This document shows, piece by piece, positions 1 to 33,628 of a stretch of 33,628 bases of DNA. The stretch is taken from contig JAGWXX010000011.1 in assembly GCA_018969685.1 (NCBI GenBank), positions 1 through 33,628 on the forward strand, read 5' to 3'. Both the position numbers and the translations under genes were made by a program. The stretch comes from Acidobacteriota bacterium (GTDB lineage: Bacteria; Actinomycetota; Acidimicrobiia; Acidimicrobiales; Ilumatobacteraceae). The notes beneath the pieces were generated by a model. It was not told where the DNA came from and did not search any database. It worked only from the letters and a program-made list of their open reading frames with translations. Within the stretch, counting starts at the first letter, position 1; each line of letters begins with the position of its first letter.

Positions 1-528
1 CGTCCGTGGATCGTCGTCGAGACGGTGGGCGTCGGACAGGTGGAGGTCGAGATCGTCGGCAAGGCCGACACGACGGTCGTCGTCGTCAACCCCGGGTGGG
101 GCGACGCGGTGCAGGCCAACAAGGCGGGGCTGATGGAGATCGCCGACGTCTTCGCCATCAACAAGGCCGACCGGCCGGGTGCGGATGCGACGAGGCGCGA
201 CCTCGAGGCGATGCTGGACATGTCCGAGCACGGCGAGTGGCGCCCACCGATCGTCGAGACCTCCGCCGTCGACGGCGCCGGGGTCGCGGACCTGTGGGCC
301 GAGGTCGAGCGGCACCGCGACTGGGCGTCGGCGAGCGGCGTGCTCGCGGAGCGGCGCCGCTTCCGGCTGCAGACGGAGCTGCGCGAGATCGTCGGACGGC
401 GCATCGAGGAGCGCGCCCGCGAGCTGTGCACGGGCGAGCGCTGGGACGGCTTCGTCGCCGCGGTCGGCGAGCGCCGCACCGACCCGTGGACGGCCGCAGA
501 CGAGATGCTCCGATCGGCCGGTGCCTGA
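1..528 (+). CDS. meaB: MeaB/ArgK-family GTPase, C-terminal part (5' end outside window)
   Basis: The gene enters the window already open and ends at TGA 526-528, leaving about 175 residues. Members of this G3E P-loop GTPase family act as chaperones for the B12-dependent methylmalonyl-CoA mutase or related acyl-CoA mutases, protecting and reloading the cofactor. Visible signatures are ETVGVGQVEVEI near the start, typical of the family's switch/G3 region, and NKAD (residues about 56-59 of the visible part), the G4 guanine-specificity motif. The helical C-terminal tail follows. The Walker A motif and the N-terminal half lie upstream. The family is usually about 320 residues, so roughly half is present. 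The mutase genes would be expected upstream, out of view. Confidence 0.88.
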   Translation, partial: RPWIVVETVGVGQVEVEIVGKADTTVVVVNPGWGDAVQANKAGLMEIADVFAINKADRPGADATRRDLEAMLDMSEHGEWRPPIVETSAVDGAGVADLWAEVERHRDWASASGVLAERRRFRLQTELREIVGRRIEERARELCTGERWDGFVAAVGERRTDPWTAADEMLRSAGA

Positions 529-1209
529 GTGCGGCGGATCGGGCCGGACGTCCGCCGGGTGCTCGCAGCCAGCCTCACGCTGAGCGCGGCGACGGGCGTG
601 TTCGCGCTGTCGTTCGGCGTGCTGGCAGTCGGTGCGGGCGCGAGCGTGCTGCAGGCGTGCGTGCTCAGCCTGGCCACCTTCACGGGCGCGTCGCAGATGT
701 CGGCGATGAGCGTGGTCGCGGCGGGGGGCGGCCTCGGTGCCGCGCTCGGCGGCTCGCTGCTGCTGGCGGCGCGCAACGGCGTCTACGGGCTGGTGCTCGC
801 GCCGCGCTTCGGCGGGCGCCTGCCCCTGCGGCTGGTTGCGGCCCAGTTCGTCATCGACGAGACGACCGCGATGATGACGGCGCAGCGCGACCGCCGCCTC
901 GCGACGATCGCGTTCTGGAGCACGGCGATCGCGCTGTTCACGTGCTGGAACCTCGGCACGCTGGCGGGCGCCCTGATCGGCGGCGCCATCGACCCGCATC
1001 GCTGGGGCCTCGACGTCGCGTTCACCGCGGCCTTCGTGGCGATGCTCGCTCCGCACCTCGCCACCCGGCAGGGCCGTCGCGCCGCGGTGCTCGGCGCCGC
1101 GATCTGCCTGGCGCTCGTGCCGTTCGCACCGGTCGGCGTGCCGGTGCTCGCTGCGGGGGCGGCGATCTTCACGGGGCTGTCGACGCCCCCCGCGGAACCG
1201 GCGTCCTGA
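529..1209 (+). CDS. azlC: AzlC-family branched-chain amino acid exporter, large subunit
   Basis: This 226-residue hydrophobic protein is of the usual AzlC length. It contains the AzlC-like stretches SFGVLAVGAGAS, FTGASQMSA and the LLLAARNGVYGL segment, and several alanine/leucine-rich membrane helices. With a small AzlD partner, AzlC forms an inner-membrane exporter for branched-chain amino acids or analogues. The GTG start abuts the TGA of the preceding GTPase gene, which suggests translational coupling. azlD starts one base after its stop. The pairing with azlD makes the family assignment firm; the substrate is inferred from the family only. Confidence 0.88.
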   Translation: MRRIGPDVRRVLAASLTLSAATGVFALSFGVLAVGAGASVLQACVLSLATFTGASQMSAMSVVAAGGGLGAALGGSLLLAARNGVYGLVLAPRFGGRLPLRLVAAQFVIDETTAMMTAQRDRRLATIAFWSTAIALFTCWNLGTLAGALIGGAIDPHRWGLDVAFTAAFVAMLAPHLATRQGRRAAVLGAAICLALVPFAPVGVPVLAAGAAIFTGLSTPPAEPAS

Positions 1210-1210
1210 C

Positions 1211-1516
1211 GTGACGTGGTGGCTCGTCGCGTGGCTGTCGCTCGGCGCCTATGGGTTCAAGGTGCTCGGCTTCGTGGTCGTCGGCGGCCGGCGGCTCCCG
1301 GAGCCGGTGACGCGCTGCCTGCTGCTCATCCCCGCCGCACTCCTCGCTGCGCTGGTGGTGAAGGACGCGGCGACGACCGGCCAGCAACTCGTGCTCGACG
1401 AGCGGATGCTCGGGCTGGGCGTCGCGGCGGTGGCTGCGTGGCGGCGCCTGCCGTTGATCGCGGTGGTCGTCCTCGCCGCGGGCGCGACGGCTGCGCTACG
1501 CGCCGCGACCGGCTGA
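1211..1516 (+). CDS. azlD: AzlD-family branched-chain amino acid transporter, small subunit
   Basis: This 101-residue, mostly hydrophobic protein has about three to four membrane segments (around residues 3-20, 35-50, 62-78 and 80-98), matching AzlD size and topology. It starts with GTG one base after the azlC stop, so the two are almost certainly co-translated. It is taken to be the small subunit needed for amino acid export. Its last 21 bases overlap the 3' end of the convergent SRPBCC gene, leaving no room for a dedicated terminator. Confidence 0.82.
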   Translation: MTWWLVAWLSLGAYGFKVLGFVVVGGRRLPEPVTRCLLLIPAALLAALVVKDAATTGQQLVLDERMLGLGVAAVAAWRRLPLIAVVVLAAGATAALRAATG

Positions 1517-1954
1517 CGCGACGATCTCGCGGAGGCGCGAGAGGTTGCGGCGCCAGATCGCAGCCATGACGAGGCGCCCGCCGACGAGGCCGGCGAGCGG
1601 ACCGCCCATCCACCAGGGGAAGCGGAGGTCCTCCGACCACGTGAAGCGGGTGCGGGTTCCCCCGTCGATCGGCTCGAGCGTGAAGCGGCCCGAGCCCGTG
1701 ACGATGCCCACGTGCGCCACGCCCATCGCGCGGCCGGGCTCCCACTCGGTGATCGTCATTGCGTCGGTGAGGCGCAGGGGGCCGACCGCGGTGCGGCACA
1801 GGAAGCGCGTGCCCGTGCCGCGCGTCTGCTCACCGACGAACGTGATCGACTCGGCGTCGGCCATCCAGTCGACGTGGCGCTCGACGGGTTCGACCACGTC
1901 CCACACCGCTGCAGGGCTCGCGTCGAGTTCCGTCGAGACCGTGATGCGCGCCAT
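1496..1954 (-). CDS. SRPBCC-family (polyketide cyclase/START-like) protein
   Basis: A 152-residue protein with a single SRPBCC fold. The N-terminal strand ITVSTELDASPAAVWDVV, then the mid-protein pattern VGPLRLTDAMTITEWEPGRAMG and a late TRFTWSEDLRFP strand, are typical of polyketide cyclase/dehydrase-like proteins that enclose a hydrophobic ligand. The conserved tryptophan-rich C-terminal helix (residues about 118-148) is present. No catalytic residue can be assigned, so the ligand is unknown. The ATG at 1952-1954 is supported by TACCCT six bases upstream, a leaderless arrangement. A methyltransferase gene lies upstream on the same strand with a 27-base gap. Confidence 0.8.
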   Translation of the reverse strand: MARITVSTELDASPAAVWDVVEPVERHVDWMADAESITFVGEQTRGTGTRFLCRTAVGPLRLTDAMTITEWEPGRAMGVAHVGIVTGSGRFTLEPIDGGTRTRFTWSEDLRFPWWMGGPLAGLVGGRLVMAAIWRRNLSRLREIVASAGRGA

Positions 1955-1960
1955 GCGCGA

Positions 1961-1966
1961 AGGGTA
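1961..1966 (-). promoter_or_regulatory. -10 element for the SRPBCC gene (leaderless)
   Basis: TACCCT on the minus strand lies six bases before the ATG at 1954. This spacing would place the transcription start at or next to the start codon. No Shine-Dalgarno sequence is visible. Confidence 0.5.
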
Positions 1967-1981
1967 CCGGTCGACGGAGGG

Positions 1982-2728
1982 TCAGGCGCCGTCGAGCACC
2001 CATGTGCTCACGTGCCGTCCGCCCGACGCGTCGAAGCGCGCGCGCGACCACGACGACCACCGCGCGGCGAGCCGCATGCCGTGCTCCGTGGCCCATGCGT
2101 CGAGCTCCTCCGTGCCCGACCAGCGCAGCCGCCAGCGCATCGGCGACCCGCCGCCGACGGTGAACGTCCCGGACACCTCGCGGCGCGCGGGATCGATTGC
2201 CGCAATGCTGTCGACCACCTCGCCGAGCCGGACCTCGGACGCGGTCGACGTCGCGGGCTCGTCGCCGGGCGGCGTGCTGCACTCGACGAGGAACGAACCG
2301 CCGGGCGCGAGCCTGGCGGCCACGGCGGCGAAGACGAGTCGCTGCTCGCCGTCGCCGAGCAGGTTGAACAGGGTGTTCTCGCTGCACAGCACCGCGTCGA
2401 ACGGCCCGTCGGGCGCGTCGCGGACCATGTGGCCGAGCGCGACCCACAGGTTCGACGGTGCGCGGGCGAGCAGGTGCTCCGTCATGGCCGGCGAGTTGTC
2501 CACGGCCACGACGCGGCGGCAGCGCTCCGCGAGCAGCAGCGCGATCCTGCCGGTGCCGGCGCCGAGCTCGAGCACCGAGCCGCCCCGGGCCGCCCCGGCG
2601 ACCGCGGCCGCGCACGCCTCGGCCGCCGCATCGCGCGGGTACCACCGGTCGTAGACGGCGGCGAACTCGTCGCCGTAGCGGTTGTGCGACCAGGTTCCGC
2701 CGCCATCCGTCCCGTCGCCCTGCCGCAC
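1982..2728 (-). CDS. Class I SAM-dependent methyltransferase
   Basis: A 248-residue Rossmann-fold methyltransferase. Motif I is LELGAGTGR at residues 53-61, followed by the acidic ribose-binding position in VAVDNSP (D77). The later segment FDAVLCSENTLFNLL matches motif IV/post-motif regions. The N-terminus YGDEFAAVYDRWYP resembles small-molecule methyltransferases. The substrate cannot be told. The GTG start faces the cysteine desulfurase gene across 37 bases. CAGGAT, one base off TANNNT, sits six bases upstream of the start, and AGGA within it could alternatively act as a weak Shine-Dalgarno sequence. Confidence 0.85.
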   Translation of the reverse strand: MRQGDGTDGGGTWSHNRYGDEFAAVYDRWYPRDAAAEACAAAVAGAARGGSVLELGAGTGRIALLLAERCRRVVAVDNSPAMTEHLLARAPSNLWVALGHMVRDAPDGPFDAVLCSENTLFNLLGDGEQRLVFAAVAARLAPGGSFLVECSTPPGDEPATSTASEVRLGEVVDSIAAIDPARREVSGTFTVGGGSPMRWRLRWSGTEELDAWATEHGMRLAARWSSWSRARFDASGGRHVSTWVLDGA

Positions 2729-2750
2729 CGTGCCATCCTGCCCGCAGGGG

Positions 2751-2756
2751 TAGCGT
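2751..2756 (+). promoter_or_regulatory. -10 element for the cysteine desulfurase gene
   Basis: TAGCGT lies nine bases before the ATG at 2766, giving a predicted leader of only about two to three bases. No Shine-Dalgarno sequence is present in the 37-base divergent spacer. Confidence 0.45.
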
Positions 2757-2765
2757 GACCGCGAG

Positions 2766-3899
2766 ATGCCGACGTACCTCGACCATGCGGCGACGACGCC
2801 GATGCGTCGGAGCGCGATCGCGGCGATGCTGCCGTTCCTCGACGGCTGCTATGCGAACGCCTCGGGGTCGCACCGGTTCGCGCGCACGGCGCGCAAGGCG
2901 GTCGACGAGGCCCGTGATGCCGTCGCCGCGGCGCTCGGGTGCCAGCCGGGCGAGGTGGTCTTCACCGGCTCGGGTACCGAGGCCGACAATGCCGCGATCC
3001 TCGGCGCCGTGCGCCGCACGGGCCGCACCGCCGTGTGCCCGGCCGCGGAGCACCACGCGGTGCTGCACTGCGTCGAGCACGTCGGGGGCACCGTGGTCGG
3101 CGTCGACGCCACGGGTGCCGTCGACGTCGGCGCGCTGGAGGAGGCGGTCGCGGCGCTGGAGCCGGCGGTGGTGTCGGTGATGGCGGTGAACAACGAGGTC
3201 GGCACCGTGTCGCCGATGGCCGAGGTGGCCGCCGCGGTGCGCCGCGCAGCGCCGGAGGCCTTGCTGCACACCGACGCCGTGCAGGCTGCCTGCTGGATCG
3301 ACCTGCCGCCGATGACGGCGCTGGTCGACGCGGTGTCGCTGTCGGCCCACAAGTTCGGTGGTCCGAAGGGTGCGGGCGTGCTCGTGCTGAGGGACGGCCG
3401 GCAGGTCGAGCCGCTCGTGCTGGGCGGCGGCCAGGAGCGCGACCGGCGCAGCGGCACGCTCAACGTCGCGGGCATCGTCGCCACCGCGGTGGCGCTGGCC
3501 GAGACCGTGGCGGAGCGCGAGGACGAGTGCCGGCGCGTCTCCGCGCTCGCCGACAGGCTTGCCCGGGGGCTGACGGCCGTCGACGGCGTGCGCGAGACGG
3601 TGCCCGCCGACCGGCGCGTGCCGGGCGTCGTGCACGTGTGCGTGGAGGGCGTGGAGAGCGAGGCGCTGCTGTTCATGCTCGACGCCGCCGACGTCTGCGC
3701 GTCCGCGGCATCGGCGTGCTCGAGCGGCGCGATGTCGCCGTCGCACGTGCTCGCTGCGATGGGCGTCCCGTCCGACCTCGCGCGCGGCGCGCTGCGGCTG
3801 AGCCTCGGGCACGCGACCACGGACGACGACGTCGACCGCGCCCTCGACGCCGTGACGGGCGCCGTCGTGCGCCTGCGCCGCGGCGCCGCGGCACCCTGA
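2766..3899 (+). CDS. Cysteine desulfurase (IscS/NifS family)
   Basis: A 377-residue class V aminotransferase-fold enzyme that uses pyridoxal phosphate to take sulfur from cysteine, forming an enzyme persulfide and alanine. Diagnostic features are the N-terminal YLDHAATTP, SGTEADN at residues 69-75, HTDAVQA at 168-174, and the PLP lysine in SLSAHKFGGPKG (K196). The mobile loop ASAASACSSG carries the persulfide cysteine C318. The loop and length fit IscS-type enzymes. It lies 36 bases upstream of mnmA, which needs a sulfur donor. It is therefore probably the dedicated persulfide source for tRNA thiolation, though it could also serve other sulfur pathways. The ATG follows a near-leaderless promoter. 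Confidence 0.93.
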   Translation: MPTYLDHAATTPMRRSAIAAMLPFLDGCYANASGSHRFARTARKAVDEARDAVAAALGCQPGEVVFTGSGTEADNAAILGAVRRTGRTAVCPAAEHHAVLHCVEHVGGTVVGVDATGAVDVGALEEAVAALEPAVVSVMAVNNEVGTVSPMAEVAAAVRRAAPEALLHTDAVQAACWIDLPPMTALVDAVSLSAHKFGGPKGAGVLVLRDGRQVEPLVLGGGQERDRRSGTLNVAGIVATAVALAETVAEREDECRRVSALADRLARGLTAVDGVRETVPADRRVPGVVHVCVEGVESEALLFMLDAADVCASAASACSSGAMSPSHVLAAMGVPSDLARGALRLSLGHATTDDDVDRALDAVTGAVVRLRRGAAAP

Positions 3900-3922
3900 T
3901 CCGCCCGTGCGTCGCGCGCCCG

Positions 3923-3928
3923 TAGCCT
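3923..3928 (+). promoter_or_regulatory. -10 element for mnmA (leaderless)
   Basis: TAGCCT is seven bases before the ATG at 3936, so mnmA probably has its own leaderless promoter in addition to any read-through from the desulfurase gene. Confidence 0.5.
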
Positions 3929-3935
3929 GACGCGC

Positions 3936-5009
3936 ATGAAGGTCCTCGTCGCCATGTCGGGCGGCGTCGACTCGTCCGTTGCCGCCGCCCTGCTCGTGGC
4001 CGGGGGCCACGAGGTCACCGGCGTCACGATGCGCCTGTGGGGCGGCGAGTCCGACACGGGGTGCTGCTCGGTGTCCGACGTCGACGACGCGCGTCGCGCG
4101 GCGCAGCAGCTCGGCGTGGACCACCTGGTGTTCAACTTCTCCGACGACTTCGACGACCGGGTCGTGGCGCCGTACGTGCGCGGCCACGCGGACGGGTTGA
4201 CGCCCAACCCGTGCATCGAGTGCAACCGGCACCTGAAGTTCGCGCGCCTCGTCGAGCGCGCCCGCCTCCTCGGTTTCGACGCGGTCGCGACGGGCCACCA
4301 CGCGCGCATCGAGCCTGATCCCCGCGGGTCGCTCCGCGTCGCGCGCGGCGCCGATGCGGCCAAGGACCAGAGCTACGTCGTGCACATGCTGTGCGGCGCC
4401 GACCTGTCGTACGTGCTGTTCCCCATCGGCGGCATGACGAAGGACGCCGTCCGCGCGGAGGCGGCGCGCCTGGGGCTGCGCACGGCGTCGAAGCCCGACA
4501 GCCAGGACGTGTGCTTCATTGCGCGCGACGGCGGCCGGGCGCGGTTCCTCGGCGAACGCCTGCCGTTCACGCCTGCACGCGTGGTCGACGAAGCCGGCGG
4601 CGAGGTGGGCCGCGTCGAGGCGTTGGAGCTCGTCACCGTGGGACAGCGACGCGGCATCGGCCTTGCCGGCGGTGCGCCGAAGCGGGTGGTGCTGCGCGTC
4701 GACCGTGCGTCGGCGACGGTGGTGGTCGGCGACGAGCGCGCGCTGGACCGGCCGACGACCACGGTGCGCGGGGTCGCATGGCCGCACGACGCCGACGCGG
4801 CGGCCGTCGGGTCGGGCCGCGAGGTGCTGGTGCAGTCGAGCGCGCACGGCGCCGTGCACCCCGCGGTGCTCGAGCACGGGCGCGACGACGAGGTGACGGT
4901 CCGCTGGCGCGAGCCGCAGCGCGCCGTCGCCCCCGGCCAGACGACCGTGTTCTACGATCCGGCGAACCGGTTCGTGGTCGGAGGGGGAATCTCGTGCGCA
5001 ACGTCGTGA
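3936..5009 (+). CDS. mnmA: tRNA-specific 2-thiouridylase MnmA
   Basis: A 357-residue MnmA/TrmU enzyme that adenylates and thiolates U34 of Lys, Glu and Gln tRNAs. The PP-loop SGGVDS is at residues 8-13. The conserved NPCIECN (C93) and SQDVCFIA (C193) provide the catalytic cysteine pair. GHHARI (120-125) and the C-terminal beta-barrel region ending in FYDPANRFVVGGG are also typical. The length is normal for the family. The persulfide sulfur probably comes from the desulfurase encoded just upstream. The 3' end overlaps the start of the next gene by 16 bases. Confidence 0.96.
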   Translation: MKVLVAMSGGVDSSVAAALLVAGGHEVTGVTMRLWGGESDTGCCSVSDVDDARRAAQQLGVDHLVFNFSDDFDDRVVAPYVRGHADGLTPNPCIECNRHLKFARLVERARLLGFDAVATGHHARIEPDPRGSLRVARGADAAKDQSYVVHMLCGADLSYVLFPIGGMTKDAVRAEAARLGLRTASKPDSQDVCFIARDGGRARFLGERLPFTPARVVDEAGGEVGRVEALELVTVGQRRGIGLAGGAPKRVVLRVDRASATVVVGDERALDRPTTTVRGVAWPHDADAAAVGSGREVLVQSSAHGAVHPAVLEHGRDDEVTVRWREPQRAVAPGQTTVFYDPANRFVVGGGISCATS

Positions 5010-5995
5010 AGCTCGTGGTCTGTGGGGCGGCGGTGGCCGCGTCGGTGTCCGTGTCCGCGGGGAGCGCCGGTGCGGTGCAGGGCAGCACGTTCACCGACGA
5101 CCCGGTGAGCCTCGGCATGACCGGTGTCTCGCCGCACGTCGAGCGCACGGCCGCGGGCGACCGCGTGTGGCGGTCGGATGGTCCGGTGGGGACGAACGTG
5201 TCGCTCTGCACCGACGCGGGCGCGTGCACGCCCGAGACGCTCTCGCTGAGCGGCGGCCCGGTGAGCGACTTCGCCGTCGCGCAGTCGCCGAGCGGCCTGC
5301 GCGCCTACTTCAAGCGGATGGCGCCGGGCGGGACGCAGTCCGTGCAGTCTGCGCCGTGCCTGGATGCCAACTGCCTGTCGATCGGAGCCGCGTCCCCTGC
5401 ATCTCCGGAGATGGAGGTGCCCTCGTCCACGAAGGCATGGGGCGTCCCCGATCCGGTGCGCCTGCCCGACGGGCGGGTGCGCATCTACATCGTCGAGTCG
5501 CCGGTGGAGGGCCGGTGCACCGAGAAGGTGGCGTCGTACACGTCGGCCGACGGCGTGACGTTCGCGAAGGACGCGGGCTGGCGGCTCGAGGGCGGCTTCG
5601 TCGACTCCGAGGTGCTGCGCGCCCGCGACGGCGACTGGCTGATGATCGTCGCCGACGGGCCGGGCTGTGGCACGGCACAACGGCTCTACCTCACGCAGTC
5701 CACGGACGGATTGGCCTGGTCGACGCCCGTCGCGCTGACCGGCAGCGACCGCAGCAGGCTGGACCCCGCGGGCTACGAGGTCGCCCCGAACGTCTTCCGC
5801 ATCTACTTCGCCTCGTCGGGAGGCCGCATGGACATGAACTTCACGATCGGCCGGGGCACCCTGCGCGTCGCCGCGGGCACGGCGGCCTCGCCGAAGGCGG
5901 GTGCCGCGTGCACCACGGCCGGCGCGAAGGCCAAGGCGGGCAGGACGACCCTCACGTGCAAGCGCGCGAAGGGGAAGCTGACCTGGTCGCGCTGA
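4994..5995 (+). CDS. Secreted protein of unknown function with a C-terminal two-cysteine module
   Basis: A 333-residue protein beginning with a signal peptide (RNVVK, then a hydrophobic segment to about residue 27, SAGSAGA before VQG). The middle has repeated short segments of the type 'DGRVRIYIVES' and 'SPSGLRAYFKR', each pairing an aromatic-rich strand with an Asp/Ser-Gly turn, as in beta-propeller or sialidase/glycosidase-like repeats. Six or more cysteines suggest disulfides in an extracytoplasmic protein. The end (GAACTTAG ... TLTCKRAKGKLTW) resembles a small two-cysteine tail module seen on many actinobacterial secreted proteins. No catalytic site is recognised. GTG 4994 was chosen because the signal peptide starts there; it overlaps mnmA by 16 bases. 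A secreted peptidase follows 16 bases later. Confidence 0.72.
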   Translation: MRNVVKLVVCGAAVAASVSVSAGSAGAVQGSTFTDDPVSLGMTGVSPHVERTAAGDRVWRSDGPVGTNVSLCTDAGACTPETLSLSGGPVSDFAVAQSPSGLRAYFKRMAPGGTQSVQSAPCLDANCLSIGAASPASPEMEVPSSTKAWGVPDPVRLPDGRVRIYIVESPVEGRCTEKVASYTSADGVTFAKDAGWRLEGGFVDSEVLRARDGDWLMIVADGPGCGTAQRLYLTQSTDGLAWSTPVALTGSDRSRLDPAGYEVAPNVFRIYFASSGGRMDMNFTIGRGTLRVAAGTAASPKAGAACTTAGAKAKAGRTTLTCKRAKGKLTWSR

Positions 5996-6011
5996 CGCCG
6001 GACCGCTGACG

Positions 6012-6785
6012 ATGGGACGAGCGGTGCGCCGCAGCGCCACCGCGGTCGCTGCCGCGCTGGCTGCGCTGCTGCCCGTCGCGTCCGTCGCCGCCCAGCGTCC
6101 GGCGTCGTCCGGAGTTCCACCATCCACGGTGGCCGAGTCCCGGGTCATCGGCACGTCCGTGCAGGGCCGGCAGATCGTGGCCCACCGCGTCGGCAGCGGC
6201 CGGCTGCGGGTCGTGGTGATCGGCGTGATCCACGGCGACGAGGACGCGGGTCTCGCCATCACCGACCTGCTGCAGCGGGCCGCGCCGCCCGCAGGGGTCG
6301 AGCTCTGGATCGTGCCGACGATGAACCCCGACGGCACCGCCCTCGGCATCCGCGGGAATGCGAACCGCGTCGACCTCAACCGCAATTTCCCGTACAAGTG
6401 GGCGGCGATGGGGGAGCCCGGCTACTGGCAGTACGCGGGGCCGAGCCGCGCATCGGAGCCCGAGACCGTGGCGATGACGGCGTTCCTCCGCGGCCTGAAG
6501 CCGGCGCTCGGCATCTGGTACCACCAGGACCTGTTCATGATCTCGCCGGGCACGGGGCTCGACGGCCGCATCCGCGCGCACTACGCGCGGGCCACGGGCC
6601 TCCCGCTGAAGCGCATCACCGGAGGGACGTACACCGGCGTCGCCGCGACGTGGCAGCGCTCCACGATCCGCGGTGGGCTCGCGTTCGTCGTCGAGCTCGG
6701 GCCGACGCTGTCGCCGGCCGATGCGGCCGTGCACGCCGCCGCGGTGCTCGATACCGCGGCGTTCCTGCGCGACGCACGGAGCTAG
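6012..6785 (+). CDS. Secreted M14-family zinc carboxypeptidase / murein-peptide amidase-like
   Basis: A 257-residue protein with an N-terminal signal peptide (about residues 1-27, ending SVAAQ) and a compact M14 peptidase domain. The zinc ligands are H74 and E77 in the motif HGDE and H171 in WYHQD. The substrate-binding pair is N123-R124 in DLNRNFP. The catalytic glutamate is E228 in VVELGP. The short domain and NPDG motif fit bacterial M14 enzymes that trim peptidoglycan peptides rather than digestive carboxypeptidases; the substrate is inferred. The gene follows the secreted protein gene by 16 bases and is probably co-transcribed. Its TAG overlaps the TAG of the convergent DUF305 gene within CTAG. 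Confidence 0.86.
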   Translation: MGRAVRRSATAVAAALAALLPVASVAAQRPASSGVPPSTVAESRVIGTSVQGRQIVAHRVGSGRLRVVVIGVIHGDEDAGLAITDLLQRAAPPAGVELWIVPTMNPDGTALGIRGNANRVDLNRNFPYKWAAMGEPGYWQYAGPSRASEPETVAMTAFLRGLKPALGIWYHQDLFMISPGTGLDGRIRAHYARATGLPLKRITGGTYTGVAATWQRSTIRGGLAFVVELGPTLSPADAAVHAAAVLDTAAFLRDARS

Positions 6786-7324
6786 CCGAGCAGCGCCCGC
6801 ATCTCCGCGATCTCTGCGGCCTGCGCGTCGACGATGCGCTCCGCGAGGTCCCGTACCTCGGCGCTCTCGCCGTCGGCGAGCACGTCCTCGGCCATGGCGA
6901 TGGCACCCTCGTGGTGGGCGATCATCGCCTCCAGCCACGCGCGGTCGAAGTCCGGCCCGCGCAGCGCCGCCAGTGCCTCGAGTTCCTCGATGGTGAGCAT
7001 TCCGGACATCATCCCCGAGTGGTCCATGCCCTCGTCCATCGCGACCGGCTCGCCCCAGCCCTCCAGCAGCGCCGTCATCTCGGCGATCTCGGGATCCTGC
7101 GCCGCTGCGATGGCCTCGGCGAGTGCCAGGACGTCCGGCCCCGCGCCGGTCGCGGGATCGAGCGCCATTCCGGCCATCTCGATGGCCTGCTCGTGGTGCG
7201 GGATCATCATCTGCGCGAACATCGTGTCCGCGGAGTTGAACCCGTCGCCGGACGATCCGCCCGACGAGCACGCAGCCGCGAGGACGGCGAGGGCGGCGAT
7301 GGGGAGCAGCAGCTTCCTGGACAC
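6782..7324 (-). CDS. DUF305 lipoprotein, probable copper-related
   Basis: A 180-residue protein with a lipoprotein-like leader (C19 after LAVLAAA, followed by SSGGSSG). It has two repeats of the DUF305 signature: MMIPHHEQAIEMA and MIAHHEGAIAMA. Between them lies a Met/His-rich loop (MDEGMDHSGMMSGM). DUF305 proteins are ferritin-like four-helix exported proteins often found with copper-resistance genes. The His pairs and methionines here fit copper binding, and the gene lies downstream of a CopC-CopD fusion. GTG 7324 is supported by a full AGGAGG eight bases upstream; the reading frame is open further upstream, but the leader starts here. Confidence 0.86.
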   Translation of the reverse strand: MSRKLLLPIAALAVLAAACSSGGSSGDGFNSADTMFAQMMIPHHEQAIEMAGMALDPATGAGPDVLALAEAIAAAQDPEIAEMTALLEGWGEPVAMDEGMDHSGMMSGMLTIEELEALAALRGPDFDRAWLEAMIAHHEGAIAMAEDVLADGESAEVRDLAERIVDAQAAEIAEMRALLG

Positions 7325-7331
7325 GGGGGAC

Positions 7332-7337
7332 CTCCTG
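7332..7337 (-). promoter_or_regulatory. Consensus Shine-Dalgarno for the DUF305 gene
   Basis: AGGAGG on the minus strand, seven bases before the GTG start at 7324, fixes the start of this gene. It is one of the few perfect ribosome-binding sites in the window and contrasts with the many leaderless-type starts. Confidence 0.7.
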
Positions 7338-7377
7338 GTCGTGGTGTCGACACCGTACGTCCGCACGGGGACCCGCG

Positions 7378-8709
7378 CTATGTCGGACTCGTCAGCACCA
7401 GCACGGCACTCGCCCCGAGCACGGCGACCCCGGTGCCGATCTCGGCGAGCGCAAGCCGGACGAGCGCACCGCGGTCGGCGGGGACGGTGTGCGTTGGTCG
7501 GCGCCGCACGAGCGACGCGAGCACCACCATTCCTGCGACGAACACCAGCTTGACGGCGAGGATCGTGCCGTGCCGGCCCGAGGGAACGCCGCTGTGCAGG
7601 CGCAGTGCCTGCGCAGTGCCGGTCGCGACGAGGACGGCGACCGACCACGACGCGACCGAGCCGAACCGCCGCAGCGCGCGCTGCAGGTCGGTGTCGGAGA
7701 GGTGACGCGCGACCGCGCCGAACGTCACGGCCAGCCCGCCGAGCCAGGCGCCCATCGCAGCAGAGTGCGCGACGTCGAGCGGCACGCCGAGCCACGGAGT
7801 CCCCTCCGATCGGGGATGGCCCACCCACGAGACGGTCGTCGCCATGACGAGCACGGCTGCCGAGGCGGTGCCGTAGCCGGCGGTGCCGGTCGGGCTGAAC
7901 GTGGCGAAGGTGAGGCAGGCCGCCGCCAGGACTCCGGCGGCGACGCGCAGCAGGAGCATGGTGCCGGGGACGGTGGCGAGCACGTCGGCGAGCGGCACGC
8001 CGCCACCTGCCGTGGCATCGACGGCGAAGGCCGCGAGCTCCAGCACCGGGGCGATCGCCACCGTCGCGAGGATGGCGCGCCCCACCTTCGATCGGCGGAC
8101 GAGCCGGATGGCTCCGTGGGCCACGGCGAAGTCGGTGGCCAGCACGCCGAAGGCGAAGGCGAGTGCGGCGAGCGTCAGGAGCCTGACGAGCCACCGCACC
8201 GCTGCGGGAGTGCCGCCGCCGTCGGTGTCGGCGTCGCCGTCGTCGAGGGGTGTTTCGGAGGTCGGCGCGGCGGAGGTGTCGGCAGGAACCGTGGATGCGA
8301 CGGCGACGGTCGTGCCCGTCGTGGCGTCCGGCACGGTCGTCTCCGCAGTCGGCACGGGTGCAGCGACGACGAACGACACGCGTCCGGAGATGACGTGCCC
8401 GTCCGTGCCCACCAGTCGCCAGCGCGCGGTGTAGGCACCCGACAGTGGTGTCGGGAGGTCGAAGACGACGTCGCGCGCCGACGCGCCGTGGCGCGGCGAC
8501 GGCAGGGGCGTGCGCGCGCCGTCGGGGCCCTGCAGGACGCCGCTTGCCGAGTCGATCGGCACGTCCTTGTCGAACGTGACGGTCCACGTCGGGGGCGACG
8601 CGTCGAGCACCGCGCCGTCCGCCGGATCGCTCGACTCGAGGGTGTTGTGCGCGGACGCGGAGCCGCCCCCTGCGAGCCACACCAGTGCAGCGACGGTCGC
8701 GGCGACCAC
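7378..8709 (-). CDS. Copper resistance protein, CopC-CopD fusion (YcnJ-like)
   Basis: A membrane protein of 443 residues from GTG 8709. After a signal peptide ending SASA comes a mature N-terminal histidine (HNTLESSDPADG), as in CopC proteins, where the terminal amine and His bind copper(II). The CopC domain (about residues 21-115) ends in TDGHVISGRVSF with its conserved His. A Thr/Ala/Asp-rich linker (about 120-165) leads to a CopD domain with about eight helices, including the AHSAAMGAWLGGLA motif. It probably imports or handles copper across the membrane. The start is uncertain. From GTG 8709 the leader lacks basic residues; a CTG at 8778, overlapping the dxs stop as CTGA, would add 23 residues with several arginines. 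Confidence 0.85.
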   Translation of the reverse strand: MVAATVAALVWLAGGGSASAHNTLESSDPADGAVLDASPPTWTVTFDKDVPIDSASGVLQGPDGARTPLPSPRHGASARDVVFDLPTPLSGAYTARWRLVGTDGHVISGRVSFVVAAPVPTAETTVPDATTGTTVAVASTVPADTSAAPTSETPLDDGDADTDGGGTPAAVRWLVRLLTLAALAFAFGVLATDFAVAHGAIRLVRRSKVGRAILATVAIAPVLELAAFAVDATAGGGVPLADVLATVPGTMLLLRVAAGVLAAACLTFATFSPTGTAGYGTASAAVLVMATTVSWVGHPRSEGTPWLGVPLDVAHSAAMGAWLGGLAVTFGAVARHLSDTDLQRALRRFGSVASWSVAVLVATGTAQALRLHSGVPSGRHGTILAVKLVFVAGMVVLASLVRRRPTHTVPADRGALVRLALAEIGTGVAVLGASAVLVLTSPT

Positions 8710-8774
8710 GGCCCGCCCCGCTGGTCGCGGCGTGGCGCCGTGTCGGGATGCGGCGCACGCGGCCGCGGGGAGGG

Positions 8775-10727
8775 TCAGGACAGGAGGCTCCGGGCCGTGC
8801 GGGCGATGCCGTCGGCGTCGAGGCCGAGCCGCGCGAGGATCGCGTCGGGCTTGGCGTGCGGAATGAACGAGGTGGGGATGCCGAGCACGTCGACCGGCAC
8901 GGCTGCACCGCGCGGTCCGTTGCGGAGCGAGGACGCGATCGACTGGCCGATGCCGCCGTCGCGAATGCCGTCCTCGACCGTCACGACGGCGGCGTGCCGT
9001 GACGCATCGGCCAGCATCCCCTCGTCCAGCGGGGCGCAGCAGCGCACGTCCCACACCGTCGCCTCGATGCCGTCGCGCGCGAGGATCTCCGCCGCTGCGA
9101 GGGCCGGGCCGACCATCTTCCCGATCGCGAGGATGCACGGACCGGATCCGTCCGCCGGTCCGCTGCGCAGGCGCCGTGCCGCCGTGCCGCTGCCCACCTC
9201 GTCGTCGGCGACCGAGCGCGCCACGCCCTTCGGGTAGCGGATGACCACTGGACCGGCGTCGGCGAGTGCGATGGCGTCGTGCAGCATCCGCTGCAGCTCC
9301 TGCACGCTGGACGGGGCGAGGACCCGCATGCCGGGAACCTTCGACAGCAGGGCGAGGTCGTAGATGCCGTGGTGACTGGGGCCGTCGTCGCCGGTGATGC
9401 CGGCGCGGTCGAGGCAGAACACGACGGGCAGCCGGTGCAGCGCGACGTCGTAGACCACCTGATCCCAGGCGCGGTTGAGGAAGGTCGAGTACAGGGCCAC
9501 GACGGGTCGCATGCCCCCGAGCGCCATGCCGGCTGCGGCGGTCACCGCGTGCTGCTCGGCGATGCCGACGTCGAAGAACCGGTCGGGGTACTGCTCCTGG
9601 AAGCCGATGAGCCCCGTGGGACCGGGCATCGCGGCGGTGATGGCGGCGACACGGTGGTCGCCTCCGGCGATCTTCAGGATCGCATCGGAGAAGGCCTGCG
9701 TATAGCCCGTGGGCACCGACTTCGGCGGTCCGCTGACGGGGTCGAACACCGGGGCGTCGTGGAGGTGCTTCTCGTCGTCGTCCTCCGCCGGCGGATAGCC
9801 GCGTCCCTTCTGCGTGACGACGTGCACCACGATCGGCCCCTCGTCGACGCGGAGGCGCGCGCCCTCGAGCGCGTGCTCGAGCGCGGCGAGATCGTGGCCG
9901 TCGATCGGGCCGACGTACCGCACGCCGAGCGCCTCGAAGAACGCAGGCGGCTGGAGGAACTCGCGCACCCCCTTCTTGAAGGCCTCGAGGCCGCGCTCGG
10001 CCTGCGGGCCGACGACGGGGAGCTCTCGGAGGAACCGCTCGAGGCGGCGCTGCCGCCGGAGGTAGACGGGGTTGAGGCGGATGTCGGTGAGCTTGTGCGC
10101 GAGGCTCTCGGTGAGGCGCTCGACGGAGCGCTTCGGGGCGTGCTCGTCGTCGTCGTCCGCCGCGCGGTAGAGGTTGGAGACCGTCGGTGCGTAGCTGCGC
10201 CCGTTGTCGTTGAGGACGACGATCACGCGCTTGCCGCTGTGGCCGAGGTTGTTGAGCGCCTCGTAGGCCATGCCCCCGGTCATCGAGCCGTCGCCGATGA
10301 CGGCGACGACGTGCCGGCGGTCGGGCGCCAGCCCCTGGTCGCGGGCGACGGCGAGCCCGTACGCGTAGCTGAGCACGGTGCTGGCGTGGCTGTTCTCGAT
10401 CAGGTCGTGCGCGCTCTCCTCGCGGCTCGGATAGCCGGAGATGCCGCCCGCCTGGCGCAGCGCGGAGAACCCGCCGGCGCGGCCCGTGACGATCTTGTGG
10501 ACGTAGGCCTGGTGGCCGGTGTCCCACAGGATCGCGTCGCGGGGCGAGTCGAACACCCGGTGCAGCGCCAGCGTCAGCTCGACCGCGCCGAGGTTGGAGC
10601 CGAGGTGGCCGCCGGTGACGGCGACGGCGTCGACGATGAATTGGCGGATCTCCTCTGCCAATTCGGCCATCTGCGCATGGTCGAGCGCCCGCAGATCGGA
10701 CGGCTGACGAATGTCCCGGAGCGCCAC
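8775..10727 (-). CDS. dxs: 1-deoxy-D-xylulose-5-phosphate synthase
   Basis: A 650-residue thiamine diphosphate enzyme that condenses pyruvate with glyceraldehyde 3-phosphate, the first step of the MEP isoprenoid pathway. Visible features are GGHLGSNLG (H41), WDTGHQAY (H72), the TPP/Mg motif GDGSMTGG (145-152) with N159-N160, and the central DGHD. The transketolase-type pyrimidine domain has GIAEQHAV with the catalytic Glu, and RAGITGDDGPSHHG follows. The length is normal. GTG 10727 has TAGCGT six bases upstream. The PAP2-family gene ends 21 bases upstream on the same strand, so both read-through and a local promoter are possible. Confidence 0.97.
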   Translation of the reverse strand: MALRDIRQPSDLRALDHAQMAELAEEIRQFIVDAVAVTGGHLGSNLGAVELTLALHRVFDSPRDAILWDTGHQAYVHKIVTGRAGGFSALRQAGGISGYPSREESAHDLIENSHASTVLSYAYGLAVARDQGLAPDRRHVVAVIGDGSMTGGMAYEALNNLGHSGKRVIVVLNDNGRSYAPTVSNLYRAADDDDEHAPKRSVERLTESLAHKLTDIRLNPVYLRRQRRLERFLRELPVVGPQAERGLEAFKKGVREFLQPPAFFEALGVRYVGPIDGHDLAALEHALEGARLRVDEGPIVVHVVTQKGRGYPPAEDDDEKHLHDAPVFDPVSGPPKSVPTGYTQAFSDAILKIAGGDHRVAAITAAMPGPTGLIGFQEQYPDRFFDVGIAEQHAVTAAAGMALGGMRPVVALYSTFLNRAWDQVVYDVALHRLPVVFCLDRAGITGDDGPSHHGIYDLALLSKVPGMRVLAPSSVQELQRMLHDAIALADAGPVVIRYPKGVARSVADDEVGSGTAARRLRSGPADGSGPCILAIGKMVGPALAAAEILARDGIEATVWDVRCCAPLDEGMLADASRHAAVVTVEDGIRDGGIGQSIASSLRNGPRGAAVPVDVLGIPTSFIPHAKPDAILARLGLDADGIARTARSLLS

Positions 10728-10733
10728 GGGGCA

Positions 10734-10739
10734 ACGCTA
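10734..10739 (-). promoter_or_regulatory. -10 element for dxs (leaderless)
   Basis: TAGCGT lies six bases before the dxs GTG and within the 21-base gap after the PAP2-family gene. Confidence 0.5.
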
Positions 10740-10748
10740 CCGGTCGGC

Positions 10749-11615
10749 TCAGGAGGGGACGGTGGCGTGCTCCCGATCGAGCCGGCGCTGGTTCCACCGG
10801 TGTATCCGCGCGCCGATGGCGAGGCCGGTTGCGAACGCGGCGACTCCGCCGAGACCGTCCAGCCAGTAGTGGTTCCCGGTGACGATGATGCAGAAGAGGG
10901 TGAGCGCGGGATATGCGAACAGTGCCGCGCGCATCCATCGTCGCCGCGCGAGAGGCCACATCGCGAAGACGCACCACGTCGCCCAGCCGACGTGCAGCGA
11001 GGGCATGGCGGCGTACTGGTTGGAGATGACGGCGGCCGGTCCCTCGCTGAAGTTCCACGGGCCGCCGAACTCGGCGACGGTGTCGACGAAGCCGAAGTTC
11101 TCCGCCCCGTTGTAATTGCGCATCTCGTGCTGGATGCAGGCCCCGCCGAATCCGTCGGGCGGGCACGGCGCGTCGAGCAGCCGCGGCGGCATGAGCGGGA
11201 AGAAGACGAAGCCGAGGATGGCGAGCGCGGTCATCGCCGCGAGGGCGTTGCGCCACAGCGGGAACACATCCGGCCGCTTGAGGAAGAGCATCGCGAAGAC
11301 GCCGAGGGTGACGACGAAGTGCGCGGTGCCGTAGTACGTGTTCATCGCGGTGACCAGCCAGTCGACGCCGACGAAGAGGTCCTGGATGGTCTCCTCGTGG
11401 TACAGCCCGAGGGCGCGCTCGATGCGGATCACCCGGACCGCGTTGGTGAACGAGTGCAGCGGCACGTCGACGCCGCTCACGAGGGCCGAGCCGAACTGGT
11501 TCCTGATCGACGTGTAGGTGGCGTAGAACGCGCCGACGATCAGCGCCTCCTTCCACCACCGCGTGCGGTGGGCGCGCGGAAGGGTTCCCGCGACCGGTTC
11601 GGCGAGCGCGTCCAC
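10749..11615 (-). CDS. PAP2-superfamily membrane phosphatase/transferase (inositol-phosphoceramide-synthase-like)
   Basis: A 288-residue polytopic membrane protein from GTG 11615. The lipid phosphatase-type motifs are PSLH at residues 205-208 (H208) and GNHYWLD at 247-253 (H249, D253). Membrane segments are seen around 22-38, 97-113, 126-146, 210-224, 230-246 and 254-270. The spacing and the TGNHYWLD form resemble the Aur1/IPCS-like branch, whose bacterial members may transfer or hydrolyse phospholipid or phosphoinositol head groups; the substrate is unknown. The start is uncertain: TTG 11624 and ATG 11687 are in frame, and the ATG would overlap the tldD start. dxs follows downstream. Confidence 0.78.
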   Translation of the reverse strand: MDALAEPVAGTLPRAHRTRWWKEALIVGAFYATYTSIRNQFGSALVSGVDVPLHSFTNAVRVIRIERALGLYHEETIQDLFVGVDWLVTAMNTYYGTAHFVVTLGVFAMLFLKRPDVFPLWRNALAAMTALAILGFVFFPLMPPRLLDAPCPPDGFGGACIQHEMRNYNGAENFGFVDTVAEFGGPWNFSEGPAAVISNQYAAMPSLHVGWATWCVFAMWPLARRRWMRAALFAYPALTLFCIIVTGNHYWLDGLGGVAAFATGLAIGARIHRWNQRRLDREHATVPS

Positions 11616-11673
11616 GGCATGCAAGGTTAGGACTCGGTCGGGCACGACGAAGCCCCGCGCGAACACCCGTTGG

Positions 11674-11679
11674 TACGAT
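11674..11679 (+). promoter_or_regulatory. -10 element for tldD (leaderless)
   Basis: TACGAT, within the extended form TGGTACGAT, is six bases before the ATG at 11686. No Shine-Dalgarno sequence is visible. Confidence 0.55.
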
Positions 11680-11685
11680 TCGGCC

Positions 11686-13092
11686 ATGCCGAACGATCTC
11701 CTCGTCGATCCCGATGTCGTCTCCCTGGTGCTGGATGCGGGGCGGGCGACCGGTGCCGAGTTCGCCGAGGTCTTCGTGGAGGACAAGCGTTCGACCTCGG
11801 CAGGGCTGGACGATGGCCGGGTCGAGCAGGTCACCAGCGGCCGGACCCGGGGTGCGGGCATCCGGGTGGTCGCCGGCGAGACCACGGGCTTTGCGTACAC
11901 GTCCGACCTGAGCGAGCGGGGCCTCGTTGCAGCGGCGCAGGCTGCCGCGGCGGCGGCCCGGCAGGGCGGTGGAGGCGTGCGGGCGGTTGCCCTCGGACCG
12001 CTCGTGCAGCACCCGGTCAACGACGTGCGGATCGACCCGCGCGAGGTCGCAAAGATCCGCAAGGTCGAGCTGCTGCAGCGTGCCGACGAGGCGGCGAGGG
12101 CCGTCGACGGTGCGGTCGTGCAGGTCAGCGCCGGCTACGGCGATTCGGTGCGGCAGATCCTCGTCGCCAACTCCGACGGCGTGCTCGCGGCCGACCGGCA
12201 GGTGCGCACGCTGTTCCGCATCAGCGTGGTCGCCAACGGCGATCTCGGCATGCAGACGGGCTACGAGTCGCTGGGGCACACCATCGGGTTCGAGGTGTTC
12301 GACGACGCGGACGTGGCCGAGCTCGCCGAGCGCGCGGCACGGCAGGCGCTCGTGAAGCTGAAGGCGCGTCCGGCACCGTCCGGCACGCTGCCCGTCGTCA
12401 TCCGCCAGGGCACGGGCGGCGTGCTGTTCCACGAGGCGTGCGGCCACGGGCTCGAGGCGGACCTCGTCGCGAAGGGTGCGAGCGTCTACCGCGGCAAGGT
12501 CGGCGAACTCGTCGCGTCGCCGCTGGTCACGTTGATCGACGACGGATCGATGGGCGGCGAGTGGGGTGCGATCGGCATCGACGACGAGGGGCATCCGTCG
12601 CAGCGCAACGTCCTCATCCAGGACGGCGTGCTCACCGACTACATGTGGGACTACCTGCGCGCGCGTCGGGAGGGCCGTGCACAGAGCGGCAACGGCAGGC
12701 GCGAGTCGTATGCCGACCTGCCGATGGTCCGCATGACGAACACGTTCGTCACCAATGGTGCCGACGATCCGGACGACATCGTCCGGGCGACCGACCACGG
12801 CGTGTACGTCGCCAAGCTGGGCGGCGGCCAGGTCGACACCGCGAGCGGCGACTTCGTGTTCGGCATGGTCGAGGCCTACCTCATCGAGGACGGGAGGATC
12901 ACCGAGCCGCTGCGCGAGGGCAACCTGATCGGCAATGGACCGCAGGTGTTGCGCGACATCGACATGCTCGGCAACGACTTCGCGATGGGCAACCCCGGCA
13001 CCTGCGGCAAGGACGGCCAGGGCGTGCCCGTGGGCGACGGGCAGCCGACCCTCCGCGTGAAGGCGCTGACGGTCGGCGGCACCGCAGCATGA
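11686..13092 (+). CDS. tldD: Metallopeptidase TldD
   Basis: A 468-residue TldD protein. The zinc-binding HExxxH motif is HEACGH at residues 249-254, followed by GLEAD. The conserved GxVxxGGGQVDT region and the C-terminal GTCGKDGQG are also present. TldD pairs with TldE to form a heterodimeric protease that degrades unfolded peptides and, in some bacteria, matures RiPP precursors or processes antitoxins. tldE follows with an ATGA overlap, so the subunits are coupled. No RiPP precursor is recognisable nearby, so a housekeeping role is the simpler reading. The ATG at 11686 was chosen because a -10 element lies six bases upstream and the protein starts normally there. Confidence 0.93.
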   Translation: MPNDLLVDPDVVSLVLDAGRATGAEFAEVFVEDKRSTSAGLDDGRVEQVTSGRTRGAGIRVVAGETTGFAYTSDLSERGLVAAAQAAAAAARQGGGGVRAVALGPLVQHPVNDVRIDPREVAKIRKVELLQRADEAARAVDGAVVQVSAGYGDSVRQILVANSDGVLAADRQVRTLFRISVVANGDLGMQTGYESLGHTIGFEVFDDADVAELAERAARQALVKLKARPAPSGTLPVVIRQGTGGVLFHEACGHGLEADLVAKGASVYRGKVGELVASPLVTLIDDGSMGGEWGAIGIDDEGHPSQRNVLIQDGVLTDYMWDYLRARREGRAQSGNGRRESYADLPMVRMTNTFVTNGADDPDDIVRATDHGVYVAKLGGGQVDTASGDFVFGMVEAYLIEDGRITEPLREGNLIGNGPQVLRDIDMLGNDFAMGNPGTCGKDGQGVPVGDGQPTLRVKALTVGGTAA

Positions 13093-14441
13093 CGGTCGGC
13101 GTCCCCGAGCTGCAGGCGATCGCCGACCGGGTGGTCGCGCAGGCCGCCCCCGGCGAGCAGGTCGAGGCATTCGTGATGCGCGGCGGCGAGACCGCCGTGC
13201 GCGTGTACGAGGGCGAGGTGGAGCACTTCGTGTCGGCGCAGAGCGAGGGCGTCGGCATCCGCATCATCCGCGACGGCCGCACCGGCTTCGCGCACGCGGC
13301 CTCGCTCGGCGAGGATGCGATCGCCGAGGTGCTCGCCGAGGCGCGCGACAACTCGGCCTTCGGCACGCCCGACGACTGGGCGGGACTGGCCGTGCCGGAC
13401 GGGGTGCCCCAGGTGCCGCAGAAGTTCTGGGACGACGATCTGGCCGCATACCCGACCGGCGACAAGATCGAGATCGCAAAGGCGCTCGAGCGCCTCGCGC
13501 TGGCCGCCGACCCGCGCGTGCGCGTGGAGGACTGCAACTACGACGACGACTGGGGCGAGGTCGCGGTGTCGACGACCACCGGCATCCGCGAGAGCGGCCG
13601 GGGCAATTCCTGCTACGTCTCGGTGAGCACGCTCGCCGACGACGGCGACGAGACCCAGACCGGGTTCGGGTTCGCCGTCGGCGACTCGCCGCGGGAGTTC
13701 GACCTCGGCAAGGCGGCCCGCGAGGCCGCGGAGCGAGCGACGCGGCTGCTCGGCGCCGTCAAGCCGCCCAGCAAGCGCACGACGGTGGTGCTCGATCCGT
13801 TCGTCACCTCCCAGTTCCTCAGCGTGGTGTCGTCGACGCTCAACGGCGAGAGCGTCGCAAAGGGGCGCAGCCTCTTTGCGGGCCGCCTCGGCGAGGCGGT
13901 GGCGAACCCGATGGTCACGCTGGTCGACGACCCGACCGATGCGCGCGCCTACACGGCGACGGACATCGACGGCGAGGGTCTCGCGGCGCGGCGAAACGTG
14001 CTCATCGACGGCGGCACGCTGCGCATGTTCGTGCACTCCTCGTACAGCGCCCGGCGCATGGGCACGTCCAGCACCGGCAACGCCGTGCGGGGCGGCTATG
14101 CATCGTCGCCCGGCGTCGGGTGCCTGGCGCTGCAGCTCGTGCCCGGCACGCTCGACCAGGCGGCGCTCATCGCGGGCATCGACGAGGGCGTGCTGGTGCA
14201 GTCGGTGTCGGGCATGCACTCGGGCGTCAACCCGATCAGCGGCGACTTCTCGACCGGGGCGTCGGGCATGCTCATCCGCAACGGTGCGGTGGCCGAGCCG
14301 GTGCGTGAGTTCACCATCGCCAGCACGCTGCAGCGCATGCTGCTCGACGTGGCGGCCATCGGCGGCGACGTCGACTGGCTCCCGATGCGCGCGGCGGGCA
14401 TGTCGCTCGTCATCCGCGACGTGACCATGAGCGGCTCGTAG
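13089..14441 (+). CDS. tldE: Metallopeptidase partner TldE (PmbA)
   Basis: A 450-residue TldD/PmbA-family protein lacking the HExxxH motif, as expected for the non-catalytic TldE subunit. It shares with TldD the N-terminal fold (EAFVMRGGETAVRVYEGEVE, residues about 28-47) and the central VVLDPFVTSQFL region. The late GVNPISGDFSTGASG segment is typical of PmbA. The ATG overlaps the tldD stop as ATGA. Together the two form the TldDE peptidase. An undecaprenyl-diphosphatase gene begins 19 bases after the stop but has its own -10 element. Confidence 0.92.
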   Translation: MTVGVPELQAIADRVVAQAAPGEQVEAFVMRGGETAVRVYEGEVEHFVSAQSEGVGIRIIRDGRTGFAHAASLGEDAIAEVLAEARDNSAFGTPDDWAGLAVPDGVPQVPQKFWDDDLAAYPTGDKIEIAKALERLALAADPRVRVEDCNYDDDWGEVAVSTTTGIRESGRGNSCYVSVSTLADDGDETQTGFGFAVGDSPREFDLGKAAREAAERATRLLGAVKPPSKRTTVVLDPFVTSQFLSVVSSTLNGESVAKGRSLFAGRLGEAVANPMVTLVDDPTDARAYTATDIDGEGLAARRNVLIDGGTLRMFVHSSYSARRMGTSSTGNAVRGGYASSPGVGCLALQLVPGTLDQAALIAGIDEGVLVQSVSGMHSGVNPISGDFSTGASGMLIRNGAVAEPVREFTIASTLQRMLLDVAAIGGDVDWLPMRAAGMSLVIRDVTMSGS

Positions 14442-14448
14442 CAGCGAA

Positions 14449-14454
14449 TACCGT
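14449..14454 (+). promoter_or_regulatory. -10 element for uppP (leaderless)
   Basis: TACCGT is six bases before the uppP GTG at 14461, in the 19-base gap after tldE. Confidence 0.5.
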
Positions 14455-14460
14455 GGTTCC

Positions 14461-15294
14461 GTGCCGCTGCTCCATGCCCTCGTGCTCGGCATCGTCCAGG
14501 GGCTGACGGAGTTCCTGCCGATCTCCTCCAGCGGGCACCTGCGGCTGGTGCCGTGGCTCTTCGGGTGGGAGGAGCCGGTGAGCCCGTCCGTGCGGCTCGC
14601 GTTCGACACCTCCTTGCACCTCGGCACGCTGGTCGCGGTGCTCTTCTACCTGCGACGGGAGGTCGTCCCGTACGTCCGCCACGGCATCGGACTCGTCGTC
14701 CGACCCCGGTCGTGCGACAGGCGCACCGGCGTCCGTGCGTGGCTCCTTGTCGCGTCGGCGGTGCCCGCCGGGGTGGCTGGCGTCGCCGGTGAGGACTGGA
14801 TCGGCGAGCGCCTCGGCGCACCCGCGGCGGTCGCCGTGACGCTGATCGTGTTCGGGCTGGTGCTGCTCGTCGCCGACCGTGCATCGGGCTCGCGCGGCAC
14901 GGACGACTTCGGGTGGCGCGACTCGCTGGTGCTCGGGCTCGCGCAGGTGCTGGCACTGAACCCCGGGACGTCGAGATCGGGGATCACGATCACCGCGGCC
15001 CGCCTGCGCGGCATGTCGCGCGACGCGGCCGCGCGCGCCAGCTTCCTGATGAGCATCCCCATCATCGGCGGCGCCGTGACGTTCCAGTTGGCGTCGCTGG
15101 TGCGCGACGGCGTGCCGGAGGGGTTCGCGGGGGCGATGGCCGTCGGGATCGTCGCGGCGGCGGTGTCCGGATGGGCCGCGATGGCGGGGATGATCCGGAT
15201 GCTCCGCACCCGGGCGTTCACCGGGTTCGTCGCCTACCGCGTCGTGCTGGGCGCGGGTGTGCTGCTGCTGCTCGCGACGCCCTGGTGGTCGTGA
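14461..15294 (+). CDS. uppP: Undecaprenyl-diphosphatase (BacA/UppP)
   Basis: A 277-residue polytopic membrane enzyme that dephosphorylates undecaprenyl diphosphate to recycle the lipid carrier of cell-wall synthesis; overproduction of family members gives bacitracin resistance. The two family signatures are clear: QGLTEFLPISSSGH at residues 13-26, with the catalytic Glu and Ser/His, and LNPGTSRSGITI around 164-175 with the conserved Arg. Length and about eight helices match the family. The GTG start has TACCGT six bases upstream. The gene ends four bases from the convergent SAF-domain gene. Confidence 0.96.
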   Translation: MPLLHALVLGIVQGLTEFLPISSSGHLRLVPWLFGWEEPVSPSVRLAFDTSLHLGTLVAVLFYLRREVVPYVRHGIGLVVRPRSCDRRTGVRAWLLVASAVPAGVAGVAGEDWIGERLGAPAAVAVTLIVFGLVLLVADRASGSRGTDDFGWRDSLVLGLAQVLALNPGTSRSGITITAARLRGMSRDAAARASFLMSIPIIGGAVTFQLASLVRDGVPEGFAGAMAVGIVAAAVSGWAAMAGMIRMLRTRAFTGFVAYRVVLGAGVLLLLATPWWS

Positions 15295-15298
15295 CCCG

Positions 15299-15967
15299 TT
15301 AGCCGCCGCCGGCGAGGGTGGCCTCGCCGGCCGCCGCGGCGGTGGCGACTGCGGGTGCCGATTCCGCGGGCACCGCCACCACGATTCCGCCCTCGGTGAC
15401 GTCGATGACGACCGCACCCGCGGCGAGCACTGCCGAGCCCGCGATGACGTCGACGAGCGCACCGGGCTCGAGCGGCGGAAACGCGCCGCGCCCTGCGATC
15501 GCGACGGTGCGCCATCCGTCGGGCAGGTTCGCGCCCTCCGATGCGAGGTCGGCGGCGGTCAGCACTTCTCCGGGGGCGACGTGCTGGCGCAGCACGGCGT
15601 CCACCGGAACGACGGTGAGCGCGGTTGAGGGCACCGCGGCCGCGGGGAGCGACCGCAGGACGACGGTCGCTGTTGCCACCGAGTCGCCGGGCGCGAGGGG
15701 TGCGACCGCCACCGCGACGCGGACCGTGCGGCCGAGCGCCTCGGAGGCCGACACCAGGTTGGCGAGCAGCGCGGCGGTGGACGCCGTCGCGACGATGCCG
15801 AGCGAGACCGATGCGCCCACTTGGCGGCGGGTGCTGCGCCGGAGCGCGCGCACCTGTGCGCTGCACTGCGCAGCCGTGCGCCGGATGATCCACCGGACCG
15901 CAACCTCGAGCCGGGAGGGATCGCGCGGATCGTCGGTGGATGGCGTGCGGCGCAGCACGGACGGCAT
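15299..15967 (-). CDS. SAF-domain membrane-anchored protein
   Basis: A 222-residue protein with a basic N-terminal cytoplasmic stretch (residues 1-50, many Arg), one membrane helix (about 51-72) and an external SAF-like domain (about 82-142). The SAF domain contains VAVAPLAPGDSV, a pattern repeated near HVAPGEVLTAADL. SAF domains occur in CpaB/RcpC pilus proteins and FlgA. In actinobacteria, SAF proteins commonly sit beside fmdB and galU, as here, without pilus genes. The function is unknown; cell-envelope binding is a guess. It is 27 bases downstream of the fmdB-like gene and probably co-transcribed with it. Confidence 0.75.
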   Translation of the reverse strand: MPSVLRRTPSTDDPRDPSRLEVAVRWIIRRTAAQCSAQVRALRRSTRRQVGASVSLGIVATASTAALLANLVSASEALGRTVRVAVAVAPLAPGDSVATATVVLRSLPAAAVPSTALTVVPVDAVLRQHVAPGEVLTAADLASEGANLPDGWRTVAIAGRGAFPPLEPGALVDVIAGSAVLAAGAVVIDVTEGGIVVAVPAESAPAVATAAAAGEATLAGGG

Positions 15968-15994
15968 GTGTGCGCCGGAGTGCCGGCGCCGCGG

Positions 15995-16345
15995 CTACGA
16001 GGCGGGCGTCGAACTGGACGGTGCACCGCCGGAGGCGGAGCCACCGGCGGACGAGCCGCCACCGGACGAGCCGGAGGATCCCGAGGACGAATCGCCGCCG
16101 GAGGCCGGTGCCGCCGGCGTCGTCGCAGCCGATCCGGACGATGCCGACGAGCCCGAGGGGCGGCTGTCGGTCTTGTAGAAGCCGCCGCCCTTGAACGTGA
16201 CGCCGATGGGGGTGAACACCTTCTTCACCTTCATGACCGCGCCCGTCGAGGGGTGCGCGATCTCGGTGAGCGCCTCGTCGGTGAAGGCCTGCTGCACCTC
16301 GATGGTCTCGCCGGAGTCGATGAACTTGTAGACGTAGGTCGGCAT
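15995..16345 (-). CDS. FmdB-family protein lacking all zinc-binding cysteines
   Basis: A 116-residue protein with a clear FmdB-type N-terminus: MPTYVYKF, QQAFTDEALTE, then KKVFTPIGVTFKGGGFYKTDSR (residues 41-62, usually the most conserved part). Canonical FmdB proteins hold zinc with two CxxC pairs near residues 8-11 and 29-32; this protein has no cysteine at all. From residue 63 it becomes a Gly/Ser/Ala/Pro-rich disordered tail. The fold is thus kept but zinc binding must be lost. It is divergent from galU, 26 bases apart, and upstream of the SAF gene. The function is unknown. Confidence 0.83.
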   Translation of the reverse strand: MPTYVYKFIDSGETIEVQQAFTDEALTEIAHPSTGAVMKVKKVFTPIGVTFKGGGFYKTDSRPSGSSASSGSAATTPAAPASGGDSSSGSSGSSGGGSSAGGSASGGAPSSSTPAS

Positions 16346-16355
16346 GTCGGGGGAA

Positions 16356-16365
16356 ATCCTAGGAT
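16356..16365. promoter_or_regulatory. Palindromic shared -10 for divergent fmdB-like and galU genes
   Basis: ATCCTAGGAT is a perfect 10-bp palindrome. Read rightward, TAGGAT (16360-16365) is six bases before the galU GTG. Read leftward, TAGGAT (16361-16356) is ten bases before the fmdB-like ATG. The two -10 hexamers share the central TA, so polymerase could not open both promoters at once. Confidence 0.55.
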
Positions 16366-16371
16366 GGCGCC

Positions 16372-17247
16372 GTGGCGCTGCGCACTGCCGTGATTCCTGC
16401 GGCGGGCATGGGGACGCGCTTCCTGCCGGCCACCAAGGCGGTGCCGAAGGAGTTGATGCCCATCTTCGACACGCCGGTGCTGCAGCTGGTGATCGACGAG
16501 GCCGTGGCGGCGGGGTGCGAGCACGTGGTGGTCGTCTCCAGCCGGGCGAAGACGGCGATCGACGCCTACCTGGCGCCCTCCGACGACGTGGTGCGGCGGG
16601 TGCGGGACAGCGGCCGCGGGGATCTGGCCGACCGGCTCGCCCGTCTCGGCCGCGACGTCCGGGTGACGGTCGTCTACCAGGACCGTCCGCGCGGGCTCGG
16701 GCACGCGGTGGCGTGCGCGCGGGGTGCCGTGGGCGACGGGCACTTCGCGGTCCTGCTGCCCGACGAGATCATGGGCGACGCGTCGCTGCTTGCCGACCTG
16801 GCGTCGGTGGCCGGGCGCACGGGCGGCACGACCGTGGCGCTGAAGGAGGTGCCGATGGCCGAGACGTCGTCGTATGGCGTCGTCACGCTCGGCGACAGGG
16901 TGGGCGAGCGGGGGGAGCGCCCCGTGACCGGCGTCGTCGAGAAGCCGGCGCCCGGCACCGCGCCGAGCAACCTCGTCATCATCGGCCGCTACGTGCTCGC
17001 ACCGTCGATGTTCGACCTGCTCGACCGCGTGGAGCCCGCGCCCAACGGCGAGATCTACCTCACCGAGGCGCTCCTCGCCGGCGCGCGCGACGGCAATGTG
17101 TTCGGCATGGTCACCGACGTGGACCGGTTCGACACGGGCACGCCCATGGGGTGGCTGCAGGCCGCGATCGAGCTCGTCGCGCGCAGGACCGACGTCGGAC
17201 CGGCGTTCGACGAGTGGCTCGGCGCCCGCGCGCCCAGGGGACGGTAG
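16372..17247 (+). CDS. galU: UTP-glucose-1-phosphate uridylyltransferase
   Basis: A 291-residue GalU, making UDP-glucose from UTP and glucose 1-phosphate for glycans and trehalose. Signature segments are AAGMGTRFLPATKAVPKELMPI (residues 10-31, nucleotide binding), YQDRPRGLGHAV (about 103-114), VLLPDEIM, GVVEKPAPGTAPSNL and the FDTGTPMGWLQA segment. Length and order are standard. The GTG start is leaderless-type. The divergent fmdB/SAF genes and moeA downstream form a typical actinobacterial galU neighbourhood. Here a serine hydrolase and an opposite-strand gene separate galU from moeA. Confidence 0.96.
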   Translation: MALRTAVIPAAGMGTRFLPATKAVPKELMPIFDTPVLQLVIDEAVAAGCEHVVVVSSRAKTAIDAYLAPSDDVVRRVRDSGRGDLADRLARLGRDVRVTVVYQDRPRGLGHAVACARGAVGDGHFAVLLPDEIMGDASLLADLASVAGRTGGTTVALKEVPMAETSSYGVVTLGDRVGERGERPVTGVVEKPAPGTAPSNLVIIGRYVLAPSMFDLLDRVEPAPNGEIYLTEALLAGARDGNVFGMVTDVDRFDTGTPMGWLQAAIELVARRTDVGPAFDEWLGARAPRGR

Positions 17248-17252
17248 GGGCC

Positions 17253-18482
17253 GTGGGCACGATCGAGGTCGGCGTCGATCCGTCGGAGGTCGGCTTCGAT
17301 GCCTCGCGCCTGGCGCGCATCGACGACCACTTCCGGATGTACGTCGACGACGGGCGCCTGCCCGGTTGGACGGTCGTCGTCTCGCGGCACGGACAGGTGG
17401 CGCACCACTCCATGTACGGATTGCGCGACGTCGAGGCGGGCCTGCCCACCGCGGGCGACACGATCTACCGCATCTTCTCGATGACCAAGCCGATCACCTC
17501 GCTCGCGTGCATGATGCTGGTGGAGGAGGGTCGGCTGCAGATCACCGACCCGGTGTCGGCGTGGATCCCGTCCTTCGCGGACACGAAGGTCTTCGCCGGG
17601 GGCTCGTCGATCGCGCCCATCGTGCGGCCCGCGTCCGAGCCCGTCCGCATCTGGCACCTGCTCACGCACACGGCCGGCATGACGTACGGCTGGACGTACT
17701 TCGACGCCGTCGACGACATCTACCGGCGCGCGGGTTTCGAGTTCGGGTTCGGCAGCCGCGGGTCGCTCGCGGAGGCGGTCGACGGACTCGCCGCGCTCCC
17801 GTTGTCGTTCGACCCCGGGACGTCGTGGAACTACAGCGTCGCGACCGACGTCGTGGGCCGCATCGTCGAGGTGGCGTCGGGCGTGCCGTACGAGGAGTTC
17901 GTGGCGACGCGCATCCTGCGGCCGCTCGGCATGCACGACACGGGTTTCTCCGTGCCCGAGGCGTCCGCACACCGCCTGGCCGCGCTCTACCGCCACGCGC
18001 CGGGGGGCAAGCAACTCGTGGAGGGTGCCGACGCGGCGGCACTGCGGGTGCCGCGCGCGCCGTCGGGCGGCGGCGGCCTGTTCTCGACCGCGCACGACTA
18101 CCTGCGATTCATGCGCATGCTCGAGGGCGGCGGCGCGCTCGATGGCGTGCGCATCGCCTCGCCGACGACCATCGAGTTGATGGCCATGAACCACCTGCCG
18201 GGCAATGCGGACGTGTCGGCGTTCGGCCGCACGCTCGGCGAGGAGGTCTTCTACGACGGCCTCGGGTTCGGGCTCGGCTTCTCGGTGGTGGTCGACCAGG
18301 CGAAGACGCGCGTGTCGTGCCCCGAGGGCACCTTCGGCTGGGGTGGCATGGCGAGCACGGTGTTCTGGGTGGACCCCGTGGAGGAGGTGTCGGTGGCGTT
18401 CTTCACGCAATTGATGCCGTCCACGACCTATCCGATCCGGCCGTACCTGCGCAGCCTCGTCTACCAGGCCATCGTCGACTAG
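17253..18482 (+). CDS. Serine hydrolase, beta-lactamase (class C)/EstB-like family
   Basis: A 409-residue beta-lactamase-fold hydrolase. The nucleophile motif SxxK is S76-M-T-K79 in RIFSMTKPITSL. The Tyr of the YxN/YxV motif is Y194 in NYSVATDVVGRI. HLLTHTAGMTYGW (135-147) is typical of the family. The C-terminal GWGGMAST box stands in for the KTG/HxG motif. Without a signal peptide it is more likely a cytoplasmic esterase or transesterase than a drug-resistance lactamase; the substrate is unknown. GTG 17253 is five bases after the galU stop, and GGGG just upstream could serve as a weak ribosome site, so it is probably in the galU operon. Confidence 0.87.
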   Translation: MGTIEVGVDPSEVGFDASRLARIDDHFRMYVDDGRLPGWTVVVSRHGQVAHHSMYGLRDVEAGLPTAGDTIYRIFSMTKPITSLACMMLVEEGRLQITDPVSAWIPSFADTKVFAGGSSIAPIVRPASEPVRIWHLLTHTAGMTYGWTYFDAVDDIYRRAGFEFGFGSRGSLAEAVDGLAALPLSFDPGTSWNYSVATDVVGRIVEVASGVPYEEFVATRILRPLGMHDTGFSVPEASAHRLAALYRHAPGGKQLVEGADAAALRVPRAPSGGGGLFSTAHDYLRFMRMLEGGGALDGVRIASPTTIELMAMNHLPGNADVSAFGRTLGEEVFYDGLGFGLGFSVVVDQAKTRVSCPEGTFGWGGMASTVFWVDPVEEVSVAFFTQLMPSTTYPIRPYLRSLVYQAIVD

Positions 18483-18530
18483 CTGCGCCGCTGCCGCGGC
18501 TCGGGGCGGCCGTTCCCTCGTCGTTCCGTC

Positions 18531-19088
18531 TCAGGCTCCCGACACGCGGAAGAACAGCGGCGGCTCGTCGACGACGATGCCGTACCCGTCCACGGTGGCG
18601 TCGACGTCGAGGCCGGACGAGGTCGCGCGATATCGCCAGCCGTGCTCGGAGGTGCGCTCGAAGCGGAGGTCCTCCGCCGTCACGCCGAGCGTCTCGGGGT
18701 CGACCACGGCCGCCCGCACCAGTCCCGGCACGTCGCCGCCGTGCTCGAGCCGGCGGATCGCCGCCGACGCCGTGAACGGCGTGCCGGCCAGCAGCACGTC
18801 GGTGCACCCCGCGAGGTCGGCGCGCACCGCGCCGTTGACCTCGCCCCACCGCCCGAAGCGGTCGGTGCCGAGCCACAGGTCGGGTTCGGCCATGTCGCGG
18901 AACAGGAGGAACTGCTGCACCTTCCACGTCGCCGAGAGGCGCAGCACGAACTGGGCGCGCGCCTGCACGAGCGTGCCGTCGGCGGTCCACCCCTCGTTCT
19001 CCCAGCGCACCGACACGGTGCTCGCGCCGCCGTCGCCGTCCCACGAGAACGTGGCGCCGTCGGCGGGCAGCGGAAGGATGGTCGTCAT
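18531..19088 (-). CDS. Putative glycolipid-binding family protein (PF06475-like)
   Basis: A 185-residue protein. The pattern VRWENEGWTADGTLV (residues about 27-41), LRLSATWKVQQFLLFRDM and the closing VDATVDGYGIVVDEPPLFFR strand match the putative glycolipid-binding family found widely in actinobacteria. No membrane segment or signal peptide is present. The function is not established beyond the family name. ATG 19088 lies about 48 bases from TACCGT (19142-19137, minus strand), half of the palindrome that also fronts moeA. The gene is convergent with the serine hydrolase across 48 bases. Confidence 0.7.
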   Translation of the reverse strand: MTTILPLPADGATFSWDGDGGASTVSVRWENEGWTADGTLVQARAQFVLRLSATWKVQQFLLFRDMAEPDLWLGTDRFGRWGEVNGAVRADLAGCTDVLLAGTPFTASAAIRRLEHGGDVPGLVRAAVVDPETLGVTAEDLRFERTSEHGWRYRATSSGLDVDATVDGYGIVVDEPPLFFRVSGA

Positions 19089-19136
19089 CGGGTTGCGACG
19101 GGGGCGGCGCCGGAACGGGCGCGCACCGCGCGCTCG

Positions 19137-19146
19137 ACGGTACCGT
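19137..19146. promoter_or_regulatory. Palindromic -10 (ACGGTACCGT) before moeA
   Basis: This perfect 10-bp palindrome provides TACCGT (19141-19146) seven bases before the moeA GTG. On the other strand it provides TACCGT facing the glycolipid-binding-family gene, with a predicted leader of about 40 bases. Confidence 0.5.
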
Positions 19147-19153
19147 CGTCGGC

Positions 19154-20371
19154 GTGATTCCACTGGACGAGGCGCGCACCCTGGTGCTGTCCCGCTGCGA
19201 GCCGCTTCCGGTGGAGGATGCCGACATCCGCGACATGGCGGGCCGGCCGCTCGCAGCCGACGTGGTGTCGGTGGAGGACGTCCCGCCGTTCGACAACTCC
19301 GCCGTCGACGGCTTCGCCGTCCAGTCGGCCGACGTCGCGGCGCCGCCGGTCGAGCTCGACGTGGTGGCGACCGTCGCCGCCGGTGCCACGTCGCCCGTCG
19401 CAGTGGCCCGCGGCCAGGCGGTGCGCATCATGACCGGTGCGCCGATCCCCGCGGGTGCCGATGCCGTGGTGATGGTGGAGGATTCGCAGCCGGTGGCCGG
19501 CGGACGCGTGCGCCTGACCGCGCCGGCCCAGCCGGGTGGCGCGATCCGGGAGGCGGGCAGCGACGTCCGCGCGGGCGACACCGTGTTCCGCGCGGGCACC
19601 GTGGTCGGTGCCGCGGCGATCGGCGTGCTCGCCAGCATCAACGTGCGCTCGGTTCCCGCGCGACGACGCGCACGCGTGGCGGTGCTGGCCACCGGCGACG
19701 AGCTCGTGGTCGACGGGTCGCCGCTCGCCCCGGGCCAGATCCGCGAGAGCAACCTCACGATGCTGCGGCAGCTGCTCGCCGACGCCGGGTGCGCGGTGGA
19801 GGACCTCGGCGTCGTGCGCGACGACGAGGCGCTGCTCGAGGACGTCCTGCGCGGCGCAGCCCGGCGGTGCGACGCGATCGTCACGAGCGGCGGCGTGAGC
19901 ATGGGCGACTTCGACGTGGTGAAGGCGGTGCTGTCGAGGATCGCCGACATGCAATGGATGCAGGTGGCGATCAAGCCGGCCAAGCCGTTCGCCTTCGGCA
20001 CGCTCGACGGTGGCTCCGGCCGTCGCGTGCCGGTGTTCGGCCTGCCGGGCAACCCGGTGTCGTCGGTCGTGAGCTTCGAGATGTTCGCCCGGCCCGCGCT
20101 GCGCCGCATGATGGGCCACGAGCGCGATCTCTTGCGCCCCGTGGTCCGAGCGGTGCTGGACGCACCGGTGCGCCGCAAGCCGGACGGCAAGCTCCACCTG
20201 GTTCGCGTGCACGGCTCGTTCGGGCCCGACGGCAGGCTCCATGTCCGCGACACGGGGCCGCAGGGGAGCCACCAGCTCGCCTCGACGGCGGTCGCGAACG
20301 GCCTGGCGCTCGTGCCCGACGGCGCGGGCCTCGCCGCGGGCGACGACGTCGAGGTGCTCCTGCTCGACTGA
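19154..20371 (+). CDS. moeA: Molybdopterin molybdenumtransferase MoeA (Glp)
   Basis: A 405-residue MoeA that inserts molybdate into adenylylated molybdopterin. Visible features are the N-terminal PPFDNSAVDGFAV (residues 44-56), IMTGAPIPAGADAVV (92-106), the MoCF-binding domain start ATGDELV (179-185), TSGGVSMGDFDVV (244-256) and FGLPGNPVSS (295-304). The C-terminal domain IV is complete. The length is normal. The GTG start is leaderless-type. moaA begins 34 bases later with its own -10, and moaC overlaps moaA, giving a three-gene cofactor run. Confidence 0.95.
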   Translation: MIPLDEARTLVLSRCEPLPVEDADIRDMAGRPLAADVVSVEDVPPFDNSAVDGFAVQSADVAAPPVELDVVATVAAGATSPVAVARGQAVRIMTGAPIPAGADAVVMVEDSQPVAGGRVRLTAPAQPGGAIREAGSDVRAGDTVFRAGTVVGAAAIGVLASINVRSVPARRRARVAVLATGDELVVDGSPLAPGQIRESNLTMLRQLLADAGCAVEDLGVVRDDEALLEDVLRGAARRCDAIVTSGGVSMGDFDVVKAVLSRIADMQWMQVAIKPAKPFAFGTLDGGSGRRVPVFGLPGNPVSSVVSFEMFARPALRRMMGHERDLLRPVVRAVLDAPVRRKPDGKLHLVRVHGSFGPDGRLHVRDTGPQGSHQLASTAVANGLALVPDGAGLAAGDDVEVLLLD

Positions 20372-20392
20372 CGTCGCCCGACGGTGCGCTCG

Positions 20393-20398
20393 TAGGAT
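20393..20398 (+). promoter_or_regulatory. -10 element for moaA (leaderless)
   Basis: TAGGAT is seven bases before the moaA GTG at 20406; no Shine-Dalgarno sequence is visible. Confidence 0.5.
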
Positions 20399-20405
20399 CT
20401 GCCGC

Positions 20406-21437
20406 GTGGAGGGACCCGCCGACCTCGTCGACCCGTACGGCAGGACCGTGCGCGACCTGCGCATCTCGATCACCGACCGCTGCAATTTCCGCTGCACGTA
20501 CTGCATGCCCGAGGAGGGCCTGCAGTGGCTGCCGCGCGAGGACGTCCTTACCTACGAGGAGCTCGCACGGGTCGCGTCGATCTGCGTCTCGTGGTTCGGC
20601 GTCGACGGCATCCGCATCACCGGCGGCGAGCCGACGGTGCGCGCGCACCTGCCGCGCCTGGTGCGGATGTTGTCCGGAATTGTCGTGCCCGAGGCGTCGT
20701 CGAGCCCGCTGGCGGGCAAGCCGATCGACCTCGCACTCACCACGAACGGCGCCACGCTCGGGCTGCTGGCCCCCGAGTTGCGCGCCGCCGGCCTGCAGCG
20801 CATCAACATCAGCCTCGACACCCTCGACCGCGAGCGGTTCCGCCTGATGACCCGGCGCGACGAGCTGCACCGGGTGCTGGACGGCATCGACGCGGCGATC
20901 GCGGCAGGTTTCGCACCGGTGAAGTTGAACGCGGTGGTGCAGCGCGGGGTGAACGACGACGAGGTCGTCGCGCTCGCCGAGTTCGGCCGCGACAAGGGCG
21001 TCGAGGTGCGGTTCATCGAGTGGATGCCGCTCGACGCGCAGGGCTCGTGGGAGGGCGGGGCCGTCGTCAGCCAGGACGAGATCGTCTCGGCGATCCACGC
21101 GGTGCACCCGTTGGAGCAGCTCCCGGCGCGCGGCGCGGCACCGGCCGACCGCTGGCGCTACCTCGACGGACGGGGCACGGTGGGCGTCATACCGTCGGTG
21201 ACGAAGCCGTTCTGCGGCGACTGCGACCGCGTGCGCCTCACGGCCGACGGGCAGTTCCGCACCTGTCTGTTTGCGACCGACGAGTTCGACCTGCGCGCGC
21301 TCCTCAGGGGCGGCGCGGACGACGGGGCGATCGCGGCCGAGATCCGTCGCGCCGTCGGCACGAAGTGGGCGGGCCACCGCATCGGCGACGTGGCGTTCGT
21401 GAAGCCGCGGCGCTCGATGAGCCAGATCGGCGGATGA
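20406..21437 (+). CDS. moaA: GTP 3',8-cyclase MoaA
   Basis: A 343-residue radical SAM enzyme that starts molybdopterin synthesis by cyclising GTP. The SAM cluster motif CxxxCxxC is C26, C30, C33 in DRCNFRCTYCMP. The GITGGEPTVR SAM-binding segment is present as RITGGEPTVR. The C-terminal second Fe-S site is FCGDCDRVRLTADGQFRTCLF, with three cysteines. The protein ends in Gly-Gly, the conserved tail needed for activity. GTG 20406 is supported by an upstream -10. The stop overlaps the moaC start as ATGA. Confidence 0.96.
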   Translation: MEGPADLVDPYGRTVRDLRISITDRCNFRCTYCMPEEGLQWLPREDVLTYEELARVASICVSWFGVDGIRITGGEPTVRAHLPRLVRMLSGIVVPEASSSPLAGKPIDLALTTNGATLGLLAPELRAAGLQRINISLDTLDRERFRLMTRRDELHRVLDGIDAAIAAGFAPVKLNAVVQRGVNDDEVVALAEFGRDKGVEVRFIEWMPLDAQGSWEGGAVVSQDEIVSAIHAVHPLEQLPARGAAPADRWRYLDGRGTVGVIPSVTKPFCGDCDRVRLTADGQFRTCLFATDEFDLRALLRGGADDGAIAAEIRRAVGTKWAGHRIGDVAFVKPRRSMSQIGG

Positions 21438-21916
21438 CGGTGTCCGAACCGCGATTCACGCACCTCGACGACGAGGGCCGCGCGCGCATGGTGGACGTCG
21501 GCGGCAAGCCGGTCACGCGCCGCCGCGCGGTGGCATCGTGCACGGTGACGATGCGGGCCGAGACGGCGGCCGCCATCGCCGGCGGCACGGTGGGCAAGGG
21601 CGACGTGCTGGCGGTGGCCCGAGTGGCGGGGATCCAGGCCGCCAAGCGCACGGGAGAGGCGATCCCGCTGTGCCATCCGATTCCGCTGACGAGCGTGCAG
21701 GTGGACCTGTCGGTCGGCCCCGACTCCGTGACGGTGACGGCCACCGCCGAGACCGTCGGGCAGACCGGCGTCGAGATGGAGGCGCTGCATGCGTGCGCGG
21801 TGGCGGCGCTGGCGATCTACGACATGTGCAAGAGCGCGGACCGTGGCATGGTCATCGGCGGGCTCGGCCTCGTCGAGAAGACCGGCGGCGCCAGCGGCGA
21901 CTGGCGCCGCGACTGA
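21434..21916 (+). CDS. moaC: Cyclic pyranopterin monophosphate synthase MoaC
   Basis: A 160-residue MoaC, which turns the MoaA product into cyclic pyranopterin monophosphate. Key motifs are MVDVGGKPVTRR (residues 19-30), AAKRTGEAIPLCHPIPLT with K71 and C80-H81, and METEAL-like MEALHACAVAALAIYDMCKSAD with D130 and K133. The length matches the family. The ATG overlaps the moaA stop (ATGA), so translation is coupled. No moaE, moaD or mobA is seen nearby; they must be elsewhere. Confidence 0.96.
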   Translation: MTVSEPRFTHLDDEGRARMVDVGGKPVTRRRAVASCTVTMRAETAAAIAGGTVGKGDVLAVARVAGIQAAKRTGEAIPLCHPIPLTSVQVDLSVGPDSVTVTATAETVGQTGVEMEALHACAVAALAIYDMCKSADRGMVIGGLGLVEKTGGASGDWRRD

Positions 21917-22070
21917 CCGGCGCGTCGCCCAACCGGATGCGGGGCGCGGTGGCCCGTCCCCTGGTGCGAATGCGTGCAGGATGTGCTGGCGACGGTGCTA
22001 AAAGGCGGATTCCGAAGAGTCAACTGTGGTATAGATTTTCGGAGTCGAATCCATCGACCGACACACTTAC

Positions 22071-22076
22071 AGGAGA
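22071..22076 (+). promoter_or_regulatory. Shine-Dalgarno for the DUF4190 gene
   Basis: AGGAGA ends ten bases before the ATG at 22087. TATAGAT at 22030-22036, about 45-50 bases upstream of the ATG, is a good -10 candidate, so this gene has a real leader unlike most neighbours. Confidence 0.5.
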
Positions 22077-22086
22077 GAAACCATCC

Positions 22087-22317
22087 ATGAATACACCAGT
22101 GCCAGAGGTAGCCAAGCAGAAGCAGGGCATGGCCATCGCCGGACTTGTCTGCGGTCTCGTCGCATTCCTTTTTCTTCCTCCCGTGCTCGGGACGTTGGGG
22201 ATCGTGTTTGGGGCGATTTCATGGAAGGCCGGCAACAAGCTGGGCATGGCCGCTTGCATCGTCTCGATCGTCGGACTGATCGTCGGCATGATCTTCGGCG
22301 CAATGATGGCGATGTAG
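22087..22317 (+). CDS. Small DUF4190-type membrane protein
   Basis: A 76-residue protein with two membrane helices (about 14-43 and 52-75) separated by a short loop, SWKAGNKLGMA. The pattern GMAIAGLVCG ... FGAISWK ... GMAACIVSIVGLIVG is typical of DUF4190, a repeat of unknown function in small actinobacterial and firmicute membrane proteins. ATG 22087 is placed by the Shine-Dalgarno. Codon choice includes unusually many TTT, CTT, ATT and GGA/GGG codons compared with flanking genes, and the upstream leader is AT-richer, hinting at recent acquisition or weak codon selection. A strong hairpin follows. Confidence 0.8.
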   Translation: MNTPVPEVAKQKQGMAIAGLVCGLVAFLFLPPVLGTLGIVFGAISWKAGNKLGMAACIVSIVGLIVGMIFGAMMAM

Positions 22318-22356
22318 ACGCCGACAGAACGCAATGAACAATTGAGGTGAACCTCT

Positions 22357-22396
22357 CTGGGGGACCGACGGTGGTGGCCCGTCGTCGGTCCCCCAG
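22357..22396. terminator. Bidirectional terminator-like hairpin
   Basis: A perfect 14-bp stem: CTGGGGGACCGACG at 22357-22370 pairs with CGTCGGTCCCCCAG at 22383-22396 around a 12-base loop. It sits between the convergent DUF4190 and protease genes. No T-run follows, which is common in GC-rich actinobacteria. Confidence 0.7.
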
Positions 22397-22426
22397 ACAG
22401 GGATAGAAGATGCTCGCCGTCAGGGA

Positions 22427-23257
22427 TCAGCAGTCGAGAAGCGACTCGCAAAGCACGTCGGAGTCGATGGCGTAGTTCCACACCCCGGCCTCGGTGGAGG
22501 CCTGGGACATCGACGTGATGCCGATGAGCTCGCCCCGTGCATTGACGAGCGGTCCACCCGAGTTCCCGGGATTGATGATGGCGCTCGTGTAGTTGACGCT
22601 CTCGTCGAGCACGTATCCGATGTGGCCGATGGTGACGTAGTCGTAGAGGACTTCCTCGTAGAGGTCGTCGTACGGGTGGCCGATCGTCATCGTCCACCAT
22701 CCGCGGACGGCGAAGGTCTCGGCTTCCTTGATGGACGGGATCTCGAGGTCGACCTCGATCAGGGCGAGGTCGTTCGTCTCGTCGGATCCGGCGATCTCGA
22801 CCAGTCCGGCCTCCTCGAACTCCGGGCCGCCGAACACGGAGAGTGGCTGCGCTCCATCGATGCATTCGTCGATGACGTGGTGGTTCGTCACGATCACGGT
22901 CTTGAACGGACCGGAAGGATCGCGCAACGTGATGTTCATCGCGAATCCGGTCCCGCCACCGTCGCCGCACTCGATGGCAACGACGGAGGCGCGAACCTCA
23001 TCGATCACCGCCGGAAGGTCTGCAGGGCCGTCGAACAACTCATTGCGGCTCGAGACGCCCGCCGTCGCAGTACCGGGGGCAGCCGTCGTGTCCGTGCCGT
23101 CCCCGTCGCGCACCACGGCGATCCACATCCCGGCTCCGGCCACGGCGAGGGCCAGCACGGCTACGCCGAGGGCAATCGCCGTGAGCGGGCTCTGGCCAGG
23201 GTTCGTGGGAATGGAGTCGGGTGTGCCGCCTGCTGCTGGTGCGTCGATGTCGGTCAT
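22427..23257 (-). CDS. Membrane-anchored trypsin-like serine protease (HtrA/S1-like, no PDZ)
   Basis: A 276-residue protein with a short cytoplasmic N-terminus, one membrane helix (about 27-49), a Thr/Ala linker and an external trypsin-fold domain. The catalytic triad is H127 in TNHHVID, D163 in TNDLALIE and S233 in NPGNSGGPL. Unlike DegP/HtrA proteins it has no PDZ domain. C97-C132 and C270-C276 may form disulfides. A role in envelope protein processing is plausible but the substrate is unknown. ATG 23257 has GAGGAT eight bases upstream. The divergent neighbour across 179 bases is an unknown gene. Confidence 0.85.
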   Translation of the reverse strand: MTDIDAPAAGGTPDSIPTNPGQSPLTAIALGVAVLALAVAGAGMWIAVVRDGDGTDTTAAPGTATAGVSSRNELFDGPADLPAVIDEVRASVVAIECGDGGGTGFAMNITLRDPSGPFKTVIVTNHHVIDECIDGAQPLSVFGGPEFEEAGLVEIAGSDETNDLALIEVDLEIPSIKEAETFAVRGWWTMTIGHPYDDLYEEVLYDYVTIGHIGYVLDESVNYTSAIINPGNSGGPLVNARGELIGITSMSQASTEAGVWNYAIDSDVLCESLLDC

Positions 23258-23436
23258 GGTCGGGATCCTCTCACGGTGGTGATGTCGGGTGCGGAGCGTA
23301 TGGCCGGGGTGGTGCATGGTCGGTGAACCGGCACGTCACATCGCGAGGTGCTGCGCGCGTCTCCCTCGTGTCGGCGGTGCCGTGCCGGAGGAGGGACGGC
23401 GCAGCGGCACCGGCACCGAGCAACGGAGGAGCAGCC
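23258..23436. promoter_or_regulatory. Divergent intergenic region between protease and unknown gene
   Basis: 179 bases carrying the start signals of both genes: GAGGAT for the protease and GGAGGA (23425-23430), six bases before ATG 23437. I see no clear TANNNT at leaderless spacing and no convincing operator. Confidence 0.4.
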
Positions 23437-23826
23437 ATGGAGGACCACGGAATGGACGGAAACTCGACGTGGAGGGAGTTCACGACGGAGGGCGACGGCC
23501 AGGATTTCCAGGGGTTCACCATCGTCTGGAAGGGCGACGGCGACCCCGATGTCCTCATGCGCATGAGGAACGACGAGACCGGGCGGGAGATCACGTTGTT
23601 GTCCGCGCCGGCCACCCTGTTCCCGGACGATGGACTCGGCCCGTTGGTCACCGCGTTCGAGGACCAGGTGATCGTGACGTTCAACGACGACAAGGTGGAG
23701 GAGATGTTCGACGAGTCGATCCGGGTGAACGGCGAGGTGTACGGGGAGGCGGCGGCGGTGATGCTGCCCATCACCATGCTCATCAGGCTCGCCATGAAGG
23801 CGGCGGAGCCCTACTTCGGCACCTAG
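23437..23826 (+). CDS. Hypothetical protein, 129 residues
   Basis: An acidic, soluble-looking protein without signal peptide. I do not recognise a family. The first half alternates strands (FQGFTIVWKGDG, DVLMRMRN, REITLLSAPATLF) and the second ends with a possible amphipathic or membrane-associated helix (AAAVMLPITMLIRLAMKAAEPYF, residues about 104-126). The start at ATG 23437 is well supported by GGAGGA six bases upstream. It is divergent from the membrane protease and convergent with the DUF1330-like gene, sharing a CTAG in which the two TAG stops overlap. Confidence 0.75.
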   Translation: MEDHGMDGNSTWREFTTEGDGQDFQGFTIVWKGDGDPDVLMRMRNDETGREITLLSAPATLFPDDGLGPLVTAFEDQVIVTFNDDKVEEMFDESIRVNGEVYGEAAAVMLPITMLIRLAMKAAEPYFGT

Positions 23827-24539
23827 CCCGTGGTCACCGCATCCAGCGTCACCCGCAGGCTCATCGCGTAGTCCTCGCCGCTGTGGCCGGCACCGGCCGC
23901 CTCGGCGAGGGTGCGCGCCTCGTCGGCCGACGGTGCCGCGACGAACTGCACGGTGTCCCACGACCGGCCGTCGCCGATGACGGTGCCCTCGGCGGCGAAG
24001 TTGACGGCCCCGGGTAGAGCAGCGAACGCCGCCGCGGCGTCGGTTCCGCGGCGCACGACCATCGCCGCGAAGCGGTCGGGTCCGTGCTCGGGCCGGGGGC
24101 GCGCGTCCAGCGCCACGTCCTCGGGCCGGCAGCAGACGATGATCGTGCGCAGCATTCCGGCGGCTTTGTGCTGGTGCTTGTCCGAGAAGTCGCGCCGCGC
24201 CTGCATGTCGATGAACGACTTGCGCGTCGCGTACCGCACGATGGCGATGCGGTCCCAGTCGTCGCCGCCGGAGTGGGTGCCCAGCACGTCGGCGACGAAC
24301 ACGATCGTCGCGCCGATCTTGCTCAGGATGGACGCCGGGTTGTAGCGGTCGTCGGCCTCGCGGCCGCTGATCGCCCCGTCGGGCCCGGAGCCGTCCGCGT
24401 ATTGGGCGACCTCGCGGTACTTCATGAGGTTCACCATGTAGATGGGGCCGTCGTCCTCCGGTGCGCGGGTCGCCAGCGACATCGCGTAGTCCTTGTCGAT
24501 GGTCCCGTACCGGTGCTTGAGCGGCTGCTCGTCGGCCAT
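23823..24539 (-). CDS. DUF1330-like dimeric alpha/beta-barrel protein
   Basis: A 238-residue protein of two similar halves. The first half contains PIYMVNLMKYRE, then GATIVFVADVLGTHSGG and WDRIAIVRYATRKSFIDM, the pattern of DUF1330/dimeric alpha-beta-barrel proteins; the second half is less conserved. These proteins are small, often of unknown enzymatic role. ATG 24539 has GGGGGA four bases upstream; ATG 24551 is an in-frame alternative four codons longer. TACTGT upstream (minus strand, 24569-24564) may be the -10. The gene is divergent from the aldehyde dehydrogenase gene. Confidence 0.72.
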   Translation of the reverse strand: MADEQPLKHRYGTIDKDYAMSLATRAPEDDGPIYMVNLMKYREVAQYADGSGPDGAISGREADDRYNPASILSKIGATIVFVADVLGTHSGGDDWDRIAIVRYATRKSFIDMQARRDFSDKHQHKAAGMLRTIIVCCRPEDVALDARPRPEHGPDRFAAMVVRRGTDAAAAFAALPGAVNFAAEGTVIGDGRSWDTVQFVAAPSADEARTLAEAAGAGHSGEDYAMSLRVTLDAVTTG

Positions 24540-24610
24540 GTCGTCCCCCATTCGCGTCCGTCGCGACAGTAGCCACGGACGGATCGGGAAGGGCCATCGG
24601 ACGTCCTTGC

Positions 24611-24616
24611 TACGGT
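24611..24616 (+). promoter_or_regulatory. -10 candidate for the aldehyde dehydrogenase gene
   Basis: TACGGT lies about 40 bases before GTG 24656. The leader then carries GGGGAGGGGA, a strong purine-rich ribosome site four bases before the start. Confidence 0.4.
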
Positions 24617-24655
24617 TCGCGGGGCGCCGGTGCGGTGCGCGGGGGAGGGGACAAC

Positions 24656-26185
24656 GTGGCGACGACTGCCGTGCAGCGCCTGATGGAGACGCGCTCGGGC
24701 CACCTCTTCCTCGGCGGCGAGTACGTCGCGTCGGCGGGTGCGCTGCACGACGTGATCGACCCCGCAACCGAGCAGCGGTCCGGCCGGTACGCCGACGCCA
24801 CGCCCGACGAGGTGGACGGTGCGGTCGCTGCAGCCGCCGTCGCGCAGCGCGAGTGGTGGGCGATGAGCGCGCTCGACCGCGCGGCGGCGCTCCACGTGGT
24901 CGCCGACCGGATGCTCGCCGCGACCGCGACTGTCGGCGAGTGCCTGACGCGCGAGATGGGCAAGCCGTTCCGCGAGTCGAACTGGGAGGGCGGCGCGTCG
25001 GCGGGAGCCTTCCGCTACTACGCAGAGCTCGCGCGCCACGACCAGGGCCGCATCGCCGGCCCTGCCATCGCGGGCCAGGTGCACATGACGATGAAGGAGC
25101 CGCTCGGCACCGTGGTGTCGATCGTGCCGTTCAACTTCCCCGTCCTGCTGTTCGGGTGGCAGGCAGCGGGTGCCCTTGCTGCGGGCAACGCGATCATCGT
25201 CAAGCCCTCCGACCTCACGCCGCTGACGCTGCTGCTCCTGATGGAGTCCTTTCGGGACCTTCCGCCGGGCCTCGTGCAGGTGGTGACGGGCGGTGCCGAG
25301 GTCGGACAGGCGCTGGTTGCGCACCGCGACACGCACGGCGTGGCGTTCACCGGCAGCGTCGGTGCGGCGCGCGCGGTGGCCCGTGCCGCGGCGGACCGCT
25401 TCAAGCCGGCGCTCATCGAGGCGTCGGGGAACGACGCGTTCATCGTCATGCCGTCGGCCGACGTCGCCACTGCGGCCCGCGGCGCGGCGTTCGCCGCGTT
25501 CCTCAATTGCGGCCAGGTGTGCACCTCGGCCGAGCGCTTCTTCGTCCACCGCGACGTGCACGACGAGTTCCTCGGTGCGCTCGCCCGCGAGGCGTCGGCG
25601 CTGCGCGTCGGCGGCGGGCTCGAGGCGTCCGTCGACATCGGGCCGATGGCGGCGGCTCGCGAGCGCGACCGCGTCGAGCGCATCGTCGGCGAGGCCGTCG
25701 CCGCCGGTGCGCGGGTCGTCTGTGGAGGCCGACGCCCGCCTGGCCGGACGACCGGGTGGTTCTACGAGCCGACGGTGCTGTCGGTGCACCCGGACAATCC
25801 GGTCATGCACGGCGAGTGCTTCGGACCGCTCGCGCCGGTGGCGGCGGTCGGCTCGCTCGACGAGGCGATCGCGCGCGCCAACGGATCCGAGCTCGGTCTC
25901 GGCGCCAACATCTACACGACCGACCTGTCCGAGGCGTTCCGCGCGGTGCGCGAGATCGAGACGGGCATCGTGTGGGTGAACACCCCGCTCAACGACAACG
26001 ACGCCGTGCCGTTCGGCGGACGGAAGTTCACCGGGTCCGGCCGCGAGCTCGGCGCCGAGGGCCTCGAGCAGTTCCGCCGCTCAAAGATGGTGATGATCGC
26101 CCCCGACGCGGCACCCGACCCCGAGTGGTTTCCGTACCCGGACGGCGACGACTATCCGTCCGTCTCGGGCGGGGGTGCCTCGTGA
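24656..26185 (+). CDS. Aldehyde dehydrogenase (NAD(P)+)
   Basis: A 509-residue ALDH-superfamily enzyme oxidising an aldehyde to a carboxylic acid. Key features: SIVPFNFP with N160, the cofactor-binding KPSD (K183), GVAFTGSVGAARA (228-240), the general base E255 in LIEASGND, and the nucleophile C289 in NCGQVCTSAERFF. ECFGPLAPVAAV and the C-terminal PFGGRKFTGSGRE are typical. The usual ELGG motif reads EASG, a modest departure. The substrate cannot be told. The start follows a clear purine-rich ribosome site. A DoxX-like gene overlaps the stop by GTGA, so the pair is co-translated. Confidence 0.93.
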   Translation: MATTAVQRLMETRSGHLFLGGEYVASAGALHDVIDPATEQRSGRYADATPDEVDGAVAAAAVAQREWWAMSALDRAAALHVVADRMLAATATVGECLTREMGKPFRESNWEGGASAGAFRYYAELARHDQGRIAGPAIAGQVHMTMKEPLGTVVSIVPFNFPVLLFGWQAAGALAAGNAIIVKPSDLTPLTLLLLMESFRDLPPGLVQVVTGGAEVGQALVAHRDTHGVAFTGSVGAARAVARAAADRFKPALIEASGNDAFIVMPSADVATAARGAAFAAFLNCGQVCTSAERFFVHRDVHDEFLGALAREASALRVGGGLEASVDIGPMAAARERDRVERIVGEAVAAGARVVCGGRRPPGRTTGWFYEPTVLSVHPDNPVMHGECFGPLAPVAAVGSLDEAIARANGSELGLGANIYTTDLSEAFRAVREIETGIVWVNTPLNDNDAVPFGGRKFTGSGRELGAEGLEQFRRSKMVMIAPDAAPDPEWFPYPDGDDYPSVSGGGAS

Positions 26186-26592
26186 CCGGCGGATCGGTCG
26201 CGTCGCGCCGCACGGTGGGTGAGCGGGCCGCGGTGCCGATGGGCGTCGCCCTCGTGGTCATCGGCGCCGTGCACTTCGCGTCGCCCGGGTTCTTCGACGA
26301 GATCGTGCCGCCGTGGCTGCCGCCCAGCGAACGATTCTGGACGCTGGCGAGCGGCGTTGCCGAGGTGCTGGTCGGCATCGCGCTGCTCGTGCCGCGCACG
26401 CGCCGCCGCGCGGGGTGGGCCGCCGCCGCGCTGTTCGTCGCCGTGTACCCCGGCAACCTCTACATGGTGTGGGACTGGCGCGACCGCGCGTGGACCGAGC
26501 AGGCCGTGGCGTGGATCCGCCTGCCGTTCCAGTTTCCGCTCATCTGGCTGGCGCTGCGCATCGCCCGCGACCCGTCACCGCAACCCCGCTGA
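26182..26592 (+). CDS. DoxX-like small membrane protein
   Basis: A 136-residue membrane protein with about four helices (residues about 18-36, 51-68, 73-92 and 110-126). The IGAVHFASPGFFDEIVPPWLP segment and GVAEVLVGIALL pattern are typical of DoxX-family relatives. Family members are small quinone- or redox-associated membrane proteins, but the function here is not established. GTG 26182 overlaps the aldehyde dehydrogenase stop (GTGA). It is followed by CCCCG-CTGA-CGGGG, a short hairpin that includes the stop codon. Confidence 0.78.
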   Translation: MTGGSVASRRTVGERAAVPMGVALVVIGAVHFASPGFFDEIVPPWLPPSERFWTLASGVAEVLVGIALLVPRTRRRAGWAAAALFVAVYPGNLYMVWDWRDRAWTEQAVAWIRLPFQFPLIWLALRIARDPSPQPR

Positions 26593-26597
26593 CGGGG
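26584..26597. terminator. Short hairpin between convergent genes
   Basis: CCCCG and CGGGG pair around the loop CTGA at the 3' end of the DoxX-like gene, in the 13-base gap before the convergent DUF1761 gene. It is weak and has no T-run. Confidence 0.3.
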
Positions 26598-26605
26598 CGC
26601 GTCGG

Positions 26606-27019
26606 TCAGCGCATCGCGGAGAGGATCGCCCCGGCGATCGTCCAGTTCAGGACGTCGTTGCCGGCCTCGATGAGCCACACGCGGTAGCCGTGGCCGCCAA
26701 AGAGCCGGTGGCCGAGCATCGCCGCCGCCGCGGCACAGCCCAGGAGCGCTCCCCAGCCTGCACCCGATGCCGCTCCGAGCCCCGCGTCGCCGCCGATCCG
26801 GTCGAGCGCGATCTCGAGCACCAGCACCTGCACGGCGATGGCGACGGCCTGGCTGCCGAAGAGCAGGCCCATGCCCCCGCCGTCGCCGGGCTGCGCGTCG
26901 CCGCGGCCCATGAGCCTCCACCACACGGGAAAGAACGTCTTGCCGTTGAACCATGCAAAGCCGCTCGCGAACACCGCGAGGAAGGCGACGAGACACGCGA
27001 GCCAGTTGACGTTGGACAT
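26606..27019 (-). CDS. DUF1761-type membrane protein
   Basis: A 137-residue membrane protein. The start MSNVNWLACLVAFLAVFASGFAWF, a charged loop (KTFFPVWWRLMGRGDAQPGD) and three later helices, ending in WLIEAGNDVLNWTIAGAILS, fit DUF1761 membrane proteins. The function is unknown. ATG 27019 has TACCGT seven bases upstream within a palindrome. It is divergent from an unknown gene. Confidence 0.72.
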   Translation of the reverse strand: MSNVNWLACLVAFLAVFASGFAWFNGKTFFPVWWRLMGRGDAQPGDGGGMGLLFGSQAVAIAVQVLVLEIALDRIGGDAGLGAASGAGWGALLGCAAAAAMLGHRLFGGHGYRVWLIEAGNDVLNWTIAGAILSAMR

Positions 27020-27026
27020 GTCATCC

Positions 27027-27036
27027 ACGGTACCGT
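27027..27036. promoter_or_regulatory. Palindromic -10 (ACGGTACCGT) before the DUF1761 gene
   Basis: The same 10-bp palindrome as before moeA. Leftward TACCGT (27032-27027) is seven bases before ATG 27019. Rightward TACCGT (27031-27036) faces the unknown gene at 27069, with a leader of about 25 bases and GGTGGA at 27054-27059. Confidence 0.5.
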
Positions 27037-27068
27037 GCGGCCTGCATGCGGCCGGTGGACCTGCTTCC

Positions 27069-27419
27069 GTGACGTCAAGGGCCGTGCTCGACGAGCACGG
27101 GCTCGTGGTCCAGCTCGACGTCCCCGCGCGGATCGCAGGCGTCGTCGGCCGGCGCATCGTCGTGCCGCGCGACGAGATCGTCCGCGAGTGGACGTCGGAC
27201 GCGCGGACGGTCGGCCGTACGTTGCGCTGGAGGATCGCCGGCACGGCGGTCACGCGCCAGCGTGCGATGGGCTGGTTCAGCAGGCCCGGTCACCGCGGGG
27301 CGTGGGCGTGGGTGTGGCTCACGCCCGGCCGCGCCGTGCGCGTGATCGAGACGTCGCGCCGGCGCCCGGGACTCGTCGCGGTTCCCGAGGACTGGTTCGG
27401 CGGCGGCTCAGCGCGCTGA
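27069..27419 (+). CDS. Hypothetical protein, 116 residues, PH-like appearance
   Basis: A small basic protein with no membrane segment. I do not recognise the family. It alternates short strands (GLVVQLDVPARI, RRIVVPRDEIVREW, AWVWLTPGRAVRVIE) like a small beta-rich or PH-like domain and ends PGLVAVPEDWFGGG. GTG 27069 is chosen because GGTGGA lies nine bases upstream. It overlaps the 3' end of the convergent oxidoreductase gene by 12 bases. Confidence 0.6.
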   Translation: MTSRAVLDEHGLVVQLDVPARIAGVVGRRIVVPRDEIVREWTSDARTVGRTLRWRIAGTAVTRQRAMGWFSRPGHRGAWAWVWLTPGRAVRVIETSRRRPGLVAVPEDWFGGGSAR

Positions 27420-28907
27420 GCCGTGCACGAAGGCCGTGCCGGCCTCGGCGTCGCGGCAGATGCCGCGCACGAGTCCGGGGAACACGAAGCCGTGGAACGG
27501 GGCGACCAGCAGCCAGTAGACGCGGCCGAGCAGTCCGCGCGGATGGAAGCGCGCGGTCTGCACGATCGTCGAGCCGCCCGCTCCGTCGTCGGCGACCTCC
27601 CACTGCAGCCATGCGTCGCCCGGCAGGCGCATCTCGGCGCGCAGTCGCACCAGGCGCGACGGCTCCAGCGCCTCGACCCGCCAGAAGTCGACCGGATCGC
27701 CGACCGACAACCGGTCGGGGTGCAGCCGGCCTCGGCGCATGCCGACGCCGCCCATCAGCGTGTCGGCGATGCCGCGCAGCCACCACATCCAGCCGCCCGC
27801 GTACCAGCCGGTGTCGCCGCCGATCCTGCACACCGTCCGCCACACGGCCTCGGCGCTCGCAGAGGACGCGCGCTCCCGACGGTCGGACAGCACCGTGCCG
27901 CCGGCCCACGATGGATCGGTGGGCTGTGGCGCGGCAGGTGCGCGCCCGCCGAGCTCGGCCATCGCCCAGCTCGTCGGCACCCTTCCCGCGCGCGACCGCC
28001 CCAGCGCGAGCCGCACCGCCTCGCGGTACGTGAGCTGCTCGGTGGGCATCGCGTCGGCGGCCGCGCGCCCCGTCACCACGACGTCGTTGACGAGGCTCTC
28101 GATCAGCGGCTTCGCGAGCGCGGGGGGGATCGGTGTGACGAGTCCGATCCAGTGCGACGAGAGCCGCGGGGTGAGGAACGGCACGCGCACGATCAGCCGC
28201 TTGCGCAGGCCGGCTTCCTGTGCGTACTGCTCCATCATCTGCCGGTAGGTCAGCACCTCGGGGCCGCCGACGTCGAGCACGGTCCCGGTCACGTCCGCGG
28301 TGAGCGACTCGGCGAGGTAGTGCAGCACGTTGCGGATCGCGACGGGCTGGCAGCGGGTATCCACCCACTTCGGCGTCACCATCGCGGGCAGCACCTCCAC
28401 GAGGTAGCGGAGCATCTCGAAGCTGGCGGACCCCGAGCCGATGATCACGGCGGCGCGCAGCTCGACCACCGGGACGCCGCCGCCGGCCAGCTCGGCACCC
28501 ACCTCCTGGCGGCTGGCGAGGTGCTCGCTCAGCGACGACGTGCTGCGGTCGCCGAGGCCGCCGAGGTAGACGATGCGCCGCACACCCGCCGCCGCCGCGG
28601 CCTCGCGGAAGTTGCGCGCGACCGCACGGTCGTGCTCGGCCCAGTCGGCGGTGGCGCCGATGGAGTGCACGAGGTAGTACGCCGCGTCGACGCCGCGCAT
28701 CGCGCCCGCGAGGTCGCCGCCGACGTCGCCCTGCACGACCTCGACGCGCCCGAACCACGGCGCGGCTGCGACCTTCGCCGGGGTGCGCAGGAGGCACCGC
28801 ACGCGGTAGCCGCGCTCGAGCAGCGTCGTGACCAGTCGCCCCCCGACGTAGCCGCTCGCGCCGGTGACGAGGACGAGCGAGCCGGACGGAATGGGAGGTG
28901 CAGACAC
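27408..28907 (-). CDS. SDR/NAD(P)-binding oxidoreductase with C-terminal DUF2867
   Basis: A 499-residue two-domain protein. The N-terminal Rossmann domain has VTGASGYVGG (residues 14-23, GxxGxxG) and YYLVHSIG / RIVYLGGLGD, typical of atypical SDRs that bind NAD(P). The C-terminal third (from about residue 340) is DUF2867, with DPVDFWRVEALEPSRLVRLRAEM and FHPRGLLGRVYWLLVAPFHGFVF. Such fusions are common in actinobacteria; they are often annotated as epimerase-like, but the substrate is unknown. GTG 28907 has GATACT six bases upstream, one base off TANNNT. It is divergent from tspO. Confidence 0.85.
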   Translation of the reverse strand: MSAPPIPSGSLVLVTGASGYVGGRLVTTLLERGYRVRCLLRTPAKVAAAPWFGRVEVVQGDVGGDLAGAMRGVDAAYYLVHSIGATADWAEHDRAVARNFREAAAAAGVRRIVYLGGLGDRSTSSLSEHLASRQEVGAELAGGGVPVVELRAAVIIGSGSASFEMLRYLVEVLPAMVTPKWVDTRCQPVAIRNVLHYLAESLTADVTGTVLDVGGPEVLTYRQMMEQYAQEAGLRKRLIVRVPFLTPRLSSHWIGLVTPIPPALAKPLIESLVNDVVVTGRAAADAMPTEQLTYREAVRLALGRSRAGRVPTSWAMAELGGRAPAAPQPTDPSWAGGTVLSDRRERASSASAEAVWRTVCRIGGDTGWYAGGWMWWLRGIADTLMGGVGMRRGRLHPDRLSVGDPVDFWRVEALEPSRLVRLRAEMRLPGDAWLQWEVADDGAGGSTIVQTARFHPRGLLGRVYWLLVAPFHGFVFPGLVRGICRDAEAGTAFVHGSAR

Positions 28908-28960
28908 GGACCCAGTATCGCGACCGTCCGGCCGGCGCGGAGCATGGAGCGTCAGATCGG

Positions 28961-28966
28961 TAGCGT
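28961..28966 (+). promoter_or_regulatory. -10 element for tspO (leaderless)
   Basis: TAGCGT is seven bases before GTG 28974. The in-frame ATG at 28944 lies upstream of this promoter, so it is not favoured. Confidence 0.5.
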
Positions 28967-28973
28967 GCCCGGC

Positions 28974-29444
28974 GTGTCGTCCCGTCTCGCCGCCGCGCTC
29001 GCGTCGACGGCCGTCGTGCTCGGGTACGCGGTCGGGTCGGGGCTCTGGGTGTCGTCGGGCGACGGGTGGTACCGCTCGCTCGTGCGGCCGTCGTGGCAGC
29101 CTCCCGGCGCGGTGTTCGGGCTCATCTGGCCCTACAACTTTCTCGCCCTCGGCGTCGCGGGCTGGATCGTCGCCCACCGGGGCACGACGGCCGACCGGAC
29201 CGCATGGCTCTGCTCGCTGGCCGTGGGCGTCGCCGGGGCGCTCGCGTGGGCGCGCCTGTTCTACGTGTCGCACTCGCTGTGGCCGGCGACGGCGGCGCTC
29301 GCCGTGGCTGCGGTGCTGGCATGGCCGCTCGTCGTGGTGGCGTGGAGGACTGCTCCGGCCCTCGGGCTTGCGGTGGCGCCCTATGCGGTCTGGGTCGCCG
29401 TCGCAGCCTCGCTCGCGGCGGGATACGCGTCGCTCAACCGCTAG
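28974..29444 (+). CDS. tspO: TspO/MBR-family tryptophan-rich sensory protein
   Basis: A 156-residue membrane protein with five helices and the family signature RPSWQPPGAVFGLIWPYNFLALGVAGW. It also has AWARLFYVSHSLWPATAAL. TspO proteins bind porphyrins and related ligands and are linked to stress and photo-oxidative responses. GTG 28974 was preferred over ATG 28944 because a -10 sits seven bases before it. It is divergent from the SDR/DUF2867 gene. Confidence 0.86.
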   Translation: MSSRLAAALASTAVVLGYAVGSGLWVSSGDGWYRSLVRPSWQPPGAVFGLIWPYNFLALGVAGWIVAHRGTTADRTAWLCSLAVGVAGALAWARLFYVSHSLWPATAALAVAAVLAWPLVVVAWRTAPALGLAVAPYAVWVAVAASLAAGYASLNR

Positions 29445-29511
29445 CCCGGCAGGGCCAAACGTCTGTTCGCCCGCGGAGGGGATGACGGGCCGGGTTGTAG
29501 CGGATTCGTAA

Positions 29512-29517
29512 TAGACT
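29512..29517 (+). promoter_or_regulatory. -10 candidate for the 172-residue membrane protein gene
   Basis: TAGACT, within TAATAGACT, lies ten bases before ATG 29528 in an AT-richer stretch; predicted leader about three to four bases. Confidence 0.45.
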
Positions 29518-29527
29518 GCGGCTCGGC

Positions 29528-30046
29528 ATGAGTACCGTCATTTTGATGCTCGTGGGCGCGGCATGGCTGGCCGTGCTGCTCCCGCCGATGATCAAGTCGC
29601 GCCTGCACGGCTCGCCCGGCAACTCGATGAACACCTTCCGCCGGCAGATGTCGTCGCTGCAGTCGCCCGGGGCGCGGGCGACCGACCTGCGCGGACTGTC
29701 GCGGCCCCTTGCACCGTCGCCCACCCGCGGCACCCGTCGTCCGGGCTACGGGCGCGGCGACGACATGTCCGGTGCGCTGTCGCGCGGCGACCGGTCGCGC
29801 CAGGCTCGTCAGGCGCGCGAGGCGCGCCGGCGCGAGATGGAGGCCCAGCACCGCCGGAAGAACACGGTGCTCACCCTCGTCATCACCACCGCGACGTCGC
29901 TCTTCGTCTCGCTCACCACCGGATCGATGGGATTCACGACGCTGTTCACGGCCTCGCTGATTGCCACGGTGCTCTACTGCTACTGGTTGCGCCAGCTGCG
30001 CATCAAGCGCGAGAACGAGCGCTACCTCAACCGCTACAACCGCTGA
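29528..30046 (+). CDS. Hypothetical membrane protein, 172 residues
   Basis: Not recognised at family level. It has one N-terminal helix (about 2-21), a long basic, Ser/Pro/Arg-rich cytoplasmic-looking stretch (22-84), a charged possible coiled coil (about 85-111), then two helices (about 112-130 and 136-155) and a basic tail ending RYLNRYNR. Such proteins occur in actinobacteria near cell-division or envelope genes, but I cannot assign a role. It is followed after 71 bases by tRNA-Ala. Confidence 0.72.
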   Translation: MSTVILMLVGAAWLAVLLPPMIKSRLHGSPGNSMNTFRRQMSSLQSPGARATDLRGLSRPLAPSPTRGTRRPGYGRGDDMSGALSRGDRSRQARQAREARRREMEAQHRRKNTVLTLVITTATSLFVSLTTGSMGFTTLFTASLIATVLYCYWLRQLRIKRENERYLNRYNR

Positions 30047-30097
30047 GCGGCGGGCGCCGGAGGCGCAGCGGCTTCGCCGTGCGGCGCACCGACCCGC

Positions 30098-30103
30098 TAC
30101 GCT
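30098..30103 (+). promoter_or_regulatory. -10 candidate for tRNA-Ala
   Basis: TACGCT lies 14 bases before the first tRNA base, giving a short 5' leader for RNase P to remove. Confidence 0.35.
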
Positions 30104-30117
30104 CACGGGAACAAGTC

Positions 30118-30190
30118 GGGGCTGTAGCTCAGTTGGTAGAGCGGTACGTTCGCAATGTACAGGCCAGGGGTTCAATTCCCCTCAGCTCCA
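30118..30190 (+). tRNA. tRNA-Ala (anticodon CGC)
   Basis: A 73-base cloverleaf. Acceptor GGGGCTG (30118-30124) pairs with CAGCTCC (30183-30189) with one G-U pair, which is exactly G3-U70, the alanine identity element. The D arm is GCTC/GAGC, the anticodon stem GTACG/TGTAC with loop TTCGCAA (anticodon CGC, 30151-30153), and the T arm AGGGG/CCCCT with loop TTCAATT. The discriminator is A; CCA is not encoded. It reads GCG, a common Ala codon in this GC-rich genome. Confidence 0.95.
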
Positions 30191-30212
30191 CGCGGCGCAC
30201 GGGGGGAGCGGC

Positions 30213-31904
30213 ATGTCGTTGACGTGGGATGAGGCGACGGCGCAGGTCACCGGGCCGGGTCAGGTCTTCGAACTGGTCGACGCGACCGTGCTCGGCGTGC
30301 CGATGCAGGTGTTCAAGAACGCGCCGCCGCACCTCGGCGCCGTCTTCGCGGGTGCGCGGAGCCACGGCGACAAGACCTTCATCGTCTTCGAGGGCGAGGA
30401 GTGGTCGTTCTCCCGCACGATGGCCGAGGTCGACGCCCTGGCCGCCGCGCTGGTCGGCCGCTACGGCGTGCGCAAGGGCGACCGGGTCGCGGTCGCGATG
30501 CGCAACTACCCGGAGTGGATCGTCGCGTTCGCGGCGATCACGTCGATCGGCGCCGTGTCGGTCTCGATGAACTCCTGGTGGACCGAGGACGAGATGGACT
30601 TCGCCATCGACGACTCCGGCTGCACCGTGTATCTCTGCGACGACCAGCGTCTCGCGGTCGGGATCGGTCCGTGCCGCCGCCGTGGCGTGCGCGTGGTGGC
30701 TGCCCGGACTCCGGGCGACCTGCCCGACGGCGTGGACCGCTGGAGCGACGTCGTGGTTCCCGGTGCGGCGCACCCGGGTGCCGACATCCATCCCGACGAC
30801 GACGCGACCATCCTCTACACGTCGGGCACCACCGGCCGCCCGAAGGGTGCGGTGTCCACGCACCGGGCGATCATCTCCTCGATCATGGCGTTCTCGGCGC
30901 GGCAGCTCGTGCTCTCCGCGTCGGGCAAGCCGCCGGCGGGCGGCGACCTGCCCACCACGTTCATCCTGATCGTCCCCCTCTTCCACGTGACGGGGTGCGT
31001 GCCGGTGATGCTGACCTCGTTCATGCTCGGCTTCAAGCTGGTCGTGATGTACAAGTGGGATCCCGAGAAGGCCCTCGAGGCCATCGAGCGGCACCAAGTC
31101 ACGAACTTCGTCGGCGTCCCGACGCAGAGCTGGGACCTCGTCAACTCGCCGAACTTCGCGAAGTTCGACACGTCCAGTCTTCGCGCCGTGGGCGGCGGCG
31201 GTGCGCCCGCGCCCACTGCGCTCGTCAACCGGGTCGCGAAGTCCGTCACGAAGGGCGGCCCGAACCTGGGCTACGGCATGACCGAGACGAACGCGTTCGG
31301 CCCCGGCATCAGCGGCCCCGAGTACCTCGAGCGACCGACGTCGACCGGCCGCGCCATCCTGCCGATGCGCGTCGAGGTCCGCGACCCGGAGGGCCGACCG
31401 CTGCCGCACGGGCAGGCGGGGGAGATCTGGTTCTTCGGTCCGATGCTGATCAAGGGCTACTGGAACCGGCCCGAGGCGACCGCCGAGACGATCGTCGACG
31501 GCTGGCTCCGCTCCGGCGACATCGGGCGCATGGACGAGGAGGGGTTCGTCTACGTCGAGGACCGCGTGAAGGACATGATCCTGCGCGCCGGCGAGAACGT
31601 CTACGGCGCCGAGGTCGAGCACGCCATCTACGAGCATCCCGCGGTGCACGAGGCGGCGGTGTTCGGCGTGCCGCACGAGCGGCTCGGCGAGGAGGTGGCG
31701 GTCGCCATCCATCCCTACGAGGGCGTGCCCTTCTCGGCCGACGACCTGTGGGGGTTCCTCGACGGCAGGATCGCGCCGTTCAAGGTGCCGACGAAGGTCG
31801 TGGTGACTGCGGAGCCCCTGCCGCGCAACGCCGCCGGCAAGTTCCTGAAGCGCGAGCTCCAGCAACGGGTCGTCAAGGGCGAGCTCGCGGTCGAGAGCCG
31901 CTGA
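30213..31904 (+). CDS. AMP-dependent synthetase/acyl-CoA ligase
   Basis: A 563-residue ANL-superfamily enzyme that activates a carboxylic acid with ATP and passes it to CoA. The P-loop YTSGTTGRPKG is at residues 202-212. GYGMTETN, the GWLRSGDIG segment with the adenylate-binding Asp, KDMILRAGENVY (hinge and A8 region) and the C-terminal catalytic Lys in NAAGKFLKREL are all present. The substrate is probably a fatty or aromatic acid but cannot be fixed. ATG 30213 has GGGGGGAG just upstream. It lies 22 bases after the tRNA, so read-through from the tRNA promoter is possible. Confidence 0.92.
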   Translation: MSLTWDEATAQVTGPGQVFELVDATVLGVPMQVFKNAPPHLGAVFAGARSHGDKTFIVFEGEEWSFSRTMAEVDALAAALVGRYGVRKGDRVAVAMRNYPEWIVAFAAITSIGAVSVSMNSWWTEDEMDFAIDDSGCTVYLCDDQRLAVGIGPCRRRGVRVVAARTPGDLPDGVDRWSDVVVPGAAHPGADIHPDDDATILYTSGTTGRPKGAVSTHRAIISSIMAFSARQLVLSASGKPPAGGDLPTTFILIVPLFHVTGCVPVMLTSFMLGFKLVVMYKWDPEKALEAIERHQVTNFVGVPTQSWDLVNSPNFAKFDTSSLRAVGGGGAPAPTALVNRVAKSVTKGGPNLGYGMTETNAFGPGISGPEYLERPTSTGRAILPMRVEVRDPEGRPLPHGQAGEIWFFGPMLIKGYWNRPEATAETIVDGWLRSGDIGRMDEEGFVYVEDRVKDMILRAGENVYGAEVEHAIYEHPAVHEAAVFGVPHERLGEEVAVAIHPYEGVPFSADDLWGFLDGRIAPFKVPTKVVVTAEPLPRNAAGKFLKRELQQRVVKGELAVESR

Positions 31905-31908
31905 GCGC

Positions 31909-32916
31909 GTGTCCGCCCGATTCGACGTCGTCGCCGTCGGCAACGCGCTCGTCGACGTCATCGGCCCGGTGGAGGAGGACTTCCTCTCCGGCCAGGGCAT
32001 CGTCAAGGGTTCGATGTCGCTCGTCGACGAGCAGCGGTCCGCCTCCCTGTTCTCGTCGATCCCCGAGACGATCGAGACGAGCGGAGGATCGGCTGCGAAC
32101 ACGGCGTTCGGGGTCGCGAGCCTCGGGGGCAGGGCCGCGTTCATCGGCAAGGTCGCCGACGACGCGTTCGGCCGCGCCTTCGCGCACGACCTGCACCGCG
32201 TCGGCGTGGAATTCCTGCCGGTGCCGACCAGCGACGACGAGTCCACCGGGCGCTGCATCATCGCGGTCACGCCCGACGGCCAGCGGTCGATGAGCACCTA
32301 CCTCGGCGCCGCCGCGCTGCTCGAGCCGGGCGACGTCGACGCGGCGACGGCCGGTGCGGGTGATGTGCTGTTCCTCGAGGGCTACCTGTACGACCGGCCG
32401 GAGGCGAAGGAGGCGTTCCGCGTCGCGGCAGCCGCTGCGCACGCCGCGGGACGGCGGGTGGCGCTGACGCTCTCCGACTCGTTCTGCGTCGAGCGGCACC
32501 GCGACGACTTCCTCTCGCTGGTGCGGGACGACGTCGACGTGCTCTTCAGCAACGAGGCCGAGCTGCTCTCGCTCTACGGGCAGGCCGACTTCCCGGCTGC
32601 GGTGGCTCGCCTCCGCGACGACTGCGAGTTCGCCGCGATCACCCGCGACAGCCGCGGCTCGGTCGTGGTCGACGCCGACCGCCTCGTGTCGGTCGATCCG
32701 GTGCCGGTACCGAGGGTGGTCGACGCCACGGGTGCGGGCGACCTCTACGCGGCGGGCTTCCTCGTCGGCATGGTCCGGGGGCTCGACGTCGCCGATTGCG
32801 GGCGCCTCGGCTCGATCGCGGCGTCGGAGGCGATCAGCCACGTGGGTCCGCGTCCCTTGGTGCCGTTGCGCGACCTGGTGCCTGCCGACTTGCGTCCCGC
32901 GGTCCTCGGGGACTGA
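31909..32916 (+). CDS. PfkB-family carbohydrate/nucleoside kinase (adenosine-kinase-like)
   Basis: A 335-residue ribokinase-fold enzyme. The first PfkB signature is SGGSAANTAFGVASLGG (residues 58-74); the second is DATGAGDLYAAGF (272-284), with the catalytic base D278 and the anion hole GAGD. The N-terminus FDVVAVGNALVDVI is typical of adenosine kinase/ribokinase relatives annotated in actinobacteria. It phosphorylates a sugar or nucleoside with ATP; adenosine is a likely but unproven substrate. GTG 31909 begins four bases after the synthetase stop, so the two are likely co-transcribed. Confidence 0.9.
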   Translation: MSARFDVVAVGNALVDVIGPVEEDFLSGQGIVKGSMSLVDEQRSASLFSSIPETIETSGGSAANTAFGVASLGGRAAFIGKVADDAFGRAFAHDLHRVGVEFLPVPTSDDESTGRCIIAVTPDGQRSMSTYLGAAALLEPGDVDAATAGAGDVLFLEGYLYDRPEAKEAFRVAAAAAHAAGRRVALTLSDSFCVERHRDDFLSLVRDDVDVLFSNEAELLSLYGQADFPAAVARLRDDCEFAAITRDSRGSVVVDADRLVSVDPVPVPRVVDATGAGDLYAAGFLVGMVRGLDVADCGRLGSIAASEAISHVGPRPLVPLRDLVPADLRPAVLGD

Positions 32917-33014
32917 CCGGCCGGACGGGCCATCCACCGGGCGAGCCGCCGGACGTGTCATCCGCCGCTCACGGCGCGAACGGACCTGCCACGTCTATAT
33001 AGGAAGATTCCGAG

Positions 33015-33032
33015 TATCCCACGAGCGGGATA
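33015..33032. promoter_or_regulatory. Operator-like inverted repeat upstream of the last gene
   Basis: TATCCC and GGGATA are a perfect 6-bp inverted repeat separated by six bases, about one and a half helical turns overall. It lies just upstream of TACTAT (33054-33059), the best -10 candidate for the gene at 33083. The whole stretch 32990-33060 is AT-richer than its surroundings and contains TATATA. Confidence 0.45.
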
Positions 33033-33053
33033 GTTACACCGATGTAGCGCGTG

Positions 33054-33059
33054 TACTAT
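33054..33059 (+). promoter_or_regulatory. -10 candidate for the last gene
   Basis: TACTAT within TGTACTATC, 23 bases before GTG 33083. Confidence 0.4.
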
Positions 33060-33082
33060 CTGCGCGACACCCATCGCGGAAA

Positions 33083-33583
33083 GTGGCGTTCGTGGCGATT
33101 GTCAATCGGCGGGTCGTAGTGTCGGATCGTGTTCCGTTCCTCAACGGGTTCATCGCGCACTGCATCGGTGTCGGCCTTGCAGTGGCGCTGCAGGAAACGT
33201 CGGCTCCGGTCGCGGTGCAGGTGCTCGGGGCGACGGATCTCTCCGATCCGAGGATGGCGCGGGTGCAGGGCGAGCGCTTTGCCGCCCGCCACATCAACCA
33301 CCTCGAGCCGGTCGTAGGCGTGCTGCAGATCGTCACGCTCACGGGGTGCGGAACGGCACCGGTCGAGGCCGACTTTCTCGGGCGGTGCGGCGCCACGACG
33401 CTGAGCCTCGCGCGCTACGACCTCGACGGTTCGTGGGAAGCTGCGACCATGCACGTCGAGGACGCCCATGGAGCCTTCGAGATGCACCCCGACTGCTCGG
33501 CCCTGGAAGGGCAGTACGAGCGCATCGCCGGGCTGTGCCGCGATGCGGCGGTCGAGATCGCCTCGCGCTTCGGCGGCCGGTGA
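33083..33583 (+). CDS. Hypothetical protein, about 166 residues
   Basis: I do not recognise a family. The protein appears soluble, with a hydrophobic stretch FIAHCIGVGLAVAL (about residues 23-36), then alternating strands (VAVQVLGATDL, VVGVLQIVTLTGCGTA) and a C-terminal helical part. Codon usage over the coding part matches the genome. The start is uncertain: GTG 33083 or 33092 are both in frame, GTG 33119 also; GGAAA precedes the second. It is separated from the kinase gene by 166 bases holding a palindrome and a promoter candidate, so it seems independently regulated. A 7-bp hairpin spans its stop. Confidence 0.55.
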   Translation: MAFVAIVNRRVVVSDRVPFLNGFIAHCIGVGLAVALQETSAPVAVQVLGATDLSDPRMARVQGERFAARHINHLEPVVGVLQIVTLTGCGTAPVEADFLGRCGATTLSLARYDLDGSWEAATMHVEDAHGAFEMHPDCSALEGQYERIAGLCRDAAVEIASRFGGR

Positions 33584-33591
33584 CCCGGCCG
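33574..33591. terminator. Terminator-like hairpin at the end of the last gene
   Basis: CGGCCGG (33574-33580) pairs with CCGGCCG (33585-33591) around TGAC; the loop contains the stop codon. No T-run follows. Confidence 0.4.
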
Positions 33592-33595
33592 GACG

Positions 33596-33628
33596 CTACG
33601 AGACGAGCTTCGCGACCGGGACCTTGAG
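33596..33628 (-). CDS. Possible C-terminal end of a gene running in from the right
   Basis: On the minus strand the last 33 bases read as ten residues, LKVPVAKLVS, then TAG. This would be the end of a convergent gene whose body lies beyond the window. The hairpin at 33574-33591 between it and the preceding gene supports the idea, but ten residues cannot identify a product. Confidence 0.3.
   Translation of the reverse strand, partial: LKVPVAKLVS

Follow-up and report, generated by a model that had tools for sequence, protein, structure and literature searches.

The 26-nt gap between two divergent genes, one fmdB-like and one galU-like, is very probably an intrinsic bidirectional housekeeping promoter that would yield leaderless or nearly leaderless mRNAs, as judged from its sequence and from that of its relatives. 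In the window, by which we mean the whole 33,628-nucleotide stretch of DNA analyzed here, positions 16343 to 16374 read CAT-GTCGGGGGAA-ATCCTAGGAT-GGCGCC-GTG. The locus comprises the following features.

15995 to 16345, minus strand: fmdB-like gene, 116 amino acids, starting with MPTY and without the family's four typical cysteines (open reading frame and profile matches).
16346 to 16371, no strand: intergenic region of 26 nt between the starts of the fmdB-like and galU open reading frames.
16347 to 16349, minus strand: predicted fmdB transcription start zone, 7 to 9 nt downstream of the −10 hexamer, with purines at 16348 and 16347.
16356 to 16361, minus strand: TAGGAT (5' to 3' on this strand), putative −10 hexamer of the fmdB-like gene, 10 nt 5' of the ATG.
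16356 to 16365, no strand: ATCCTAGGAT, read as two overlapping −10 hexamers with a common central TA (16360-16361), from the sequence and the conserved form ANNNTANNNT.
16360 to 16365, plus strand: TAGGAT, putative −10 hexamer of galU, 6 nt 5' of the GTG, in leaderless geometry.
16372, plus strand: predicted galU transcription start at the G of the GTG, 7 nt downstream of the −10 hexamer.
16372 to 17247, plus strand: galU-like gene (UTP--glucose-1-phosphate uridylyltransferase), 291 amino acids (open reading frame and profile matches).

An earlier note on this DNA had described a 26-nt gap with the start codons 6 and 10 nt from the palindrome, and TAGGAT reading outward on both strands with an overlap of the central TA. 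The open reading frame starts (16345 on the minus strand and 16372 on the plus strand) and the window sequence bear out both descriptions, and overlap of −10 elements on opposite strands is one of the features of known bidirectional promoters. Counted from the first T of TANNNT, the galU hexamer (16360) lies 12 bp from its GTG (16372), in agreement with the ∼12 bp typical of leaderless genes, and the minus-strand fmdB hexamer (16361) lies 16 bp from its ATG (16345), compared with the same ∼12 bp. The 10 nt between the minus-strand −10 hexamer and the ATG, longer than in a strictly leaderless mRNA, is a point against strict leaderlessness on that side. Sequences with at most one mismatch to ATCCTAGGAT occurred at two places in the window, the exact copy and a one-mismatch copy at 33246, against 0.18 expected from shuffled windows. 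The 1,955,418-base (1.96-Mb) assembly contains a single exact copy, and the pattern CAT-N10-ANNNTANNNT-N6-RTG also matched once, at the window locus, with no match to the reversed-pattern control. A consensus sigma-70 scan of positions 16000 to 16700 requiring both −35 and −10 hexamers gave no match, and by eye neither flanking gene showed conserved third codon positions indicative of a −35 element.

We compared the locus in two samples of relatives. The first came from public genome contigs searched with GalU; of the 50 loci found, 48 were retained after exclusion of 2 that start within galU. Many are labeled Ilumatobacteraceae, Acidimicrobium, or Acidimicrobiaceae and some just Actinobacteria, Actinomycetota, or "bacterium"; four labeled Bifidobacterium breve were taken as label errors, and we infer placement in Acidimicrobiia. 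Exactly 6 nt 5' of galU, 38 of the 48 loci carry ATTCTAGGAT (33 loci), ATTCTATGAT (4 loci), or ATCCTAGGAT (1 locus), and the CAT of the fmdB start lies 10 nt away on the other side in 37 of these, the contig of the 38th (L034) ending before that point. The remaining 10 loci have a different sequence upstream of galU.

The second sample came from the family, where a galU match at an E value of 1e-40 or better was found in 119 of the 150 genomes searched. The fmdB/galU region was taken from 126 family genomes, and both starts could be placed in 119, a coincidentally equal number (all but G153, G217, G366, G471, G513, G514, and G536), with a gap of at most 45 nt in 68 and a longer gap in 51. Gap starts were set by a nearest-start rule, since the most upstream in-frame start used earlier, with which the 10-mer was found in 41 of 53 distinct short gaps (shuffle mean, 2.23), had shortened some gaps. 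The form ANNNTANNNT, that is, two TANNNT −10 hexamers with a common central TA, is present in 64 of the 68 short-gap genomes, which within one genus share ancestry and are not independent, and occurs in nine genera (g1, g184, g12, g3, g5, g7, g14, g204, and g205). Among the 48 distinct short-gap sequences, 45 contained it, against a shuffle mean of 2.57 (maximum of 10 in 1000 shuffles), and showed no excess in the longer-gap genomes (6 of 49 distinct sequences, against a mean of 4.22). The four short-gap genomes without it (G122, G440, G051, and G238) have two separate TANNNT hexamers, located at N8-10 of fmdB and N6-7 of galU in G122, G051, and G238; the gap sequence of G440 is that of G122. 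On the fmdB side, the spacing in the 64 genomes is 10 nt in 51, 7 to 9 nt in 6, and 19 to 22 nt in 7, the last being genus g7, which retains a GGAG-containing leader. Counted over distinct overlap sequences, 34 of 45 have TANNNT at N10 of fmdB.

The symmetry of the window's 10-mer is not shared in the same way. Among 12 distinct 10-mers, only ATCCTAGGAT is a perfect palindrome, and it occurs in 2 of the 119 family genomes, the window's own (G000) and G414. Those of most relatives (ATTCTAGGAT, AGTCTACGAT, AAGATATCGT, and others) are incompletely palindromic but always contain two outward TANNNT hexamers, and their mirrored positions vary separately. Comparison of the intergenic region in relatives, which the earlier note had suggested as a check, therefore supports its intrinsic bidirectional promoter well, but not the palindrome as a conserved feature. 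By this comparison the perfect palindrome in the window is incidental, arising from the coincidence that TAGGAT is the hexamer of both genes here.

If galU alone used the site, the inverse match would be a by-product, and the fmdB promoter would lie inside galU. The galU side does have the tidier leaderless spacing: its TANNNT at N6-8 (or at N12-14, in cases where our script chose a later in-frame start) is kept across relatives with overlapping promoters, separate promoters, and CIRCE-like sites. However, the fmdB-only columns are conserved like the galU-only ones. In a fixed-geometry set from genera g1, g184, and g12 (37 genomes giving 36 distinct sequences, with G469 dropped for its spacing of 9), mean column entropy was 0.24 bit for the fmdB-only columns, 0.00 bit for the shared TA, and 0.26 bit for the galU-only columns, compared with 1.22 bit for the 16 remaining columns of the gap and 1.11 bit for third codon positions. 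Of all 4-column sets that can be drawn from the 20 columns not part of the galU hexamer, only 0.23% were as conserved as the fmdB-only four, in a test that was selected after data inspection and treats columns as interchangeable. The G adjoining the galU hexamer does not vary in this set either, so that conservation is not entirely limited to the hexamers. Since the fmdB-only and galU-only columns are equally conserved, selection seems to act on both hexamers rather than on the symmetry.

Relatives with separated promoters also speak against use by galU alone. Among their 23 distinct sequences, 15 have TANNNT at N6-11 of fmdB; for galU, 14 have it at N6-8 and 5 more at N13-14, where a later in-frame start was chosen. 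The 8 without TANNNT at N6-11 of fmdB belong to g7, g8, and g10, have it at N21-43 or show none, and count against the bidirectional reading. In g2 (7 genomes), one g6 genome, and one g187 genome, fmdB retains its own TANNNT at N8-11, 48 to 110 bases from the separate TANNNT of galU. Because fmdB mostly keeps TANNNT near N10 when the promoters are apart, the minus-strand hexamer looks like an independent promoter. Moreover, in the first 18 galU codons, the third positions at the distance expected for a −35 element are not unusually conserved by eye. Taken with these observations, use of the site by galU alone is improbable.

The gap is also the place of a known type of palindromic site in part of the family. 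The CIRCE consensus is TTAGCACTC-N9-GAGTGCTAA, and 31 of the 119 family genomes have, between fmdB and galU, a CIRCE-like site matching 14 to 18 of the 18 consensus positions; they belong to genera g4, g8, g10, g15, g188, g189, and g190; none of 2380 shuffled gaps scored 14 positions or more. An example at L083, L087, and similar loci is TTAGCAGTC-N9-GAGTGCTAA, and one further CIRCE-like site, outside the count of 31, was seen in genus g16. With such sites in the same gap elsewhere, the perfect 10-bp inverted repeat of the window could be imagined as an operator for a dimeric regulator of both genes, but we rejected this reading, which is very unlikely: symmetry is not kept among the 12 distinct 10-mers (1 fully palindromic, mirrored positions varying separately), and the exact 10-mer, present at a single place in the assembly, is far shorter than CIRCE-like sites. 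Chance occurrence in an AT-containing stretch of a compact gap in a GC-rich genome is scarcely credible, even though a TANNNT match needs just three fixed bases, given the excess over shuffling in the distinct short gaps and the near-constant distances to both starts.

At the proposed bidirectional promoter, where we infer the sigma factor, the start sites, the leaderlessness, and any coupling of expression, ANNNTANNNT would be read in either orientation by RNA polymerase carrying the main sigma factor. The plus-strand TAGGAT would give a leaderless galU mRNA from 16372 or the adjoining base, and the minus-strand TAGGAT would give an fmdB mRNA with a leader of ∼2 to 4 nt, starting near 16347-16349, so that the predicted divergent start sites (16372 and 16347-16349) would be 23 to 25 bp apart. 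Recognition would be expected to depend on the −10 hexamer, with no −35 match in either direction. Since the hexamers share one TA step, the site could be opened by one polymerase at a time. The earlier note had held that two polymerases could not open both promoters together and that expression might thus be mutually exclusive. The steric part stands, in that PMC12825309 describes two polymerases as unable to occupy such a promoter together; the part on expression overreaches, since the same paper reports that, in E. coli, none of the five bidirectional promoters tested had enough basal transcription for competition. Interference is reported there to arise once one direction is substantially activated, which can repress the other (PMC12825309). 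With basal activity too low for competition at those five promoters, exclusivity would be expected of binding and is not implied for expression.

The fmdB-like protein matches Pfam Zn_ribbon_8 at 17.8 bits and TIGR02605 at 17.4 bits, both below the curated cutoff, and contains no cysteine at all, compared with the four within the N-terminal ∼50 residues that mark the FmdB/Ruc zinc ribbon. Within the first 55 residues, the fmdB-like proteins have no cysteine in 118 of the 119 family genomes and one in the remaining genome; 13 matches from the order but outside the family have two to four, several of these matches being shortened by a contig end or a stop. In Mycobacterium tuberculosis Ruc, cysteine-to-serine changes are reported to give chaperone activity without oxidation (PMC7448276), and for this reason the cysteine-free fmdB-like proteins might, by analogy, be constitutively active. 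The galU-like protein matches Pfam NTP_transferase at 96.4 bits, above the cutoff, and TIGR01099 (galU) with an E value of 1.4e-72 and 244.4 bits, below the cutoff of 326.8.

On the window's contig (C36), a CIRCE search allowing at most three mismatches found no site. Two CIRCE-like sites with 0 and 1 mismatch were seen elsewhere in the assembly, at G000:C53:2028-2054 (L231) and G000:C56:19915-19941 (L232), respectively. HrcA was found in 55 of 61 relatives and was not found in the window's own 92%-complete assembly; loss of HrcA as the cause of CIRCE loss is not supported, HrcA being present in 19 of 22 same-genus relatives. The comparison of gaps suggests that heat-shock control has been lost at the window locus. 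A GalU tree covered 44 of the 46 rows selected for it; two rows of g8 dropped out, leaving g8 unrepresented, and G217, with the overlap, and G366, with CIRCE, are unlabeled. The overlap genera occupy three places in it: g1 with g184 and g12; g7; and g3, g5, g14, g204, and g205 mixed with separate-promoter genera. The tree has at least seven changes of gap state, and the number of origins is tentative because backbone forks are open. It is nevertheless plausible from these sequences that heat-shock control has repeatedly given way to a shared −10 region.

The architecture was also sought beyond this locus. Across 395 genomes of the class, CAT-N10-ATNCTANNAT-N6-RTG matched in 7 genomes, with one control match. 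Besides the window and one congener, it occurred at six distinct places, which are unlike divergent gene starts, none opening more than 27 codons on both sides; this fixed pattern is too narrow, and the other matches are probably chance. The symmetric pattern CAY-N6-ANNNTANNNT-N6-RTG matched 101 times outside g1 (38 genomes), against 28 for the reversed pattern, a control that is not dinucleotide matched and an excess to which one-sided leaderless genes may contribute; in g1 (23 genomes) there was no excess (35 against 31). We read 20 symmetric places: 60 codons or more are open on both sides at 13 of them, 100 or more at 9, and 150 or more at 2, compared with 14, 3, and 1, respectively, of 71 other CAY-N22-RTG pairs at the same loci (Fisher P of 2e-4 at 60 codons and 3e-5 at 100). 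At L233 to L252 in relatives, the tighter shared-TA form (22-nt gap) was seen, at several of them between divergent open reading frames. The shared-TA architecture may therefore be recurrent in the order, which stays a lead because the control pattern was not dinucleotide matched.

We propose, tentatively and as a possibility with the odds against it, that pairs of divergent leaderless genes in this actinobacterial order have come, time and again, to share a single TA step, with gaps of only 22 to 27 nt. This would have happened more than once at fmdB/galU, replacing HrcA repression and tying to basal galU expression a chaperone-like gene that was by then without its redox switch. Related genera hold the same two promoters fused and apart and so offer a clean comparative case, in which the fusion, the spacing rule, and the effect on expression are directly testable. 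The locus also suggests a possible way for a heat-shock gene to become free of its repressor.

Our literature search found no start-site map for the group and, on the fmdB/galU gap, nothing relevant among the matches listed. The fmdB homologue ruc (Rv0991c) of M. tuberculosis is reported to be repressed by HrcA (PMC7448276). The fmdB-like gene of the window is homologous to it, and a CIRCE-like site lies 5' of fmdB in the 31 family genomes noted above; unlike ruc as described there, the gap in the window is without a CIRCE-like site, and the four cysteines that bind zinc are absent from the protein.

The promoter itself is of a kind already known in other bacteria. Bidirectional promoters of the Warman type are described as having divergent starts 7 to 25 bp apart on opposite strands (PMC12825309; PMC10268837), most commonly 18 bp apart, with 10 and 23 also common (PMC12825309); the predicted spacing of 23 to 25 bp at our locus thus includes one of these three. 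Here, as in the symmetric −10 promoters of those accounts, one short −10 region would be used both ways by sterically exclusive polymerases. The commonest known form, at 18 bp, has −11A and −7T reciprocally paired (PMC12825309; PMC10268837), whereas here just the TA at −12/−11 is shared, and both genes would begin at or almost at the end of their transcripts, the starts being predicted from sequence. This last property recalls the leaderless genes, notably of Actinobacteria, whose reported signature is a TANNNT with its first T ∼12 bp ahead of the start codon (PMC3160421). TANNNT is likewise given as the preferred housekeeping −10 element in Mycobacterium smegmatis, where a gene counts as leaderless if its transcript starts 0 to 5 nt before the start codon (PMC6448022). 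At our locus TANNNT also stands closely 5' of each start codon; whereas the relevant parts of those two papers treat leaderless genes singly, here two such genes have the TA of their hexamers in common.
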